64,000 nt of DNA, taken from Vannielia litorea (GTDB lineage Bacteria; Pseudomonadota; Alphaproteobacteria; Rhodobacterales; Rhodobacteraceae). Under the pieces are notes generated by a model. The model had not been told where the DNA came from, searched no databases, and worked only from the letters and a program-made list of their open reading frames with translations. Shown here one piece after another: positions 1 to 64,000 of this stretch. The translations under genes were made by a program, and so were the position numbers. The stretch lies in assembly GCF_900142295.1 (NCBI RefSeq), contig NZ_FSRL01000001.1, forward strand, positions 930,001 to 994,000, in the 5' to 3' direction. Within the stretch, counting starts at the first letter, position 1, and every line of letters begins with the position of its first letter.

Positions 1-794
1 AGGTCGTCAACCTCGCCGGTGGCGGCGGTGGCGTGGCCTATGCCGAGGTGGTCAACAAGCGCAACGACAGCAATGACCTGATCGTTGCCGCCTCGACCGC
101 AACCGCCACCCGCCTGGCCCAGGGCGCCTATCCGGGCAACACGATGGACCAGGTCCGCTGGCTCGCCTCCGTGGGCGCCGACTACGGCGTGATCGCCGTG
201 GCCGCCGACAGCGAGATCACCACGCTGCCGCAGCTGCTCGACGCCATCAAGACCGACCCGGGCTCGATCTCCGTGGCCGGCGGCTCCGCCGTGGGCGGCT
301 GGGATCACCTCAAGGTGCTGATCGCGGCCAACGCCTATGGCATCGAGGATGTGCGCTCGGTCAAGTACATCGCCTTCGACGGCGGCGGCGAGGCCGTGAC
401 CCAGCTGCTGGCCGGCTCCGTGCAGGCCTTCACCGGCGACATCTCCGAGGCCAAGGGCTTCGTGGACTCCGGCGACATCAAGGTGATCGCGGTTCTCTCG
501 CCCGAGCGTCTGGGCGGCGAGTTCGCCGACTTCCCGACCGCCCGCGAGCAGGGCGTGGAAGCCATCGGCGCCAACTGGCGCGGGTTCTATGCCCCCGGCG
601 GCATGTCCGACGAGGCCTATGACGCCTGGGTTGCCGCCATCGGCACCCTCTACGCCTCCGACGAGTGGAAGGCGATCATGGAGACCAACGGCCTTGCCCC
701 GCTCGACCTGCAGGGCGCCGAGTTCGAGCAGTTCGTGGCCGAGTCGGTCGCGCAGATCGAATCGATCTCCAGGGAAATCGGCATCATCAAGTGA
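1..794 (+). CDS. tctC: Tripartite tricarboxylate transporter substrate-binding protein (TctC/Bug family), 3' part
   Basis: The gene runs in from outside the window; the first complete codon is at 3 and no start or signal peptide is visible. The visible 263 residues cover most of a Bug-type periplasmic binding protein. They begin with the glycine-rich NLAGGGGGVAYAEV segment of the ligand-binding cleft and end in a helix ending SREIGIIK. Proteins of this family catch small carboxylates in the periplasm and deliver them to a TctA/TctB membrane pair, whose genes follow directly. The family assignment is secure from sequence pattern and context; the substrate cannot be read. Internal GTG and ATG codons near 33 are not the true start, because the reading frame is open to the edge. 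Confidence 0.9.
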   Translation, partial: VVNLAGGGGGVAYAEVVNKRNDSNDLIVAASTATATRLAQGAYPGNTMDQVRWLASVGADYGVIAVAADSEITTLPQLLDAIKTDPGSISVAGGSAVGGWDHLKVLIAANAYGIEDVRSVKYIAFDGGGEAVTQLLAGSVQAFTGDISEAKGFVDSGDIKVIAVLSPERLGGEFADFPTAREQGVEAIGANWRGFYAPGGMSDEAYDAWVAAIGTLYASDEWKAIMETNGLAPLDLQGAEFEQFVAESVAQIESISREIGIIK

Positions 795-862
795 TGCCGT
801 CCGGGCGGCGGGGCCTGTCCCTGCCGCCCGGTCTCACGTTTCAAGACATCGGGGGACAAGCC

Positions 863-1411
863 ATGAGCGACCGTATATTCGGCGGGTTTGGCGTGCTGCT
901 GGCGATCTTCTACGCCTGGGCCGCGCTTCAGACCGAGGAGAGTTTTCTGAGCGATGCGGTAGGGCCAAAGGCCTTTCCGGTGATCATCGCCGTCATCCTG
1001 GGGCTGGCCTCTGCGGTCATCGCGCTCCGCCCCGACCCGGAGCCCGTCTGGCCGCCCCTCACACGGCTGGCCGAGATCGGCGCCGCCGCGGTGGTCATGA
1101 TCCTCTACGCGCAGTTCCTGCCCGAGGCGGGCTTCATCATCGCAACCGCGCTGGCGGCCACCTATCTCACCTGGCGGCTCGGCTCGCCGGTGATCCAGTC
1201 GGTGCTGATCGGCGCGCTGACGGCGCTCGGCATCTACATCATCTTTCACGCGGTGCTGGGCCTCTCGCTCGCCCGTGGCCCGCTCGACCCCTTCGTCGAT
1301 GCGGTGGTGGACCCGGTGCTCTCGGGCATCGGCAAATTCTTTGCGCTGTTCGGCGGAGGGGCTGAAGAGATCGCCCCCGAGGCCACCGGCGCCACGGGCG
1401 CAGGAGACTGA
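863..1411 (+). CDS. tctB: Tripartite tricarboxylate transporter small membrane subunit TctB
   Basis: 182 residues beginning MSDRIFGGFGVLLAIF. The start was chosen at the ATG at 863, which is preceded by GGGGGACAAG; the reading frame is open further upstream but only over tctC coding sequence. Four hydrophobic segments (about residues 6-22, 40-55, 70-95 and 105-130) fit the four-helix TctB family, which partners the large permease TctA. It lies 68 bp after tctC and 3 bp before tctA, so the three are almost certainly one transcript. The C-terminal tail is acidic and alanine/glycine rich, as in many members. Function by family: secondary uptake of di- or tricarboxylates; substrate unknown. Confidence 0.9.
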   Translation: MSDRIFGGFGVLLAIFYAWAALQTEESFLSDAVGPKAFPVIIAVILGLASAVIALRPDPEPVWPPLTRLAEIGAAAVVMILYAQFLPEAGFIIATALAATYLTWRLGSPVIQSVLIGALTALGIYIIFHAVLGLSLARGPLDPFVDAVVDPVLSGIGKFFALFGGGAEEIAPEATGATGAGD

Positions 1412-1414
1412 ACC

Positions 1415-2950
1415 ATGGACCTCTGGGCAAACCTCTATTCCGGCTTCGAGATCGCACTGACCTGGCAGAACCTCGGTCTCGCGCTTCTGGGCTGCTTTCT
1501 CGGCACCATCATGGGCGCGCTGCCGGGCCTCGGCCCCTCCAACGGCGTGGCCATCCTGATCCCGCTGGCCTTCACCCTCGGGCTCGACGCGACCTCCTCG
1601 CTGATCCTGCTCACCTCGGTCTACTACGGCGCCATGTACGGCGGGCGGATCTCTTCGATCCTGCTGAACATCCCCGGCGACGAGCCCGCGATGATGACCT
1701 GTCTCGACGGCTACCCGATGGCCCGCAAGGGGCAGGCGGGCGAGGCGCTTGCGCTCTCCGGCATCGCCAGCTTCGTCGGCGCATTTCTCGCCACCTGGGG
1801 GCTGATCCTTCTGGCGCCCCAGCTGGTGAAACTGGCGCTGCTCTTCGGCCCGGCCGAGTACTTCGCCCTCTTCGCGCTGGCCTTCGCCACGCTGGGCGGG
1901 GTCTCCTCGACCAACCAGGCCAAATCGGCCTTCGCCGCCATGCTCGGTCTCGGCCTCGCCATGGTCGGGGTCGACACGCAGACCGGCGTGCCGCGCCTCA
2001 CCTTCGGCGAGGTGCACCTCTATGACGGCCTCGATTTCCTCGTCGCCATTGTCGGCCTCTTCGCGCTCTCGGAGGTCTTCGTCTTTCTCGAGCACCGCCA
2101 CGGCAACGCGGATGCCGAGGAGAGCAAGGTCAAGGTCGGCCGCCTTGTGCCGCCGCTGAAGATGATCACCAGCACCATCCCCACCATGCTGCGCACCTCC
2201 TTCCTGGGCTTCCTGGCGGGCGTGCTGCCCGGCGCGGGTGCCTCGCTGGGCAGCTTCATCAGCTACTCGATGGAGAAGAAGCTGGTCGACAAGCAAGGCA
2301 CCTTCGGCACCGGCGACCCGCGCGGCGTGGCCGCTCCCGAGGCGGGCAACAACGCCGCCGCCGGTGGCGCGCTGGTGCCCATGCTGGCGCTCGGCGTGCC
2401 AGGATCGGGCACCACCGCCGTGCTGCTCGCGGTGCTGCTGTCGCTCAACATCACCCCCGGCCCGCTGCTCTTCCAGAACAACCCCGACGTGGTCTGGGGC
2501 CTTATCGCCGCCCTCTTCATCGGCAACCTGATGCTGCTGGCGATGAACATCCCCATGGTGGGCCTCTTCACCCGCGTCCTGCTGATCCCGCCGCGCATCC
2601 TGATGCCGGTGGTGGCCATGGTCAGCTTTGTCGGGATCTACGGCATCTCCGGCTCCAGCTTCGACCTGCTGGTGATGATCGCCTTCGGCGTGGCCGGCTG
2701 GCTGCTGCGCAAGCTCGACGTGCCGCTGGTGCCGGTGATCCTCGGCACGCTCTTGGGCAACACCATGGAGAACAACCTGCGCCGCGCGGTCACCATCGAC
2801 AACGGCAACTGGTGGACCCTGATCGACAGCCCGCTGGCGATCACCCTCTGGGCCATCGCCATCGCCGGCTTCATCCTGCCGATCTTCGTCGGCAAGATCG
2901 TGAAGGCGCGGATGGTGCGGCGCGACGAAGAGGGCTCCCTGTCGGACTGA
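1415..2950 (+). CDS. tctA: Tripartite tricarboxylate transporter large permease TctA
   Basis: 511 residues, full family length, with about ten to twelve membrane segments. The family hallmarks are visible: GCFLGTIMGALPGLGPSNG near residue 25-45, YYGAMYGGRISSILLNIPG near 70-88, and the related second half with GVLPGAGASLGSF near 270. An SD (CAGGAGACTG) lies just before the ATG. The protein is the proton- or sodium-coupled permease of the Tct system encoded with the upstream tctC and tctB. The gene ends 47 bp before the convergent TonB-like gene. Nothing unusual is seen in the coding sequence. Confidence 0.95.
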   Translation: MDLWANLYSGFEIALTWQNLGLALLGCFLGTIMGALPGLGPSNGVAILIPLAFTLGLDATSSLILLTSVYYGAMYGGRISSILLNIPGDEPAMMTCLDGYPMARKGQAGEALALSGIASFVGAFLATWGLILLAPQLVKLALLFGPAEYFALFALAFATLGGVSSTNQAKSAFAAMLGLGLAMVGVDTQTGVPRLTFGEVHLYDGLDFLVAIVGLFALSEVFVFLEHRHGNADAEESKVKVGRLVPPLKMITSTIPTMLRTSFLGFLAGVLPGAGASLGSFISYSMEKKLVDKQGTFGTGDPRGVAAPEAGNNAAAGGALVPMLALGVPGSGTTAVLLAVLLSLNITPGPLLFQNNPDVVWGLIAALFIGNLMLLAMNIPMVGLFTRVLLIPPRILMPVVAMVSFVGIYGISGSSFDLLVMIAFGVAGWLLRKLDVPLVPVILGTLLGNTMENNLRRAVTIDNGNWWTLIDSPLAITLWAIAIAGFILPIFVGKIVKARMVRRDEEGSLSD

Positions 2951-2997
2951 GGCAAGGCCCCGATCCTCGGGTCAGGCCCCGGCATCACGCCGCGCCC

Positions 2998-4677
2998 TCA
3001 CTCCACCGAGAAGGCCACCATCGAGAGGTCCGGGGAGATCCCCCGGGCCTCGAGTTCTTTCGCAAGCGCCGCGAAGAAGGCCGAAGCCTCCGCGCCGTTC
3101 TCCGCCGTAACCACGTCGAGCCGCGCGGGCGTGCCCACCGCCAGCAGGAGCTGCTGGGTCACCACCGGCCCGGCGGTCAGGTTCATCGGGATCGAAAAGC
3201 GCGCCCCCTCGCGGGTGAACTGCAAAAACCCGTCGAGCGCCTGCACCGTGCCCTCGTCGTCGATAAGAAGAAAATGCACCACCTGTCCCGAGACGTTGAG
3301 GATGCGCCCCTCGAGGTAGTCGCCCGAGGCGATCACCCGGTCGCTCATGTCGAAATAGAGGTTGAAGGCCGGGTAGGCCCGCGCCTCGCGGATGAAGACG
3401 AGCGCGGCGCATTGGGCCTCGCTCACCGGCTTGAGGAAGGTGTTGGGGATCTCGCCGGTCTGCGCCTCCATCCCGGCCCGAAAGCCGTCGAGCGAGGCCG
3501 AAGTCGGGCCGAAGGCATCGAGGGTGAGCTGGGCGGTCTCCTCTCCCAGCGCCGGCAGGGCGGCAAAGCAGGGGCCGCCGTCATAGGTCTTGAGGTAGTC
3601 GAGAATCGCAGTGTAGCGGGTCCGGTCGGCCTCGGAGATGTCGCTCTCGGGGGCGGGCGCAGCAAGCCCGCCCTCGGTGCCCGGGCCGGGCAGCTCGCTC
3701 TCGCGCTCGGGCGGCGGCGGGGCGGCGGCGACATCCTCCACAGGCTCCGCATCGGGGGCGGTGGGGGCAAGGCGCTCGGGCTCCATGCCCTCGGGAAGGG
3801 CCGGCGCGGCGGCCACCCGCTCGGGCGGGGCGGAGGCGGCGGCCACGGTATCGGCGGGCGGGGCCTCGCTCCCCTCGGGCGCAGGTGCGGCGGCAGGCTC
3901 GGGCGCGGCGGCCACCTGCACCCCTCCGGTCTCGCGCACGGCCTCCTGCGCCTCCACCTCCGCCTCGGCCCTGAGCCGCTCGCGGCCCTCGTCCTGCCCG
4001 GCAACCACCCGGTCGTCGGACACCCGCGCCGTCGCGGTCTCGGGCACCTCCTCGGGCGCGCGCGCGGCGCTGGCCACCTCGGCGCGGCTGGCCTCCTCGG
4101 TCACTACCGGCGCGGCGGTGATCCGCGCGGGCGTGGCCTCGCGCGCCTGCTGCACCTCCTCGGCACGGGCCGCCTGCGCGGTATCGGCCCGCGCGGCGGG
4201 GGCCGCGCCCGACTGAGCCGCCACCGGCGCACCGGTGATCCGGGTCACGCCTTCGCTCACCGGCTCGGCGGCGGCAGGGGCCGGGGGCGCAGCGGGCGCG
4301 GCCGCGACCCGCTCGGTCGGCGCCGGGGTGACCGGCGCGGCCACCGGGTCGGCCCGCTCGGGCGCCGCGGCCACCGTGGCGGGCTCCTGCGGGGCAGGGG
4401 GGGCGGGCTCGGGCGGCGCGGGAGCTTCGGCGGCGGCCACCGCCTCGGCCTCGGCCACCGTCGGCTGCGCCGCCTGCGTCGCCATCTCTATCATCTCCAC
4501 CGTTACTTCGGTCTCCACCGGGGCGTCCTGCGGCGCAGGGTCCGGCATCCGCTCGCTGGCCCAGGTGAAGGCGGCGAGATGGGCGGCCACGGCCAGCAGG
4601 AGCGCCGCGGCCCAGAGCACCGTCTCGGTCTGCGCGCGCGGCTCGATGTAGCGCACCGGGCTCTCGGCGTAGCTCAT
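2998..4677 (-). CDS. TonB-like inner-membrane protein with long Ala/Pro/Glu-rich periplasmic arm and unrecognised C-terminal domain
   Basis: 559 residues. One membrane helix near the N terminus (about 18-38) contains a His (H33), as in TonB, whose single helix carries a conserved His. It is followed by some 300 residues dominated by Ala, Pro, Glu and Val, a typical periplasm-spanning arm. The last 190 residues form a folded-looking domain with two cysteines (C370, C423) that could form a disulfide; I do not recognise it, and it does not look like a standard TonB C-terminal domain. The gene starts inside the stop of the preceding exbD-like gene (ATGA overlap at 4674-4677), the last member of an exbB-exbD-exbD operon. 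A role as the energy-transducing rod of that motor is inferred from topology and position. Confidence 0.7.
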   Translation of the reverse strand: MSYAESPVRYIEPRAQTETVLWAAALLLAVAAHLAAFTWASERMPDPAPQDAPVETEVTVEMIEMATQAAQPTVAEAEAVAAAEAPAPPEPAPPAPQEPATVAAAPERADPVAAPVTPAPTERVAAAPAAPPAPAAAEPVSEGVTRITGAPVAAQSGAAPAARADTAQAARAEEVQQAREATPARITAAPVVTEEASRAEVASAARAPEEVPETATARVSDDRVVAGQDEGRERLRAEAEVEAQEAVRETGGVQVAAAPEPAAAPAPEGSEAPPADTVAAASAPPERVAAAPALPEGMEPERLAPTAPDAEPVEDVAAAPPPPERESELPGPGTEGGLAAPAPESDISEADRTRYTAILDYLKTYDGGPCFAALPALGEETAQLTLDAFGPTSASLDGFRAGMEAQTGEIPNTFLKPVSEAQCAALVFIREARAYPAFNLYFDMSDRVIASGDYLEGRILNVSGQVVHFLLIDDEGTVQALDGFLQFTREGARFSIPMNLTAGPVVTQQLLLAVGTPARLDVVTAENGAEASAFFAALAKELEARGISPDLSMVAFSVE

Positions 4678-5087
4678 GGCCCGCCCGCCTTCAGCGTCAC
4701 CAGCTTCACGGTGCGGCCCGCCGGCAGCAGCACCTGCATCGCCCGCAGCAGCCGATCGGCGGCCATGTCGCGCGGGGCGAGAATGTAGACCGCGTTGGGC
4801 TGACCCTCGGGCGGCGGCGCGCGCAGCGCCTCCACCACCGCGGCCTCGCCCAGGGGCGCACCATCGAGCGACCAGTTGCCCTCGCCGTCGATCAGCAGCA
4901 GCGGGCGCGGCAAGCGCTCCAGCGGCAGCTCGGTGGTCTCCGCCAGGTCGACGGCCAGCTCGTCGGTCTCCACGATCGTGCCGACCACCAGGAAGAAGAG
5001 CACCAGCAGCAGCACGATGTTCACCTGCGCCAGCCCGAAATCGGGGCGGCGGCGATGGCGCTGGGCGGCGAGCCGGGAGGCAAGCAT
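4674..5087 (-). CDS. ExbD/TolR-like protein, second paralogue, with Asn in place of the motor Asp
   Basis: 137 residues: a basic N terminus, one membrane helix (about 17-37) and a small periplasmic domain ending LVTLKAGGP, matching ExbD/TolR topology. In ExbD and TolR the helix starts with a conserved Asp that carries the proton. Here the aligned stretch reads LAQVNIVLLLVLFF, so the position is Asn23 (codon AAC on the minus strand, checked in the DNA). The neighbouring ExbD has the normal Asp. The gene is 52 bp downstream of that paralogue and overlaps the TonB-like gene by ATGA. The family call is firm; whether this protein is a non-protonated partner in a mixed ExbD dimer is inference. Confidence 0.8.
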   Translation of the reverse strand: MLASRLAAQRHRRRPDFGLAQVNIVLLLVLFFLVVGTIVETDELAVDLAETTELPLERLPRPLLLIDGEGNWSLDGAPLGEAAVVEALRAPPPEGQPNAVYILAPRDMAADRLLRAMQVLLPAGRTVKLVTLKAGGP

Positions 5088-5139
5088 CAGCGGGCCCCCC
5101 GTGCGGGCGGCCGGTCGCGCGGATCGGCGGCCGCGCCCC

Positions 5140-5682
5140 TCACAGCCCCGGCTTTCCGATGAGCCGCAGCCTGGCCACCTCGCCCACCCGGATCGCCTCG
5201 ATCACCGTGGCCACGTCCTGCGTGGTGGCGACGGGCGTGGTGAACAGCAGGATCTCCTCCAGCCCGCGCTCCTTCAGCGCCGGGATCAGCTGCGGCAGCG
5301 CGTCGAGCGGCAGCACGGCGGACCCCGCCCGCAATTCGCCCCGCCCGACATGCCAGATGACGATGCTCGAGGCCCCGCCGCCCGGCGCGCTGTCGGGCGC
5401 GGCGCTCTTGCCGGCGGGGGCGGCAGGTGTGCCCAGCGTGATCAGCGAATAGGGCGCAAGCGAGGTCGAGAGCATGAAGAAGATCAGCAGCTGGAACATC
5501 ACGTCGGCCAGCGGGGTGAGGGCAAAGGGCGCCTTCCGGTCGCCGCGGGTGTCGGGCAGGTAGACATCGCCGGGGCGGCTGCCCGAGCTGCCGATGGCGG
5601 TCGCTCCGCCCGCGTGGCCCGCCCCGCCCGAGAGCCCGGTGGCATGGGGCATCGGCCCGCCGATGACCGTCTTGCCCGCCAC
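5140..5682 (-). CDS. exbD: ExbD/TolR-like biopolymer transport protein, first paralogue (canonical Asp)
   Basis: 180 residues. A glycine-rich cytoplasmic N-terminal extension of about 50 residues precedes the membrane helix, which begins LTPLADVMFQLLIFFML and includes the conserved proton-carrying Asp (D60). The periplasmic part (about 80-180) follows ExbD/TolR pattern. ExbD works with the ExbB pentamer to convert proton flow into movement of a partner such as TonB or TolA. The gene begins 10 bp after exbB and is followed by the Asn-bearing paralogue. The long glycine-rich N-terminal tail is unusual for ExbD, which normally has a short one. Confidence 0.88.
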   Translation of the reverse strand: MAGKTVIGGPMPHATGLSGGAGHAGGATAIGSSGSRPGDVYLPDTRGDRKAPFALTPLADVMFQLLIFFMLSTSLAPYSLITLGTPAAPAGKSAAPDSAPGGGASSIVIWHVGRGELRAGSAVLPLDALPQLIPALKERGLEEILLFTTPVATTQDVATVIEAIRVGEVARLRLIGKPGL

Positions 5683-5692
5683 TCCCCCCGCC

Positions 5693-6343
5693 TCAGACGA
5701 TCGTCTTGCCCGGCCGGGTCTCCACCCGCCCGTGCAACACGGTCGATATCAGGCGCTCCAGCGTCTCGCGCTCGCGGGCGATGCGGCCCTCGAGCCAGAG
5801 CGAGATGAAATAGAAGAAGATCGCGATGGCAAGGCCCGCCGCCGTGGTGATGAGCGCGGTCCAGATCCCGCCTGCCAGAACGCTTGGGTCCACCGCCCCC
5901 TCGGCGCGGGAGAGCCTGCCGAAGGCCTCGATCATGCCCACCACGGTGCCCAGCAGCCCCAGCATCGGCGCCGCCTGAACCACTGCCTCCAGCGCGTTCA
6001 TCCGCCGGCCCATCAGCGCCAGCTCGTCGAGCGCGGTCTGGGTGGCGAGTTCGCGGGCAAAGTCGCGGTCGCCGGGGTTGGAGCGCAGCGCCGAGAGCGC
6101 GGCAAAGAGCACCCGCACGGCGGAGGTGTTGCGCTTTTCGGCCAGGGCCAGCGCGCCGTCGCCATCGCCGCGCAGGTATTTTTCAACGATCTGGCCGGGC
6201 AGCCGGCGCCGGCCCACGCCCAGCCGCATGAACTGGAAAACCTTGAACAGCGCCACGGTGAGCGCCACCAGCGAGGCCCCCGCGAGAACCGCCAGAATAG
6301 CCCAGGCGTAGCCGTTCAGCCCTTCAGGCAAGTAGGCGTCCAT
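5693..6343 (-). CDS. exbB: MotA/TolQ/ExbB proton channel family protein
   Basis: 216 residues with three membrane helices: about 12-35, a second containing the family motif AAPMLGLLGTVVGMIEAF near 124-141, and a third near 158-180 (TALITTAAGLAIAIFFYF). A long cytoplasmic segment separates helices 1 and 2, as in ExbB/TolQ. Length and motif are typical. Only 34 bp separate it from the upstream exported-protein gene, and exbD follows after 10 bp, so this is an operon of exported protein, exbB, exbD, exbD and a TonB-like gene. No Tol-Pal genes (tolB, pal, ybgC) are nearby, so this is probably not the housekeeping Tol system. Confidence 0.92.
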   Translation of the reverse strand: MDAYLPEGLNGYAWAILAVLAGASLVALTVALFKVFQFMRLGVGRRRLPGQIVEKYLRGDGDGALALAEKRNTSAVRVLFAALSALRSNPGDRDFARELATQTALDELALMGRRMNALEAVVQAAPMLGLLGTVVGMIEAFGRLSRAEGAVDPSVLAGGIWTALITTAAGLAIAIFFYFISLWLEGRIARERETLERLISTVLHGRVETRPGKTIV

Positions 6344-6377
6344 TCGCCCCTCCCGTTACACGGGTCCGAGGCGGCGC

Positions 6378-6800
6378 TCAAAGCCCGAACTGGATTTCGG
6401 CGCGCGACGAGGTGGTGAGCCCGCTCATGCAGTCGGGGCTGGCCCCGCCGGCGCCCACGCATTCGCTGACCGAGTTGACCAGAAGCCGCGAGATGTTCGA
6501 ACAGGCCATGTCGGCGAGGTCGAACTGCACCACCTTGGTCTTGTCGGCCTGAAGCTGCCCGAACTCCAGGATCAGCAGGCGCGAAACCACGCCGTCCTGG
6601 TCGAAGACAGCCACCTCGTAGGAGGCCTTCTCAAGCCCCTCGCCGGTGTTGTTGGTCGCCACATAGGTCAGGCGGCAGCCTTCGCCGACATCGCGGGCGG
6701 CGTTGAGTTCGAGGCCAAAGTTGCCCGCCTGCGCAAAGGCCGGAAGGCCGGTGCCAGCCGCCAGGGCGGCGGCGAGAAGCGTGGTCGAAAAGGTTTTCAT
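6378..6800 (-). CDS. Small exported protein of unknown function, first gene of the exbB operon
   Basis: 140 residues. The start is the ATG at 6800, because GGGGAGGCGCGACG lies just upstream and the first 23 residues (MKTFSTTLLAAALAAGTGLP...AFA-QA) form a clear cleavable signal peptide; an upstream GTG/ATG would add a tail that breaks it. The mature part contains a beta-rich stretch (CRLTYVATNNTGEGLEKASY) resembling an Ig-like fold, and four cysteines in total, two of them flanking the C-terminal part. I recognise no family. It is 34 bp upstream of exbB and likely cotranscribed, so it may be a periplasmic partner of that motor (inference). Confidence 0.75.
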   Translation of the reverse strand: MKTFSTTLLAAALAAGTGLPAFAQAGNFGLELNAARDVGEGCRLTYVATNNTGEGLEKASYEVAVFDQDGVVSRLLILEFGQLQADKTKVVQFDLADMACSNISRLLVNSVSECVGAGGASPDCMSGLTTSSRAEIQFGL

Positions 6801-6945
6801 TACAGGCACGTCGCGCCTCCCCGTTGCGATGAGTTCTTGTGGGCAAAGTGCTAACACGCGGCTTCGTCTGCGCAAAGCCTTCGGTTGCGAAATTCGCGCG
6901 ACGGCGGGCAGGGCGGGCCCGAAGATGCCGCGCCCCCAACGTCAA

Positions 6946-6979
6946 AGGGCCCGGCGTGCGCTTGGCGCAGCCGGGCCCT
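6946..6979 (-). terminator. Probable terminator of the leftward gene at 7004-7522
   Basis: A perfect 10-bp inverted repeat, AGGGCCCGGC (6946-6955) with GCCGGGCCCT (6970-6979). The interior TGCGC-TTG-GCGCA can extend the stem to about 15 bp with one bulge. On the minus strand it is followed by only three T residues, so termination strength is uncertain. Confidence 0.6.
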
Positions 6980-7003
6980 CGAAGGCTCAGGATGTGGCCG
7001 GGG

Positions 7004-7522
7004 TCAGCGGAACTCGCCGACGCTCCAGATCGCGCCTGTCTTGATCTTCGAGCCGCCGCGCGGGCTCTTCGTGCGGGTCCGCACGATCACCTGCTTGCCG
7101 GTCTCGGGCCGGGTCGTGACGGTGGTGCCGAGGTCGGCCGCGGCCAGCAGGTCGGGGCGCGGCAGCGGCGGGGTGATCCGCTCGCCGTCGTTGCCGCCGC
7201 CATTGCTGTCCGAGGGCGCGCGGTCGGCCACGCGGTCGTCCTGACGGGTGCTGTCGTCGATCTGCTGATCTTCCCGCGCCACGATCTCTTCGGACTCGCG
7301 CATTTCGCTCAGCGAGGCCGACGTTTCCTTCGCCATGTCGCCGGTGGATCCGAGGAACTCGGAGGCGGCGTCATCGGAGGAGGAGATGCGGTCCAGCTTC
7401 GACAGGCCCGGGATGGCGGGGGCCATCACGTGGAACTTGGCGATCTGGGCGGAGGCGGGGGCGACAAGAACCATCGACACGGCTGCGGCGGCCATCATCG
7501 GCTTTACGAACTTCACAGTCAT
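7004..7522 (-). CDS. Exported protein of unknown function
   Basis: 172 residues. The first 26 (MTVKFVKPMMAAAAVSMVLV...ASA-Q) are a typical signal peptide and an SD (GGAGAGAAACC) precedes the ATG. The mature protein is polar and acidic in the middle (many Ser, Glu, Asp, including SSSDDAASEFLG), with a basic C terminus (KSPRGGSKIKTG), and has no cysteines. I know no family for it. It is transcribed alone from a good promoter (7546-7574), ends at a hairpin, and is divergent from the DUF1036 gene. Its position between the exbB operon and the caspase genes suggests the same envelope system, but that is inference. Confidence 0.72.
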   Translation of the reverse strand: MTVKFVKPMMAAAAVSMVLVAPASAQIAKFHVMAPAIPGLSKLDRISSSDDAASEFLGSTGDMAKETSASLSEMRESEEIVAREDQQIDDSTRQDDRVADRAPSDSNGGGNDGERITPPLPRPDLLAAADLGTTVTTRPETGKQVIVRTRTKSPRGGSKIKTGAIWSVGEFR

Positions 7523-7545
7523 GGTTTCTCTCCAGCGTTGTTGCC

Positions 7546-7574
7546 AGACTACTCTCTCACGCGATTGTTTTCAA
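7546..7574 (-). promoter_or_regulatory. Predicted sigma-70-type promoter for the exported-protein gene at 7522
   Basis: Read on the minus strand: TTGAAA, 17-bp spacer, TAGTCT, about 24 bp before the ATG. Both hexamers are close to consensus. It lies in the 112-bp divergent region shared with the DUF1036 gene. Confidence 0.5.
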
Positions 7575-7634
7575 TCTGCGGCCCAAAAGTGGCGATTTCT
7601 TGCCCATCCTCCAAAAAGCGGCTTAAGTCGCGCC

Positions 7635-8069
7635 ATGTCGCGCAGATTGTTATCGAGAAACGCCGCCTTCATTGCCGTTGCCTGCGCCGCAACCCTCGTC
7701 GGATCGGGCCGCGCGGAGGCCGAATTTGCCGTCTGCAACCAGAGTTTCGATGTCATCAACGTGGCGATCGGGCAGCTTGTTGACAGCCAGTTCCAGACCG
7801 AGGGCTGGTGGACCATCGGCACCAACCAATGCGCCAATGTCATCAAGGAAGAGCTCTCCAACCGCTACATCTATGTCTACGCCACCGACGTCTTCGGCCA
7901 GCCGATTCTGGATGGCTCGGTTTCCATGTGCATCGGCGCCAAGGCCTTCGAGATCGAGGGGATCGAAAGCTGCTGGGAGCGCGGCCACCGCGCCGCGATG
8001 TTCCACGAGGTCGATACCCAGGCCACCGTGCGCTGGACTCTCTTCATCACTCCGCCGGGCGGCGGCTGA
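7635..8069 (+). CDS. DUF1036 family exported protein
   Basis: 144 residues. The start at 7635 gives a signal peptide (SRRLLSRNAAFIAVACAATL...AEA-EF) and leaves the DUF1036 core intact. The core shows FAVCNQSFDVINVAIG, EGWWTIGTNQC and NRYIYVYATDVFG, followed by further cysteines (MCIG, ESCWE), the cysteine-rich pattern of that family. DUF1036 proteins are small secreted or periplasmic proteins of unknown role, common in Rhodobacterales. A longer frame upstream crosses the divergent promoter region and is not credible. It is 143 bp upstream of the first caspase gene in the same direction. Confidence 0.85.
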   Translation: MSRRLLSRNAAFIAVACAATLVGSGRAEAEFAVCNQSFDVINVAIGQLVDSQFQTEGWWTIGTNQCANVIKEELSNRYIYVYATDVFGQPILDGSVSMCIGAKAFEIEGIESCWERGHRAAMFHEVDTQATVRWTLFITPPGGG

Positions 8070-8212
8070 CCGGCGGGAGGGGTTGAATTGACCCGGCGGA
8101 AATCACATCTTGTTGAAGACAAAGATTTGAACGGCTCAGGGTCGCATTTTCGAACCCCTTCCGTTACAGTGATACACAAGTTTTTTGACCCAGAGATGAT
8201 TGGCGGCTGACC

Positions 8213-10249
8213 ATGGCGACTGCGCCCGAAACCCGAACCTTCTCCAAAACTCTTGCCCAGGCGGGGCTCGGCTTCAGGTCGGCGACCGCGCTCGTGGGGG
8301 ATGTCGCCCGCAAGGCGGGCCTCACCCGCGCCGCCCGCAGCGCGCCGCTCGCCCTGGTCTTCGTCACCGCCGCCACCCTGACCGCCGAGGCCAAGCGCGT
8401 GGCCCTGGTGGTCGGCAACGCCGATTACGACAACGTCTACGCCCTGAAGAACGCCACCAACGACGCGCAGGATCTCGCCGCCGCGCTGGAGCGGCTCGAT
8501 TTCGAGGTCACCCTGCTGACCGACGCCACCGAGGCCGATTTCTGGAGCCGGCTCGATACCTTCGCCGCCTCCGCCGCAGAGGCCGAGAGCGCCATGTTCT
8601 TCTTCTCGGGCCATGCGTTCCAGCTGGGCGGCGCCAACTATCTCGTGCCCAAGGACGCCACCCTCGCCTCGAAGGAAGCCATCGAGAACGAGACCTGGCG
8701 CCTCGACGAGATCGTCAAGCGGCTCTCGGCCAAGAACCGCCAGACCCTGATCTTCCTCGACGCCTGCCGCAACAACCCGCTGCCCGAGAGCCTGCGCGGC
8801 GGAGCCGAGGGCCTGGCGCAGATGGAGAAGGGCTCGGGCACCTTCGTGGCCTTCGCCACCCAGCCCAACAACGTCACCTCCGACGGGGCAGGGGAGAACT
8901 CGCCCTTCACCCAGGCCCTGCTGAACCACATCGAGGAGCCGGGCATCTCGGTCTCCGACCTGATGATCCGCGTCCGCAACGACGTGGAGAGCGAGACCTT
9001 CGGCCGCCAGACCCCCTGGGACCAGTCCTCGCTCCGCGCCCAGTTCTACTTCAACCCGCAGGTCGAGCAGACCGCGGAGCTGACCGACGCCGACTACGAG
9101 CTGATCGCCGCGCTCGACCCCGAGACCCGCAAGCGCCTGCTCGCGGCCCTGGGCAACTCGGGCACGAACATCGTGATCGAGGATGTCGAGGAGGAGGTCG
9201 AGGAGATCGTCGAGGCCGTGGCCATCGTCGATATCGTCGACGTGCCCGACGAGAACACGCCCACCGAGACCCCGGGCAAGGCCACCGGCGATACCGTCGT
9301 GGCCTCCAACGAGGCCGACACCGCCACCGGCGCCGACAGCGCCGTCGTGGTCATCGGCGGCGACCAGGCCCCCGAGCGGGTGGCCGCAGGCGGCGAGACC
9401 GAAACCGCGGATCCGACCGGCGACGCCACCACCGTGGTGGCCTCCAACGAGGCGCAGCGCACCGAGGGCACCGTGGGCGCCGAGCGTGTGACCGGCACCG
9501 AGGTCGCGGGCGCCGAGCGCGTCACCGGCTCCGAAGTGACGGGCACCGAAGTGGCCGGCGCCGAGCGCGTGACCGGCACCGAGGTCACCGGCGCCGAGAG
9601 CACCGGCACCGATGTGGCCGCCGCCGTGCCCGCCGACCCGAACGGCAGCCGCACCAAGGTGATCGGCCCCGACGGCGAGGAGCGCGAGGCGGTGATCCTC
9701 GCAGGTCTCGCCCCGACCCGTTCGCTCGAGCCCTCCACCGCCGAGCCGCGCAGCCGCGTGGTCGGCCAGGAGATCGAACGCGACAGCGAGGAGGCCCGCG
9801 CCGCCGGCGTGGCCCCCGAGGCCCCCAAACTCACCGGCAAGGATCTGGCGATGGCCGTGCAGACCGAGCTGAGCCGCCTGGGCTGCTACCGCATGGCGAT
9901 CGACGGCGACTGGGGCAAGGGCTCCCGCGTGTCGCTGTTCCGCTACTATGCCGCCCGCGCCATCGCCACCGACCAGCTCGAGCCCACCAACTCGCTCCTG
10001 CGCAGGCTGGAGGCCGATGACGAGGTGGCCTGCAAGGCCGTGCAGCAGGTGGCCTCCAAGAAGGCCTCCCAGGCGATCACCCAGGTTCGCAAGGCCGCGG
10101 CGACCAAGCGCCAGGCCGCGCCGACCAAAGCCGCCGCCAGCTCCTCGAGCAAGAAGCGCATCCAGGGCAACACCACCACCGTCCGCACCAAGTCGGGCGG
10201 CACCAAGAAGACTGTGACCAAGAAACTTCGGGCCGGCGTGTTCCGCTGA
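8213..10249 (+). CDS. Exported caspase family (C14-like) protein with C-terminal peptidoglycan-binding-like domain
   Basis: 678 residues. An N-terminal hydrophobic stretch (about 43-58, ending TAEA-KR) looks like a late signal sequence or anchor. The caspase p20-like domain (about 61-285) begins KRVALVVGNADYDN and has the catalytic dyad H134 (FFFSGHAFQ) and C185 (IFLDACRNN). An acidic low-complexity middle (about 310-540) includes an imperfect GAERVTGTEV repeat. Residues about 540-582 (LSRLGCYRMAIDGDWG) match the peptidoglycan-binding-domain-like pattern, followed by a basic Ala/Lys-rich tail. Bacterial caspases of this type cleave after basic residues in studied cases; no substrate is evident here. 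A second, shorter paralogue follows after 49 bp. Confidence 0.88.
   Translation: MATAPETRTFSKTLAQAGLGFRSATALVGDVARKAGLTRAARSAPLALVFVTAATLTAEAKRVALVVGNADYDNVYALKNATNDAQDLAAALERLDFEVTLLTDATEADFWSRLDTFAASAAEAESAMFFFSGHAFQLGGANYLVPKDATLASKEAIENETWRLDEIVKRLSAKNRQTLIFLDACRNNPLPESLRGGAEGLAQMEKGSGTFVAFATQPNNVTSDGAGENSPFTQALLNHIEEPGISVSDLMIRVRNDVESETFGRQTPWDQSSLRAQFYFNPQVEQTAELTDADYELIAALDPETRKRLLAALGNSGTNIVIEDVEEEVEEIVEAVAIVDIVDVPDENTPTETPGKATGDTVVASNEADTATGADSAVVVIGGDQAPERVAAGGETETADPTGDATTVVASNEAQRTEGTVGAERVTGTEVAGAERVTGSEVTGTEVAGAERVTGTEVTGAESTGTDVAAAVPADPNGSRTKVIGPDGEEREAVILAGLAPTRSLEPSTAEPRSRVVGQEIERDSEEARAAGVAPEAPKLTGKDLAMAVQTELSRLGCYRMAIDGDWGKGSRVSLFRYYAARAIATDQLEPTNSLLRRLEADDEVACKAVQQVASKKASQAITQVRKAAATKRQAAPTKAAASSSSKKRIQGNTTTVRTKSGGTKKTVTKKLRAGVFR
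9476..9622 (+). repeat. Imperfect tandem repeat inside the first caspase gene
   Basis: Three near-identical GAERVTG(T/S)EV units and a decayed fourth (GAESTGTDV), about 11 to 16 codons each, with matching DNA (GGCGCCGAGCG in each). The segment lies in the acidic linker between the caspase and the C-terminal domain and probably varies in copy number between strains. Confidence 0.7.
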
Positions 10250-10298
10250 TCCGCAACGTCCCGCCGTGGACGGGCAAGACCGTTTGGGGGAGGGCGAG

Positions 10299-11912
10299 AT
10301 GGTCCCTGTGATCGCTGTGTTCCTGCGCATCACCCGCCGCCGCCTGCGCGGCGCGGTGCTGCTGCTTGCTGCGCTTGTCGCGCTTGCAGGCGATCCGGCC
10401 CGCGCCGAGGGCCGCGTGGCGCTGGTGATCGGCAACGCGGGCTACACCGCGCTTCAGCCGCTGGCCAACCCGGTGAACGACGCCAAGGGCATCGCCGCCG
10501 CGCTCGAGCGCATCGGCTTCGAGGTCACGCTTGTCACCGACGCCCCGCACGACCGGCTCGCGCCCGTGGTCGATGCCTTCGCCGCCCGCGCCGAAAGCGC
10601 CGAGACCGTGCTCTTCTACTACTCCGGCCATGCCTTCCAGCAGAACGGCCGCAACCTCCTGGTGCCGGCCGATGCCGCGCTCGGCGCCCCCGAGGCCTTC
10701 GAGGCCGAAACCTGGTCGTTCTCCGACGACATCGTCGCCCGGCTCTCCGGCGAGGGTCGGCAGACGCTCTTCTTCCTCGATGCCTGCCGGACCAACCCGC
10801 TGCCCCTGTCGCTGCGCGGCGCGGTGGGCGACGGGCTGGCCAAGCCCGACACCGGCACCGGCTCCTTCGTGGCCTTCGCCACCCAGCCCGGCGCCGTCGC
10901 CCGCGACGGTCTGGGCGTCAACAGCCCCTTCACCCTCGCCATGCTGAAGCACATGGAAACGCCGGGCATCTCGATCTCCGACCTGATGATCGCCGTGCGC
11001 AACGAGGTGGTCGCCGAGACCCGCGAGACCCAGGTGCCCTGGGACCAGTCCAGCCTGCGGGCGCAATTCTACTTCGTGCCGGTGGAGGAGGCGGGCGACG
11101 AGCTGACCGAGGCCGACCTCGACGCCATCGGCGGGCTCGACGAGGAGAGCATCCGCAACGTGATCGGCGCGCTCGCCGACAACGGCGTGACGCTCGAGAT
11201 CCTCGTGGTCGAGGACGAGCCCACCGAGGTGGCCGATGCCACCCCCAACCCGATCGTCGCCATCGACGAGGTCGAGGACCCCAACCAGGCGGCCACCGAC
11301 CCGGAGACGGGCACCGGCGACGAAGACACCCAGGTCGCCATGCTCGATGACACCCGCTCCGTCGGTGACGACGCCCCGGACGACACCGGCGAAGCCACCC
11401 TGGCCGACAAGGTCGCCGCCGCCGAGGCGGTGGTGGCCGCCGCCGCCGCCCGCGCCAGCACCGGCCCCACCGAGGCCGATCTCGCCGCCGTCGAGCTGCC
11501 CGGCGACCTGCCCCTCGCGATCCAGCAGGAGCTGTCGCGCACCGGCTGCCACCGCGCCGTGGTGGATGGCATCTGGGGCAAGGTCAGCCGCATCTCGCTG
11601 CTGCGCTACTACACCGCCAAGGGCAAGGTCACGGCAGAGGAGGCCCGCGCCGAGCCGACCGAGCTGGCCTATCGCCGCCTTGCGCTGGAGCCCGGCGTGG
11701 TGTGCGAGGGCGTGGTCGCCGCGCCGGTTCGCACCGCCTCGGCCAGCACCGGCAGCAAGCGCACCGTGGTGCAGAAGGCCGCCGCCCCCGCCGCGGCCAC
11801 GACCGCGCCCAAGACCACCACGCCGCGCATCTCCAGCAAGCCCACCACCAGTTCCTCTGGCACCAGGGTGCCGCCCAAGATCAACCGCGCCAAGCCGGGA
11901 GTTTTTCGTTAA
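10299..11912 (+). CDS. Second exported caspase family protein with C-terminal peptidoglycan-binding-like domain
   Basis: 537 residues from the ATG at 10299, chosen because TTTGGGGGAGGGCGAG immediately precedes it and it gives a clean signal peptide (RRRLRGAVLLLAALVALAG...ARA-EG); a GTG at 10266 is also in frame. The caspase domain (about 38-260) has H111 (YYSGHAFQQ) and C163 (FFLDACRTN) and parallels the upstream gene closely, including LRAQFYF and SDLMI segments. An acidic linker leads to LSRTGCHRAVVDGIWG (about 410-450), the same domain as in the first caspase, and a Lys/Arg/Thr tail. The pair is evidently a tandem duplication. Both keep their catalytic residues, so both may be active. Confidence 0.88.
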   Translation: MVPVIAVFLRITRRRLRGAVLLLAALVALAGDPARAEGRVALVIGNAGYTALQPLANPVNDAKGIAAALERIGFEVTLVTDAPHDRLAPVVDAFAARAESAETVLFYYSGHAFQQNGRNLLVPADAALGAPEAFEAETWSFSDDIVARLSGEGRQTLFFLDACRTNPLPLSLRGAVGDGLAKPDTGTGSFVAFATQPGAVARDGLGVNSPFTLAMLKHMETPGISISDLMIAVRNEVVAETRETQVPWDQSSLRAQFYFVPVEEAGDELTEADLDAIGGLDEESIRNVIGALADNGVTLEILVVEDEPTEVADATPNPIVAIDEVEDPNQAATDPETGTGDEDTQVAMLDDTRSVGDDAPDDTGEATLADKVAAAEAVVAAAAARASTGPTEADLAAVELPGDLPLAIQQELSRTGCHRAVVDGIWGKVSRISLLRYYTAKGKVTAEEARAEPTELAYRRLALEPGVVCEGVVAAPVRTASASTGSKRTVVQKAAAPAAATTAPKTTTPRISSKPTTSSSGTRVPPKINRAKPGVFR

Positions 11913-11961
11913 ACTCCGGGTATATCGTTGAAAACCGCCCCGATCCTGTCATCGTGACGCC

Positions 11962-14361
11962 GTGCTGAAAGATCAGATAGACCCGCGCTTCACCCAGGCC
12001 GCCAGCGCCGCCAAACGGCGCAAGCGCGCGGCCCGGCGCGGGCGCGTGCTGATCGGCCTGGTGGCGACGCTGCCGGTGCTGCTGATCGGCCTCGGCATCT
12101 GGCTGACCTGGGACAAGTGGACCTTCAACACCGGCGGTGGCGAGGTGGCCGAGGAAGACCTCGACGAGGGCTTCGCCATCTCTTCCGACGAGGATACCGC
12201 CGCGGCCTCCTCCGCCTTCGTCGCCGCCTTCGTCGATCTCGCTGGCGACCCGCTCATCATCCGCTTCGCCGAAAGCGGCGATGACACCAGGAAAAAGCTC
12301 GACGCCCCCGCCTCGCTGCGCGGCGACCGCGTTCCGCGCGGCGAGCTGGTGCTGGTGAGCGACGTGATGGTTTCGACCGAGGCCCGCTTCGTGACCACGC
12401 TGCCCTCCAGCCAGGAGGATTTCGCCTTCTTCCAGCTCCAGAAGAGCGCGCCCCGCAAGGCCGAGGAAGCCTCTGCGGAGGAGGCCCGTGAGGTGGCCGG
12501 CGCGCTCGGAGAGGCCGGCGCCGACGAGGCCGCCGAAGACCTGGGCGAGGTGGCCGAGACCGAGGGTTACGAAGAAACCGCGCTCGACGACGAGACCGGC
12601 GGCTGGGGCGAGGCTGTGGGCGAGGGCGAGCAGGAGGTGCCCGGCTTCACCGAAACCGTGATCGAGAACACCACATCGGTCGTCTACACCCGCCCGCAGG
12701 ACCTGCGCGACAAGCTCGACCGGGATATCTTCGTCAAGATCCAGTACGACCGCGCCCTCGACGAGCTTCTGGTCGACAACGGCTTCTTCGAGAACGAGGC
12801 CAAGGCGGTGGCCGAGGCGGCGCTGGAGTATTTCCAGCTCGAGGGCCTGAAGGCGGGGCAGGTGGTGGCGATGCGCGGCCAGCCCCAGCTCGGGGGCAGG
12901 CTCTCCTTCCGGCAGATGTCGATCTACGACAACGAGGTCTATTTCGGCACCCTGGCGATCACCGACGAGGGCGCCATCGGCCCCGGCTCCGACCCCTGGG
13001 TGGACGACGAGCTCTTCGACTACGCGGGCGAGGAAGAGGAGGAGCAGGTCACCGAGCAGCGTTACCGCATGCTCGATGCCTTCTACTCCGCCGCCATCCG
13101 CAACGGCATCCCCTCGGTGGTGGTGGGCGAGGGCATCGCGCTGCTGTCCAAGGAGCACGACCTCTCGGCCTTCGCCAACCCCGGCGACAAGATGCGCTTT
13201 CTCTACGCGCCGCCGAGCGAGGGCGACGAGGGCGGCACCGGCGCCAGCCGCATCCTCTACATCTCGATCCAGGGCGAGGCGGTCGATATCGAGTGCTTCG
13301 TCTACGCCACCAACGCCGAGGGCGACATGGGCTGCTTCGGGCTCAAGCCCAAGGCCGGCGGGGGCGGCGGCGGCGGGCTGGTCGGCGGCATGGTGACCCC
13401 GGTCAAGGGCGTGCTGACCTCGCGCTTCGGGCCGCGCCACCACCCGATCCTCAAGACCGTGCGCGTGCACAAGGGGGTGGATTGGGCCGCGCCCACCGGC
13501 ACACCGATCATCGCCGCCTTCGGCGGCACGGTGAGCTACGCGGGCGACGGCTCGGGCTATGGCAACCTGGTCAAGATCGACCATGGCAACGGCATGGAAA
13601 CCCGCTACGCCCACCTCGACCAGTTCGCCACCAGGGCCGGCACGCGGGTGCAGGCGGGCGACCTCATCGGCTACGTCGGCACCACCGGCCGCTCCACCGG
13701 CCCGCACCTGCATTTCGAGCTCTACATGGGCGGCCAGGCCGTGGACCCGCTGGGCGCTGCCGGCCCCGGCGGCGGCGCGGTGGCCTCGGGCGACAGCTCC
13801 GGTGCCGTGGAGGCGCTGGTCAACCAGATCATCCGGGTCGAGTCGGGCGGCAACGCCACCGCCAAGAACCCGCTCTCCAGCGCCACCGGCCTCGGCCAGT
13901 TCATCGAGAGCACCTGGATCCGGATGATGCGCACCTACCGGCCCGACCTCGCCTCGACCCTCTCGCGCGCCGAGCTGCTGGCGCTGCGCAACGACCCCAC
14001 GATCAGCCGCGAGATGGTCAAGCGGCTGGCGATGGAGGGCGAGAGCTACCTGCGGGCGCGGGGCCACGGCATCACCGCGGGCCGGCTCTACCTGTGCCAC
14101 TTCCTCGGCGCACAGGGCGCGGCGGTGGTGCTCTCCAGCCCCGACGACGCCATGCTGATCGACGTGCTGGGCGCGGGCGTGATCAAGGCCAACCCCTTCC
14201 TGACCGGCAAGAACGTGGCCTACGTGAAGGCCTGGGCCGAGCGCAAGATGTCGGGCTCCAAGGGCGCGGTGGTCGTCACCTCCGCCCCCGTGGTGATCCA
14301 GGAGCCCGGCGGGCTGCCCGACTACCGCAAGGACATCAACGCGCTGCTCACCCGCATCTGA
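11962..14361 (+). CDS. Membrane-anchored dual wall hydrolase: M23 (LytM) endopeptidase fused to a lytic-transglycosylase-like domain
   Basis: 799 residues from a GTG at 11962, 49 bp after the second caspase. A basic N terminus and one membrane helix (about 28-48) are followed by a long acidic, partly coiled periplasmic region (about 50-460). The M23 domain (about 475-600) has the zinc motif H503-KGV-D507 and H582-L-H584. The last about 170 residues carry the SLT-type start IRVESGGNATAKN with the presumed catalytic E627 and the ATGLGQF motif. Such a protein could cut both peptide cross-links and glycan strands. The M23 region is complete, and the transglycosylase part is shorter than in stand-alone Slt proteins. 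Cotranscription with the caspases is likely. Confidence 0.9.
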   Translation: MLKDQIDPRFTQAASAAKRRKRAARRGRVLIGLVATLPVLLIGLGIWLTWDKWTFNTGGGEVAEEDLDEGFAISSDEDTAAASSAFVAAFVDLAGDPLIIRFAESGDDTRKKLDAPASLRGDRVPRGELVLVSDVMVSTEARFVTTLPSSQEDFAFFQLQKSAPRKAEEASAEEAREVAGALGEAGADEAAEDLGEVAETEGYEETALDDETGGWGEAVGEGEQEVPGFTETVIENTTSVVYTRPQDLRDKLDRDIFVKIQYDRALDELLVDNGFFENEAKAVAEAALEYFQLEGLKAGQVVAMRGQPQLGGRLSFRQMSIYDNEVYFGTLAITDEGAIGPGSDPWVDDELFDYAGEEEEEQVTEQRYRMLDAFYSAAIRNGIPSVVVGEGIALLSKEHDLSAFANPGDKMRFLYAPPSEGDEGGTGASRILYISIQGEAVDIECFVYATNAEGDMGCFGLKPKAGGGGGGGLVGGMVTPVKGVLTSRFGPRHHPILKTVRVHKGVDWAAPTGTPIIAAFGGTVSYAGDGSGYGNLVKIDHGNGMETRYAHLDQFATRAGTRVQAGDLIGYVGTTGRSTGPHLHFELYMGGQAVDPLGAAGPGGGAVASGDSSGAVEALVNQIIRVESGGNATAKNPLSSATGLGQFIESTWIRMMRTYRPDLASTLSRAELLALRNDPTISREMVKRLAMEGESYLRARGHGITAGRLYLCHFLGAQGAAVVLSSPDDAMLIDVLGAGVIKANPFLTGKNVAYVKAWAERKMSGSKGAVVVTSAPVVIQEPGGLPDYRKDINALLTRI

Positions 14362-14559
14362 GCCCTTGGCCGCCCGCGCACCCTGCGGGCACCGCTCCGC
14401 CTGCCGTGCCGCGTGGCGCCCCATATCCCGGCCCGAGGCCCAAAGTTCCGGCGCCTGGCCTGTCATCGCGGCGTTACCTCGCCATGTCACGCGGGCAAGG
14501 CTGGTCAAGGGGCGCGGCTTGGGCCAGTCTGGCGCAGCATTTGATTGGAGCGATTTGGG

Positions 14560-15945
14560 ATGATCCAGGAATTTCACAACACCCCCTACGACAAGCTCGA
14601 AGTGGGCATGGAGGCCGAGCGCAAGCGGCTGGTGCTGGCCGATGACCTCTACGTCTTCGCCAACAGCTCGGGCAACCTGAACCCGCTGCACCTGCCGCGG
14701 GAGGACGGCGACGGCGACGGGCTGCCCGAGGCGGTGACCCCCTCGATGTGGCTGGCCGCCCAGATATCCGCCGTCTTCGGCAACCAGCTGCCCGGGCCGG
14801 GCACGCTCTACCGCTCCCAGGATCTCGAGTTCTGCGGCCGCGCCTTCGCGGGCGACGAGGTCGTGACGCGGGTGGTGCTCACCGCCAAGGAGCCCGACCG
14901 GGTGGCGCGGTTCCACACCACGGTCACCCGGGTCAGCGACGGCGCGGTGATCGTGCGCGGCGAGGCCACCGTCTTTGCCCCCGAGCGCCCGCAGAGCTTC
15001 AAGGCCGACGACATCCCCGGCCTCACCGTGCGCCGCCACAAGCATTTCGATGCGCTGATCGACCTCGCAGGCCCGCTGCCCGCCATCCCCACCGCCGTGG
15101 TGGCGCCCGAGGAGGCCAACTCCCTCGGTGGCGCGCTGCTGGGCTGGGATCACACGCTGATCACCCCCATCCTCATCGGCGACCCGCTGAAGATCGCCGA
15201 CGCCGCCGCCGAGATCGGGCGCGACATCTCCGCGCTGGAGATCATCGCCGAGCCGAACCACGCCAAGGCCGCCAAACTGGGCGTGAGCCTCGTGCACGAG
15301 GGCCGCGCACAGGCGGTGATGAAGGGCCACCTGCACACCGGCGAGCTCCTGGGCGCGGTCTTTGCCCGCGAGGGGGGCCTGCGCACCGGGCGGCAGATCT
15401 CCCATGTCTTCGTGATGGACGTGCCGGGGCTCGAGCACCTGCTGCTCATCACCGACGCCGCCATCAACATCGCCCCCGACCTCGAGACCAAGGTCGACAT
15501 CGTGCAGAACGCGATCGACCTGGCGCACACGCTCGGCATCGCCGAGCCGAAGGTGGGCATCCTCTCGGCGGTCGAGACGGTGAACCCCAAGATCCCCTCC
15601 ACCATCGACGCCGCCGTGCTCTCCAAGATGGCCGACCGGGGCCAGATCAAGGGCGGGCTGGTCGACGGGCCGCTGGCGATGGACAACGCCATCGACATCG
15701 ACGCCGCCCGGACCAAGGGCATCAAGGGCCTCGTCGCGGGCCGCGCCGAGATCCTCGTGGCGCCCAACATGGAGGCCGGCAACATGCTGGCCAAGGAGCT
15801 GACCTTTGTCGCCCATGCCGAGGCGGGGGGCATCGTGATCGGCGCCGCCGTGCCGGTGATCCTGACCTCGCGGGCCGATGACGACGCCGCGCGGCTCGCC
15901 TCCTGCGCCGTTGCGGCCCTCTACCAGAGCAACCGCAAGCCATGA
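14560..15945 (+). CDS. Bifunctional MaoC-like hydratase / phosphate acyltransferase fusion
   Basis: 461 residues. The ATG at 14560 (MIQEFHNTPYDKLEVG) follows TTGGAGCG; this N terminus is typical of the family. Residues about 1-140 form a MaoC/hot-dog domain with the hydratase motif region SSGNLNPLHLP. Residues about 150-461 are a phosphate acetyl/butyryltransferase (Pta/Ptb) domain, with DPLKIADAAAEIG, VFVMDVPGLEHLLLITDAA and the C-terminal MEAGNMLAKELTF. The enzyme makes acyl phosphate from acyl-CoA; acetate kinase, overlapping by ATGA, would convert that to acid plus ATP. The fusion is a known alphaproteobacterial arrangement. Which acyl-CoA is used is not evident. Confidence 0.9.
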   Translation: MIQEFHNTPYDKLEVGMEAERKRLVLADDLYVFANSSGNLNPLHLPREDGDGDGLPEAVTPSMWLAAQISAVFGNQLPGPGTLYRSQDLEFCGRAFAGDEVVTRVVLTAKEPDRVARFHTTVTRVSDGAVIVRGEATVFAPERPQSFKADDIPGLTVRRHKHFDALIDLAGPLPAIPTAVVAPEEANSLGGALLGWDHTLITPILIGDPLKIADAAAEIGRDISALEIIAEPNHAKAAKLGVSLVHEGRAQAVMKGHLHTGELLGAVFAREGGLRTGRQISHVFVMDVPGLEHLLLITDAAINIAPDLETKVDIVQNAIDLAHTLGIAEPKVGILSAVETVNPKIPSTIDAAVLSKMADRGQIKGGLVDGPLAMDNAIDIDAARTKGIKGLVAGRAEILVAPNMEAGNMLAKELTFVAHAEAGGIVIGAAVPVILTSRADDDAARLASCAVAALYQSNRKP

Positions 15946-17105
15946 GCGCGATCCTCACGCTGAACGCCGGCTCCTCCTCCATCAAGTTCGGTCTCTTCGA
16001 TGCCGACACGCTGGAGGAGGAGGCCGGCGGGCAGGTCGAGAAGATCGGTGGCAAGACCGAGCTCGACCTCGAGATCCCCGGCCAGCCCAAGCTGGAGCGG
16101 CGGATTCCGGCGGCCAACCACCAGGAAGCGGTCACCGCCATCCTCGCCGCCATCGCGCCCTATCTCGACGGGCGCGAGGTGGTGGGCATGGGGCACCGGG
16201 TGGTGCATGGCGGGCCGGATCACGCGGCCCCCCTGGTGCTCGACGAGGCCGCCATCGCGGCGCTGACCCGGCTGGAGCCGCTCGCCCCCCTGCACCAGCC
16301 GCACAACCTCTCCGCCGTCCGGGCCGCCCGCCGCGCCTTTCCCGAAACGCTGCAGGTGGCCTGCTTCGACACCGCCTTTCACCGCGGCCACCCCTGGGTG
16401 AACGACACCTACGGGCTGCCGCGCCGGTTCTACGACATGGGCGTGCGACGCTACGGCTTTCACGGGCTGTCCTACGCCTTCATCGCGGGCAAGCTGGCCG
16501 AGGACTGGCCGGCGCTGCACGCGGGCCGGGTGGTGGTGGCCCACCTCGGCAACGGCGCCTCGCTCTGCGCCATGGAGGGCGGGCGCTCCATCGCCTCGAC
16601 CATGGGCTTCTCGGCGCTCTCCGGCCTCTGCATGGGCACCCGACCCGGCCAGATGGATCCGGGCGTGCTGCTCTGGATGCTGGACGACCAGGGCATGAGC
16701 TCCGTCGAGATCACCCGGGTGCTCTACAAGGAAAGCGGGCTCAAGGGCCTCTCGGGCCTGACCAACGACATGCGGGCCCTGCTGGCCTCCGATGTGCCCG
16801 AGGCAGCGCAGGCGGTGGATTACTTCACGGACCGGGTGGCGCAGGAGGTGGCGGCGATGGCGGCGACGATGGGTGGGATCGACGCGCTCGTCTTCACCGG
16901 CGGCATCGGCGAAAACGCCGCGCCGATCCGCGCCCGCGTGCTCGACCAGCTCGCCTTTCTCGGCTTCGCGCTTGATGCCTCGGCCAACGCCTCCGGCGGC
17001 ACCCGCATCAGCTCCGGCCTGCCGGCGCTGGTTCTGCCCACCAACGAGGAGCTCGTGATCGCCAGGGCGGTCCGGGATGCGCTGCGAGGGCGCGCGCGGG
17101 CTTGA
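15942..17105 (+). CDS. ackA: Acetate kinase
   Basis: 387 residues, near the usual 395-400. It starts MSAILTLNAGSSSIKFG, the acetate/propionate kinase phosphate-binding motif, and contains GHRVVHGG, CFDTAFH, GFHGLSY, VVAHLGNGASLCA and FTGGIGENAA, all signature segments. It interconverts acetyl phosphate plus ADP and acetate plus ATP in the cytoplasm. It overlaps the MaoC-Pta gene by 4 bp (ATGA), giving a coupled Pta-Ack pathway. A propionate or butyrate preference cannot be excluded from sequence. Confidence 0.95.
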   Translation: MSAILTLNAGSSSIKFGLFDADTLEEEAGGQVEKIGGKTELDLEIPGQPKLERRIPAANHQEAVTAILAAIAPYLDGREVVGMGHRVVHGGPDHAAPLVLDEAAIAALTRLEPLAPLHQPHNLSAVRAARRAFPETLQVACFDTAFHRGHPWVNDTYGLPRRFYDMGVRRYGFHGLSYAFIAGKLAEDWPALHAGRVVVAHLGNGASLCAMEGGRSIASTMGFSALSGLCMGTRPGQMDPGVLLWMLDDQGMSSVEITRVLYKESGLKGLSGLTNDMRALLASDVPEAAQAVDYFTDRVAQEVAAMAATMGGIDALVFTGGIGENAAPIRARVLDQLAFLGFALDASANASGGTRISSGLPALVLPTNEELVIARAVRDALRGRARA

Positions 17106-17160
17106 CGGTCCTCGCCGCCCTGTCCACATTCATCCCGACGCAACGAAGGACACGCACCCG

Positions 17161-17460
17161 ATGCCCAAGGTCACCCGGCTGGGAGATATCGGCTCCGGCC
17201 ACGGCTGCCACTTTCCGCCCTCTCCGGCGATCGGCGCCTCTCCCGATGTCTTTGCCGAGGGCAAGGCGGTTGTCCGCAAGGGCGACCCCTACGTGCCCCA
17301 CGCCTGCCCGAGCTGCCCCGCGCCGCCGCACCCGCGCAACCTCTCGGGCGGCTCCGGCTCGGTCTACGTCAACGGCAAGCCCGCAGGCCGGATCGGCGAT
17401 GCGATCTCCTGCGGCGGCGCCGCCGATGCCGGGGCGGCGCAGGTCTCCTTCGGGGATTGA
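17161..17460 (+). CDS. Orphan PAAR-domain protein
   Basis: 99 residues, essentially only a PAAR domain: MPKVTRLGDIGSGHGCHF, GKAVVRKGDPYVPHAC, then NGKPAGRIGDAISCGG. His and Cys residues in HGCHF, HACPSC and ISCGG are the likely zinc ligands. PAAR proteins sharpen the tip of type VI secretion spikes and related contractile particles, or carry an effector. No vgrG, hcp, tube, sheath or effector gene is visible within 46 kb downstream or 17 kb upstream. It begins 55 bp after ackA in the same direction. The spike it would cap must be encoded elsewhere, or it is a remnant. Confidence 0.9.
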   Translation: MPKVTRLGDIGSGHGCHFPPSPAIGASPDVFAEGKAVVRKGDPYVPHACPSCPAPPHPRNLSGGSGSVYVNGKPAGRIGDAISCGGAADAGAAQVSFGD

Positions 17461-17579
17461 GCCCGCAGCCAGCGCACCCTTGCCGCGCCGCGAGCCGACC
17501 CGACCCGGCATGCGGCTTGCCAAGCACCCTCCTGGCCCCGGTCAGCCGCCAACCCGCACGGGCCTTGCGGCCGTTCCTG

Positions 17580-18257
17580 TCACCCTGCGGCTCTGATGGC
17601 CTCGCGCAACTCGGCATGAAGGATCCAGTTTCCCGGTTTGTCGCCCTTCCGTTGCTCGCCCCGGTAACCCATGAAGGTCGTCCCGTCCTGGTCGCTGGTC
17701 ACATCCTCCGATGATGTCTCGACAGACAGGTAGCTGGCGATCAACAGCCCGGCCGACGCGAAGGCGCGCACCGCCGACGCGATGGATTGGTACCCGGCCG
17801 CCTTGGCCAGGCGCATCTCCGACAATCCGCCGTCATCGGCCACGGCCAGCGCCGCCAGCATGGCCCGCTGCGGGCGCGACAGCGCGACCTGGGCCACCGC
17901 TTCGGCATATTCCTCGATGCTCGGCACCGTGATGCCCGTGGCCCGGTCCATGCGCCGGTCTCCGGTTCTGCGAACTTCCCTCGCGTCGATGACTTCGTGC
18001 AGGGCGGCGATCGCGGCTTCCTCCGTCGCGCCTCGCGCCTCGGCGATCAGCCCGCGGGCGTTGGTCGGCGGTTTCGGGAAGGCACGGGCGACATATTCCC
18101 CCGAGAGGCGGCCGGACTTGATCTGATAGCGGCCGTGTTCTCCCAGCTGAACCGCTGCCGGAGTATCCGACGGCCGTTCCACGACTTTCTTTTTCTTCTT
18201 GTCCTTGAAGAGGTCGCGACCGGTGGCCGTTCGACCTTCCATGCTGAAACGCGTCAT
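17580..18257 (-). CDS. Unrecognised protein with a possible winged-helix segment
   Basis: 225 residues from the ATG at 18257, preceded by CGGAGAAAGCTCTC; a second ATG lies at 18242. The N terminus is polar with a run of five lysines (KDKKKKKVVE). A region about 75-110 is helical and alanine-rich. Residues about 135-180 (RPQRAMLAALAVADDGGLSE ... RLAKAAGYQ) resemble the small helix-turn-helix element often attached to HNH nucleases, but no nuclease motif is present. I do not recognise the full protein. It faces the PAAR gene convergently. DNA or RNA binding is a guess. Confidence 0.65.
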   Translation of the reverse strand: MTRFSMEGRTATGRDLFKDKKKKKVVERPSDTPAAVQLGEHGRYQIKSGRLSGEYVARAFPKPPTNARGLIAEARGATEEAAIAALHEVIDAREVRRTGDRRMDRATGITVPSIEEYAEAVAQVALSRPQRAMLAALAVADDGGLSEMRLAKAAGYQSIASAVRAFASAGLLIASYLSVETSSEDVTSDQDGTTFMGYRGEQRKGDKPGNWILHAELREAIRAAG

Positions 18258-18306
18258 GAGAGCTTTCTCCGAAGATGGGTGTTGGCAGGAACGCGGCGGG
18301 GCTGGA

Positions 18307-18786
18307 TCACGCGGGCAACCGCCCGGCGTCCGCGACCGTCTCACGCCTCTGGTCGCCGTGACTGCGCCTGTCGAGGGAATGGGCGGCAGCATGAACGATC
18401 GCGTGGGTCTCTCGCCGCAGGGCAGGGGGCGCCAGGGCCAGGGTGCCGGCGGCACACGCGAGCCAGATGCGCAGGGGGCTGCCGCGATGAAACGATCCCT
18501 GGCCGCCACCGGGCCGGATCGTGCAAAGGCGCAGGACGCAGGCCGTAGTGCACAGGGCGAGCAGTATCGTCAGCGCCGTGCTTTCCCACAGCACCCACCG
18601 GGCAAATGCCCAGGCCGCGCAAGGCGGCGCAAGCGTGACGATCAGGGTCTGGAGGCTCCGCGCCGGATCGGCGGCACGGGAACAGGTCGGAACAGGCAAC
18701 CAATGACGGCGATCGACCGGAACTCCGGTGCGGAACTGGTCATCGGTCGCAGTGCCCGGGCGCTCGCTGGGGAGCGCCCGGGCCAC
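18307..18786 (-). CDS. Possible small membrane protein, faintly Pmp3/UPF0057-like (weak)
   Basis: An open frame of 159 codons just downstream of the cold-shock gene on the same strand, starting at a GTG at 18786; no convincing SD was found, and the true start may lie further in. Its middle has three hydrophobic stretches: TLIVTLAPPCAAWAFARW, STALTILLALCTTACVLRLC and IWLACAAGTLALAPP. The first two resemble in spacing the two helices of Pmp3/UPF0057 stress proteins (LPP in helix 1, LTxLL in helix 2), but the Pmp3 C-terminal motif is absent. The opposite strand also has a long frame of low-complexity composition. Coding status is uncertain. Confidence 0.35.
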   Translation of the reverse strand: MARALPSERPGTATDDQFRTGVPVDRRHWLPVPTCSRAADPARSLQTLIVTLAPPCAAWAFARWVLWESTALTILLALCTTACVLRLCTIRPGGGQGSFHRGSPLRIWLACAAGTLALAPPALRRETHAIVHAAAHSLDRRSHGDQRRETVADAGRLPA

Positions 18787-18790
18787 GCGA

Positions 18791-18997
18791 TCACGCCAGC
18801 GCGAGATTGGTCGCGCTCTCGCGGCCGTCGCGGCCGGTCTCGACGTCGAAGGTCACCTTCTGAGCGTCGGCAAGGCCGGTCAGGCCAGCGCGCTCAACGG
18901 CGGAGATGTGCACGAACACGTCCTTGCCGCCGGTCTCGGTTTCGATGAAGCCGAAGCCTTTTTGGGAATTGAAAAATTTCACGGTGCCTTTGGCCAT
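18791..18997 (-). CDS. cspA: CspA-family cold-shock protein
   Basis: 68 residues, one cold-shock domain: MAKGTVKFFNSQKGFGFIE contains RNP1 (KGFGFI) and DVFVHIS is RNP2. These proteins bind single-stranded nucleic acid and act as RNA chaperones. An SD (CAGGAGACACGGAT) precedes the ATG. A gene-free leader-sized region lies upstream (18998 onward), as in cold-shock genes with long 5' leaders, but I could not define its promoter. The paralogue number cannot be judged from this window. Confidence 0.97.
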   Translation of the reverse strand: MAKGTVKFFNSQKGFGFIETETGGKDVFVHISAVERAGLTGLADAQKVTFDVETGRDGRESATNLALA

Positions 18998-19596
18998 ATC
19001 CGTGTCTCCTGTTCAGGTGCTGCCCGCAGGATGCGGCAGCCCGGCAAAGTCAGACTGAGAGAACGACTGAAGCCGGATGAACGGAAGCAGAGGGTCGCAG
19101 AGAATAACGTCAGCGCGCCCTACATGTGCTTTTTGCGCCCGATATACAAGGCTTATCACGTCGCGCCGCCAGATTCCTCGGTCGGCAGCCGCTGCCGAGG
19201 GCACGTCATTGACAAGCCTCCGGCCGGTCCCCATATGTATAGGGCGTTATCGCTCTGCCGCGTGAGCAGGCGGATGGACTTGTCCGCCCCCGGCCGTGAC
19301 GCACCGTTTTCCCACATCACGAAGGGGAGACGCCACCCAGGGCGGCTTCTGGCACAATGCGGTGCGGGAGTGATCGGCCAGGATGCACCCCGACCGACCG
19401 CGCCTTCGTGCCCGTTTGCGTCCCGCTGATCGCCGCGCCGTGACGGCAGCCATGAGGGCCCAGGCCACGCCCGGCCCCTGTCTGCGGTGCGCCGCGCGAG
19501 CCACGCCGAAAAGACCGCGCTGAACCGGCAGCGGACTGCGACCCGGACAAGACGCTCTTACAGCGACGCGGCGCTTTCTCCGCAGGAGGATCCTTC
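18998..19596. other. Gene-poor stretch between cspA and the cysteine-repeat cluster
   Basis: About 600 bp with visibly lower GC around 19090-19260. I see no credible gene; the short frames here have no SD and odd composition. It probably holds the 5' leader of cspA (leftward) and the promoter region of the rightward cluster, including the promoter listed at 19209. Confidence 0.5.
19209..19239 (+). promoter_or_regulatory. Predicted sigma-70-type promoter for the rightward cluster
   Basis: TTGACA at 19209-19214 is a perfect -35 hexamer. An AT-rich stretch CATATGTATAG 17-19 bp downstream could serve as the -10. If used, the transcript would have a leader of about 350 bases before the first small gene at 19597. 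Confidence 0.35.
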
Positions 19597-19734
19597 ATGA
19601 ACTCTCCCGACTGGCGCACGCCTGGCCTCTCCGCCACCAGACCTCCCGACCGCGGCACTGCGCAGGCCTGCCTGGCCTCGCGCGACGCGGAGGCAGCGCC
19701 GGACCGCCCCGAAACCGCGGCGGACGCGGGATGA
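19597..19734 (+). CDS. 45-residue leader-type small protein coupled to the cysteine-repeat gene
   Basis: The ATG at 19597 is preceded by CGCAGGAGGATCCTTC, one of the strongest SD sequences in the window. The frame (MNSPDWRTPGLSATRPPDRG and so on) ends in an ATGA overlap with the start of the exported repeat protein at 19731. The product is polar, Ala/Pro/Arg-rich, has one cysteine and no membrane segment, and matches no family I know. The SD and overlap argue that it is translated, possibly mainly to couple translation of the next gene, which has no SD of its own. Confidence 0.5.
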   Translation: MNSPDWRTPGLSATRPPDRGTAQACLASRDAEAAPDRPETAADAG

Positions 19735-20537
19735 GCGCGCCCCTCGCAGCAACCGAGCCGAGATCGCGGCAGCAACACCTGGCTTGGGTCATGCTGGCCA
19801 CGGTCGGGCTGATCGCTTTCCTGGCGCTGCCGGTCCTCGCCCAGGATGGCACAGGCGTCGTCCCCGAGAACGCGGAGGCGCGCAGCTATGGCGGCGGCTG
19901 GGACTGTGCCCTCGGCTACCGGGTGAGCGGTGCAGCCTGCCTTGCCGTCGACGTGCCCGAAAACGCCCATGCCACGGGGCAATCCTATGGGGCAGGCTGG
20001 GCGTGCAATCGCGGATATGAAGAGGCCGGCGCCGCCTGCAAGGCGATCCCCGTGCCCGAACACGCCTTTCTGCGGTCATCTGGCTACGACTGGCAATGCG
20101 ATCGTGGCTTCCGGCCGGACCGCGAATCCTGCGTCCCGATCGTCCTCCCCGAAAATGCCTATCTCTCGGAGGATTCCTCGGGCTCCGGCTGGGCCTGTGA
20201 ACGCGGTTTCACACCCTCGGCGGAGGCCTGCGTTCCGATTGTGGTTCCCGAGAACGGCTATCTCACCAATGCCGACTACGGCCCCAAATGGGCCTGCGAG
20301 CGGGGTTTCTTCGAGGCCGATGGCCGCTGCGATCCGGTTGCACTTCCCGCGCATGCCTATCTCGACCAGGAGTCCTACGGGCCCGGCTGGCGCTGCGAGC
20401 GGGGCTTTCAGGCCGTGAACGACAGCTGCATCCCCATCGACCTCCCGGCAAATGCCCATCTGGACCGGTCCGGTAACCGTTGGCGCTGCGACCCCAGCTT
20501 TCAACTCGCGGATGGGGAGTGCCTCCTTGAACGATGA
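19731..20537 (+). CDS. Exported protein made of seven two-cysteine repeats
   Basis: 268 residues. A signal peptide (about 17-37, ending PVLA-QD) is followed by seven repeats of 30-33 residues that fill the rest. Each has the pattern P-x-(N/H)-(A/G), a Tyr/Gly turn, W-x-C, usually R-G-(Y/F), and a second Cys. Repeats start near P45, P76, P109, P140, P173, P206 and P239. The cysteine pairs are C59/C70, C92/C103, C123/C134, C156/C167, C189/C200, C222/C233 and C253/C264, always exactly 11 apart, so one disulfide per repeat is likely. I do not recognise a named family. Regular spacing suggests an elongated periplasmic or surface rod. It sits upstream of transglutaminase-like genes. Confidence 0.85.
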   Translation: MSAPLAATEPRSRQQHLAWVMLATVGLIAFLALPVLAQDGTGVVPENAEARSYGGGWDCALGYRVSGAACLAVDVPENAHATGQSYGAGWACNRGYEEAGAACKAIPVPEHAFLRSSGYDWQCDRGFRPDRESCVPIVLPENAYLSEDSSGSGWACERGFTPSAEACVPIVVPENGYLTNADYGPKWACERGFFEADGRCDPVALPAHAYLDQESYGPGWRCERGFQAVNDSCIPIDLPANAHLDRSGNRWRCDPSFQLADGECLLER

Positions 20538-20577
20538 TGCGCCACGATCGGACCCGAGCGACGCGCCTGGCCTCCGG

Positions 20578-21414
20578 ATGCGGATCGGATGCCGCCTGCG
20601 CTATCGCTTCACGCAGTCGACGCCCCTCATCGCCATGCTCAACGTGCACTACTCGCGCTTCGGCGATCTCGAGCGCGCGGATTACCTCGTGACCTCGCCA
20701 AGCGTGCCGCTCGAAAGCTACCGCGACGGCTTCGGAAACTGGTGCACGCGCCTCGTGGCCCCGGCCGGGGACTTCACCCTGTCCACCGACGGCATATTCC
20801 GGGACACCGGGCTGCCGGACCCGGTGGCGCCCGAGACCGGGCAGCAGGCGGTGCAGAACCTGCCCTTCGAGACGCTGGTCTACCTTCTGGGCAGTCGCTA
20901 CTGCGACACGGATCTGCTGTCGGAGGAGGCCTGGCGCCTGTTCGAGAACACGCCGCCCGGCTGGGCGCGGGTGCAGGCGATCTGCGACTATGTGCACACC
21001 ACCGTCGCATTCGACTACATGCAGGCCAGCGCGACGCGCACGGCATCCCAGACCCTGGCGGGCAGACAGGGTGTCTGCCGGGACTTCGCCCATCTCGCCA
21101 TCGCCTTTTGCCGATGCATGAACATCCCGGCCCGCTATTGCACCGGCTACCTGAGCGAATTCGGCCAGCCGGAGCCGCATCCGCCCGACGATTTCGCGGC
21201 CTGGATGGAGGTCTATCTGGACGGCCAATGGTGGGTCTTCGATCCGCGCAACAACGCGAGGCGCATGGGGCGGATCCTGATCGCCCGTGGCCGGGATGCG
21301 GCAGATGTGCCGCTGACCCAGGCATTCGGGCCGAGCACCCTGACGCAATTCGACGTGTGGACCGGGGATGCAAGGCACGAGCCCGCCGAGGCGTCCCCTG
21401 TTTCGCGCAATTGA
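20578..21414 (+). CDS. Transglutaminase-like cysteine protein (first)
   Basis: 278 residues from the ATG at 20578 (MRIGCRLRYRF), which matches how this family normally begins; the frame is open upstream, with an ATG at 20512 and a TTG at 20527 that has GGGGAG in front of it, so the start is uncertain. An N-terminal beta domain (about 1-120) is followed by the transglutaminase core: GRQGVCRDFAHLAIAF carries the catalytic Cys, AAWMEVYLDGQWWVFDPRNN the region where His is usual, and the Asp (FDPRNN). In this protein the expected His before the A-W-x-E-V stretch is not obvious (DDFAAWMEV). No signal peptide. Such proteins cleave or cross-link peptides. Confidence 0.82.
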   Translation: MRIGCRLRYRFTQSTPLIAMLNVHYSRFGDLERADYLVTSPSVPLESYRDGFGNWCTRLVAPAGDFTLSTDGIFRDTGLPDPVAPETGQQAVQNLPFETLVYLLGSRYCDTDLLSEEAWRLFENTPPGWARVQAICDYVHTTVAFDYMQASATRTASQTLAGRQGVCRDFAHLAIAFCRCMNIPARYCTGYLSEFGQPEPHPPDDFAAWMEVYLDGQWWVFDPRNNARRMGRILIARGRDAADVPLTQAFGPSTLTQFDVWTGDARHEPAEASPVSRN

Positions 21415-21532
21415 TCGGCGGGCACCCCTTGCCCCGGGGATCCGATCGTTCCTCGGCGCACCGCCTTGCCCGCCGCTCGGGCGGTGGCCCCCCCGCCGCA
21501 TCCCATGCCGCCGATCTGCCCGGAGGTCCCCA

Positions 21533-22024
21533 ATGACCGCTTCGATCAAGACGACCGCCGTGTTCCTGCGCCCGTTCCAGCTTCCGAGCTTCAACGAGAC
21601 CCTTCCGCCAGGCGAATACGAGATCGAGACCCGGCTTCCGGAGCCCCTGGATCGGATTGATCCGGGCACATGGACAACCTCCGTGCTCGTCCGGTTGCAG
21701 CCGCGGTCCACGCACCCCAGGCTTGCCCGAACGCTCACCGTGCCGCTCGCCGACCTGGAGCACGCGGTGGCCAGGGACAAGCTGACCGGCAAGGCCCTGG
21801 CCGATTTCTTCCTCGAGGAGATGCTGACCGACCCGATGACCCGCCTCGTCATGCTGGCAGACGGCGTGGCCGAGTCGGACCTCCGCGATCTTTATACCCT
21901 CCGCTCGGACAGAGGGCCCTCAGGCCGCCCCGACCCGTCACGGTCCAAGGGCCCCGGCGGCGGCACGACGGCCCGCGATTCCGGCCCATCGCCCGGCGCG
22001 GCGCGCCCGGGGACCGGGGAATGA
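21533..22024 (+). CDS. Unrecognised soluble protein in the transglutaminase cluster
   Basis: 163 residues from the ATG at 21533, preceded by CCCGGAGGTCCCCA. The first 125 residues look folded (FLRPFQLPSFNETLPPGEYE, then a helical half with LADFFLEEMLTDPMTRLVML); the last about 35 are Gly/Pro/Arg/Ser-rich and disordered. No signal, membrane helix or cysteine. I recognise no family. It is followed without a gap by a 15-codon frame that bridges to the next gene. Confidence 0.7.
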   Translation: MTASIKTTAVFLRPFQLPSFNETLPPGEYEIETRLPEPLDRIDPGTWTTSVLVRLQPRSTHPRLARTLTVPLADLEHAVARDKLTGKALADFFLEEMLTDPMTRLVMLADGVAESDLRDLYTLRSDRGPSGRPDPSRSKGPGGGTTARDSGPSPGAARPGTGE

Positions 22025-22068
22025 ACCGCCTGTCGCGGCAGGTCGCGCGCGCCAAGGCGCCGCAATGA
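22021..22068 (+). CDS. 15-codon micro-ORF bridging two genes by ATGA overlaps
   Basis: ATG at 22021 lies within the stop of the preceding gene (ATGA), and its own stop is within the start of the next gene at 22065 (ATGA again). The peptide would be MNRLSRQVARAKAPQ, basic. GGGGACCGGGGA lies just upstream. It may exist only to carry ribosomes from one gene to the next. Confidence 0.35.
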   Translation: MNRLSRQVARAKAPQ

Positions 22069-22352
22069 CCGATGACCCGATCGACCTGGACAAACGCAGG
22101 TCTGCCACCGCACAGCGGGAGGCCGCCAGCAGGCGGCGCCCCGCGCCGGGCCAACCCTCCGCGCAGCCCGATGCGCTCGACGCTGCGATGCTGGCGGAGC
22201 CCGCCCGAAGCTGGATCGAGGTCATGGAGAAGTGGCGCTTTCTGCTCGATCGTTACGCCGCAACGCCGGGGGCCGACACGCGCGTGCAGACCCTCGTCCG
22301 CCGCGCCCTGGGCGACCTGGACCGATTGAGAAAACGTGAGGAGCGAAAATGA
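22065..22352 (+). CDS. Small helical protein of unknown function
   Basis: 95 residues, starting MTDDPIDLDKRRSATAQREA. Highly charged, with no cysteine, no signal and no membrane helix. The second half (ARSWIEVMEKWRFLLDRYAA, then VQTLVRRALGDLDRLRKREE) is predicted helical and amphipathic, possibly a protein-binding bundle. It overlaps the next gene by ATGA at 22349 and has no clear SD of its own, so it is probably translated by coupling. I recognise no family. Confidence 0.6.
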   Translation: MTDDPIDLDKRRSATAQREAASRRRPAPGQPSAQPDALDAAMLAEPARSWIEVMEKWRFLLDRYAATPGADTRVQTLVRRALGDLDRLRKREERK

Positions 22353-22564
22353 CGACCCGATCTTCGAGCCCCGACCTCGGAACCAGCAAGGCCACCTCCG
22401 ACATCGCCGCCGAACGGCTCTGCCTGCGATGCAGGTCGGTCTTCTGGAGCGAAGGGTTCGGCGAGCGGATTTGTCCCCGGTGCAAGGGGTCGGCCGTCTG
22501 GCGCTCTGCTGTCTCCGAGGGCGGCGGACAGGGCCGGCGCAGCTCCGGCAGACGGCCGGGATAG
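22349..22564 (+). CDS. Small zinc-ribbon protein
   Basis: 71 residues with two CxxC knuckles, CLRC (about 25-28) and CPRC (about 42-45), separated by 13 residues. This is a typical rubredoxin-like zinc ribbon. The rest is polar and Ser/Gly/Arg-rich. ATGA overlap with the preceding gene; the second transglutaminase-like gene begins 8 bp after its stop. GTGAGGAGCGAAA supplies a good SD. Its role is unknown; such ribbons often mediate nucleic acid or protein contacts. Confidence 0.7.
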   Translation: MTTRSSSPDLGTSKATSDIAAERLCLRCRSVFWSEGFGERICPRCKGSAVWRSAVSEGGGQGRRSSGRRPG

Positions 22565-22572
22565 GCGCACCG

Positions 22573-23439
22573 ATGCCAGCCGTCACGATCACGCATGCGA
22601 CCCGCTATCGCTACCGGACCGAGGTGCCGCTCGGGCCGCACAGGCTGATGCTGCGCCCCCGAGAAACCCGCGATCTCAGCCTGGCCTCCTTCGACCTCGA
22701 GATCACGCCCAAGGCCCGCATCGACTGGTCGCATGACGTCGCCGGCAACGCCATCGCGACGGCCCAGTTCGACACCGCGTCAGAGATCCTCTCGATCCGG
22801 TCGCAGACGCGGGTCGAGCTGCGCGCTCCGGTCTGGCCGGTCTTTCCGATCTCGGCTGCCGCGGCCTCCTTTCCCTTCGCCTACGCCCCCGACGACGCAA
22901 CCGATCTGGCCGCCCTGGCCACGCCGCAATATGCCGACGCCACGGGGCGGCTGTCGGACTGGGCCGAAGGGTTCGTCATGGCCCGGCCCACGGATACGCT
23001 GTCTCTTCTGACCGACATCAGCAACGGCGTCTCGGCGCAGCTGTCCTACCAGAGCCGGGAGACGGAGGGCACACAGGGACCATTGGAAACCCTCGACAGG
23101 GGATGGGGCTCCTGCCGCGACTTCGCGGTTCTGTTCGCCGAGGCCGTCCGGACGCTCGGCTTCGGGGCGAGGCTGGTCTCAGGCTACCTCTACGATCCGT
23201 CCGGAGATCGGCTTGGCTCTGCGGAGGGCGGATCGACCCATGCCTGGGTCGAGGTCTTCGTTCCCGGCGCAGGCTGGATTTCCTTCGACCCGACCAACCG
23301 GTCGGTCGGCTCCGCCAATCTCGTTCCGGTCGCCGTGGCACGAAACATCGAGCAGGTCGCGCCGGTCACGGGCAGCTTTCTCGGCCACTCCGCCGACGTG
23401 GTGTCGATGGATGTGCAGGTGGATGTGCACGACAGCTGA
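22573..23439 (+). CDS. Transglutaminase-like protein with N-terminal Bact_transglu_N-type domain (second)
   Basis: 288 residues. The N-terminal half begins TITHATRYRYRTEVPLGPH, the usual start of the bacterial transglutaminase N-terminal domain. The core has GWGSCRDFAVLFAEAVRTLG (catalytic Cys), STHAWVEVFVPGAGW (catalytic His) and FDPTNRSVG (catalytic Asp), so the Cys-His-Asp triad is complete. No signal peptide. It differs clearly from the first copy at 20578, so the cluster holds two distinct subfamilies. The alpha-E and ATP-grasp genes that often accompany this family are absent from the window. Peptidase or cross-linking activity is known for the fold; the substrate is unknown. Confidence 0.88.
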   Translation: MPAVTITHATRYRYRTEVPLGPHRLMLRPRETRDLSLASFDLEITPKARIDWSHDVAGNAIATAQFDTASEILSIRSQTRVELRAPVWPVFPISAAAASFPFAYAPDDATDLAALATPQYADATGRLSDWAEGFVMARPTDTLSLLTDISNGVSAQLSYQSRETEGTQGPLETLDRGWGSCRDFAVLFAEAVRTLGFGARLVSGYLYDPSGDRLGSAEGGSTHAWVEVFVPGAGWISFDPTNRSVGSANLVPVAVARNIEQVAPVTGSFLGHSADVVSMDVQVDVHDS

Positions 23440-23705
23440 CGGCCGGTGGCGCGACGGGCCCGGACGAGGTGCCGAGGCCGCGCACAGCAGCCGCGCCATC
23501 GGCCAACCGAGATGGCTTGCCCATCGTCGCCCCACAAGGTGGGGGGCTGACGTCACGCCGCAGAGTCAGCCGCAACCGGATCGGCAGGCATAAAGCCCAG
23601 GTCGCAACAGACGTGCGCTCTCGCATGGCAACAGGTCCGGATGGGCGGGAAACCGACAGCAACCATGCTCTGGCGAGATCGCCCGCGTTGCGGTAAACCA
23701 CCGCC

Positions 23706-24710
23706 ATGGAGCGAAAATCGCAGAATACCCTGGCTTGGCGATTGTCTTGCGCCCCGATGATGGACTGGACAGACCGCCACTGCCGGTTCTTCCACCGCCA
23801 GCTCACCTCCCGGGCGCTGCTCTACACCGAGATGGTCACCGCGCCTGCGCTGGTGCGGGGCGGGGCGGTGCATCTGCTGGCCTTCGACCCGGCCGAGCAC
23901 CCGGTGGCCGTGCAGCTTGGCGGGAGCGACCCGAGCGAGCTGGCCGAGGCTGCGCGAATGGCCGAGGCGGCGGGCTACGGCGAGGTGAACCTCAACATCG
24001 GCTGCCCGTCCGACCGGGTGAAATCGGGCTGTTTCGGCGCGGTGCTGATGAAGCAACCGGCGCTGGTGGCCGATTGCCTAGCCGCCATGCGCGAGGCCGT
24101 GAACGTGCCGGTCACCGCCAAGTGCCGGATCGGGGTGGATGACCAGGAGCCCCGCGAGGTGCTGCCGCAATTCCTTGAAATGCTGGAGAAAACCGGCATT
24201 ACCCGCGTGATCGTCCATGCCCGCAAGGCCTGGCTCCAGGGCCTCAGTCCCAAGGAAAACCGCGAGGTGCCGCCGCTCGACTATGGCCTCGTCCACGAGA
24301 TGAAGGCCGCCTTCCCGCGCCTCCAGCTCTGCCTCAACGGCGGCATCACCACGCTCGACGAAGCCCGTGCCCAGCTCGATGCCGGGCTCGACGGGGTGAT
24401 GATCGGCCGCGCCGCCTACCACGATCCGGGGCTGCTGCTGGAGGTCGACGAGGTCATCTTCGGGGCCGCCCCGACCCGCCGCACCCGCCGCGATGCCGTC
24501 GAGGCCATGCGCCCCTACATCGCCTCCCACCTCGCGGAGGGCGGCAAGCTGGCCCAGGTCACGCGGCATATGCTGGGCCTCTTCCAGGGCCGCCCCGGCG
24601 CCCGTGCCTGGCGCCGCACCCTCTCCGAACAGGCCCACCGCGACGGGGCAGGGCTCGAGGTGCTCGACCGCGCCCTCGAGGCGCTGCCCGAGGCCAGCCT
24701 CGCCGCCTGA
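23706..24710 (+). CDS. dusA: tRNA-dihydrouridine synthase A
   Basis: 334 residues. FMN-binding TIM barrel with the DusA opening SCAPMMDWTDRHCRFFHR, the catalytic cysteine C100 in NLNIGCPSDRV, and the DusA-specific HARKAWLQGLSPKENREVPP. It reduces uridines 20/20a in the D-loop of tRNAs. It stands alone in the rightward direction, with 266 bp of non-coding DNA before it and two hairpins after it. dusA is a known integration site for islands, but no integrase or duplicated end is seen here. Confidence 0.97.
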   Translation: MERKSQNTLAWRLSCAPMMDWTDRHCRFFHRQLTSRALLYTEMVTAPALVRGGAVHLLAFDPAEHPVAVQLGGSDPSELAEAARMAEAAGYGEVNLNIGCPSDRVKSGCFGAVLMKQPALVADCLAAMREAVNVPVTAKCRIGVDDQEPREVLPQFLEMLEKTGITRVIVHARKAWLQGLSPKENREVPPLDYGLVHEMKAAFPRLQLCLNGGITTLDEARAQLDAGLDGVMIGRAAYHDPGLLLEVDEVIFGAAPTRRTRRDAVEAMRPYIASHLAEGGKLAQVTRHMLGLFQGRPGARAWRRTLSEQAHRDGAGLEVLDRALEALPEASLAA

Positions 24711-24721
24711 GCGCAACGTCG

Positions 24722-24775
24722 GAAAAATCTTCAAGAAGATTTTTCGGGACCGAAGAATTTTCGCTAAGATTCTTC
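24722..24775. terminator. Two adjacent hairpins between convergent dusA and DUF1289 genes
   Basis: First: an 11-bp perfect inverted repeat, GAAAAATCTTC (24722-24732) with GAAGATTTTTC (24735-24745). Second: GAAGAATTTT (24752-24761) with AAGATTCTTC (24766-24775), one mismatch. The second reaches the stop codon of the DUF1289 gene. The AT-rich arms provide T tracts in both directions, so this is a likely bidirectional terminator. Confidence 0.8.
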
Positions 24776-25011
24776 TACTTGCCCGAGCGCACCAGCTTTG
24801 CCGCCCGCCCTCCGCGCCGCTTGCGGTGAAGTCCCTGGCGCTGCGGCAGGTCTTCGATCAGGGCATGCCGCTCCTCCGGGCTCATGCGGCCCCAGGCGGC
24901 GATCTCGTCGATCGAGCGCAGGCAGCCGGTGCAAAGCCGGGTCTCGGGGTGGATCACGCAGACCTTGATGCAGGGGCTTTCGATCTCGTCGCGGCGCCAC
25001 AGCTCGTCCAT
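24775..25011 (-). CDS. DUF1289 family protein
   Basis: 78 residues starting MDELWRRDEIESPCIKVCVI. The family pattern SPCIKVC ... LCTGCLRSIDEIAAW is complete, with four cysteines, probably a metal site, followed by a short basic tail. The ATG overlaps the ruvX stop (TGATG), so the two are translationally coupled. A longer frame upstream lies within ruvX and is rejected. DUF1289 function is unknown. Confidence 0.88.
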   Translation of the reverse strand: MDELWRRDEIESPCIKVCVIHPETRLCTGCLRSIDEIAAWGRMSPEERHALIEDLPQRQGLHRKRRGGRAAKLVRSGK

Positions 25012-25484
25012 CAGGCCCTCCCGAGGTAGCTGAGCCGGTCGAGCGCGCCCTGCAGGATGTAGCCTGCCGCCACGTGGTCGATCACCTCGGCCCGGCGGGC
25101 GCGGGAGGTATCGGCCTCCAGAAGCGCGCGTTCGGCGGCCACCGTGGAGAGCCGCTCGTCCCAAAACCCCACAGGCCCCGCCCAGAGCCGCGAGAAGTTG
25201 CGGGCAAAGGCCCGCGTGCTCTGGGCCCGCGGCCCCTCGGTGCCGTCCATGTTGCGCGGCAGGCCAAGCACGAGGCCGCAGATCGAGCGCTTGGTCAAGA
25301 TCGCCAGCAGGGCCTCGGCATCCTGGGTGAACTTCTTGCGCTTCACCGTTTCCAGTGGCGTGGCGACCGAGCGCAGCCCGTCGGAGACCGCCACGCCGAT
25401 GGTCTTGGTGCCAAGGTCCAGCCCGGCCACCGCACCCGTGCGGGGCAGGGCGGTGGCGAAGGCCTCGAAGGCATCGTGGATCAC
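25011..25484 (-). CDS. ruvX: Putative pre-16S rRNA nuclease YqgF/RuvX
   Basis: 157 residues. The start is a GTG at 25484 that overlaps the ccmI stop (GTGA), giving IHDAFEAFATALPRTG before the RNase H-fold opening GLDLGTKTIGVAVSDGL. Other signature parts: LVLGLPRNMDGTEG and FWDERLSTVAAERALLE with the DE(R/H) motif, and a C-terminal DHVAAGYILQGALD. Length matches the family. RuvX/YqgF trims the 5' end of 16S rRNA in studied bacteria. It lies in the middle of a coupled ccmI-ruvX-DUF1289 set. Confidence 0.93.
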   Translation of the reverse strand: MIHDAFEAFATALPRTGAVAGLDLGTKTIGVAVSDGLRSVATPLETVKRKKFTQDAEALLAILTKRSICGLVLGLPRNMDGTEGPRAQSTRAFARNFSRLWAGPVGFWDERLSTVAAERALLEADTSRARRAEVIDHVAAGYILQGALDRLSYLGRA

Positions 25485-26707
25485 TGCCCGCCTCCCGCCG
25501 CCGCCTCGATCACCGCGATCGCATCCGGGTTGCCGGCAAAGACCTCGCGGGCCTCGGCGACGATCTCCGCCTGCCGCGCGATCTCGCCCAGCACGCCGAG
25601 CGCCCGAACCAGCTGCGCCCATTTTTCCGGCGCGCCGCCCTCCGTGGCCAGCTCTTCGGCCAGCCCCTCGACCATCGACCGGATGAAGGCCTGCCGCTCC
25701 TCGGGCGACATGTCCTGCGCGGCGGCCATGTCCTCCGCGCTCGGCCCGCGCACCGGCGCACTCGCGGGCGGGGTGTAGTCTACACCCGCCGCCCGCGCGG
25801 CAGCGGCGATCTGCGCCGGCAGGTCGGCGGCCCAGGGCGCATCCTGCGGCACCGCCGCCATCACCCCGCGCCAGACGTTGAAGGCCAGGTCCGGCCGCCC
25901 GGTCTGCGCGCGCATCAATCCCCAGTAGTAGCGGGCTTCCATGTTCTCTGGGTCGCGCTGCAGCACCTGCGCCAGAACGGCCTCCGCCTCGGGCGAGACA
26001 TAGCCGCCGGCCGCGGTGATCCAGAGCTGCGCCAGCAGCAGGAAATCCTGCGCCTCCGCCGCTTCGCCCTTGATCCGCAGCACCGCCTCCTGCGCTGTCG
26101 CCGCCGCGCCAAAGTTGCCCATCGCCGCCTCGTTGCGCGCCAGCAGGACGTGGCCCTGCAAGTCGTCCGGGCGCCGCGCCACCGCCTCGCGGAGCTGCGC
26201 CATCAGCGTCTTGAACTCTTCCGATACGGTCGGGTCGGGCACATCCGGCAGGCTCTCGGCAAACCGCGCCTCCGCCGCGTCCTGCCTGGGCCGGTTGGCG
26301 CGAAACTCCTCCGCCGCCGCGAGCCGCGTGGCGATCGGCGCATCGCGGTAGCCCGGCACCCCGAGCGACAGGTAGAGCCCGAAGGCCCCGCCCAGCAGCA
26401 CCAGTGCCAGCCCCGCCGCCGCGCCGCGGCTCACCGCACCCGGCGCGCGCCTGCTCTGGCCGGCAGCCTGCGCCGCCCGATCCGCCTCGAGGATCCGCCG
26501 CTTGATCTCCAGCTCCAGTCGCGCGGCCTCGCCCGCGTCTATCCGGCCCGCCTCGGCATCCTTGGCCACGGCGGCCAGCTGCTCGCGGTACAGCCCGATC
26601 CCGCCAATCTCGCCGCTCGGCTCACCGGCCCGCCCGCGCAGCATGGTGCGCAGCAGCACCGCCGCCACCAGCAGCACCAGCCCCCCGGCAAAAATCCAGA
26701 ACCCCAT
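25481..26707 (-). CDS. ccmI: Cytochrome c maturation protein CcmI/CycH
   Basis: 408 residues from the ATG at 26707, preceded by GGTTGGAGGGACC. The N terminus has one membrane helix (MGFWIFAGGLVLLVAAVLLR), a cytoplasmic leucine-zipper-like stretch (about 40-75), a second helix (about 88-110, GLALVLLGGAFGLYLSLG), then a TPR-containing periplasmic domain. This is the bipartite CcmI-1/CcmI-2 architecture: it chaperones apocytochrome c to the haem ligation complex CcmFH. The other ccm genes are not in the window. The frame is open far upstream but without start or SD evidence. Confidence 0.9.
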   Translation of the reverse strand: MGFWIFAGGLVLLVAAVLLRTMLRGRAGEPSGEIGGIGLYREQLAAVAKDAEAGRIDAGEAARLELEIKRRILEADRAAQAAGQSRRAPGAVSRGAAAGLALVLLGGAFGLYLSLGVPGYRDAPIATRLAAAEEFRANRPRQDAAEARFAESLPDVPDPTVSEEFKTLMAQLREAVARRPDDLQGHVLLARNEAAMGNFGAAATAQEAVLRIKGEAAEAQDFLLLAQLWITAAGGYVSPEAEAVLAQVLQRDPENMEARYYWGLMRAQTGRPDLAFNVWRGVMAAVPQDAPWAADLPAQIAAAARAAGVDYTPPASAPVRGPSAEDMAAAQDMSPEERQAFIRSMVEGLAEELATEGGAPEKWAQLVRALGVLGEIARQAEIVAEAREVFAGNPDAIAVIEAAAGGGQ

Positions 26708-26923
26708 GGTCCCTCCAACCTCGTCAATCCCTGCCATACCCGCCCGCGCGGCGCCCTTCCACCCCCGCCTGCGTCGCACCCGGTCAAATGGTCGCGGGGT
26801 GATCGGGCGATCCGGGGCGGCTTCGTCGCAATCCGTGGGCAGCATGTCGTTTCCCCACATTTGCCGAGCCGCCGCGAACTGCATTAACAGGGCGTGGATT
26901 CCCCGCCCGAAAGGCCTGCCCGG

Positions 26924-28168
26924 ATGCGTCGCTACTCCGCCTTTGCCATCGCCCGTGAAGCGCTCCGCCACCACACCGGCTGGGGCCGGGCCTGGGCGGC
27001 CCCCGAGCCGAAAAAGCACTACGACGTGGTGATCGTCGGCGCCGGCGGCCACGGCCTCGCCACGGCCTATTACCTCGGCAAGAACCATGGGCTGACCAAC
27101 GTCGCCATCATCGAGAAGGGCTGGCTCGGCGGCGGCAACACCGGGCGCAACACCACCATCATCCGTTCGAACTACCTGCAGGACGCCTCCGCCGCGATCT
27201 ACGAAAAGGCCCGCGGCCTCTACGAGACCATGAGCCAGGACCTCAATTACAACGTCATGTTCTCGCCCCGCGGCGTGATGATGCTGGCCCAGACCGAGCA
27301 CGAGAAGCGCGGCTACCTGCGCACCGCCCATGCCAACGCCCTGCAAGGCGTGGCGACCGAGTTCATCACCCCCGAGCGGGTCAAGCAGATCGCGCCGATC
27401 ATCAACCTCGACGGCCCCCGCTACCCGGTGCTGGGCGCGCTCTGGCAGCCCCGTGGCGGCACGGCACGGCACGATGCCGTCGCCTGGGGCTATGCCCGCG
27501 CCTGCTCCGACATGGGGATGGACATCATCCAGACCTGCGAGGTCACCGCCGTGACCCGCGAGGGCGGCAAGGTCACCGGCGTCGATACCACCAAGGGCCA
27601 CATCGGCTGCACCAAGCTGGGCATCGTGGTGGCGGGCCACTCCGGGCAACTGGCCGAAATGGCCGGCTTCCGGCTCCCCATCGAGGCCGTGGCCCTCCAG
27701 GCCTATGTCTCCGAGCCGATCAAGCCCGCGCTCGACTGCGTCATCATGGCCAACACCGTGCACGGCTACCTCAGCCAGTCCGACAAGGGTGAGATGGTCA
27801 TCGGTGGCGGGGCCGACAACCACAACAACTTCACCCAGCGCGGCAGCTTCTCGCACATCGAGGAAACCACCCGCGCCCTGGTGGAAACCTTCCCAATGCT
27901 CTCGCGCCTCAAGATGCTGCGCCAATGGGGCGGCATCGTCGACATGACCGGCGACCGCTCGCCCATCCTGTCGAAAACGCCCGTGGACGGCATCTTCATC
28001 AACTGCGGTTGGGGCACCGGCGGCTTCAAGGCCATTCCAGGCTCGGGCTGGGGCTTCGCCGAGCTGATGGCCACCGGCCACTCCCCGCTCACCGCGGAGT
28101 TCGGCCTGGAGCGCTTCCGCGAGGGCCGGTTCATCGACGAAAGCGTTGCCGCCGGGGTGGCGCACTGA
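26924..28168 (+). CDS. soxB: Sarcosine oxidase subunit beta
   Basis: 414 residues from the ATG at 26924 (MRRYSAFAIAREALRHHTGW, the usual start of this subunit). The FAD-binding motif is YDVVIVGAGGHGLATAYYLG (about 29-48), and GGTARHDAVAWGYARA contains the His that binds FMN covalently in studied enzymes. It is the catalytic subunit of heterotetrameric sarcosine oxidase, which oxidises sarcosine to glycine with formaldehyde passed to tetrahydrofolate. The delta, alpha and gamma genes follow, but not directly: a small membrane protein gene and a repeat intervene. Confidence 0.96.
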   Translation: MRRYSAFAIAREALRHHTGWGRAWAAPEPKKHYDVVIVGAGGHGLATAYYLGKNHGLTNVAIIEKGWLGGGNTGRNTTIIRSNYLQDASAAIYEKARGLYETMSQDLNYNVMFSPRGVMMLAQTEHEKRGYLRTAHANALQGVATEFITPERVKQIAPIINLDGPRYPVLGALWQPRGGTARHDAVAWGYARACSDMGMDIIQTCEVTAVTREGGKVTGVDTTKGHIGCTKLGIVVAGHSGQLAEMAGFRLPIEAVALQAYVSEPIKPALDCVIMANTVHGYLSQSDKGEMVIGGGADNHNNFTQRGSFSHIEETTRALVETFPMLSRLKMLRQWGGIVDMTGDRSPILSKTPVDGIFINCGWGTGGFKAIPGSGWGFAELMATGHSPLTAEFGLERFREGRFIDESVAAGVAH

Positions 28169-28239
28169 TGCCCTTCGGCAATCTTCTGCTCACCCGCCCC
28201 CCCTTCGGGAACCGCAGGGCACCTTCTGCCGTTCTCTCC

Positions 28240-28273
28240 CCAATCGCGGCGCGTGCTGCTGCGCGCCGATTGG
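28240..28273 (+). other. Strong hairpin between soxB and the small membrane protein gene
   Basis: Arms CCAATC-(GC)-GGCGCG and CGCGCC-GATTGG pair over 12 bp with a 2-base bulge and an 8-base loop. No T tract follows, so it is more likely an RNA stability or processing structure than an intrinsic terminator. It ends about 10 bp before the SD of the next gene. Confidence 0.5.
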
Positions 28274-28298
28274 AGACAGATCGCAAAGGAGGCCCCTC

Positions 28299-28649
28299 AT
28301 GGCCCAGTACGAAAACCATTCGACCCACACCAACGTGCCTCGTGAACCCGTGCGCGAAGGCTCCGGCACCGGCACCATGGCGTTCATCATCGGCGGCCTT
28401 GTCGTGGCCGTCGCCGTCATCGCCTGGTTCCTGTCGGGCGGCGACATGGACAACTCCGTCACGACCGTCCCGGCTGAGGGTGGCGATGCCGCCGTCACCA
28501 TCGAAAACACCGCGCCCGCAACGGATGGCGGCGCCGCGATGGAAGAGGCCGCTCCCGTCGATGATGGTGCCGCCACTCCGGCCCCGGCCGAAGAGGCCGC
28601 TCCCGCTGACGGTGGCGCTGCCGCCCCGGTGGAAGAACCCGCCAACTGA
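28299..28649 (+). CDS. Small single-pass membrane protein with acidic Ala/Pro-rich tail
   Basis: 116 residues; GCAAAGGAGGCCCCTC gives a strong SD before the ATG. A polar N terminus (MAQYENHSTHTNVPREP) leads to one membrane helix (about 28-46, MAFIIGGLVVAVAVIAWFL), then a low-complexity tail rich in Ala, Pro, Glu, Asp and Gly (EEAAPVDDGAAT type). I know no function. It lies between soxB and soxD, interrupting the usual soxBDAG order, after a hairpin and before further hairpin-like sequence (28661-28678). It could be independently expressed. Confidence 0.75.
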   Translation: MAQYENHSTHTNVPREPVREGSGTGTMAFIIGGLVVAVAVIAWFLSGGDMDNSVTTVPAEGGDAAVTIENTAPATDGGAAMEEAAPVDDGAATPAPAEEAAPADGGAAAPVEEPAN

Positions 28650-28802
28650 TACGACCCGGCCCGTCCCTGAGGGGACGGTAACCACCACTCACGCCATGAC
28701 CGCGCCTCCCTCGGGACGCGCGGCCATGTGCGTTTCGCAGGCCACCCGCGGGGGGGCTGCGCACGTTGTGTTCACACCTGGCCCCCCCCACAAAAAACCG
28801 AA

Positions 28803-28848
28803 ATCGCGTATGCATGGGTTGTGCATGGGTTGTGCATGGGTTGTGCAT
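28803..28848 (+). repeat. 46-bp element with three 11-bp direct repeats, copy 1
   Basis: ATCGCGTA followed by three perfect tandem TGCATGGGTTG units (28811-28821, 28822-28832, 28833-28843) and a partial fourth TGCAT. It lies in the 267-bp gap between the small membrane protein gene and soxD. An inverted copy at 51035-51080 matches 43 of 46 bases. The 11-bp period is close to one helical turn, as for arrayed protein-binding sites. Confidence 0.85.
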
Positions 28849-28916
28849 CACCCCTTTTTCGCCCCGCATGGGGCGATTAACGATTTCGCCGAATTCCGCA
28901 AACAGGGTTAACGCCG

Positions 28917-29234
28917 ATGCTGAAATTCACCTGCCCCTACTGCGGCATCGTGGCCTCCGAAACCGAGCTTTCCGCCGGGGGAGAGGCCCATCTCAAGCGC
29001 TACGGCCCCGGTGCCAGCGACGAGGATTTCGAAGAGTATCTCTTCCTTCGCAAGAACCCCAAGGGCGTGCATCTCGAGCGTTGGCGGCATGCGATGGGCT
29101 GCGGCAAGTGGTTTCTGGCCGCCCGCCACACCGCCACGCTGGAGGTCTTTGGCACCTATCCGGCACAAAGCCACGAGCCGCCCACCGAGATCCTGGAAAA
29201 GATCCGCGCCAAATACCCGGAGGCCCTGAGATGA
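28917..29234 (+). CDS. soxD: Sarcosine oxidase subunit delta
   Basis: 105 residues. MLKFTCPYCG and RHAMGCGKWF carry the Cys and His residues that bind zinc in this subunit; EEYLFLRKNPKGVHLERW is a family signature. It is a structural subunit of heterotetrameric sarcosine oxidase. Its stop overlaps the soxA start (ATGA at 29231-29234). The repeat element at 28803 ends 68 bp upstream. Confidence 0.95.
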   Translation: MLKFTCPYCGIVASETELSAGGEAHLKRYGPGASDEDFEEYLFLRKNPKGVHLERWRHAMGCGKWFLAARHTATLEVFGTYPAQSHEPPTEILEKIRAKYPEALR

Positions 29235-32200
29235 GCACGCGCCTGCCCTCTGGCGGCCGCCTGATCGACCGTTCCCACCGCCTGGGCTTTACCTTCAATG
29301 GCAAGCAATATCAGGGCTTTGCGGGCGACAGCCTCGCCGCTGCCCTGCTCGCCAACGACCAGGTCCTGATGGGCCGGAGCTTCAAGTATCACCGCCCGCG
29401 CGGCGTGGTGGCCTCCGGCGCCGAGGAGCCCAATGCGCTCGTCGGGCTGGGCGAGGGCGCCCGTTTCGAGCCCAACCAGCGGGCCACCACCACCGAGCTT
29501 TTCGACGGGCTCACCGCGATCAGCCAAAACCACTGGCCCTCGCTGGTTTACGACGTGGGCGCGGTGAACTCGGCGCTGTCGCGCTTTCTCCCGGCGGGCT
29601 TTTATTACAAGACCTTCATGGCCCCCCGTGCGGCCTGGAAGCACCTCTTCGAGCCTTTCATCCGCAAGTCCGCCGGCCTCGGCAAGCCCTCCAATCCTGG
29701 CGACCCGGACCGCTACGAGCACGCCTTTGTCCATGTCGATCTGCTGATCGTGGGCGGCGGTATCGCGGGGCTCCAGGCGACCCTCACGGCGGCGGGCACC
29801 GGGGCCAAGGTGCTGCTGCTGGAGCAGGAGGCCCATTGGGGCGGCCGCGCGCCCGTCGATGGTGCCGAGATCGAGGGCGAACCGGCCGAAAGCTGGGTGA
29901 GAAAGGCCGTCGAAACGCTTGAAAACGCGCCAAATGTCACCCTGCGCAACCGCTGCATGGGCTCGGGCGTCTACGACCATGGCTATGCCTTGGCCTATGA
30001 GCGCTGCACCGATCACACCCCCGGCGCGCCGGGCCCCCGCCACCGGCTCTGGCGCATCCGTGCCGGCCAGATCATCACCGCCACCGGCGCGCTGGAGCGG
30101 CCCCTCAGCTTCCCGGGCAACGACCGCCCCGGCGTGATGCTCGCCTCAGCCGTACGCGACTACATCGTCAACTACGGCGTCTCCCCCGGCGACCGGGTAG
30201 TGGTCGTCACCAACAACGACGACGCCTATCGCACCGCACTGGCGGTTAAGAAAGCGGGCCTCACGGTGGCCTGTATTCTCGATGCAAGGCCCTCCGCAGA
30301 GGGGGCCTTGGCCCAGGCCTGTCGAGAGGCCGGTATCCGGGTCGAATCAGGCAAGGCCATCGCTGGTGTAGGAGTGCGCGGCAAGCGTTTGAAATCGGTG
30401 GATATTTGCGCGCAGGCTGGCGAGGGCGCGGTGCTCGAAACCCTCGACTGCGAGTTGGTCGCCATGTCCGGCGGGTGGTCTCCGGTGGTGCACCTGTGGA
30501 GCCATTGCGGCGGTAAGCTCTTGTGGTCAGAGGATAATTTTCACTTCTACCCGGATGTCACCCGCTTCCCCACCAGCGACGACGGCGCGCAGTACCTGCG
30601 CACCGCCGGCATCGCCTCCGGTGCCATGCTGACCCACCAAGTGCTTGAAGACGCGTCAAAAAATGCTGTCGCGGCGCTGGCCGACCTCGGCCATTCCGCC
30701 GAGTCCTGGCGCCCCTCCGCCACCGGCGCCGAAGAGGCCCGAATGGCCCCCGTCTGGGTCATGCCGCAGGGCGCATCCAAGGCTAAAAAATCCAAGATGT
30801 GGCTGGACTTCCAGAACGATGTTAAAGTGTCCGACGTGGAACTTGCCGCGCAGGAGGGCTACCAGTCGGTCGAGCACACCAAGCGCTACACCACTCTCGG
30901 CATGGCCACGGATCAGGGAAAGTTGAGCAATATCAACGGCCTCGCCGTGCTCTCCGGGGCGCTCAACCAACCCATCCCGCAGACCGGCACCACCACCTTC
31001 CGCCCGCCCTACACCCCCATTTCCATGGGCGCCATCGCCGGGCCGGGCACGGGCAACACCTTCCAACCATTGAGAAAAACCCCGATCCACGCCTGGCACG
31101 AGACCAATGGCGCGGTATGGGAACCCGTCGGCCAGTGGCGCCGCCCGTATTGTTATCCGAAGGCGGGGGAAAGCCGCGAGGCCGCCGTCTCAAGAGAGGT
31201 CCGCAACACAAGGGAATCCCTGGGACTTCTCGATGCCTCCACCCTTGGCAAGATCCTCGTCACCGGCCCCGACGCCGGCCGTTTTCTCGACATGCTCTAC
31301 ACCAACATGATGAGCACCCTCGCCCCCGGCAAATGCCGATACGGCCTGATGTGCAACGAGAACGGCTTCCTGATGGACGACGGCGTCGTCGCAAAACTCG
31401 GTGAAAACAGCTACTTGGTCCATACCACCTCGGGCGGCGCCGATCACATCCACGCCCACATGGAAGACTGGCTGCAATGCGAGTGGTGGGACTGGAAGGT
31501 CTATACCACCAACCTCACCGAGCAATACGCCCAGATCGCCGTGGTAGGCCCCAACGGTCGGAAATTGCTGGAAAAACTCGGCGGCATCGACGTGTCGAAA
31601 GAGGCGCTGCCCTTCATGCATTGGGTCGAGGGCACCCTCGCCGGTCTGCCCGTGCGCATCTTCCGCATCAGCTTTTCGGGCGAACTCAGCTACGAGATCG
31701 CCGTACCGGCGAACCTCGGGCTGGAGCTTTGGGAAAAGCTCCACGCCGCCGGGGCCGAATGGGGCATAACCCCCTACGGCACCGAGGCGCTGCACGTGAT
31801 GCGGGCAGAGAAGGGCTTCATCATGATCGGCGACGAGACGGATGGCACCGTCATTCCACAGGATCTTAACCTCTCCTGGGCAATCTCCCGCAAGAAGGAG
31901 GATTATCTGGGCAAGCGCGCGCAAGAGCGCAGCCACATGACCGATCCCGACCGGTGGAAGCTCGTGGGCCTCGAAACCACCGATGGCTCGGTCCTCCCGG
32001 ATGGCGCCTATGCGCTGGGCGAGGGCACCAACGCGAACGGCCAGCGGGTCACCCAGGGCCGCGTGACCTCGACCTACCACTCGCCCACGCTCGGGCGTGG
32101 CATCGCCATGGGGCTGGTGAAGCACGGACCGGACCGGATGGGCGAGGTGCTGACCTTCGGCAAGGTGGACGGCAGCACGGTGGAGGCGAAGATCGTCGAT

Positions 32201-32242
32201 CCGGTGTTCTACGATCGTGAAGGGGAGAAGCAGAATGTCTGA
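29231..32242 (+). CDS. soxA: Sarcosine oxidase subunit alpha
   Basis: 1003 residues from the ATG at 29231; the frame is open further upstream over the repeat region, but the ATGA overlap with soxD and the family start (MSTRLPSGGRLIDRSHRLGF) fix the start. Domains in order: an N-terminal ferredoxin-fold-like segment (GKQYQGFAGDSLAAALLAND); an NAD-binding Rossmann domain (DLLIVGGGIAGLQATLTAAG, about 170-190); a middle domain; and a C-terminal aminomethyltransferase/GcvT-like tetrahydrofolate-binding half (about 600-1003). It passes the formaldehyde carbon to folate. The usual length is 960-1010. Confidence 0.96.
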   Translation: MSTRLPSGGRLIDRSHRLGFTFNGKQYQGFAGDSLAAALLANDQVLMGRSFKYHRPRGVVASGAEEPNALVGLGEGARFEPNQRATTTELFDGLTAISQNHWPSLVYDVGAVNSALSRFLPAGFYYKTFMAPRAAWKHLFEPFIRKSAGLGKPSNPGDPDRYEHAFVHVDLLIVGGGIAGLQATLTAAGTGAKVLLLEQEAHWGGRAPVDGAEIEGEPAESWVRKAVETLENAPNVTLRNRCMGSGVYDHGYALAYERCTDHTPGAPGPRHRLWRIRAGQIITATGALERPLSFPGNDRPGVMLASAVRDYIVNYGVSPGDRVVVVTNNDDAYRTALAVKKAGLTVACILDARPSAEGALAQACREAGIRVESGKAIAGVGVRGKRLKSVDICAQAGEGAVLETLDCELVAMSGGWSPVVHLWSHCGGKLLWSEDNFHFYPDVTRFPTSDDGAQYLRTAGIASGAMLTHQVLEDASKNAVAALADLGHSAESWRPSATGAEEARMAPVWVMPQGASKAKKSKMWLDFQNDVKVSDVELAAQEGYQSVEHTKRYTTLGMATDQGKLSNINGLAVLSGALNQPIPQTGTTTFRPPYTPISMGAIAGPGTGNTFQPLRKTPIHAWHETNGAVWEPVGQWRRPYCYPKAGESREAAVSREVRNTRESLGLLDASTLGKILVTGPDAGRFLDMLYTNMMSTLAPGKCRYGLMCNENGFLMDDGVVAKLGENSYLVHTTSGGADHIHAHMEDWLQCEWWDWKVYTTNLTEQYAQIAVVGPNGRKLLEKLGGIDVSKEALPFMHWVEGTLAGLPVRIFRISFSGELSYEIAVPANLGLELWEKLHAAGAEWGITPYGTEALHVMRAEKGFIMIGDETDGTVIPQDLNLSWAISRKKEDYLGKRAQERSHMTDPDRWKLVGLETTDGSVLPDGAYALGEGTNANGQRVTQGRVTSTYHSPTLGRGIAMGLVKHGPDRMGEVLTFGKVDGSTVEAKIVDPVFYDREGEKQNV

Positions 32243-32816
32243 TCCGCGGAGCGCCCTCGGCGGCGCGGTGTACCAAGGTTACGCAAAGGTTATTGAGGCG
32301 GGCGCCCAAGGCATGCTGACCCTGCGCGGCGACCTCGCCAGCCCCGAGATGGCCAAGGCTGTGAAGGCCGCGAGCGGGCAGGGCATGCCCTTCCGCCGCC
32401 GGATCGAAGGTGGCCTGGGCGGCGGCGCTGCCTGGGCCTCGCCGGATGAACTGCTGCTCTTCTGTGACTATGCCGCGGCTCCCGACGCGTTGGAAAAAGC
32501 CCGCAAGGCGCTGGCAGGCCAGCATTTTCTGGCGGTAGATGTCTCGGACGCAAGAGCCGTTTTCACGGTCGAGGGCGGGCCGGTCCGCGACCTTCTGGCC
32601 AAGCTCTGCCCGGCCGATATGTCGCCCGAGGTATTGGCCCTGGGCGAATACCGGCGCAGCCACATCGGGCAGGTTGCCGCCGCCTTCTGGCTGGTGAGCG
32701 AAGAAAAGGCCGTGATCGTCTGCTTCCGCTCCGTTGCCCAGTACATGTTCGACCTGCTCGGCAAGGCCGCCGAGCCGGGCAGCGAACTGGGCTACTTTGC
32801 CGCGACGGCCTCCTGA
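32235..32816 (+). CDS. soxG: Sarcosine oxidase subunit gamma
   Basis: 193 residues from the ATG at 32235, which overlaps the end of soxA by 8 bp and is preceded by GAAGGGGAGAAGCAGA. The C-terminal half (HFLAVDVSDARAVFTVEGG, then GQVAAAFWLVSEEKAVIVCF) follows the gamma-subunit pattern, related to the GcvT C-terminal fold. It is the last gene of the operon. Its 3' end overlaps the convergent sulfotransferase gene by 25 bp. Confidence 0.92.
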   Translation: MSDPRSALGGAVYQGYAKVIEAGAQGMLTLRGDLASPEMAKAVKAASGQGMPFRRRIEGGLGGGAAWASPDELLLFCDYAAAPDALEKARKALAGQHFLAVDVSDARAVFTVEGGPVRDLLAKLCPADMSPEVLALGEYRRSHIGQVAAAFWLVSEEKAVIVCFRSVAQYMFDLLGKAAEPGSELGYFAATAS

Positions 32817-33622
32817 GCCTCTGCCAGAGCCTCATCCTCGGGGCAAAGGTCGACCCAGCTGTCATCCTCGGCATAGCCCAGGGCGGCCAGCGCCGACCCG
32901 TAGCGGGCGGCATACCTGCGCGCGACCGAGCGCGGCATCTTCGTGCGCCATTGCGCCTCCGCCCCGGTGCCCGAGGTGACGTGGTTGACGATCCGGTTTG
33001 GTCGCTCGCCCTCTTTCTTGAGGCCACCGAAGAGGCTCGAATCCCAGAACGCCTGCACCGCGCCGTCGATATCGAGCCCTTGGATCGCGCACCGTTCCAG
33101 CGCCGAGCGGAACTGCCGGCACTCGTGATCTTCCATCAGGTCTTCATAGCGCAGCTCGACCGCGCTGGGGTGACCGTAGGGCCAGGCGAGCATCTCGAAG
33201 AGCGTCGAGGCATGCTTGTTTTCCATCTCGAAGAGGAGCTTCTCCTGCGGAGTCTCCAGGCTCTTGAGATAGTCCTTGTAATTCAGCCCGCCCCACTCGG
33301 GGCGTTGTTTTTTCAGGAAGTTCTCGTTCCCGAGCGGCGCCTTCTCATGGTAGCGGGCACCCGAGAGCAGCACGTCGCGGGGATCCCGTATGACATGGAT
33401 GAAACGCGCCTCAGGCAGGGCAAAGACCTCGGGCGGGTAGCCTGACGACCAGTTCACCACGATCTGTGGCCCGTGTTCCGGCAGATCGGCGATCCGCTTG
33501 GCGCGGTTGATCTGCATCAGCGGTATGCCCTGCCGCTCCATGATCCGGTGAAGCGTGCGACGGAGCCAGACCGTGCCCGTCTTGTGATGTGTCCCTACAC
33601 AGAGAAACCGGGCAGCGCTCAC
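32792..33622 (-). CDS. Sulfotransferase family protein
   Basis: 276 residues. The 5'-phosphosulfate loop is FLCVGTHHKTGTVWLRRTL near the N terminus, and the 3'-phosphate motif is ARFIHVIRDPRDVLLSGARY (about 92-111), both needed to bind PAPS. The RYEDL segment near 160 is also typical. It would transfer sulfate from PAPS to a hydroxyl of a sugar or other acceptor in the cytoplasm. It overlaps the upstream glycosyltransferase-like gene by ATGA, which makes a surface glycan a plausible substrate. The overlap with soxG at the 3' end is only terminal. Confidence 0.88.
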   Translation of the reverse strand: MSAARFLCVGTHHKTGTVWLRRTLHRIMERQGIPLMQINRAKRIADLPEHGPQIVVNWSSGYPPEVFALPEARFIHVIRDPRDVLLSGARYHEKAPLGNENFLKKQRPEWGGLNYKDYLKSLETPQEKLLFEMENKHASTLFEMLAWPYGHPSAVELRYEDLMEDHECRQFRSALERCAIQGLDIDGAVQAFWDSSLFGGLKKEGERPNRIVNHVTSGTGAEAQWRTKMPRSVARRYAARYGSALAALGYAEDDSWVDLCPEDEALAEAQEAVAAK

Positions 33623-34611
33623 TCCGCTGCCTCCTGCCAGACCCCGTCGTTCACGAAATCCGCAAGTTTCTGGTCCTGCATCTGGTAGGCGATCGTGCGG
33701 CGGCAGCTCTCGATGCAGGCGCGGTGGAGAGCGGCAAGGTCGGCATCCTGAAGCAGGTCCGCAACGCCCTCCGCAACGCCGTCCGTGCGGATCGACTTGT
33801 CTTCATGGGTATTGATGTCGAACTTCTCCCAATAGCCCATGTCGATGCGGTCCTTGTTCTTGGAGTTCGCCGTGCCGCGCAGGCGCTTGAGCAAGAACTC
33901 CTCGCGGCTCTTGACTGCGTAGTGGTTCACCTGGGCCGCATCATAGGCCACCTCGTCGGCGCTCGACCGCCAGCCCTTCTCGAGCACGCGATCCCGCATG
34001 GTCTTGCCGTCGGAGTTGACCCAGAGCCGCATGCCGGGCGTGATCTCGGTGTCCTTGCGAAACTTGGGGCGGTGGACGCCGAAAAAATCGAAGCGGGAGG
34101 GGCGGAAGAGGGTCTTGTACCCCCAGATCAGCCCGTTCTCGGGCCGGTCGAAGCTGGAGCCCCGTGTGAAGCGGCTGGTCACCAGCGCGTCCGGCTCCAT
34201 GTGGGCGGCGCCGCAGGACCCCATGAACCGCCAGTTGATGCTGATGGCATCGGCCTCAGTGGGGCAGTGAGCGATGAGCGCATCCACCGAGCCGTCGCCC
34301 ACCTTCACGTTCAGGAACTCGTCGGCGTCGATGATGAGCACCCAATCGGCGCTGCGCACCTCATCCTGCCGGTTGGCGCGAGAGTAGGCGGCACGCTGCG
34401 GGTCCATCCGCGGCCCGAGCGGGTTGTCGAAGTGGCGCACCACGCCCATCTGGTCGAGCCGGTTGAGCATCAGGTTGGTGCCGTCGGTGCAATCGTTGGA
34501 GAAGATCGTGAACTCGTTGAAGCCGATCATCCGGTGATAGGCGATCCACTCGAGCAGGTAGGGGCCCTCGTTCTTCATGGTCGTGACGACCATCTTGCGC
34601 GCCGTGCTCAT
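33619..34611 (-). CDS. Glycosyltransferase family 2-like protein (GT92/PF13704-type)
   Basis: 330 residues. The opening KMVVTTMKNEGPYLLEWIAY and then HRMIGFNEFTIFSNDCTDG, and the metal-binding DxD-like WVLIIDADEFLNV (about 90-103), are diagnostic of this GT-A-fold group. No membrane helix or signal is seen. It lies between another glycosyltransferase-like gene and the sulfotransferase, with a 1-bp and a 4-bp overlap. It probably transfers a sugar to a surface or extracellular glycan; donor and acceptor are unknown. Confidence 0.85.
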   Translation of the reverse strand: MSTARKMVVTTMKNEGPYLLEWIAYHRMIGFNEFTIFSNDCTDGTNLMLNRLDQMGVVRHFDNPLGPRMDPQRAAYSRANRQDEVRSADWVLIIDADEFLNVKVGDGSVDALIAHCPTEADAISINWRFMGSCGAAHMEPDALVTSRFTRGSSFDRPENGLIWGYKTLFRPSRFDFFGVHRPKFRKDTEITPGMRLWVNSDGKTMRDRVLEKGWRSSADEVAYDAAQVNHYAVKSREEFLLKRLRGTANSKNKDRIDMGYWEKFDINTHEDKSIRTDGVAEGVADLLQDADLAALHRACIESCRRTIAYQMQDQKLADFVNDGVWQEAAE

Positions 34612-36113
34612 CAGCTTGGGCTCCCGACCTTGCCGGGCTTCTCGCGCTTCTCCCGGCGCTGTCTCGCTCGATCCGCCCCGGCTTCTGAAGGCGGCATCGC
34701 CTTCGCCCCGGGGCGGTCGCTCTTTGGCGGCGCGTCTCCGGTTGCGGGCACCAGCACCGGCGGGGCCTTGCCTTTCAGCCGGGCCATCTCGGCATGACCT
34801 TCGCGGATCTTCTGCGCGATGACCGCTTTCATCTCGTCCGAGAGCTCGAACTCTTCGGCAGCTTCAGCAGAGGTCTGCTTTTCTGTCGCCACGGCCCGGC
34901 CCTCGGCGGCGGCCCGCATGGCCTCGCGGGTTTCGGCCTTCTTGGCGGTCTGGGAGGCGTTGATGAGCTTGGCGATCTCCTTGGCAGGCACGCCGGCCTC
35001 CTGCATCTCGCGCACCTTCTCCTGCCAGATCTTGGGCAGGTGCTGGGTGAAGAGCACCTCGTCGAGCCGGTCGATCGGGATCTGGCTGGCCTCCTTCAGC
35101 TCCGCCAGCCACGCATCGTATTCGCCGGTCCGGCGCAGCATCTCGACACGGCCCTTGTGGTACTCCAGCGCAGCCTCGTAGAGCCCGCGGAGCGTGTCGT
35201 CTTCCAGCATCTTGTCCATCAGGCGCCGGGTGCCGCGGGCGTGGCGGAGCACATTGCTGGCTTCCTTCTCGTTGCGATCGAACAGCGAGAAATAGGCGGC
35301 ATCGTATTTGCCGACCTTGTTGTTCACGTTGCCGCGGAGCCGGCGCAGGAGATAGGCCTCGTAGCTCTTGACCCCGTAGTGGTTGAGCTCGACGAGCTTG
35401 TACCCCAGTGTGGGTTTGGTCGAGCGCCAGCCAGACAGGTTGAAGTCGGTCGGCATCGGCTCGCCCGATCCGTTGACCCACTTCTGCCTGAGCATCTGCT
35501 GTGCCCGATCGGGGATCTGCTTGGCCTTCTTCATGTGTGGGCGGTGGATGCCCAGCTTCATGTCGTTGAAGGGTTTGAAGAGCGTCTTCACGCCCCACCC
35601 CTTGCGAAACTTGTCGGGCGCGGCGTTCCGGTAGCTCTCGATCACCATGCCCGGATTCCAGTCGGTGAGTTCGGACGAGCCGAAGAACCGCCAGGTGATC
35701 GCCACGGCATCCGTGTCGGCGGGCAGCTCTTCCATGAGATCCTGGATCTTGCCGCGTCCGCATTTGACCGAGACAAACTCGTCGGCGTCCATCGTCAGGA
35801 TCCATTCGCTGTTCATCACCGCGGGGTTCTTTTCGGCCAGTGAGAGCGCGTTGGGCTGGGGCTTCTTGCCTTCGGGCACATCGTTGCGGAAGTGCTTGCA
35901 GTAGCCCATTTCCTCCAGCCGCATCAGCATGGCATCGGTGCCATCGTTGCAGTTGTTGGTGTAGACGCAGATGTTATCGAAGCCGATGTGGTTATGATAG
36001 GCGACCCACTCGATGAGGCAGTGGCCCTCGTCCTTCATCATCGACATGATGGTGAAGGTGGCCTTCTCTGCCTTGCTGGTCTTCCCCTCGTCGGGAGAGG
36101 TTTCGTCGCTCAT
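34611..36113 (-). CDS. Glycosyltransferase family 2-like protein with extended charged C terminus
   Basis: 500 residues. The N-terminal half (about 18-310) parallels the next gene: FTIMSMMKDEGHCLIEWVAY, NHIGFDNICVYTNNCNDG, and WILTMDADEFVSVKCG (DxD-like). The last about 180 residues are charged and helical (many Glu, Lys, Ala) and end in a disordered basic tail with RRQRREKREKPGKVG; the sister protein lacks this. It is the first gene of a three-gene leftward operon and ends in a TGATG overlap with the next start. A scaffold or membrane-association role for the tail is only a guess. Confidence 0.85.
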   Translation of the reverse strand: MSDETSPDEGKTSKAEKATFTIMSMMKDEGHCLIEWVAYHNHIGFDNICVYTNNCNDGTDAMLMRLEEMGYCKHFRNDVPEGKKPQPNALSLAEKNPAVMNSEWILTMDADEFVSVKCGRGKIQDLMEELPADTDAVAITWRFFGSSELTDWNPGMVIESYRNAAPDKFRKGWGVKTLFKPFNDMKLGIHRPHMKKAKQIPDRAQQMLRQKWVNGSGEPMPTDFNLSGWRSTKPTLGYKLVELNHYGVKSYEAYLLRRLRGNVNNKVGKYDAAYFSLFDRNEKEASNVLRHARGTRRLMDKMLEDDTLRGLYEAALEYHKGRVEMLRRTGEYDAWLAELKEASQIPIDRLDEVLFTQHLPKIWQEKVREMQEAGVPAKEIAKLINASQTAKKAETREAMRAAAEGRAVATEKQTSAEAAEEFELSDEMKAVIAQKIREGHAEMARLKGKAPPVLVPATGDAPPKSDRPGAKAMPPSEAGADRARQRREKREKPGKVGSPS

Positions 36114-36428
36114 GATCTGCCTTGCTTGTATCCCGCCCGCTCGGCGCTTTCTCTGAGCCTAACGGTGCCGGGTTAACGCTCGTTCAAGACCGGTCTGGCG
36201 CGGGGCCGTCCGGTATCCCTCCCGGCTCGCTCGGCCGGTTGCGTGCTACCATACGCGGCTTGGCAATGAAGTCACCCCCGCCGCTGCCATTGTTTCGTTG
36301 CGCGAGACAATGATTGCGCAGCCGCCACAGCGTTTTGCCGCCGGAATGGCCAGACCCGCCCTTGACCTTGGAGCCGCGCGCCCTCTTTATCCCGGTAACG
36401 AAATCTCAAGGACAGAGAGGAACCTCCA
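36114..36428. other. Divergent intergenic region between the glycan operon and sodB
   Basis: 315 bp with no gene. It holds the likely sodB promoter (36362-36391) and AGAGAGGAACCTCCA as the sodB SD. A leftward promoter for the glycan operon must also lie here, but I could not define it with confidence. Confidence 0.6.
36362..36391 (+). promoter_or_regulatory. Predicted promoter of sodB
   Basis: TTGACC, 18-bp spacer, TTTATC; transcription would begin near 36398, about 30 bases before the sodB ATG. The -10 is imperfect. Confidence 0.4.
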
Positions 36429-37028
36429 ATGGCTTTCGAACTCCCCGACCTTCCCTATGCCCACGACGCGCTCGCCGATCTCGGCATGTCCAAGGAAACG
36501 CTCGAGTACCACCACGACATCCACCACAAGGCCTATGTCGATAACGGCAACAAGCTGATCGCCGGCACCGAGTGGGAGGGCAAATCGCTCGAGGATATCG
36601 TGAAAGGCACCTACCAGAAGGGCGCCGTCGCCCAGAACGGCATCTTCAACAACGCCTCCCAGCATTGGAACCACATGCAGTTCTGGGAGATGATGGGCCC
36701 GGGCACCGGCGGCATGCCGGGGGAGCTTGAAAAAGCCATCACCGAAGGCTTTGGCTCGGTCGACAAGTTCAAGGAAGAGTTCTCCGCAGCCGGCGCCGGC
36801 CAGTTCGGCTCGGGCTGGTGCTGGCTGGTGAAAGACACCGACGGCGGCCTGAAGGTCACGAAAACCGAGAACGGCGTGAACCCGCTGTGCTTCGGCCAGA
36901 CCGCGCTGCTGGGCTGCGACGTGTGGGAGCACAGCTACTACATCGACTTCCGCAACAAGCGGCCGGCCTACCTCTCGAACTTCCTGGACAAGCTGGTGAA
37001 CTGGGAAAACGTCGCCTCGCGGATGTAA
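36429..37028 (+). CDS. sodB: Superoxide dismutase, Fe-type
   Basis: 199 residues. It starts MAFELPDLPYAHDALADLGM and has all metal ligands: H27/28 region (EYHHDIHHKAYV), the second His (NASQHWNHMQFW), and Asp/His in LGCDVWEHSYYIDF. Residue patterns around AQFGSGWCWLV are those of the Fe family. A cytoplasmic enzyme that dismutates superoxide. It is transcribed alone and followed by a hairpin. Manganese use cannot be excluded by sequence. Confidence 0.96.
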   Translation: MAFELPDLPYAHDALADLGMSKETLEYHHDIHHKAYVDNGNKLIAGTEWEGKSLEDIVKGTYQKGAVAQNGIFNNASQHWNHMQFWEMMGPGTGGMPGELEKAITEGFGSVDKFKEEFSAAGAGQFGSGWCWLVKDTDGGLKVTKTENGVNPLCFGQTALLGCDVWEHSYYIDFRNKRPAYLSNFLDKLVNWENVASRM

Positions 37029-37068
37029 GGCACGCTCCATCCGGGGCAGGACCCCGGCCACGGCGATC

Positions 37069-37103
37069 AAGGCGCGATGCCCCTTTCGGGTGTCGCGCCT
37101 TTT
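37069..37103 (+). terminator. Intrinsic terminator after sodB
   Basis: AAGGCGCGA (37069-37077) pairs with TCGCGCCTT (37093-37101), with an inner GCCC/GGGT pairing, followed by TT. A smaller GC hairpin (CCGGGG/CCCCGG) precedes it at 37041. Confidence 0.75.
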
Positions 37104-37159
37104 GCATCTCGGAACCAGCCTCGCGGCCTGCCCGTTGACCACGCAAAGGAGGAACGACA

Positions 37160-37363
37160 ATGGCAGAACGCAAACGATCCAAAGACATGAGCCGCGACAG
37201 CGACAAGGTGCTGGGCGCGGAGGGCTCGATCTCCCATGGCGGGCGTGAGGGCGGCGAGCTGGCCCGCAACGTGGCGAGCCTCGACGAGTACAAGCGCGCA
37301 AACGAGCGCCCGGCGGGCAAGACCCGCGTGACGAAGTCGATGGAAAAGGGGGAGGGTCAATGA
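37160..37363 (+). CDS. Small charged protein of unknown function
   Basis: 67 residues, preceded by a near-perfect SD (GCAAAGGAGGAACGACA). Very polar, rich in Arg, Lys, Glu, Ser and Gly (MAERKRSKDMSRDSDKVLGA), with no cysteine and no membrane segment; probably disordered. It overlaps the host-attachment-family gene by ATGA and is clearly cotranslated with it. I know no family. Confidence 0.7.
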   Translation: MAERKRSKDMSRDSDKVLGAEGSISHGGREGGELARNVASLDEYKRANERPAGKTRVTKSMEKGEGQ

Positions 37364-37815
37364 CCGAGCTGAAGCAGGGCACCTGGGTGCTTGTGGCCGA
37401 CAGCGAAAAGGCGCTCTTCCTTGAGAACGTCACTGACGGGGGGGACCCCTACCTCGTTGTCACCGGCAAGGAGCGGCAGGAAAACCCCTCCGACCGGGAG
37501 CAAAGCGCGAACCGCCCGGGCCGTAAAGCCGACACCGGGCCGGGCCAGCGCTCGGCACTTGACGACACAGACTGGCACGAGCTGGCCAAGGAGAGGTTTG
37601 CCCACGATCTCGCCGGCTTGCTCTACGAAAAAGCCCACCGAGGCGAGTTCGACCACATCGTGCTGGCCTGTGCTCCGCAGGTGCTCGGTGCGCTCCGAAA
37701 GGAGTTGCACAAGGAGGTGCTCGACAAGGTGGTGGCCGAAGTTCCGAAGACCCTCACCAATCACCCTCTCGACGAGATCGAGAAGATCGTGAAGGGCGAT
37801 CTCGAGGCCGCCTAG
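37360..37815 (+). CDS. Host attachment family protein (baeRF-like)
   Basis: 151 residues. The pattern WVLVADSEKALFLENV at the start, RSALDDTDWHELAKERFAHDLAGLL in the middle and FDHIVLACAPQVLGALRKEL near 105-124 is that of the host-attachment protein family, named from an Agrobacterium gene and related to archaeal/eukaryotic eRF1 domain folds. The biochemical role is unknown; some members are stress or translation linked. It ends in a 4-bp overlap with the convergent LOG gene. Confidence 0.82.
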   Translation: MTELKQGTWVLVADSEKALFLENVTDGGDPYLVVTGKERQENPSDREQSANRPGRKADTGPGQRSALDDTDWHELAKERFAHDLAGLLYEKAHRGEFDHIVLACAPQVLGALRKELHKEVLDKVVAEVPKTLTNHPLDEIEKIVKGDLEAA

Positions 37816-38360
37816 ACCTTTTCGAGTGCCTCGGCAAGCGCCTCGACGGAAGGAACGACCGAATAGAACCCCAGGAGGTCGTCGCCGGCAAATCCGCTGG
37901 CGACGACGTGTTCCAGGAGCGCGATGAGCTTGTCCCAGTAGCCATTTACGTTGAGCAGGAAGACGGGCTTGGCGTGCAGCCCGAGTTGGCGCCAGGTCAG
38001 CGCCTCGAAGAGCTCGTCCAGCGAGCCCGCGCCGCCCGGCAGCACCACCACCGCCTCGGCGTTCATGAACATCACCTTCTTCCGCTCGTGCATCGTTTCG
38101 GTGACGATGAAGGAGGTGAGGTCGCGCTTGCCCACTTCGCGTTGCAGCAGATGTGTCGGGATCACCCCGAAGGTCTCGGCCCCGCCAGCCTGAGCCGTGC
38201 GGGCAACCCGCCCCATCAGCCCCACATCGCCCGCGCCGTAGACCAGCCGCCAGCCGTGGTCCGCAATTGCCGCGCCAAGCGCCTCTGCAGCCTCGGCATA
38301 GGCCGGATCGGTCCCGTCGCGTGATCCGCAATAGACGCAGACGGAGAGGGGAGCTGTCAT
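37812..38360 (-). CDS. LOG family protein (nucleoside 5'-monophosphate phosphoribohydrolase type)
   Basis: 182 residues with a Rossmann-like fold. The family signature PGGAGSLDELFEALTWRQLG (PGGxGTxxE type) is present, with METMHERKKVMF before it and VCVYCGSRDGTDP at the start. Plant LOG enzymes release cytokinin bases, and bacterial homologues have similar or unknown substrates. It was once labelled lysine decarboxylase, which is wrong. It is transcribed alone, converging on the host-attachment gene. Confidence 0.92.
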   Translation of the reverse strand: MTAPLSVCVYCGSRDGTDPAYAEAAEALGAAIADHGWRLVYGAGDVGLMGRVARTAQAGGAETFGVIPTHLLQREVGKRDLTSFIVTETMHERKKVMFMNAEAVVVLPGGAGSLDELFEALTWRQLGLHAKPVFLLNVNGYWDKLIALLEHVVASGFAGDDLLGFYSVVPSVEALAEALEKV

Positions 38361-38400
38361 AGGGGTATCCTGAAAAGGGCCGTCATGTCGGCGGAGTGTT

Positions 38401-38429
38401 TTGACCGGTGATAGCGGTATGGCTATGCT
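38401..38429 (+). promoter_or_regulatory. Predicted promoter of the LysM protein gene
   Basis: TTGACC, 17-bp spacer, TATGCT, both close to consensus. Transcription near 38436 would leave an approximately 45-base leader before the ATG at 38482 and would exclude the upstream in-frame start codons at 38401, 38419 and 38425. Confidence 0.55.
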
Positions 38430-38481
38430 TGCTCAACCCGTGCTCCGGCGCGGTGCATTGCAGCTGGATCGAGGAAGGGCG

Positions 38482-40089
38482 ATGGCGGCTTGGAACTCAC
38501 TCTCCCCCGTACTCCGGGGAGGCCTGACTGCTGGTGCGCTGGCGCTGGCGGGGCTGGCGCTGTGGCTCTGGCAGGGCGGTCGGATCGCACCCTCGGAACG
38601 CGCTGATCTGGCCCCGGCCGAGGTTGTCGAAAGGACCGCACCGGGGGAGGTGGCACCGCAGACCGTGCTTTCGGAGCCACAGGCAGGAGAGGCGACCGCA
38701 AGCGCGGCAGAGGCGGCCGAGGCTACGGAACCCGCGACACTGCCCGCCGAAACGGACGCGCAGGCCGACACGCCTGTCGCGGAGCCAGCGGCTGCTGCTG
38801 TGGGCGAGGGCGCAGCTGATCCCGCCGCGGCCGGAAGTGCCAGAACCGAGCCGGGGGGGGATGTGCCTCAACCCGCAGCGCCTCCGGAGTTTGACGTGGT
38901 TCGCATCGAGCCGGGCGGCGCCTCCGTCATTGCCGGTACGGCCGGGCCGGGCGATCTGGTGATCCTGATGCTGGACGGCAGCACGATTGCCGAAACCGAG
39001 GCGGATGGACGGGGAGCCTTCGTGATTCTGACCGACATCCAGCCCGGGCCATCGCCGCGTGTGCTGACCCTACTGGCCAGCGGCGCGGCTGGCGAGCGCC
39101 GTTCCGAGGCCAGCGTGATCGTTGCTCCCGCCGCTCTTCCGGCCACGAAACCTGCTGAAGAACGTGAAGGCATTACCCCCGACGAGACCGCCAGCCAGAC
39201 CGTGGCCATGGCTGCCAAGGAAGGGCAGGGCGAGGCGACGGAGGCGGCGTCCGAGGAGGGCACGTCGCAGGGCATGGCCGGCAGCGGGGATGAGCCGGAT
39301 GCGTCCGAGCCAGAGCTGGAGACGGCAGAGGGCGCGGCGCCCCGCGCAACGCCGGATATGCCTGCGGAGGACGCAACCCCGCTTGACGAAGCGGGCGCTG
39401 CTGCAAGCCTGGCATCGGAGGCAAAGGGCGAGGAACCCGAAGCGGATGGGGTTGCAGCGCTTCCCGCGCCCGAGGCACCGGCCATCGCCCCGGCACAGGC
39501 CTTGGCCCCGACGGCGGCACCGGAAGCACAAGCCGCGCTGCCCGCCACCGACCCTCAACTGCTGGTGACCACCGGCACCGGATTGCGCGTGCTGCAACCC
39601 TCGGCCAGTGCCGCGGAGGTGCCGCTACGGGTGGAGACCATCGACTATTCGCAAGGCGGGGTCACGCTGTCCGGTCGCGGAACGGGCGGCCCGTCCGACC
39701 TGCGCATCTACCTCGATAACGATCCGGTCGCCGTGGCTCCGCTCGACACCGATGGCACCTGGGAAGCAGAGTTGGAGGGCGTGCAACCCGGCACCTACAC
39801 GCTGCGGGTCGACCAGCTCGGCGGAGACGGCAAGGTAACCGGCCGCTTCGAAACCCCGTTTCTGCGCGAGAGCGAAGAGGCACTGGCGCGCACCGCCCCG
39901 GCGGATGCCGACGCGGAGGGTCTGGCGGTGTCGGTCATCACGGTGCAGCCGGGCTACTCGCTCTGGGCCATTGCATCGGACCGCTATGGCGATGGCATGT
40001 CGTGGCACAAGGTGCTTGAAGCCAACAAGGGCCAGATCCGCGATCCCGACCTTATCTACCCGGGACAGATCTTCGACTTGCCGGAATGA
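38482..40089 (+). CDS. Membrane-anchored acidic protein with Ig-like segments and C-terminal LysM domain
   Basis: 535 residues from the ATG at 38482, which follows GATCGAGGAAGGGC. One membrane helix (about 13-32, GLTAGALALAGLALWLWQGG) is followed by a long Ala/Glu/Pro-rich periplasmic region. Two beta-rich segments look like bacterial Ig-like domains (about 135-215 and 375-465). The C terminus is a LysM domain: VITVQPGYSLWAIASDRYGD and then IRDPDLIYPGQIFDLP. LysM binds N-acetylglucosamine in peptidoglycan, so it probably tethers the membrane to the wall. An acidic insert of about 150 residues separates the two Ig-like parts. Confidence 0.85.
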   Translation: MAAWNSLSPVLRGGLTAGALALAGLALWLWQGGRIAPSERADLAPAEVVERTAPGEVAPQTVLSEPQAGEATASAAEAAEATEPATLPAETDAQADTPVAEPAAAAVGEGAADPAAAGSARTEPGGDVPQPAAPPEFDVVRIEPGGASVIAGTAGPGDLVILMLDGSTIAETEADGRGAFVILTDIQPGPSPRVLTLLASGAAGERRSEASVIVAPAALPATKPAEEREGITPDETASQTVAMAAKEGQGEATEAASEEGTSQGMAGSGDEPDASEPELETAEGAAPRATPDMPAEDATPLDEAGAAASLASEAKGEEPEADGVAALPAPEAPAIAPAQALAPTAAPEAQAALPATDPQLLVTTGTGLRVLQPSASAAEVPLRVETIDYSQGGVTLSGRGTGGPSDLRIYLDNDPVAVAPLDTDGTWEAELEGVQPGTYTLRVDQLGGDGKVTGRFETPFLRESEEALARTAPADADAEGLAVSVITVQPGYSLWAIASDRYGDGMSWHKVLEANKGQIRDPDLIYPGQIFDLPE

Positions 40090-40178
40090 GGGAGGAGCGG
40101 GTGCAAGCGGGTGGACGCCGTCGCCGAATACCCTAGGTTCCGACGGACGTTCACGAGCTCGAGAGGTGCGCCAGGCCC

Positions 40179-41981
40179 ATGGCCAAGCCAGACCCGAAAG
40201 TACCCGGCAACGGCTGGGAAATCATCGCCCGCGTGGCCCCCTACCTCTGGCCCGCCGGCGAGACTGGCCTGAAGGTTGGCGTCATCCTGTCGCTGGTGGC
40301 TCTGCTCGTATCGAAGCTGATTTCGGTAGCCACGCCGTTCTTCTTCAAGGCCGCGGTCGACCAGCTCGCGGGGGATACACCCTCGACCGGCCTGCTCATC
40401 GGCCTCACGGCGGTATCGCTGACGGTGGCCTACGGCCTCGCGCGCCTCTTGACGGTGGGGTTTCAGCAACTCCGGGACGCGTTCTTTGCCCGCGTGGGCC
40501 AGCGGGCGCTGCGCCGCCTCGCACTGGAGACCTTCAACCACATTCATGCGCTGTCGATGCGTTACCACATCACCCGCCGAACCGGGGGCTTGAGCCGGAT
40601 CATCGAGCGCGGGGTCAAGGGTGTGGAGTTCCTGCTGCGGTTCATGCTGTTTTCCATCGGCCCGCTCATCCTGGAGCTGGTGATGGTCTGCGCCATCCTC
40701 GCCTGGGTCTTCGACCTGCGGTATCTCGCCGTACTCGTCGTCACCATCGCGCTCTACGTGTGGTTCACCTTCAAGGTCACCGAATGGCGGGTGAAGATCC
40801 GCAAGCAGATGAACGACAGCGATACCGATGCCAACCAGAAGGCGATCGACAGCCTGCTGAACTTCGAGACGGTCAAGTATTTCGGGGCCGAAAGCCGCGA
40901 GGCCGCGCGCTATGACGTGGCGATGGCCAGCTATGAGGATGCGGCGATCCGCACCAACTACTCGCTGGGATTTCTGAACTTCGGTCAGTCCCTGCTGATC
41001 ACGGGTGGCCTTGTGGCGGTGATGGTGATGGCGGCGATGGGCGTGCAGAACGGCACGCTTACGGTGGGCGATTTCGTGATGGTCAACGCCTACATGATCC
41101 AGATCACGGTTCCCCTGAACTTTCTTGGCTCGGTCTACCGCGAGATCCGGCAAGCGCTGGTCGACATGGGCGAAATGTTTGGCCTGCTGGGCCAGCCCGC
41201 CGAGATCGCCGACAAACCCGGGGCAGGGGCTCTGGCCGTTGGCGGCGCCGAGGTGCGGTTCGAGGATGTGCATTTCGGCTACGATGAGGAGCGGCCGATC
41301 CTGAGGGGCGTGAGCTTCACGGTGCCTGCGGGCAAGAGCCTGGCCATCGTGGGGGCGTCGGGCGCGGGCAAGAGCACCATCGGGCGGCTCTTGTTCCGGT
41401 TCTACGACGTCACCGGCGGGGCCGTGCGGATCGACGGTCAGGACATCCGTGACGTGACACAGGAGAGCCTGCACGCCGCCATCGGGGTGGTGCCGCAGGA
41501 CACGGTGCTCTTCAACGACACGATCCTCTACAACATCGCCTACGGTCGGCCGGAGGCGCGTTTCGAGGAGATCGTGGCGGTGGCGAAGTCGGCCCGTATT
41601 CACGACTTCATCGAGAGCCTGCCGCAGGGCTATCGGACCACCGTGGGTGAGCGCGGTCTGAAGCTATCCGGCGGCGAGAAGCAGCGGGTCGGGATTGCCA
41701 GGACCATGCTGAAGAACCCGCCGATCCTGCTGCTGGACGAGGCGACGAGCGCGCTCGACACCGAGACCGAGCAGCAGATCCAGGGTGCGCTGGCGCGGGC
41801 GGCCGAGGGGCGGACCGTGCTGACCATTGCCCACCGTCTCAGCACCGTCGCGGGGGCCGACGAGATCATCGTGCTCGATGCCGGTGAGGTGGTGGAACGC
41901 GGCAATCATGCCGAGCTTCTGGCGCGTTCCGGCAAATATGCCGCGCTCTGGGCGCAACAACTGCGGGAAGAGGCGGCCTGA
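40179..41981 (+). CDS. ABC exporter of the Atm1/HMT1 (ABCB7-like) type
   Basis: 600 residues, a half transporter: six membrane helices (about 30-310), then the ATPase with Walker A (GASGAGKSTIG), signature LSGGEKQR, Walker B (ILLLDEATSALD) and switch His (TIAHRLS). The membrane part contains NFETVKYFGAESREAARYD and TVGDFVMVNAYMIQITVPLNFLG, hallmarks of the mitochondrial Atm1 group. Members export glutathione-linked sulfur or metal conjugates. It dimerises in the inner membrane. No neighbour indicates the substrate, and the start is supported by the family N terminus more than by SD. Confidence 0.92.
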   Translation: MAKPDPKVPGNGWEIIARVAPYLWPAGETGLKVGVILSLVALLVSKLISVATPFFFKAAVDQLAGDTPSTGLLIGLTAVSLTVAYGLARLLTVGFQQLRDAFFARVGQRALRRLALETFNHIHALSMRYHITRRTGGLSRIIERGVKGVEFLLRFMLFSIGPLILELVMVCAILAWVFDLRYLAVLVVTIALYVWFTFKVTEWRVKIRKQMNDSDTDANQKAIDSLLNFETVKYFGAESREAARYDVAMASYEDAAIRTNYSLGFLNFGQSLLITGGLVAVMVMAAMGVQNGTLTVGDFVMVNAYMIQITVPLNFLGSVYREIRQALVDMGEMFGLLGQPAEIADKPGAGALAVGGAEVRFEDVHFGYDEERPILRGVSFTVPAGKSLAIVGASGAGKSTIGRLLFRFYDVTGGAVRIDGQDIRDVTQESLHAAIGVVPQDTVLFNDTILYNIAYGRPEARFEEIVAVAKSARIHDFIESLPQGYRTTVGERGLKLSGGEKQRVGIARTMLKNPPILLLDEATSALDTETEQQIQGALARAAEGRTVLTIAHRLSTVAGADEIIVLDAGEVVERGNHAELLARSGKYAALWAQQLREEAA

Positions 41982-42064
41982 GGCGGATCGGCCGGGCCAA
42001 GCCAGGCGGCGTGGCCCATGATTGCCGCCAGGGGGTGCGCCGCTCAGGGGGCGCACCTCGTGTT

Positions 42065-45000
42065 TCACTCGGCAGCGCGAACCTGTGGCGATGAGGGCTT
42101 GTCGTCCTTGCCCTCCGGCCCGTCCTTGGCCGTCTCCGGTTTCGATCCGCCTTCCGCCTCGGGGTTTGCCGTAGCTTGCGGCTCCTCCGCCGCCGTTTCC
42201 GGCTGGATTTCGGCCTCGGGCGTTTCCTGCGCCGCGTCCTTGTCCTCGACCACAACCTGCGGGGCTTCTTCTTCGGACCAGATGATCTCCGGGCTCTTCA
42301 CTTTGCGGGCGGCGCGGGCCAGGGAGGCGTCGCGGGCCACCCGGCTGGACCGGCCCAATGCGACCTTGCCGAGGCTCCGGAGCCCCCAATACGCGCCCTT
42401 GGAGGCCCAGATGCGCAGCGCCAGCATGGATGGCGTGAACACCAGGGTCAAAACCGTGGCCGTGCCGAGACCGAAGACCACCGCAGTCGCCAGCTGCTTC
42501 CACCAGAGCGCGGTGGGGCTGTCGAGAGAGTAGCCGCCATTGATGAAGTCGAGGCTGAGGCCCAGCATCATCGGCGTCAGGCCCGCCATAGTGGTGATGG
42601 TGGTCAGCAGCACCGGCCGCAACCGCGCCTCGGCGGTGCGGATCACCGCCTCGAGCCTCGGCATGTAGGCGGAATACTCCTGGTAGGTGTCGATCAGGAC
42701 AATGTTGTTGTTCACCACGATTCCCGCCAAGGCGACGATCCCGGTGCCGGTCATGATGATCGAGAAGGGCTGTCCGAGCAGCAGCATGCCCCAGAGCACC
42801 CCGGCCGTAGACAGCACCACGGCAAGCAGCACCAGCACAGCGTTGTAGAAGCTGTTGAACTGGGCGAGCAGGATTATGAACATCATGCCAAGCGCCATGC
42901 CGAAGGCACGCATCAGGAACGCCCCGCTCTCTTCCTGGTCTTCCTGGTCCCCGGTCCACTCCCAATCGACGCCGGTGGGCAGGGGGCTCTCGGCGCCGGA
43001 GAGCCACTCGGTGATGACACCGATCCGTTCGTTGGCGTTGACGGCGATGACGGAGGCGCCGGCAAACCTGCCGCCCTCTGCGGCGGCCTCCCGGGCGGCC
43101 TCAGTTTCCATGACGGCCAGCACGGTCCCGCCTTCGTCCACGAGCTTGGAAAGGCCCGGCGCCACATCCGCCTTGACGTCGTAGATCCGGCGCTGGTCGA
43201 CGCGGTCGATCCGGCCGATCTTGGGCACCGGCTTGCGGGTGATGAAGTTGGAGAGCGGCACGAGGCCGTCTGCGGTGCGCACCTTCAACTCGTCGAGCGT
43301 GGCCAGGACCCGGTCTTCGCGGGGCAGGCGGACGCGGATCTCGATCTCCTCGTCGGAGCTGTCGACGCGCATGGTGTCCAGCAGGATGCCGCGGGTCACG
43401 AGCTGCACCATCGCGCCCACCGTCGCCACGTCTGCGCCGTAGCGACCGGCCTTCTCCACGTCCACGTCGATCTGCCAGTCGATGCCAGGCAGGGGCGTGG
43501 TATCCTCGAGGTCGATGACGCCGGGCAGGCTGGAGAACTCGGCGCGGACCGTGGCCACGGCCTCCTCAAGGGCGCCGAAATCGCTGCCCGAGAGGCGGAG
43601 ATGAATCGGCTTGCCCGAGCCGGGGCCCATTGCGAGGTTCAGGATCTCCGGCTGGATGCCGGGAATCTCGAGAACCGCCTCTTCGAGCTTCTCGAGGATC
43701 ACGTCACCGTCGAGCTCGGCCAGCGGCACGTCATGCGTGCGGGCATACTCGGCGCGGTCCTCCCAGGGGATCAGCTCCAGCTGGATCTGTCCCACGGTGT
43801 CGAGCGGTGCCTGGCTGCCGCCGGTGTTCGAGTTCAGCCCGCCCTGGCCCGCGAAGGCGAAGGCGCTCTCGATACCCGGAATATGCGCCATGGCCTCCTC
43901 GACCTCGCGCACCATTTCGTCCTTCTCCGCGAGGCTGAGATTGCCGCGCGCGCGGACATAGACAATGGCCTGTTCGGGCTCGCTCTCGACAAAGAAGTCG
44001 ACGCCGTTGTTGTTGGCCCCATAGTAGCCGAAGGTGAAGATGACGAAGAAACCCACGGCACCGATGGTGACGAGTGGCATGATCGGGTTTCCGGCGATGG
44101 ACTTGATGATCCAGCCGAAGAACGTGCGCCGATGGCCGGCCTGAACACGCCTGGCGCGACGTTCGATACGGGCGGCATCCAGCGTAATCGTCGCCAGAAA
44201 GGCGGCGAAAGTGAAGAGCACGAGGCCGGGAACCACCGCCATCGCGCCGGGCAGAGGCGAGGTGCCACCAAAGAGATAGCCCGGGTTGATGCACTGCAGG
44301 GCAGCAATGAAGAGCAGATAGAGCGAGGGCACCACCAGCACCGCGCGTACCCACCACGGCAGGCGGCGCAGGCCTTGGGAGATGTTGTGGAACATCCGGC
44401 TCATCCGGCCCGAGACGCCCCCGAGCACCGGCAGATACACCAGCGCCACCAGCAGGGAAGCGGACAGCACGAAAATCAGCGTGACCGGCAGCATGCCCAT
44501 GAACTGTCCCGCCACGCCGGGCCAGAACAACATGGGCAGGAAGGCGCAAAGCGTGGTGGCGGTGGAGCTGACGATGGGCCAGAACATCCGCTTGGCGGCC
44601 TCCACATAGGCGTGCATCGGCCCGACCCCGTCGGTTATTCGCTTGTCGGCGTATTCCACCACCACGATCGCCCCGTCCACCAGCATCCCCACCGCGAGGA
44701 TCAGGCCGAACATCACGATGTTCGACACAGTGATTCCCATGATCGAAAGGAAGACGAAGCAGAGCAGAAAGCTGATCGGGATGGCGATGCCCACCAGCAT
44801 TGCGGGGCGGATACCCAGCGCGGCCAGAACCACGATGGCCACCAGGGCGATGGCGGTCATCACCGAGCCTTCAAGCTGCGAAACCATGGATTTCACCACG
44901 CGGCTCTGGTCATTGGAAGTTCCCACCTGGATCGCGTCGCGCAGCTCTGGCGGCCATTTGGCCATCTCGGCATCGACCGTGGCGCGGATCGCGGCGGCGG

Positions 45001-45880
45001 TGTCGATGATGTTGTAGCCCTTCTTCTTGGAGACCTGCAGAGCCACGGTGTTGACACCGTTGAAGCGGGCCGTGCCGGCGCGGTCCTCGAAGGTGAGGCG
45101 GATGTCGGCCAGATCGCCAAGAGTGACGATGCTGTCGCCGTTCACCTTGACGGGCAGCTTGTAGACATCCTGGCTGTTCTCGAAGCTGGCGGGGATCTTG
45201 ACCGAGAACGCGCCCTTTGGGGTTTCGATCTCGCCCGCCGCGATGAGCTGGTTGTTGTTCACCACCACGTTGATCAGCTCGGCAGCGGTGACGTTGTAGC
45301 TCTCCAGCTTGAGCGGGTCGATCACGACCTCGACCATCTCGTCGCGGTGGCCGGCCAGCGAGGCTTCCAGCACCGGTTCGAGGGTTTCGAGGCTGTCCTG
45401 CAGATCCTTCGCCACCTTGACGAGCGTGCGCTCGGGCAGGGCGCCGGTGAGGTTGACGATGATGATCGGGAACTCGGAGAAATTGATCTCGCCGATGGTG
45501 TAGTTGTCTGCTCCGGCCGGAAAACTCGCCTCCGCCGTGTTCATCGCGGCGCGCACGTCGGCCAGGGTGGCCGACTTGTCCCAGCCGAATTCGAACTCGA
45601 GCACGACGTTGGCATAGCCTTCCGTGGCCACGCCCTGCATGGTCTTGAGGCCGTCGAGCGAGGAGAGCTCGGTTTCCATCGGTTTGACCAGCATCTTTTC
45701 GGCGTCGGTCGCCGAAATGCCGGGGAAGGGCACGGATACGAAGACGGCCGGAATCTCGATATCCGGTTCGCCCTCCTTGGGCAGGCTGAGATAGGTCGCC
45801 CAGCCCACGAGGATGGACATCGCCACGAAGGCGAGGATCATCCGGGCGCGGGCGGCGGCCCAGTCGACGATACCTGTCAT
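42065..45880 (-). CDS. RND efflux permease, long form with extra membrane pair and acidic C-terminal tail
   Basis: 1271 residues, over 200 more than AcrB-like pumps. It begins DWAAARARMILAFVAMSILV; helix 4 has GMLVDGAIVVVEYADKR with the proton-relay Asp, and the late helices include GIVALAGIVVNNNIVLIDTY. Two additional hydrophobic segments (about 508-527 and 541-562, nt 44200-44360) lie between helices 6 and 7, suggesting 14 rather than 12 helices. After helix 12 a charged tail of about 90 residues is rich in Glu, Pro and Ala. The adaptor gene is directly upstream with an ATGA overlap. Substrate unknown; no TolC gene is present. Confidence 0.9.
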   Translation of the reverse strand: MTGIVDWAAARARMILAFVAMSILVGWATYLSLPKEGEPDIEIPAVFVSVPFPGISATDAEKMLVKPMETELSSLDGLKTMQGVATEGYANVVLEFEFGWDKSATLADVRAAMNTAEASFPAGADNYTIGEINFSEFPIIIVNLTGALPERTLVKVAKDLQDSLETLEPVLEASLAGHRDEMVEVVIDPLKLESYNVTAAELINVVVNNNQLIAAGEIETPKGAFSVKIPASFENSQDVYKLPVKVNGDSIVTLGDLADIRLTFEDRAGTARFNGVNTVALQVSKKKGYNIIDTAAAIRATVDAEMAKWPPELRDAIQVGTSNDQSRVVKSMVSQLEGSVMTAIALVAIVVLAALGIRPAMLVGIAIPISFLLCFVFLSIMGITVSNIVMFGLILAVGMLVDGAIVVVEYADKRITDGVGPMHAYVEAAKRMFWPIVSSTATTLCAFLPMLFWPGVAGQFMGMLPVTLIFVLSASLLVALVYLPVLGGVSGRMSRMFHNISQGLRRLPWWVRAVLVVPSLYLLFIAALQCINPGYLFGGTSPLPGAMAVVPGLVLFTFAAFLATITLDAARIERRARRVQAGHRRTFFGWIIKSIAGNPIMPLVTIGAVGFFVIFTFGYYGANNNGVDFFVESEPEQAIVYVRARGNLSLAEKDEMVREVEEAMAHIPGIESAFAFAGQGGLNSNTGGSQAPLDTVGQIQLELIPWEDRAEYARTHDVPLAELDGDVILEKLEEAVLEIPGIQPEILNLAMGPGSGKPIHLRLSGSDFGALEEAVATVRAEFSSLPGVIDLEDTTPLPGIDWQIDVDVEKAGRYGADVATVGAMVQLVTRGILLDTMRVDSSDEEIEIRVRLPREDRVLATLDELKVRTADGLVPLSNFITRKPVPKIGRIDRVDQRRIYDVKADVAPGLSKLVDEGGTVLAVMETEAAREAAAEGGRFAGASVIAVNANERIGVITEWLSGAESPLPTGVDWEWTGDQEDQEESGAFLMRAFGMALGMMFIILLAQFNSFYNAVLVLLAVVLSTAGVLWGMLLLGQPFSIIMTGTGIVALAGIVVNNNIVLIDTYQEYSAYMPRLEAVIRTAEARLRPVLLTTITTMAGLTPMMLGLSLDFINGGYSLDSPTALWWKQLATAVVFGLGTATVLTLVFTPSMLALRIWASKGAYWGLRSLGKVALGRSSRVARDASLARAARKVKSPEIIWSEEEAPQVVVEDKDAAQETPEAEIQPETAAEEPQATANPEAEGGSKPETAKDGPEGKDDKPSSPQVRAAE

Positions 45881-47130
45881 TGGGTCAGCTCCTCGAGGGT
45901 GACCTTCACCGGCACACCGTCTACCACATACTCCTGGCCCCGCGTGATCACACGCGCGCTTTCCGGCAGGCCGGTCACCCAGACACCATTCACCGTGTCG
46001 CGCAGCACGGTCACCGGCGCGAAGCGCGCGGTGTTCTCGGCGTCGACCCAGCGCACGCCGAGCGCACCGCCGTCATCGAGCGTGAGAGCGGACTGCGGCA
46101 GCAGTTGCGCCTTTGCACCGGCGGCGGCGATGGCGATCTCGGCGGTCTGGCCGTCGCGGATAGCCAGGTCGGGGTTGGGCACCTGCACCTCTACGCGGAA
46201 GGTGCGGGTCTGCGCATCGGCGGAGCGCGAGAGAAAGGTGACCTCGCCCGTGACCTCTTCGCCGGTGGCCAGCCGCGCGCCGGCCTGAGCGCCGACCACC
46301 ACCCGTCCCACCTCGGTTTCGGGCACGAAGCCCACCAGCTTGATCGGGTCGAGCTGGAGGATGGTGGCGCAATCGGATCCGGCCTGAAGCAGCATCCCGA
46401 GCTCCGCGCTGTCGCTCTCGAGCAGACCGGCAAAGGGCGCAGTGATCGTGAGGCGCTCGATTTCCTTTCTTGCGGCAGCCACGGCGGCCTCGGCGGTCTG
46501 GATCTGGCTCTTGGCCCCCTCGACGCCGGATCGCGCGGCCTGAACAGCGGCCTTGGCCGAAGAGACACCCGCCCTGGTGGCCGCAACGCGCGTGTCCGAG
46601 GCATAACCGCCCTGCGAAAGCTGGCTGGCGGCACGGTCATTGATTTCGGCTTCCTCGAGCGCCGCCTCGGCTTCGGCCACCCGGGCCTCGGCCTCGGGCA
46701 GGCCGGCCTGGGCAGAGGCCAGTTGGGCCTCCGCCTGTGCAAGCTGGGTCTCGCGGGTGCCCGGGTCGATCACGCAGAGCATCTGTCCGGCCTCGACAAA
46801 GGCCCCCTTGCGGAGCGGCTCCGAAATCACCTGGCCCGCGGTTTCGGCCCGCACGGTCACCTGGCGCGCTGCCTCCGTCCGGCCGCGGGTCACCACGGCA
46901 CTGTCGATCTCGCGGGCGAGGCTGTCGATCGCCATGACCGAGACCACCCGGGCCTCGCCAGCGCCGGTGCCGTCTTCCTCGACGGACCGTGGCGCCTCTT
47001 CCGCGGCCTCGGCCACAGTGGTCTCTTCGCTGTCGGCACCGGCGAAGGACAACAGCGCCTCGCGCTGCATGACCAAAAGATAGAGCACCGCTGCAACGCA
47101 GAGGGCGATGAGGATCGAAAACAGCCGCAT
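45877..47130 (-). CDS. RND efflux periplasmic adaptor (membrane fusion protein)
   Basis: 417 residues from the ATG at 47130, preceded by GCAAGGAAGGTCCGGCC, giving a membrane anchor MRLFSILIALCVAAVLYLLV; an upstream ATG at 47211 would spoil it. It has the biotin-lipoyl-like half QVTVRAETAGQVISEPLRKG, a long alpha-helical hairpin (about 110-215, Ala/Glu rich), and a second lipoyl half (LTITAPFAGLLESDSAELGM), then beta-barrel domains. It links the RND pump to an outer-membrane channel. Its stop overlaps the permease start. Confidence 0.92.
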   Translation of the reverse strand: MRLFSILIALCVAAVLYLLVMQREALLSFAGADSEETTVAEAAEEAPRSVEEDGTGAGEARVVSVMAIDSLAREIDSAVVTRGRTEAARQVTVRAETAGQVISEPLRKGAFVEAGQMLCVIDPGTRETQLAQAEAQLASAQAGLPEAEARVAEAEAALEEAEINDRAASQLSQGGYASDTRVAATRAGVSSAKAAVQAARSGVEGAKSQIQTAEAAVAAARKEIERLTITAPFAGLLESDSAELGMLLQAGSDCATILQLDPIKLVGFVPETEVGRVVVGAQAGARLATGEEVTGEVTFLSRSADAQTRTFRVEVQVPNPDLAIRDGQTAEIAIAAAGAKAQLLPQSALTLDDGGALGVRWVDAENTARFAPVTVLRDTVNGVWVTGLPESARVITRGQEYVVDGVPVKVTLEELTQ

Positions 47131-47425
47131 GGCCGGACCTTCCTTGCAACAATGGGGCGCAACGCGCCCCAGCATTCCGTTCGCTGGTGCAGAATTACCG
47201 GGGCCCATCATGCGCCGGTGTGTTCTGAACCGTTTGGTTTAGTTTAGCCGGATCGCAAGGTTGGCGCAAGCTACAGTTGCTGTTGTCCTTCGGACTCCTG
47301 ACAGGCCGCCCCGACGGCCCCTTGAAGTGTCCCGCCAACCCCCTTGGCATCGGGGCCGGTTTCCGGGTAAGAAGCACCGATCTTGCGGGGCGCAGACCCC
47401 GGTTGGCAAGGAAGAAGGCGGGCGG

Positions 47426-48079
47426 ATGAGCAATAGCGAGAGCTTCATCGACGAGGTCACCGACGAGCTGCGGCGCGACCGCCTGTTCGGCCTGATGCGG
47501 CGCTATGGTTGGATCCCGGTTCTGGTGATCGTCGTGCTCGTGGGCGGGGCGGCCTGGCTGGAGTGGCAGCGTGCCACCGCGCGGGCTGAGGCCGAAGCGC
47601 GCGGCGATGCGGTTCTGGCCGCGCTCGAGGCCGACGAAGGCGCGGCGCGACTGGAAGCGCTGGGCGGGCTCGAGGCCAGCGGAGCATTTTCTGCTGTGAT
47701 CGACCTGCTCGAAGCCGCCGAGAAACAGAGCGCGGAAGACCCGCAGGGGGCCGCCGAGACGCTTCTGGCGATCACCGACAATGCAACCCTGCCGCAGGCC
47801 TGGCGTGACTTGGCCGCGCTGAAGGCGGCGATGCTTGGGTCGGAGGCCCTGGACGCGGAGCGCCGCGCGGATCTGCTCGAGGGGTTGGCCGGGGGCGCAA
47901 CGCCCTTGGCGCAATTGGCCCGGGAGCAGCAGGTGTATCTCATGATCGAGGCGGGCGACCGGGAAGGTGCCCTGAAAGCCGCGGAGGCTCTCGTTGCCGA
48001 GAGCGGGTTGAGCCGGGGCTTGCAAGAGCGCGTCCTGCAAGTGATTGTGGCATTGGGAGGAAAGCCCGAAGAGGGCTGA
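47426..48079 (+). CDS. YfgM-like single-pass membrane protein with TPR-type periplasmic domain
   Basis: 217 residues from the ATG at 47426, with AAGGAAGAAGGCGGG upstream. A cytoplasmic N terminus (MSNSESFIDEVTDELRRDRL) precedes a membrane helix (about 28-47, GWIPVLVIVVLVGGAAWLEW) and helical repeats. Topology and its place just upstream of bamB and der match E. coli yfgM-bamB-der, where YfgM is a SecYEG-associated chaperone. Sequence alone would only support a TPR-like protein; the synteny strengthens the call. Confidence 0.82.
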   Translation: MSNSESFIDEVTDELRRDRLFGLMRRYGWIPVLVIVVLVGGAAWLEWQRATARAEAEARGDAVLAALEADEGAARLEALGGLEASGAFSAVIDLLEAAEKQSAEDPQGAAETLLAITDNATLPQAWRDLAALKAAMLGSEALDAERRADLLEGLAGGATPLAQLAREQQVYLMIEAGDREGALKAAEALVAESGLSRGLQERVLQVIVALGGKPEEG

Positions 48080-48149
48080 CCTGACCGCGCTGGCGCAAGC
48101 ATGAGGCGTGGCGCGGCAACGAGAGACGACGGGGCAAGGAAGACAGGCC

Positions 48150-49478
48150 GTGAGAGCAGCAACACAATGGATCACCGCAGGCGCGATCCTGGCCCTTCTG
48201 ACGGGCTGCGGCGGCGGCGAGCAGCCCTTGCCCGGCAAGCGTATCGGCATTCGCGAAGCGGCGGGCGTTTCGGACCTGGGCGGCGAGACGGCTCCGGTCT
48301 ACCGTGGCTCTGCGCCGATTTCGCTGCCCGCGCCGGTGAACCACGGCGAGTGGACCCATCGCAACGGCACCGCGCAGCATCGGATCCAGCATCCGGCCCT
48401 GGCCCGCAACCTTCAGGCGGTCTGGCGTGCAGACATCGGTGCCGGCAACAGCCGCAAGGCCCGGATCACCGCCGACCCTGTGGCCTCTGGTGGCCGGATC
48501 TTCGCAATGGACAGCCGGGCGCAGGTCACGGCCCTGTCGAGCGGCGGCGCCGTGATCTGGTCGACCGACATCACCCCCGCCCGTGACCGGACCAAGGATG
48601 CCTCCGGCGGCGGGCTCGCGGTGCAGGGCAATACGCTTTATGTCGCTAGCGGTTATGGCGAGCTTCTGGCGCTCGACACGGCGACGGGCGGTTTGCGCTG
48701 GCGCCAGCAGTTCGAGGCACCGGTGCAGGGCACCCCGACGGTCGAGGGCGGCACTGTCTATGTTGTCAGCCGCGACAGCCGGGCCTTTGCGGTCGATGCC
48801 GCGAACGGGCGGCTGAAGTGGGAGATGCCCGGCACGCCGACACCTTCGGTCATGGTCGGGGGGGCAGGGCCGGCCGTGACCGCCCGCAGCGTGATTTTCC
48901 CGATGGGCGCCAATACGGTGACTGCGGCACTGAAGCTCTCGGGGGTGCGCACCTGGGGCGAAATCATTGCCGGCGAGCGACGTGGGCGGGTCTACACCAA
49001 TTACTCCGACATCACCGGCGACCCGGTGGTTGCGGGCAACACGGTGTATGTGGGTACCCAGGCCGGGCGGACCGTGGCGCTCAACGCCGACAGCGGCGAG
49101 CGGCTCTGGACGGCGCAGGACGGAGCCTATTCGCCGGTCTGGCCTGCGGGCAACTCGGTGTTCCTCGTCTCCGACGCCAGCCAGCTGGTGCGGCTGAATG
49201 CGGCGACGGGCGAGACCATCTGGTCGGTCAAGCTGCCCGATTTCACCAAGCAGAAGGTGCGCCGCCGAAAGGCCGTGTTCGCCCACTACGGCCCGGTGCT
49301 GGCCGGTGGTCTGCTGCGGGTGGCCTCGGATGATGGCCTGCTGCGCAGCTTCGACCCGGTTTCGGGGGCGATGGTTGCAGCCGTGGAACTGCCGGGCGGC
49401 GCGGCCTCGAACCCGATCGTGGTGGCGGGCACGCTCTATGTGGTCAACGGCAAGGGCCAACTGGTGGCTTTCCGTTGA
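48150..49478 (+). CDS. bamB: Outer membrane assembly lipoprotein BamB (PQQ-like beta-propeller)
   Basis: 442 residues from a GTG at 48150, chosen because GCAAGGAAGACAGG precedes it and it gives a lipoprotein signal RAATQWITAGAILALLTGC with the lipobox cysteine C20. An in-frame GTG at 48108 would push the signal inward. The rest is a propeller of about eight blades with repeated motifs such as LLALDTATGGLRWRQQF, AVDAANGRLKWEM and ALNADSGERLW. BamB scaffolds the BAM complex at the outer membrane. It lies between the yfgM-like gene and der. Confidence 0.9.
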   Translation: MRAATQWITAGAILALLTGCGGGEQPLPGKRIGIREAAGVSDLGGETAPVYRGSAPISLPAPVNHGEWTHRNGTAQHRIQHPALARNLQAVWRADIGAGNSRKARITADPVASGGRIFAMDSRAQVTALSSGGAVIWSTDITPARDRTKDASGGGLAVQGNTLYVASGYGELLALDTATGGLRWRQQFEAPVQGTPTVEGGTVYVVSRDSRAFAVDAANGRLKWEMPGTPTPSVMVGGAGPAVTARSVIFPMGANTVTAALKLSGVRTWGEIIAGERRGRVYTNYSDITGDPVVAGNTVYVGTQAGRTVALNADSGERLWTAQDGAYSPVWPAGNSVFLVSDASQLVRLNAATGETIWSVKLPDFTKQKVRRRKAVFAHYGPVLAGGLLRVASDDGLLRSFDPVSGAMVAAVELPGGAASNPIVVAGTLYVVNGKGQLVAFR

Positions 49479-49529
49479 GGTGAAAGCGGTGTATGAGGCG
49501 CCTTTGTTGCCTCGCATCGGTCCGTTAAC

Positions 49530-50999
49530 ATGAGCTTTACACTCGCCATCGTTGGTCGCCCCAACGTTGGAAAATCTACCCTTTTCAACCGCTTGGTTGG
49601 CAAGCGCCTGGCGCTGGTCGATGACCAGCCGGGTGTGACGCGCGACCTGCGCGAGGGAGAGGCCCGCCTTGGTGACCTGCGGTTCACCGTGATCGACACC
49701 GCGGGCCTCGAGGAAGCCACCGACGAGAGCCTGCAGGGCCGGATGCGCAAGCTCACCGAACGCGCCGTGGAGATGGCCGACGTCTGCCTGTTTCTCATCG
49801 ACGCGCGGACGGGGGTGACACCCACGGACGAGGTCTTTGCCGACATCCTGCGCCGCAAGAACGCCCATGTGCTGCTGGCCTGCAACAAGGCCGAGGGCCG
49901 AGCGGGCGAGGGCGGCATGATCGAGGCCTGGGGGCTGGGCCTCGGCGACCCGATCGGGATCAGCGCCGAACACGGCGAAGGCATGTCGGACCTTCTGGCT
50001 GCCTTGATGCCAGTGGTCGATGAAATTTCGCTTAACAGGCCGGAAGCGGACCCCGAAACCGAGGTTTCCATCGCAGAGGGCGAGGACGGGGAAGACGAGG
50101 CAGAGGCCTGGAAACCCACGAAAAAGAAGCCCTTGCAGGTGGCCGTGGTGGGGCGCCCGAACGCAGGGAAATCGACGCTGATCAACGCGATCCTCGGTGA
50201 GGACCGGTTGCTCACCGGGCCGGAGGCCGGGATCACCCGCGACTCGATCTCGCTGGCCATCGAATGGGATGGCGTGCCGATGAAGATCTTCGACACCGCA
50301 GGCATGCGCAAGCGGGCCAAGGTGCAGGAAAAGCTGGAGAAACTCTCGGTTTCCGACGGCCTTCGGGCGGTCAAGTTTGCCGAGGTGGTGGTGGTTCTGC
50401 TGGATGCGGCGATCCCCTTCGAGCAGCAGGACCTGCGTATCGCGGACCTCGCCGAACGCGAGGGGCGGGCGGTGGTGGTGGCCGTCAACAAATGGGACGT
50501 GGAGCCGGAAAAACAGGCGAAACTCAAGCACTTGCGGGAGGCCTTCGAGAAGCTCCTGCCGCAGTTGAGGGGGGCGCCGCTGGTGACGGTTTCGGCCAAG
50601 ACCGGCAAAGGCCTCGACCGGCTTCAGGCGGCGGTGGTCAAGGCACATGAGGTGTGGAACCGCCGGGTGACCACGGCCAAGCTGAATGCGTGGCTTATCA
50701 GTATGTTGGAGCAGCATCCGCCCCCTGCGCCGGGGGGGCGGAGGATCAAGCTGCGCTACATGACCCAGGCCAAGACCCGGCCGCCGGGATTTGTGGTGAT
50801 GTGCTCGCACCCCGACAAGCTGCCGGAGAGCTACAAACGCTATCTTGTCAACGGGTTGCGGGATGACTTTGACATGCCCGGCACGCCGATTCGGCTTTAT
50901 TTCCGGGGTCAGGGCGATGCCAACCCCTACAAGGACAAGAAGAAATCCACGCCGTCGCGGCTGCGCAAGCATTTGGGGAAGAAACCGTTTGGGGACTGA
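49530..50999 (+). CDS. der: Ribosome biogenesis GTPase Der (EngA)
   Basis: 489 residues with two tandem GTPase domains. The first has [16 protein letters not shown] and NKAEG, the second [27 protein letters not shown] and NKWDV. A C-terminal KH-like domain follows (about 375-460). The first NKxD motif has E for D (NKAEG), which occurs in other Der proteins. Der acts in 50S subunit assembly. The acidic linker between the domains (about 170-200) is long. No strong SD precedes the ATG at 49530, so cotranslation after bamB is possible. Confidence 0.97.
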
Positions 51000-51034
51000 G
51001 GGTTAGGTGGTTAACGCACCATATGATACCCCAG

Positions 51035-51080
51035 ATACACAACCCATGCACAACCCGTACACAACCCATGCATACGCGAT
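51035..51080 (-). repeat. 46-bp element with three 11-bp direct repeats, copy 2 (inverted)
   Basis: On the minus strand: ATCGCGTA, then TGCATGGGTTG, TGTACGGGTTG, TGCATGGGTTG and TGTAT. It differs from the copy at 28803-28848 at three positions (43/46). Flanking sequences are unrelated, so only the element is shared. It lies in the 222-bp gap between der and the amidase gene. Confidence 0.85.
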
Positions 51081-51221
51081 GGGCGCACAGATCGGGCGGT
51101 TAACCCAACGCACGCTCGCACCGTGAGAGACTTCCCGCCGCTGTGAACGGCCCCGGCCGGCCCGGGCCTTGGTGGGGCGAGGGGCCTCGTGTAGAACGGA
51201 CAAAACAGGCGGGGCGCAGGC

Positions 51222-52439
51222 ATGCGGGCGGCAGTCCTTTTCATCATCGCGGTGCTTTGGGGCGCCCTGGCGCAGGCGCAGGATTTCTCGGCGCTGGCCC
51301 GGGTCGACCCTACGCGGTCGGGCCTCGACGAGCGCGGGCGCGAGGTGACGCTGCGCCTGACCGTTTCTCAGCCCGTCCCGTACCGCGTTCGCCTTCTCGC
51401 AGATCCGCCTCGTCTGGTGCTGGACTTCCGCGAGGTGGACTTCACGCCCATGGGCCGGCCCGATGTGTCGTCGCTGAGCCAGGTCACGGCCCTGCGCACC
51501 GGTCGTGTGGGCCCCGGCTGGACCCGGCTCGTCGCCGAGCTGGCAGAACCCCTGGGGCTGGTCTCGGCGCAGATGATCACCGGGGCCGCCGACGGCTCGG
51601 CGCGGGTGGAGCTGGCGCTGGCGCCGGTGAGCGCGGAGGAGTTCGCGGCGCAGGTGGCGGCGGGGCAGGATGCCCGCGAGGCCTTTCCGAAGCCCTCGGC
51701 CAGCGCGCCGCCAAAACGGCGCCCCGCGCCCGGAGGACCCCTGACGATCGTACTCGACCCCGGCCATGGCGGCGTGGACCCCGGCGCCATCCGCGACGGG
51801 GTGACCGAGGCCGACCTCATGCTGATCTTTGCCCGTGACGTGCGCGAGGCGCTTCTTCGGGCGGGCGACTACCGCGTGGTCCTGACGCGGGAGGATGACA
51901 GCTTCGTATCGCTGGAAACCCGGCTGACCATCGCGCGGCGCGCCGGGGCGGATCTGTTCCTGTCGCTTCATGCGGATGCGGTGGAGGAGGGGATCGCGCG
52001 GGGCGCGCAGGTTTACACGCTCTCCGACGAGGCCTCGAGCGAGGCGCTGGCCAAGCTGGCCTACCGGCATGACCGCGACGACATCCTCGGCGGGGCCGAC
52101 CTGAGCGGGACGGATGACGCGGTGGCGCAGGCGCTGCTCGAGATCGCCCGGCGGGAGACCGCGCCGCGCACGATGGCGCTGGCGCGGGCGATGGTGGGCG
52201 GGTTGCGAGACAAGGGGGTGCGGCTGCACAAGCATCCGCTGGGGGCTGCGGATTTCTCGGTGCTCAAGCTGCCCGACATCCCGGCAGTGCTGCTGGAGGC
52301 GGCCTTTCTCTCCACCTCCAGCGAGCTGGACAAGCTGCAGAAGCCCGAGTGGCGCCGGCAGGCGGCGGACGGCATTGCCGATGGCATCGCCGCCTGGGCC
52401 GCGGAGGACGCGCGGCTGAAGGCGCTCATCCGGCAGTAG
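51222..52439 (+). CDS. N-acetylmuramoyl-L-alanine amidase (AmiA/B/C type)
   Basis: 405 residues. Signal peptide MRAAVLFIIAVLWGALAQA-QD; an AMIN-type domain (about 22-140, VSQPVPYRVRLLADPPRLVL); then the Amidase_3 catalytic domain (about 170-400) with TIVLDPGHGGVDPGAI (zinc His), DLFLSLHADAV (zinc His) and VLLEAAFLSTSSELDKL (catalytic Glu). It cleaves the amide bond between MurNAc and the peptide during septum splitting. It precedes the PBP1A gene in the same direction with 155 bp between. A linker of about 30 residues joins the domains. Confidence 0.94.
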   Translation: MRAAVLFIIAVLWGALAQAQDFSALARVDPTRSGLDERGREVTLRLTVSQPVPYRVRLLADPPRLVLDFREVDFTPMGRPDVSSLSQVTALRTGRVGPGWTRLVAELAEPLGLVSAQMITGAADGSARVELALAPVSAEEFAAQVAAGQDAREAFPKPSASAPPKRRPAPGGPLTIVLDPGHGGVDPGAIRDGVTEADLMLIFARDVREALLRAGDYRVVLTREDDSFVSLETRLTIARRAGADLFLSLHADAVEEGIARGAQVYTLSDEASSEALAKLAYRHDRDDILGGADLSGTDDAVAQALLEIARRETAPRTMALARAMVGGLRDKGVRLHKHPLGAADFSVLKLPDIPAVLLEAAFLSTSSELDKLQKPEWRRQAADGIADGIAAWAAEDARLKALIRQ

Positions 52440-52534
52440 CGGCCGCCCGGCCATGGGGCGGCCGTGGTGCCGCCGGCCTCGCAAAACCGTGACCGGCGTG
52501 GCGGGATATGGCCGAAATTGTCATGCAATCTCTT

Positions 52535-52563
52535 TTGCTTCGACGGGGGGCATCCGGTATACA
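52535..52563 (+). promoter_or_regulatory. Predicted promoter of the PBP1A gene
   Basis: TTGCTT, 17-bp spacer, TATACA. Transcription near 52570 would begin after the in-frame ATG codons at 52508 and 52523, leaving the TTG at 52595 (SD CAAGGAGCGGG) as the only reasonable start. Confidence 0.55.
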
Positions 52564-52594
52564 CTTGGCCTCAAACGATACAAGGAGCGGGCAG

Positions 52595-55114
52595 TTGCTC
52601 AGATTCTTCACCGGCATCATCGGCGGGCTTTTCGCGCTGATCACCACGGGGGCCGCCTTCGGTGCCCTGATGATCGGTGCGATCCTGTGGATCTACAGCC
52701 GCGACCTGCCCAACCACGAGCAGCTGGCGCAATACACCCCGCCCACGATCAGCCGGATCTACTCGGGCGAGGGCCGCATCATGGACGAGTTCGCCCATGA
52801 GCGCCGGCTCTACGTGCCCTCGAGCGAGATCCCCGAGTTGGTGAAGCAGGCCTTCATCTCGGCGGAGGACAAGAACTTCTATTCCCACAAGGGCTATGAC
52901 CCGATGGGGATGATCGCGGCGGCGGTGGATGCGGCCAAGGGCGGCCGGCTCCGCGGCGCCTCGACGATCACCCAGCAGGTGATGAAGAACTTCCTGCTGT
53001 CGTCCGACCGCTCCGCCGAGCGGAAGATCAAGGAGATCATCCTCGCCTCCCGCGTGGAGCAGGCGCTGAGCAAGGACAAGATCCTCGAGCTCTACATGAA
53101 CGAGATCTTCCTCGGGCAGAACAGCTTTGGCGTGGCGGCTGCCGCGCAGACCTACTTCAACAAGACGCTGGCCGAGCTGGAGCCGCATGAGGCGGCCTAT
53201 CTCGCGGTGTTGCCCAAGGCGCCCTCGAACTATCACCCGGTGCGCGACAAGGAGCTGGCGACCAACCGCCGCAACTTCGTGCTCAAGGAGATGTACGAGA
53301 ACGGCTACATCACCTACGAGCTCTACCAGTCGGAGCGCGAAAAGCCGCTGCGCTCGGTACAGAACGGCGATTTCGACAGCTTCAAGGGCGCCCTGCCGCC
53401 GCGCGACTACTTCACCGACGAGATCCGGCGGCAGCTGAGCCGCAACTTCGGGGAGGAGGAGTTCTTTGGCGGGGGGCTGACCATCCGGGCCACGGTGGAC
53501 CCAGAGCTTCAGGCCAAGGCGGCGGTGGAGCTGCAGCGCGCGCTGGAGCGGTATGACCGTGGGCTGGGTCGCTGGCGCGGGACCGGCAAGACCATCGACG
53601 CCGCGCTGCTGGGTGACGAGGCGCAGTGGCGCGAGGCGCTGGCCGCCGTCGAGGTGGCGCGCGACGTGAAGCTCGAGAGCGAGTGGTTGCCGGCCGTGGT
53701 GCTCAGCGTGGGCGACCAGGAGCTCGGCCTCGGCATCGAGGGCGTTGCGATGGATGGCCCCGAGCCGCCGGTGGTGCCGCGCAAGGATATCGACTGGGTC
53801 AAGGGCAGCTTCCACGACAACTTCGAGGTAGGCGACGTGGTGCATGTGCGCCGGATGACCCAGGACGGCGCCTTCATCCGCTGGACGCTGCGCCAGGTGC
53901 CGGCCGTGCAGGGCGCCTTCATGGCGATGGACGTGGAGAACGGCCGGGTGCTCGCCATGCAGGGCGGGTTCAGCTACCAGCATTCGGTGTTCAACCGCGC
54001 CACCCAGGCGACTCGGCAGCCGGGCTCGTCGTTCAAGCCCTTCGTCTATGCCGCGGCACTCGACTCCGGCTACACCCCGGCCACGATCGTTGTGGACGCG
54101 CCGATCGAGATCAACACGCCGCAGGGCGTGTGGCGGCCCAAGAACGCGAGCCACAAGTTCTATGGCCCCACGCCGCTGCGCACCGGCATCGAGCAATCGC
54201 GCAACCTGATGACCATCCGCCTGGCGCAGGAGGTCGGCATGGAGACGGTGGCGAGCTATGCCGAGAGTTTCGGCGTCTACGACCGGCTCGATCCGTTCCT
54301 CGCCAATGCGCTGGGTTCGCAGGAAACCACGCTGTTCAAGATGGTTTCGGCCTATTCGATGTTCGCCAATGGCGGGCAGCGGGTGGAGCCGACGCTGGTG
54401 GACCGGGTGCAGGACCGCTGGGGCCGCACCATCTATCGCCATGACCAGCGCATCTGCGACGGCTGCAAGATGGCCTCGCTTGAGCCGGGCGCGCTGCCCA
54501 GGATCACCTCGAACCGCAAGCAGGCGATCGACCCGATCACCGCCTACCAGCTGACCTCGATGATGCAGGGCGTGGTGGAGCGGGGCACGGCGCGGCGCGC
54601 GGTGGACCTGGGCGTGCCGGTGGCCGGCAAGACCGGCACCACCAACGATGCCAAGGACGTGTGGTTCATCGGCTTCACCAACACCATCGCGGCGGGCTGT
54701 TACATCGGCTACGACCGGCCCCGCACCATGGGCGGCGCCTCGGGCGGCGGCATGTGCGCGCCGGTCTTCAACGCCTTCATGAAGGTGGCGGTCGAGAAAT
54801 ACGGCGCCGGCAAGTTCCAGGTCCCGCCGGGCGGCTATTTCGTGAAGATCGACCGCTTCACCGGGGCCCGCCTGTCCGACAGCGCCTCCGGCCCCAACGT
54901 GGTGGCCGAGTATTTCCGCGAGGGTGAGGAGCCGATCTTCGGGATGGCGGCCATGCTCGACGGGGGCTTCGCGATGGGAGCCAACCTGCCGATGTTCGCC
55001 CAGGGCGAGGATGATGACGACGCGGCGCGCACGGTGACCACCTCGACCGGCAAGAAGGCCCGGATCGCGCCGAAGGCGAGCTTTGGGTCGCTGTCGTCGG
55101 GCGGGCTCTACTAG
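52595..55114 (+). CDS. mrcA: Penicillin-binding protein 1A (class A, glycosyltransferase plus transpeptidase)
   Basis: 839 residues from a TTG at 52595, supported by the SD ACAAGGAGCGGGC and the promoter just upstream; it gives MLRFFTGIIGGLFALITTG, the family-typical anchor. GT51 domain: EDKNFYSHKGYDPMG and GASTITQQVMKNFLL. An OB-like insert follows (about 330-430). Transpeptidase: SSFK in PGSSFKPFVYA (SxxK), SRN in IEQSRNLM, and KTGTTNDAKDVWF (KTG). It polymerises and cross-links peptidoglycan. The C-terminal tail is acidic then basic and disordered. Confidence 0.95.
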   Translation: MLRFFTGIIGGLFALITTGAAFGALMIGAILWIYSRDLPNHEQLAQYTPPTISRIYSGEGRIMDEFAHERRLYVPSSEIPELVKQAFISAEDKNFYSHKGYDPMGMIAAAVDAAKGGRLRGASTITQQVMKNFLLSSDRSAERKIKEIILASRVEQALSKDKILELYMNEIFLGQNSFGVAAAAQTYFNKTLAELEPHEAAYLAVLPKAPSNYHPVRDKELATNRRNFVLKEMYENGYITYELYQSEREKPLRSVQNGDFDSFKGALPPRDYFTDEIRRQLSRNFGEEEFFGGGLTIRATVDPELQAKAAVELQRALERYDRGLGRWRGTGKTIDAALLGDEAQWREALAAVEVARDVKLESEWLPAVVLSVGDQELGLGIEGVAMDGPEPPVVPRKDIDWVKGSFHDNFEVGDVVHVRRMTQDGAFIRWTLRQVPAVQGAFMAMDVENGRVLAMQGGFSYQHSVFNRATQATRQPGSSFKPFVYAAALDSGYTPATIVVDAPIEINTPQGVWRPKNASHKFYGPTPLRTGIEQSRNLMTIRLAQEVGMETVASYAESFGVYDRLDPFLANALGSQETTLFKMVSAYSMFANGGQRVEPTLVDRVQDRWGRTIYRHDQRICDGCKMASLEPGALPRITSNRKQAIDPITAYQLTSMMQGVVERGTARRAVDLGVPVAGKTGTTNDAKDVWFIGFTNTIAAGCYIGYDRPRTMGGASGGGMCAPVFNAFMKVAVEKYGAGKFQVPPGGYFVKIDRFTGARLSDSASGPNVVAEYFREGEEPIFGMAAMLDGGFAMGANLPMFAQGEDDDDAARTVTTSTGKKARIAPKASFGSLSSGGLY

Positions 55115-55305
55115 GGGCGGTTTCACCCATTCAGCGGGCCGAAATGCCCTGAATCCCCACAGCTCCTCATTGGTCCTTAAAATATCCCACGGGGGTGCGG
55201 GGGTGTGAAACCCCGCTGCGTGACGGCGCCAACGGGCGGGACGCCGCCATTCTTGCCCCCCGCTGCCCCACGCGGTATCAGGCCATCTGAACGAGCAGAA
55301 AGGAC

Positions 55306-56436
55306 ATGCCCATGCGGGCCGAGGCACAAAACGCGGTGGAAGCGGTGGAGAAATCGCTGGAGCTTCTGGGCCAGCGGCTGGGGCTGGAGACGGCCCAGCA
55401 CCGGCTGGAGGAGTTCAACGCCCGCACCGAGGACCCCGACCTCTGGAACGACCCGGCGAAGGCGCAGAAGCTGATGCGCGAGCGGCAGGTGCTGGTCGAT
55501 GCGCTCGACACCTACAACGGGCTGAAGCAGGAGCTGGCCGACAACGTCGAGCTGGTCGAGCTGGGCGAGATGGAAGACGACGCCGAGGTGGTGGCCGAGG
55601 CCGAGAATGCCCTGATCGCGCTCGAGAAGCGCGCCGCCGAGAAGGAGCTGGAGGCGCTCTTGAATGGCGAGGCCGATGGCAACGACACCTTTCTCGAGAT
55701 CAACGCGGGCGCGGGCGGCACCGAGGCCTGCGACTGGGCGCAGATGCTGCAGCGGATGTATGTGCGCTGGGCCGAGAAGCGCGGCTTCAAGGTGGAGCTC
55801 CAGTCGGAGGAAGCCGGCAGCGAGGCGGGCATCAAGAGCTGCTCCTACAAGATCAGCGGCACCAATGCCTATGGCTGGCTCAAGTCTGAGAGCGGCGTGC
55901 ATCGCCTGGTGCGGATCAGCCCCTTCGGCAAGGGCACGCGCGAAACCTCCTTTGCCTCGGTCTGGGTCTATCCGGTGGTCGACGACAACATCGAGATCGA
56001 GGTGAACCCGGCCGACATCCGGATCGACACCTACCGCTCCTCGGGCGCGGGTGGCCAGCACGTGAACACCACCGACTCCGCCGTTCGCATCACCCACCAC
56101 CCCACCGGCATCGTGGTCACCAGCTCGGAGAAGTCGCAGCACCAGAACCGCGACATCGCCATGAAGGCGCTGAAATCGCGGCTCTACCAGATGGAGCTCG
56201 ACCGCCGGAACGAGGCGATCAACGCGGCGCACGAGAGCAAGGGCTCGGCCGGTTGGGGCAACCAGATCCGCTCCTACGTGCTCCAGCCCTACCAGATGGT
56301 GAAGGACCTGCGGACCAACCACGAGACCTCCGACACCTCCGGCGTGCTCGACGGCGACCTCGATGGCTTCATGGCCGCGACACTGGCGATGGATGTCTCC
56401 GGCAAGAGCCGGAGCGAGGCGCAGGCCGAGAGCTGA
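55306..56436 (+). CDS. prfB: Peptide chain release factor 2
   Basis: 376 residues. It has the GGQ loop in RSSGAGGQHVNTTDSAVRIT, and RISPFGKGTRETSF with the SPF stop-recognition motif of RF2, reading UGA and UAA. N-terminal helical domain about 1-110. The frame is continuous from ATG (55306; AAAGGAC upstream) through the region where many bacteria have the autoregulatory +1 frameshift. Its stop overlaps the next start (TGATG). Confidence 0.97.
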   Translation: MPMRAEAQNAVEAVEKSLELLGQRLGLETAQHRLEEFNARTEDPDLWNDPAKAQKLMRERQVLVDALDTYNGLKQELADNVELVELGEMEDDAEVVAEAENALIALEKRAAEKELEALLNGEADGNDTFLEINAGAGGTEACDWAQMLQRMYVRWAEKRGFKVELQSEEAGSEAGIKSCSYKISGTNAYGWLKSESGVHRLVRISPFGKGTRETSFASVWVYPVVDDNIEIEVNPADIRIDTYRSSGAGGQHVNTTDSAVRITHHPTGIVVTSSEKSQHQNRDIAMKALKSRLYQMELDRRNEAINAAHESKGSAGWGNQIRSYVLQPYQMVKDLRTNHETSDTSGVLDGDLDGFMAATLAMDVSGKSRSEAQAES

Positions 56437-57851
56437 TGACGGTCACCGACCTCTCCGCGGTGGAGCTCGCGGGGCTTCTCGCGCGGCGCGAGGTCGGGCC
56501 GGTGGAGGTGATGCAGGCCACGCTGGCGCGGGTGGGGGAGGCGAACCCCGCGGTCAACGCGGTGGTTTCCCTGCGGGACGAGGAGGCGCTGCTGGCCGAG
56601 GCGCGGGCAGCGGAAGCTGCGGGGCCTTCCGGCCCTCTCTGGGGTCTGCCGATGGCGGTGAAGGACCTCGTGGCCACCAAGGGCATTCGCACGACCTGGG
56701 GCAGTCCCGTCTACTCCGGCACCGTGCCGCAGGCCGATGACCTGATCGCCGCGCGGATGCGGGCAGCGGGGGCGATCTTCATCGGCAAGACCAACGTGCC
56801 CGAGTTCGGGCTTGGCTCGCATTCCTACAATCCGGTCTTCGGGGTCACCCGCAACCCCTATGACCTGTCCCGCACGGCGGGCGGCTCCTCGGGCGGGGCC
56901 GCGGCGGCGCTGGCCTGCCGGATGGTGGCACTCGCGGATGGCTCCGACATGATGGGCTCGCTCAGAAACCCGGCGGCCTGGTGCAACGTGTACGGGATGC
57001 GGCCCAGCCACGGGCTGGTGCCGGGCGACCCGGTGGGCGAGATGATGCTGCATCCGCTGGCGACCCTCGGCCCGATGGCGCGGACACCCGCCGATCTGGC
57101 ACTGCTGCTCGGCGTCATTGCCGGGCCGGACCCCTTGCAGCCTGCGGGCGCCGATTTCGTTTTGGGCGGCGAGGGGCCGGCGGGCAAGCGGATCGGCTGG
57201 CTGGGCGACTGGGGCGGGGCCTGGCCGATGGAGCCGGGGCTGCTGGAGCGCGGCGAGGCGGCGGCGGCGGTGTTTGCCGAGCTGGGCGCGGTGGTGGAGC
57301 CGGTGGCGCCGCCCTATCCGGCGGAGCGGATCTGGGAGAGCTGGGTGGCGCTGCGGGCCTGGGCGGTGGCGGGCAAGCAGGGGGCGCTCCTCGACGACCC
57401 GTCAAACCATGGCCGGATGAAGCCCGCGCTGATCTGGGAGATCGAGCGGGGCAGGGGGCTTTCCAACGCGGAGATCCTGGAGGCCAGCGCGCGGCGCTCG
57501 GAGTGGTACCGGGCGGCGGCGCGGATGCTTGACCGCTACGATGCGGTGATCCTGCCCAGCACCCAGATGTGGCCGTTTCCGGCAGAGTGGGACTGGCCGA
57601 AGGAGGTGGCGGGGGTGGCCACCGACACCTATCACCGCTGGATGGAATGCGTGGTGCCGGCCTCGCTGATCGGCCTGCCGGTGGTGAACCTGCCGGCAGG
57701 GTTCGGGCCGGAGGGTCTGCCGGCGGGGGTTCAGCTCATGGGGCCGCGCGGGGCGGACGGGGCGCTGCTGGCGCTGGCCGAGGCCTATCACGCGGCGGTG
57801 GACTGGCCTGCCGCGCGGGTGCCGGGCGCTGCTCACCGGGGCCTCGGCTGA
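56436..57851 (+). CDS. Amidase signature family enzyme
   Basis: 471 residues from the ATG at 56436 overlapping the prfB stop. The Ser-Ser-Lys triad region is visible: the Lys in PMAVKDLVATKG, the Gly/Ser loop RTAGGSSGGAAAALA, and the nucleophile segment GSDMMGSLRNPAAWCN. The substrate loop and C terminus are normal (NLPAGFGPEGLPAGVQLMGP). It hydrolyses an unknown amide in the cytoplasm. No GatB/GatC genes accompany it, and GatA usually has a different Gly/Ser loop (GGSSGGSAA), so a stand-alone amidase is more likely than glutamyl-tRNA amidotransferase. Confidence 0.9.
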   Translation: MTVTDLSAVELAGLLARREVGPVEVMQATLARVGEANPAVNAVVSLRDEEALLAEARAAEAAGPSGPLWGLPMAVKDLVATKGIRTTWGSPVYSGTVPQADDLIAARMRAAGAIFIGKTNVPEFGLGSHSYNPVFGVTRNPYDLSRTAGGSSGGAAAALACRMVALADGSDMMGSLRNPAAWCNVYGMRPSHGLVPGDPVGEMMLHPLATLGPMARTPADLALLLGVIAGPDPLQPAGADFVLGGEGPAGKRIGWLGDWGGAWPMEPGLLERGEAAAAVFAELGAVVEPVAPPYPAERIWESWVALRAWAVAGKQGALLDDPSNHGRMKPALIWEIERGRGLSNAEILEASARRSEWYRAAARMLDRYDAVILPSTQMWPFPAEWDWPKEVAGVATDTYHRWMECVVPASLIGLPVVNLPAGFGPEGLPAGVQLMGPRGADGALLALAEAYHAAVDWPAARVPGAAHRGLG

Positions 57852-57959
57852 CGCCCCGGCCTCTCTTTGCAGCGCGGTGCCGACCTGCGGGGCTTGCGCC
57901 GCCGGTGCCGCTCGGGCCAAATGGCGCCCGGAAACGCGCGGGCATGGGATGGAGGACAC

Positions 57960-58784
57960 ATGCTTGACGCCACATATGCCGAGGCCGACCCCAAACCGGA
58001 TGTCGCCCGGCTGGGATTTGCCGACCTGCGCGCGGCGCTCGCCGCCGGGTGGCGCGACTTCACCCGCGCGCCGCAGTTCGGCCTGTTCTTTGCACTGGTC
58101 TATGCGCTGGGCGGCTTTGCCATGGTGAAGCTCTCGCTCGGCCATGTCGCCACGGTGCTGATCCTGTCGCTCGGCTTTCCGCTCATCGCGCCTTTTGCGG
58201 CGGTGGGGCTCTACGTGGTGTCGCGCCGCCTGGCTCGCGGCGAGAGGCTCGCCTTCCTCGGGCGCAACGGCGTGCTGCTCCGGGTCTGGCGCGAGAGGGC
58301 GCGGCAGATCCCGTGGATCGGGGCGATCATCGTGATCTACTTCCTGTTCTATACCTTCTTCGCCCATATGCTCTTTGCCGTCTTCCTCGGGCCGAGGGCG
58401 CTGATCAACATCTCCGCCGGGCTGGAGGCGCTGATGACACCGGCGGGCTACCGGATGATCGCGGTGCAGCTGCTTTTCGGAGGCGCGGTGGCGGTGCTGC
58501 TCTATGCACTCACCGTTGTCTCGATCCCCTTCGCGCTGGACCGGGAGGTGGATTTCATCACCGCCATGCTGACCAGCCTGGCTGTGGTGCGGGAGAACGC
58601 GCTGGTGATGCTCGCCTGGGCGGCCTTTCTCGCGCTGGCACTCTTTGCCGCGATGGTGCCTTGGTTCCTTGGCCTGCTCATCGCCCTGCCTGTGCTGGGC
58701 CACGCGACCTGGCACCTCTACACGCGGGCGCTGATCCACCCGGCCACTAGCCGGCCAAGCCCAGGAGCGCCAGAAGGGCCGTGA
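57960..58784 (+). CDS. DUF2189-like integral membrane protein
   Basis: 274 residues from the ATG at 57960, preceded by GGGATGGAGGACAC. It has an N-terminal cytoplasmic arm with LGFADLRAALAAGWRDFTRAP, the pattern by which DUF2189 proteins are recognised, then about six membrane helices (FGLFFALVYALGGFAMVKL, VATVLILSLGFPLIAPFAA and others). Unknown function; widespread in alphaproteobacteria. Its 3' end overlaps the convergent AEC gene by 38 bp. Confidence 0.85.
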   Translation: MLDATYAEADPKPDVARLGFADLRAALAAGWRDFTRAPQFGLFFALVYALGGFAMVKLSLGHVATVLILSLGFPLIAPFAAVGLYVVSRRLARGERLAFLGRNGVLLRVWRERARQIPWIGAIIVIYFLFYTFFAHMLFAVFLGPRALINISAGLEALMTPAGYRMIAVQLLFGGAVAVLLYALTVVSIPFALDREVDFITAMLTSLAVVRENALVMLAWAAFLALALFAAMVPWFLGLLIALPVLGHATWHLYTRALIHPATSRPSPGAPEGP

Positions 58785-59703
58785 GGGTGACGAAGCTGGC
58801 CAGCGTCTGAAGCAGCAGCACCGCCGCCGGCGTGGTGATCTCGCCGTAGCGGCGCGCCAGCACCGGGTAGATCGTCATCGCGGGAAGCGCCGTCATGACG
58901 AGGAGGGCGGGGGCGAGTGGTGCAGGTTCGGGGGTGAGGCCGAAGGCGGCGCATGCTTGCAGCAGGGCATAGGCGAGGGCGGGCATGGCGAGCAGCTTCA
59001 GGCCGGTGATCGTCCAGGCTTGCGGCCCGAGGTCGCGCAGGGTGAGGCCGGCCAGCCCGCCGCCGATGACCAGCAGGGAGACGGCGGCGGAGGAGTTGGC
59101 GAGGATGTTCACCGGGCCCGAAACGATCTGGGGCAGGTTGAGGCCCAGGGCGGCGACGGCGAGACCGGCGAAGAGGGCGAGGATCACCGGAGAGGTTGCC
59201 AGCCTGCGGGCGATGAGCGGCGCGATGCGGGCGGTGCTGGCGGCGGCGCGGGCCTTCTCGGCTTCGGCCAGGGCCAGCACCAGCGGGATCATCACGAGGT
59301 TCTCGAAGCTCATGTTCAGGGCCAGCGCGTGGTCGGCCACCTGCGGCATGGCGAGGCCCATCATCGGGTAGCCGACGAAGCCCGAGTTCGCGCAGCTTGC
59401 CCCCATCGCTCCGAAGCAGGCGGCCATGGGCGAGCCGCCGAAGACGCCGCGCACCAGCCAGTAGCTCGCCGCGAAGACGGTGAGCGAGGTGGTGAGGAGC
59501 GCGAGCAGGTAGGCGGCGTCGAAGGTCTCTGCCACCGGGCGAGAGGAGACGGCGCGGAAGATCAGGGCGGGCAGCGCGCAGGTGACGACGTAGCCGCCCA
59601 GTACGTCGAGCGCCGTGCCGTCGAAGACCCCGCGCCGCACCAGCAGCCAGCCCAGCGCGATGACGGCAAAGATGGTGCCGGAGATGGAGAGAACCTGGAT
59701 CAC
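58747..59703 (-). CDS. AEC family transporter (auxin efflux carrier superfamily)
   Basis: 318 residues from a GTG at 59703 (TTG at 59739 is an alternative; neither has a good SD). About ten membrane helices in two five-helix halves. The first half contains TIFAVIALGWLLVRRGVFDG, SCANSGFVGYPMMG and NMSFENLVMIPLVLALAEAE; the second begins LATSPVILALFAGLAVAALG. AEC proteins export or import small organic acids by secondary transport; the substrate is unknown. Confidence 0.9.
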   Translation of the reverse strand: MIQVLSISGTIFAVIALGWLLVRRGVFDGTALDVLGGYVVTCALPALIFRAVSSRPVAETFDAAYLLALLTTSLTVFAASYWLVRGVFGGSPMAACFGAMGASCANSGFVGYPMMGLAMPQVADHALALNMSFENLVMIPLVLALAEAEKARAAASTARIAPLIARRLATSPVILALFAGLAVAALGLNLPQIVSGPVNILANSSAAVSLLVIGGGLAGLTLRDLGPQAWTITGLKLLAMPALAYALLQACAAFGLTPEPAPLAPALLVMTALPAMTIYPVLARRYGEITTPAAVLLLQTLASFVTLTALLALLGLAG

Positions 59704-59873
59704 CCGCGCAGGTATGGGCGCGCAGCAGGGGGATCGCAAGATGCTTCACTTGTTCAGGTGATCGTCGTCCCGCCAAGGCCGCGCGTCGAGGCTGGCGGCG
59801 GCCCCTGGGGCACCGGGCAGGCTCCGGGGTTGGCGGGCTTCCTCCCGAGCGCAGCGAGGCCACCGAAAGCAAG

Positions 59874-59897
59874 AAGGGCGCCCGGAGGGCGCCCTTT
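59874..59897 (-). terminator. Intrinsic terminator of the bactofilin operon
   Basis: Perfect stem AAGGGCGCCC (59874-59883) and GGGCGCCCTT (59887-59896) with a 3-base loop, 23 bp after the bactofilin stop. On the minus strand it is followed by CTTGCTTTC. It could also act on rightward transcripts. Confidence 0.8.
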
Positions 59898-59919
59898 CAG
59901 AACCGCATGGAGCCGTCGC

Positions 59920-60456
59920 TCAGCCCTGGGCCTTGGCCTCGGAGGTGGGCGTGGGGAGCGGCTTGGGGGCGGAGGTGTTGCCGGAGGCGAGCGGGTCGTC
60001 CTGGCGCTGCACCGAGCCCTCGAAATGGGCGCCGCTTTCGATCGCGATGGTCTTGTGGATGATGTCGCCTTCCACCCGGGCGGTGGAGGTGAGGCGGACC
60101 TTCAGGCCGCGCACGCGGCCGACGACGCGGCCGTTGACCACGACATCATCGGCGATGCACTCGCCGCGCACGGTGGCGCCTTCGCCGACGGTCAGAAGGT
60201 GGGCGCGGATGTCGCCTTCGACGGTGCCCTCGATCTGGATGTCGCCCGTGGTCTTGATGTTGCCCACGATCGTCAGGTCCGACGAGAGGGTCGACGCCGG
60301 CGGCTTGGCCTTGGGCGTGCTCGAGGTGGGAACGGGGGTGCCGGTGGGCGGCGTGGTGGCCTGCTTCGCGGGCGCAGACGACTCGGGCGAGCTGGGTTTG
60401 TTGGCGTCGGCGCCAGCGCCGGAGCCAGGCTCGTTGATCCTGGATTTAGAAAACAT
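59920..60456 (-). CDS. Bactofilin (polymer-forming cytoskeletal protein)
   Basis: 178 residues. The disordered N terminus is rich in Pro, Ser and Thr (about 1-55), and the bactofilin beta-helix core follows (about 58-150): LTIVGNIKTTGDIQIEGTVE, AHLLTVGEGATVRGECIADD, with hexad-like repeats to ARVEGDIIHKTIAIESGAHF, then a disordered C terminus. Bactofilins polymerise without nucleotides and organise cell-wall enzymes at the membrane. It overlaps the upstream M23 gene by 11 bp, a common pairing, suggesting the bactofilin positions that peptidase. Confidence 0.93.
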   Translation of the reverse strand: MFSKSRINEPGSGAGADANKPSSPESSAPAKQATTPPTGTPVPTSSTPKAKPPASTLSSDLTIVGNIKTTGDIQIEGTVEGDIRAHLLTVGEGATVRGECIADDVVVNGRVVGRVRGLKVRLTSTARVEGDIIHKTIAIESGAHFEGSVQRQDDPLASGNTSAPKPLPTPTSEAKAQG

Positions 60457-61768
60457 CTTGTCCTGCCTTGATGTAGGTCATCGGGTTCACCGGTTTGCCG
60501 CCAACCCGCACTTCGTAGTGGAGATGGACGCCGGTGGACCGTCCGGTGCTTCCCATATCACCGATGCGGTCACCGCGCGAGACCCTTTGGCCCACTTTAA
60601 CGCGAACGGCGCTCATATGCGCATAGCGGGTCTCGATGCCGAACTCGTGCTGGATCTTCACGAGATTTCCGTAGCCCGACTGGCGGCCTGCGTGGATCAC
60701 CACGCCGTCGCCGGTGGCATAGATCGGGGTGCCGTAAGCGGCGGCGAAATCGGTGCCGTTGTGCATCCGGCCCCAGCGCGGCCCGAAGCCCGAGGTGAAG
60801 CGGAAGGCCGACTTGACCGGGATCGCGAAGGGCGCCTTTTGCGCCGCGATCCGGTAGTAATCCATGCGCTCCAGCCCCTTGAGGATGTTGTTGGCGCGAT
60901 TCTGCCCCATGTCGAGCGGCAGGCCCTTGGTCGAGAAGGTCAGCGGGGTCAGCGGGCCGCCCTGGCCCGAGTAGCCGCGCTTGACGGTCGAGATCAGCTG
61001 GTCGGGCGGCAGGCCCGCATCGCGGAACATCTTGTCGAGCGGCGCGACGGAGACGGTGAGCGCCTCTTCGAGCTGGGTGAAGATCTGGTCGTTGCGGTCG
61101 AGGATCAGCTCGCGCTCGAAGGCGAGGGCCTGGGCCTCTTCGCGGGCGGCGGCGGCGGTATCGGCCATCGCGTCGCGCTCGCGGGCGGTGCTCTCGAGCG
61201 CCGCCGTCAGGAAGTCGACGGTGCCTTCGACATCGGTCAGGCGGCCGTCGGTCGTCTTGGCGGAGCCGGTGGCACCCTGGAGGGTGGCGATGGCCTCGGC
61301 CTCGCCCTTGAGCGCCGCGTCACGCTCCTTCATCGTCCGCCGCAGGGTGCCCTGCACCACGTTCAGCCCGGTCTCGAGCTCGCGGCGGCGGTCTTCGGAG
61401 GCGAGCAGCTGGGACTGCATCACCGAAATCTGCGCCAGCGCGGCGTTGAAACGCTCCTGCGCGGCGGCGGCCTCTTCGGCCCGAGCGTCGCGCTGGGCGG
61501 AGAGGGCGTTGAGCCGCATCTCGTAGCTCTTCTGCTCGCGCTTGGCCTGCTCGCGGAACGAGCCCGATCCGATCGAGTCCATCAGCAGGACGGCGGTGGC
61601 GATGATCGCCCAGCCGACCACGAGGGCGGAGCCCGCGAGCGCGATGAGCTGCGTCTCCGGCTTCAGCCGGATGAACCGGGTTTCGGTATCCGAGCGGAGA
61701 AAGAGCCGCTGCTCGGGCAAGTGGCGCTCAAGGGCGCTGTGCAAGCGGTGCAAGACGCGTGCTTTCAA
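60446..61768 (-). CDS. Membrane-anchored M23 peptidase with coiled coil (bactofilin partner)
   Basis: 440 residues. A basic cytoplasmic N terminus, one membrane helix (about 41-64, LIALAGSALVVGWAIIATAV), then a long coiled coil (about 75-235, Ala/Glu/Arg rich), and a C-terminal M23 domain (about 320-435) with RMHNGTDFAAAYGTPIYATG (HxxxD) and GVHLHYEVRV (HxH). All zinc ligands are present, so it should be an active D,D-endopeptidase. It resembles LmdC-type proteins that work with bactofilins. The bactofilin start lies within its 3' end. Confidence 0.92.
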   Translation of the reverse strand: MKARVLHRLHSALERHLPEQRLFLRSDTETRFIRLKPETQLIALAGSALVVGWAIIATAVLLMDSIGSGSFREQAKREQKSYEMRLNALSAQRDARAEEAAAAQERFNAALAQISVMQSQLLASEDRRRELETGLNVVQGTLRRTMKERDAALKGEAEAIATLQGATGSAKTTDGRLTDVEGTVDFLTAALESTARERDAMADTAAAAREEAQALAFERELILDRNDQIFTQLEEALTVSVAPLDKMFRDAGLPPDQLISTVKRGYSGQGGPLTPLTFSTKGLPLDMGQNRANNILKGLERMDYYRIAAQKAPFAIPVKSAFRFTSGFGPRWGRMHNGTDFAAAYGTPIYATGDGVVIHAGRQSGYGNLVKIQHEFGIETRYAHMSAVRVKVGQRVSRGDRIGDMGSTGRSTGVHLHYEVRVGGKPVNPMTYIKAGQDVF

Positions 61769-61993
61769 TGATCCGTTCCTGTTCCCGATACCCCAATTTC
61801 GTCTGCCCGGTGTCCCAGCGCCCCGGACGAACTGCAGCCCTGTTAGCGCAACCCCCCGCCGGATGGCAACAATGGCGGGCCGGGCGAGAGGGTTAACGCC
61901 GGTTATCCGGCGCGATTCGGCGATTTCTTGCCGACTTTTTACCGTGTGAACAAAAAGCTGCGGCAGCCTGACGCAGCGGGCGTCGGCGCGGGG

Positions 61994-62809
61994 TCAGGCG
62001 CGTTCGACCAGCGGCCAGTAGAAGTCGGGCGGCATACCGGCCTCGGCGCGCTTTTCCTCGTTGAAGGGCGGCTTGGGACCGCCGGGGAAGTAGCGGCGCA
62101 CAAGATCGTGGAAGGCCTCCTTCGGGTCCAGCCCGTCGCGCCCGCAGAGCCAGTTGAACCACTTGGCGCCATAGGCCACGTGGCTGACCTCCTCGGCGTA
62201 GATGGTCTGGAGGGCGGCGACGGCGGAGACGGCACCGGCCTTCGAGAAGAGTTCGATCATGCCGGGCGTCACATCGAGCCCGCGGGCCTCGAGCACCATC
62301 GGCACCACAGCAAGGCGGGCGGGCAGGTCGTGGGCGGTGTCGGAGGCGGCGCGCCACATGCCGGCGTGGGCGGCAAGATCGCCATAGGCGAGGCCCATCT
62401 CCTCGAGGCAGTCGCACATCAGCATGAAGTGGCGGCTCTCGTCATCGGCCGCCCGCACCCAGTCGTCATAGAAGCCCAGCGGCATGGGCGTGTCGGTGAA
62501 ACGCGCCACGACATCCCAGTGCAGGTCGATGGCGTTGAGCTCGATATGGGCGACGGCGTGGAGGATGGCCTTGCGGCCTGCCTCGGTGCCGGGGCGGCGG
62601 CGGGGCACGTCGCGCGGGTCGAGCAGGGCGGGGCGCTCGGGGCGGGCCGGCATGTCGGGCGGGGCGGCGGTGCCAAGGGGCAGGGGCTGGCCGGCCTCGC
62701 GGGAGGCCAGCCAGGCGGCGGCATGGCGGCGGGAGAGCTCGGCCTTGCCGCGGCCTTCGGCGCAGGTGAGGACTTCGGTCGCGAGGGCGGCGAGGGTGGT
62801 GCTGGTCAT
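61994..62809 (-). CDS. DUF455 family ferritin-like protein
   Basis: 271 residues from the ATG at 62809 (MTSTTLAALATEVLTCAEGR). The four-helix metal motifs are seen: AVAHIELNAIDLHWDVVARF (ExxxxxH type), RAADDESRHFMLMCDCLEEM (DExxH), VLEARGLDVTPGMIELF and YAEEVSHVAYGAKWFNWLCG (ExxH), consistent with a di-iron carboxylate protein of DUF455. Function unknown; structural relatives include MiaE. The frame is open much further upstream without a start or SD. The peroxiredoxin gene lies 107 bp upstream. Confidence 0.9.
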   Translation of the reverse strand: MTSTTLAALATEVLTCAEGRGKAELSRRHAAAWLASREAGQPLPLGTAAPPDMPARPERPALLDPRDVPRRRPGTEAGRKAILHAVAHIELNAIDLHWDVVARFTDTPMPLGFYDDWVRAADDESRHFMLMCDCLEEMGLAYGDLAAHAGMWRAASDTAHDLPARLAVVPMVLEARGLDVTPGMIELFSKAGAVSAVAALQTIYAEEVSHVAYGAKWFNWLCGRDGLDPKEAFHDLVRRYFPGGPKPPFNEEKRAEAGMPPDFYWPLVERA

Positions 62810-62916
62810 GGCCGGGTTGTAGCGGCGCGGGCGGGCGCGTGGAAGGCGCAGCAGGCTCTCGTGGCCTTCATGACGGCTGCGAAGCGGGTCGCAGGGGCCG
62901 ATGGGGGCGGGCGGGA

Positions 62917-63378
62917 TCAGAGATCGCGCACCGCCTCCAGCACCTCGTCGACGTGGCCCTTGACCTTCACCTTGCGCCACTCGCGCACCACCGTGCCCGC
63001 GCCGTCGATCAGGAAGGTCGCGCGTTCGATGCCCATGCTCTTCTTGCCGTACATGCTTTTTTCGACCCAGGTGCCGTAGGCCTCGCAGACCGACCCGTCC
63101 TCGTCGGCCACCAGCGGGATGCCGAGGCCGTGCTTGGCGATGAACTTCTCGTGCTTGGCGACGGTGTCGCGGCTCACGCCGACGACCTTGGCGCCGGCCG
63201 TCTCGAACTGCGGCAGGGCGGCGGTGAAGTCGAGCGCCTCGGTGGTGCAGCCGGGCGTGTCGTCGCGCGGGTAGAAGTAGAGCACCACCGGCGCGGGCCG
63301 CAGGCCGGAGAGCGAGAGTTCGCCACCGCCGTCGCGGGGCAGGGTGAAGTCGGGGGCGGGCGTGCCGGTAAGATCCAT
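62917..63378 (-). CDS. bcp: Peroxiredoxin of the BCP/PrxQ family
   Basis: 153 residues. The peroxidatic motif YFYPRDDTPGCTTEALDF has C44. The resolving Cys that many BCP proteins have five residues later is absent (position 49 is Leu). The only other Cys is C98 (DGSVCEAYG), which could act as an alternative resolving residue. C-terminal part DVRTFLID-like pattern GIERATFLIDGAGTVVREW is normal. Reduces hydroperoxides in the cytoplasm; a thioredoxin partner is inferred. Confidence 0.92.
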   Translation of the reverse strand: MDLTGTPAPDFTLPRDGGGELSLSGLRPAPVVLYFYPRDDTPGCTTEALDFTAALPQFETAGAKVVGVSRDTVAKHEKFIAKHGLGIPLVADEDGSVCEAYGTWVEKSMYGKKSMGIERATFLIDGAGTVVREWRKVKVKGHVDEVLEAVRDL

Positions 63379-63472
63379 GGTATTCTCCTGTCATGACGCT
63401 TCTCAAACCGTGCCGGTCCTGCGAATATGGCGCGCAAGAGCTGCGAGGCCAGAGCAAGGATAACGAGGCCGG

Positions 63473-64000
63473 ATGAGCCCGCCGAAGGAAAAGCCCCAGG
63501 ACGAGGCACGGGAGGCCGGTGCGCGGTGGTTCGACGCCGCCGCCGAGGCCGAACGGCTGGAAGCGGAGGCGCGCGAGGCCGGGCGTCTCGGGCCTGCGGG
63601 CGCGGAGGGCGTGCCGCCGCCGCTCGGGGTGCCGGAGCGCGAGCCGCAGGGCCCGAAGCTTGCGCCGCTGCTGTTGCTCACGCCCGAGCGGATGGGGCTC
63701 GAGGCGGAGCTGCCGACCGACAGTGCCGCCCCGGCGCTGGGCGCGCCGGATGTGCCGGTGACAGGCGGCGGGGCCAAGGTGGTGGAGGCGCTGCGACAGG
63801 GCGGCGCGCTGGACCGTCCGGCGGAGCCGGGCGAGGCGGGCGAGGCCCATGTGCCTATGCCGCGCCGGAGAGGGCGCAAACGCCGCCTGCTCGCCAGGCC
63901 CCTGGTCTGGGCCTTCGACGTGGCCGTGCTCTGCGTCGTGGCCCTGATCCTCGCCATCCTGCTGACCGCGGGGCGTGAGCTGCCCGCGCCCGGCTGGTTG
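63473..64000 (+). CDS. N-terminal part of a membrane-anchored protein, probably AsmA/YhdP (DUF3971)-like; runs off the window
   Basis: The ATG at 63473 (MSPPKEKPQDEAREAGARWF) starts a frame that stays open for 176 codons to the end of the window. The first about 145 residues are acidic/Pro-rich and disordered, then a basic cluster (RRRGRKRRLLARPLV) and one membrane helix (about 150-168, AFDVAVLCVVALILAILLTA), followed by GRELPAPGWL. This start is like that of AsmA/YhdP-type proteins, which bridge the periplasm, but the diagnostic domain is beyond the edge, so the call is tentative. It is divergent from bcp. Confidence 0.55.
   Translation, partial: MSPPKEKPQDEAREAGARWFDAAAEAERLEAEAREAGRLGPAGAEGVPPPLGVPEREPQGPKLAPLLLLTPERMGLEAELPTDSAAPALGAPDVPVTGGGAKVVEALRQGGALDRPAEPGEAGEAHVPMPRRRGRKRRLLARPLVWAFDVAVLCVVALILAILLTAGRELPAPGWL

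Follow-up and report, generated by a model that had tools for sequence, protein, structure and literature searches.

Exb-motor and caspase genes of Vannielia litorea as a candidate accessory module of type VI secretion

A block of ten envelope genes in Vannielia litorea, among them those for an Exb-type motor, two caspase-domain proteins and a cell wall hydrolase, represents one version of a gene set that is tied by marker genes to the type VI secretion system (T6SS), a needle that bacteria fire at rivals. The block lies in a 64,000-nucleotide stretch of DNA, henceforth termed the window. From co-occurrence, domain homology and gene neighborhood, we lean towards reading it as a T6SS accessory module, with envelope sensing as its likely task and a putative role in opening the wall to let the T6SS needle through. 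Our literature search found no description of a link between this motor gene set and T6SS.

Every gene described in the original prediction is present, with the following coordinates and strands:

2998..4677, minus strand: TonB-like protein of 559 aa, with an N-terminal membrane helix, a low-complexity spacer and a 220-aa C-terminal Z domain
4674..5087, minus strand: ExbD2, with Asn at the motor Asp position
5140..5682, minus strand: ExbD1, motor Asp retained
5693..6343, minus strand: ExbB, proton-channel subunit (Pfam)
6378..6800, minus strand: ExpA, small exported protein matching no Pfam or NCBIfam family; first core gene in X, Y and Z operons
7004..7522, minus strand: ExpB, small, fast-evolving exported protein with the C-terminal end WSVGEFR
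7635..8069, plus strand: DUF1036 protein (Pfam) with a signal-like N-terminus
8213..10249, plus strand: CaspA, exported protein with a caspase domain, His-Cys dyad retained, C-terminal end GVFR
10266..11912, plus strand: CaspB, second caspase-domain protein, dyad retained, C-terminal end GVFR
11962..14361, plus strand: M23-SLT, membrane-anchored protein with an M23 endopeptidase and a lytic-transglycosylase-like domain

The original prediction placed almost all products in the membrane or outside it; a hydrophobic segment was found in 7 of the 10, and the signal-like N-termini of ExpA, the DUF1036 protein (Pfam match E 3.9e-32) and CaspA were judged by eye only. The divergent layout is conserved in relatives (loci L007–L010, L012 and L013), which is more than chance, with a single caspase gene instead of two in L009, L010 and L012.

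The core of the leftward operon, ExpA-ExbB-ExbD1-ExbD2, was found across Rhodobacteraceae with three types of fifth gene, encoding a true TonB (X), a DUF4384-ended protein (Y) or a protein of the window kind (Z). Both motor families are present in the window: ExbB (E 2.9e-27; 95.4 bits against a Pfam cut-off of 22.9) and two ExbD proteins (E 1.8e-8 and 1.9e-7; an ExbD score of 31.6 bits against a cut-off of 25.4), with the membrane Asp in ExbD1. The Asn standing in the window ExbD2 where the motor Asp should be was unexpected; Asn also occupies this position in 63/63 X rows and 11/12 Z rows, and Asp in 19/19 Y rows. Assignment to the Zorya defence system was rejected, the ZorA2 equivalog scoring 18.5 bits against a cut-off of 700. 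Within roughly 10 kb of the operon, a caspase domain is encoded in none of 52 X loci (one operon being included twice, as L238 and L241), 13 of 19 Y loci and 7 of 11 Z loci. Y is a second motor lineage with a different arrangement that is also accompanied by caspases, the remaining 6 of its loci having none within that reach.

The two caspase-domain proteins of the window match the Pfam family with E-values of 2e-37 and 2.8e-33, contain the p20 domain with its His-Cys dyad, and have the MALT1 paracaspase as nearest solved relative (E 4.5e-15). Their ends, originally described as peptidoglycan-binding-like, bear that resemblance weakly: PG_binding_1 matches 4 of 12 aligned caspases at E ≤ 1, with a best E of 0.0053. 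An unexpected observation was a C-terminal GxFR tail common to CaspA, CaspB and ExpB. Such tails number 29 of 2741 in 22 loci, a count that takes one locus twice because L012 and L181 are the same, against 3 of 4674 in a background of 41 loci (39 X and 2 unclassified). Caspase counts from genome-wide scoring, for which at most 5 candidates per genome were scored, are to be read as "at least". In some relatives, the caspase domain is broken or absent and the remaining block is kept. Catalysis by caspases is not the constant feature, and control of proteolysis, the role originally proposed alongside wall cutting, cannot be the constant function because these related loci keep the rest.

T6SS is present in all 39 genomes that carry a Y domain, a Z domain or M23-SLT and in 8 of the 179 others among the 218 sampled, counts that ignore phylogeny; conversely, 8 of the 47 T6SS genomes are without any marker. 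Among Z relatives, the operon adjoins a series of genes for a Ser/Thr kinase (STK), PppA, TagF and TssM. In the window genome, the T6SS lies 1.17 Mb from the block, and in this genome, G149 and G175 the distance from operon to TssK is 0.15–2.57 Mb on the same contig, with the block intact. This separation, together with the dyad retained in the window caspases, would suit a free-standing envelope system, in which caspase proteolysis or wall cutting serves general envelope upkeep under the control of the motor and the link to T6SS reflects an inherited neighborhood. We find this doubtful: the three separated genomes still have a T6SS, as do all the marker genomes, and caspase catalysis has been lost in some relatives. 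The free-standing character of the system in the original prediction is not borne out, and the gene set accompanies type VI secretion.

The M23 part of the wall enzyme M23-SLT matches Pfam with an E-value of 1.5e-36, and the zinc motifs HxxxD/HxH, HKGVD and HLHFEL in the window, are found in 7 of 8 aligned proteins. The SLT match falls just under the Pfam cut-off (19.5 against 21.3 bits), yet this region is the most conserved part of the protein, with the putative catalytic Glu E627 invariant in 8/8. The M23 half is absent in L015–L017. Of the 218 family genomes, 11 have an M23-SLT gene, which is nearly full-length in 10 and spans positions 460–782 of 784 in one (G028); three of 14 listed genomes (G048, G054 and G086) were dropped as matching the M23 part only, and the search may miss orthologues without the M23 half. 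ExpA is present in all 11, on the same contig with 2.1–5.2 kb between the two genes in 7 genomes and on different, broken contigs in 4. As originally proposed, the leftward motor operon and the genes of the rightward set go together, and independent, far-apart occurrence was not seen for the window kind among the 218 family genomes. G121 counts against a unit: ExpA, the DUF1036 protein, a caspase and M23-SLT are present, and the 20 kb retrieved there (L185) contain no Exb genes.

The T6SS linkage could also indicate an effector-immunity island, in which M23-SLT and the caspases are delivered effectors that cut wall and protein and the DUF1036 protein, ExpA or ExpB protects the producer. This is unlikely. 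Effector islands are usually variable, whereas M23-SLT occurs in one copy, at one place and with strong conservation; it is also membrane-anchored at its N-terminus, and the caspases carry signal-like N-termini. An Acinetobacter T6SS effector that combines transglycosylase and endopeptidase activity does, however, provide a precedent, as described in PMC10433429.

The fifth gene of the window operon, judging by its domains, is not TonB. The "TonB-like" label holds for the N-terminal membrane helix and the Ala/Pro/Glu-rich spacer and fails for the TonB_C domain: neither the full length nor the last 220 aa alone matches Pfam, and the C-terminus hits 0 Pfam families even at E ≤ 10, TonB_C and TonB_2 included, whereas TonB_C/TonB_2 is matched by two X proteins, L213 and L219. 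DUF4384 (PF14326) passes its cut-off in the Y proteins L251 and L269 and in no window or Z member, and profile comparison found no link between Y and Z domains. The Z domain instead shares homology with the C-terminal domain of Ser/Thr kinases linked to T6SS, the STK beside the operon in Z relatives among them. A heuristic search for the motor motif found Ala-x3-His in the window, 6 Ser, 4 Ala and 1 not found among Z rows, and Ser-x3-His in 19/19 Y rows; the Ser-x3-His motif of TonB, spelt SHLS in PMC12204202, is described there as binding the motor. An ordinary energiser of outer-membrane uptake with a divergent TonB is very unlikely given the absence of TonB_C, the kinase-type C-terminal domain and X operons that lack the accompanying genes. 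In its favor, the ExpA-ExbB-ExbD-ExbD core is common to true TonB operons, and the sole TonB_2 match of the window genome adjoins another ExbB-family gene and is probably TolA beside TolQ, so that no other TonB is seen in this genome. Least probable is a lysis or cell-death system in which activated caspases cleave and unleash M23-SLT, as might be suggested by the single rightward run that these genes form in the window, where the dyads are intact, since the block is kept in relatives whose caspase domain is broken or absent and L015–L017 are without the M23 half.

In the accessory-module reading that we prefer, the motor-driven TonB-like protein would feed a kinase that, from its kinase domain and neighbors, appears PpkA-like. 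The Z-homologous C-terminal domain of this kinase would sit outside the membrane, and activation may occur via the domain shared with the TonB-like protein, by analogy taking the place that TagQRST has in Pseudomonas. In the PpkA-PppA-Fha pathway of the Pseudomonas H1-T6SS, TagQRST likewise comprises envelope proteins encoded with the T6SS beside a kinase, a PP2C phosphatase and TagF, and its proposed action lies upstream of this kinase (PMC10482370, PMC3953482, PMC11881912). It differs in consisting of an outer-membrane lipoprotein with an ABC-type pair, whereas here an Exb proton motor, whose ExbB and ExbD are not ABC-transporter families, is combined with a TonB-like protein that bears the kinase's own C-terminal domain. 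With TonB-ExbB-ExbD the system shares the ExbB/ExbD families, the membrane helix and spacer, and the four-gene core; it departs from it in the Z domain replacing TonB_C, the ExbD2 without Asp, and the caspases, wall hydrolase and T6SS that accompany it. SjdR of Anabaena is likewise a TonB-like protein, one that contributes to wall structure instead of uptake, although it is cyanobacterial and septal, and no caspase or T6SS link is noted for it in the available text (PMC8262864).

M23-SLT would open the wall, by analogy doing the job of MltE (E. coli EAEC) or TagX (Acinetobacter), wall hydrolases tied to T6SS elsewhere, MltE being a lytic transglycosylase too (PMC10433429). Unlike these, M23-SLT is membrane-anchored and joins M23 and transglycosylase parts, and MltE is a housekeeping enzyme outside the cluster. 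The caspase proteins may be wall-associated partners whose GxFR tail, also borne by ExpB, docks to a common reader, with proteolysis as an optional, lineage-specific activity. They share the caspase fold with bacterial (pseudo-)orthocaspases, which include dyad-less forms, also in Rhodobacterales; DUF4384 is reported at the C-terminus of one alphaproteobacterial clade of these proteins and also with N-terminal kinase domains (PMC6426788). Here, by contrast, the caspase and the DUF4384-type protein are encoded by separate genes, a motor operon joins the two, and the GxFR tail is added.

Agrobacterium is reported to be without TagQRST, the activator of its PpkA being given as unknown (PMC3953482, PMC10482370), and wall-enzyme genes are reportedly uncommon within T6SS clusters (PMC10433429). 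If the proposed module is real, a candidate switch for the PpkA kinase in alphaproteobacteria would become testable, as would the passage of the T6SS membrane complex through the wall. Exported bacterial caspases would gain a concrete partner system, TonB would have exchanged an outer-membrane receptor for a kinase domain as its target, and T6SS would gain an energised motor.

All ten genes that the original prediction had placed in 2998..14361 are present as described. Six run leftward:

7004-7522, leftward, ExpB (small exported protein)
6378-6800, leftward, ExpA (small exported protein)
5693-6343, leftward, ExbB
5140-5682, leftward, ExbD1
4674-5087, leftward, ExbD2
2998-4677, leftward, TonB-like protein

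The other four run rightward, in the order DUF1036, the caspase-domain proteins CaspA and CaspB, and M23-SLT (M23 endopeptidase plus lytic-transglycosylase-like protein). From ExpA onward, the leftward genes are spaced by gaps of 34, 10 and 52 bases, followed by a 4-base overlap. A hydrophobic segment occurs in seven of the ten products, and the N-termini of ExpA, DUF1036 and CaspA are signal-like as judged by eye. The window's TonB-like protein lacks a TonB_C domain and matches no Pfam family. Named matches to the window ExbB come closest at 95% (Vannielia litorea) and 94% (a MAG labelled Oceanicola sp.).

The two gene sets had been taken for one system, and their co-occurrence bears this out. 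In a family survey of 218 genomes, one per genus, ExpA was found at 92 places in 76 genomes and M23-SLT in 11 genomes, nearly complete in 10 and partial in G028 (three genomes matching the M23 part only are left out). ExpA is present in all 11, with 2.1-5.2 kb between the two in the seven genomes that carry both on one contig, and on different contigs in the remaining four. Among loci fetched with ExbB, the divergent layout is retained in L007-L010, L012 and L013; the fetched stretch of G121 combines ExpA with the rightward set and contains no Exb genes.

Stretches of up to 10 kb on each side of all 92 ExpA places were fetched, HMM-mapped and classed by the gene that follows the ExpA-ExbB-ExbD1-ExbD2 core, giving 52 X (true TonB), 19 Y (DUF4384 end), 11 Z (the window's kind) and 10 unclassified loci. 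Two X ends checked against Pfam both carry TonB_2 and TonB_C, and two Y ends match DUF4384 at 1.3e-10 and 4.6e-7. The stretch includes a caspase domain in 0/52 X, 13/19 Y, 7/11 Z and 1/10 unclassified loci (at the other Z loci, three have only the C-terminal part of a caspase gene and one is a 6-kb contig), and a Ser/Thr kinase gene in 0/52, 4/19, 6/11 and 0/10, respectively. A class survey of 385 genomes added 36 ExpA places (15 X, 20 unclassified, 1 Z), among which the Z place alone has a caspase domain and a kinase. This place and one X lie inside the window's family; because the remaining 34, from outside it, divide into 14 X and 20 unclassified and carry no caspase domain, Y and Z look like innovations within the family on a Ton-type core. 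The ExpA-like proteins outside the family (L309-L342) stand with Exb-TonB operons in 14 cases and are without such Exb genes or unclassified in 20; they belong to an undescribed small family, whose window member has no Pfam match.

A connection to type VI secretion (T6SS) emerges from the C-terminal domain of the Z fifth gene (the Z domain; the Y domain is its counterpart in class Y). Elsewhere in the window genome, it matches only an 808-aa kinase (C1:2096276), which is adjoined by a PP2C phosphatase, TagF (8.9e-34) and TssM/IcmF (1.8e-67). With these four proteins as queries, an STK-PppA-TagF-TssM block was found adjoining the TonB-like gene in Y locus L247 as well as Z loci L009, L010, L012 (identical with L181), L187, L192, L240 and L307; L014, L191 and L193 have STK and PppA only. 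The T6SS marker TssK (PF05936) occurs in 47/218 genomes, comprising 33/33 that carry M23-SLT or an operon of class Y or Z versus 14/185 others (Fisher p 2.6e-28, which ignores phylogeny). By profile alone, with domain matches in either the fifth gene or the kinase, TssK accompanies the Y domain in 23/23 genomes, the Z domain in 14/14 and M23-SLT in 11/11, or any of these markers in 39/39 versus 8/179 others (phylogeny ignored); these eight are T6SS genomes without any marker. Among genomes having X and no other marker, 3/38 have TssK.

On shared contigs, ExpA lies less than 27 kb from TssK in 13/14 Y cases (the remaining one at 770 kb), less than 14 kb in 4/7 Z cases and more than 400 kb in three X cases. 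Since the three far Z genomes (the window's at 1.17 Mb, G149 at 0.15 Mb and G175 at 2.57 Mb) retain both operon and T6SS, the Z association argues for function over neighbourhood. At C1:2095800-2103800 of the window genome (L343), the T6SS kinase gene abuts a gene judged aroQ-like by eye, at the site occupied by the Exb operon in relatives, so that, judged from gene order, the T6SS-Exb cluster is split by rearrangement in the window's lineage. In Y genome G128, the stretch to TssK encodes a ClpB/ClpV-like ATPase, a VgrG-like protein and an FHA protein with a T6SS_FHA_C domain. Among the 149 caspase matches listed, at least 97 are in T6SS genomes and at least 46 on the TssK contig (phylogeny ignored), at least 34 of the latter within 40 kb of TssK. 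Some Y genomes (e.g., G106 C26, G128 C9, G108 C35) have a second caspase gene about 12-15 kb beyond TssK, on its other side, and their T6SS cluster is thus flanked by caspases.

The Z domain is homologous to the C-terminal domain of Z-type kinases (hhalign 99.5%, E 4.1e-23). Of the models built from the fifth gene alone, the Z model matches six Z kinases (best 8.3e-23) and the Y model 3/4 Y kinases (best 5e-11), with zero matches to kinases of the opposite lineage. Eleven Y-domain genomes have an additional weak Y-domain match, in an ORF of 701-781 aa whose kinase identity is inferred for most; eight of these ORFs lie within 8 kb of TssK, one at 31 kb and two on other contigs. None of the 218 genomes has both domains, and profile comparison does not link them. 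The Z domain model (pLDDT 93) runs helix-strand-strand-helix-strand-helix, beta-sandwich, helix, last strand, and the Y domain model (pLDDT 76) has the same order of elements. In both domains, one Cys and one Gln-Cys are invariant, with their cysteines 53 and 55 residues apart.

Y and Z each form one clade in the ExbB tree. ExbD1 retains its membrane Asp in all rows (X 66/66, Y 19/19, Z 12/12). The motor-Asp position of ExbD2 is Asp in Y (19/19) and Asn in X (63/63) and Z (11/12, one Ser), including the window ExbD2 (4674-5087, minus strand), for which reason X and Z motors likely run on a one-Asp pair.

Three of the 406 closed ORFs of at least 80 aa in the window end in GxFR:

7004-7024, minus strand, ExpB C-terminus
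10235-10249, plus strand, CaspA C-terminus
11898-11912, plus strand, CaspB C-terminus

An ORF ending in G-x-[FY]-[RQ], its body often unrecognisable, lies directly upstream of ExpA in 9/11 Z loci (six strictly GxFR), 0/52 X, 0/19 Y and 1/10 unclassified. Over whole stretches, such ends occur in 16/1104 Z, 6/5795 X and 2/2268 Y ORFs. The DNA pattern alone is unspecific, given 34 matches in the window genome versus 12 for the reversed control. We read the tail as a putative docking code; its absence from caspase genes of L185, L191, L193, L195 and L015 and from CaspB of L007 and L008, together with the lack of a visible upstream GxFR ORF in L015-L018, L020 and L183, counts against a strict one.

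CaspA and CaspB of the window retain His and Cys. Relatives differ: His gives way to Arg in L187 and to Gly in L194, CaspB of L008 (4411-6000, minus strand) has DANR for DACR, i.e., Asn for the catalytic Cys, and the catalytic domain is undetected in L192, L195 and L240; these replacements and undetected domains indicate that caspase catalysis is optional. The transglycosylase match of M23-SLT falls below the Pfam cut-off, and the same region is the protein's best conserved part. Because this half is near invariant and is retained in orthologues without the M23 half (L015 2552-4567, L016 16048-17001, L017 19506-20564), the constant activity is likely that of the transglycosylase. The T6SS membrane complex, about 18 nm wide, requires wall hydrolases such as MltE or TagX, which are rarely encoded within T6SS clusters (PMC10433429); the anchored M23-SLT would suit this need.

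Searches of an open-licence library with few subscription papers or preprints turned up no paper connecting T6SS, Exb-type motors and caspases; one paper mentioning all three treats them separately. Pseudomonas tagQRST adjoins ppkA-pppA-tagF; here the motor operon and the kinase operon converge. Pseudomonas TagQRST is described as an envelope-damage sensor upstream of PpkA, which acts via dimerisation, with PppA and TagF acting against it (PMC10482370, PMC11881912, PMC3953482); Agrobacterium is described as being without TagQRST, and the factor promoting PpkA there as unknown (PMC3953482, PMC10482370). Unlike TagQRST, the system here places beside kinase, PppA, TagF and TssM an Exb motor and a TonB-like protein with the kinase's own C-terminal domain. 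On sequence evidence, we propose that proton flow would move or load the TonB-like protein, which may then engage the kinase domain on the outer side of the membrane; this engagement would promote kinase dimerisation.
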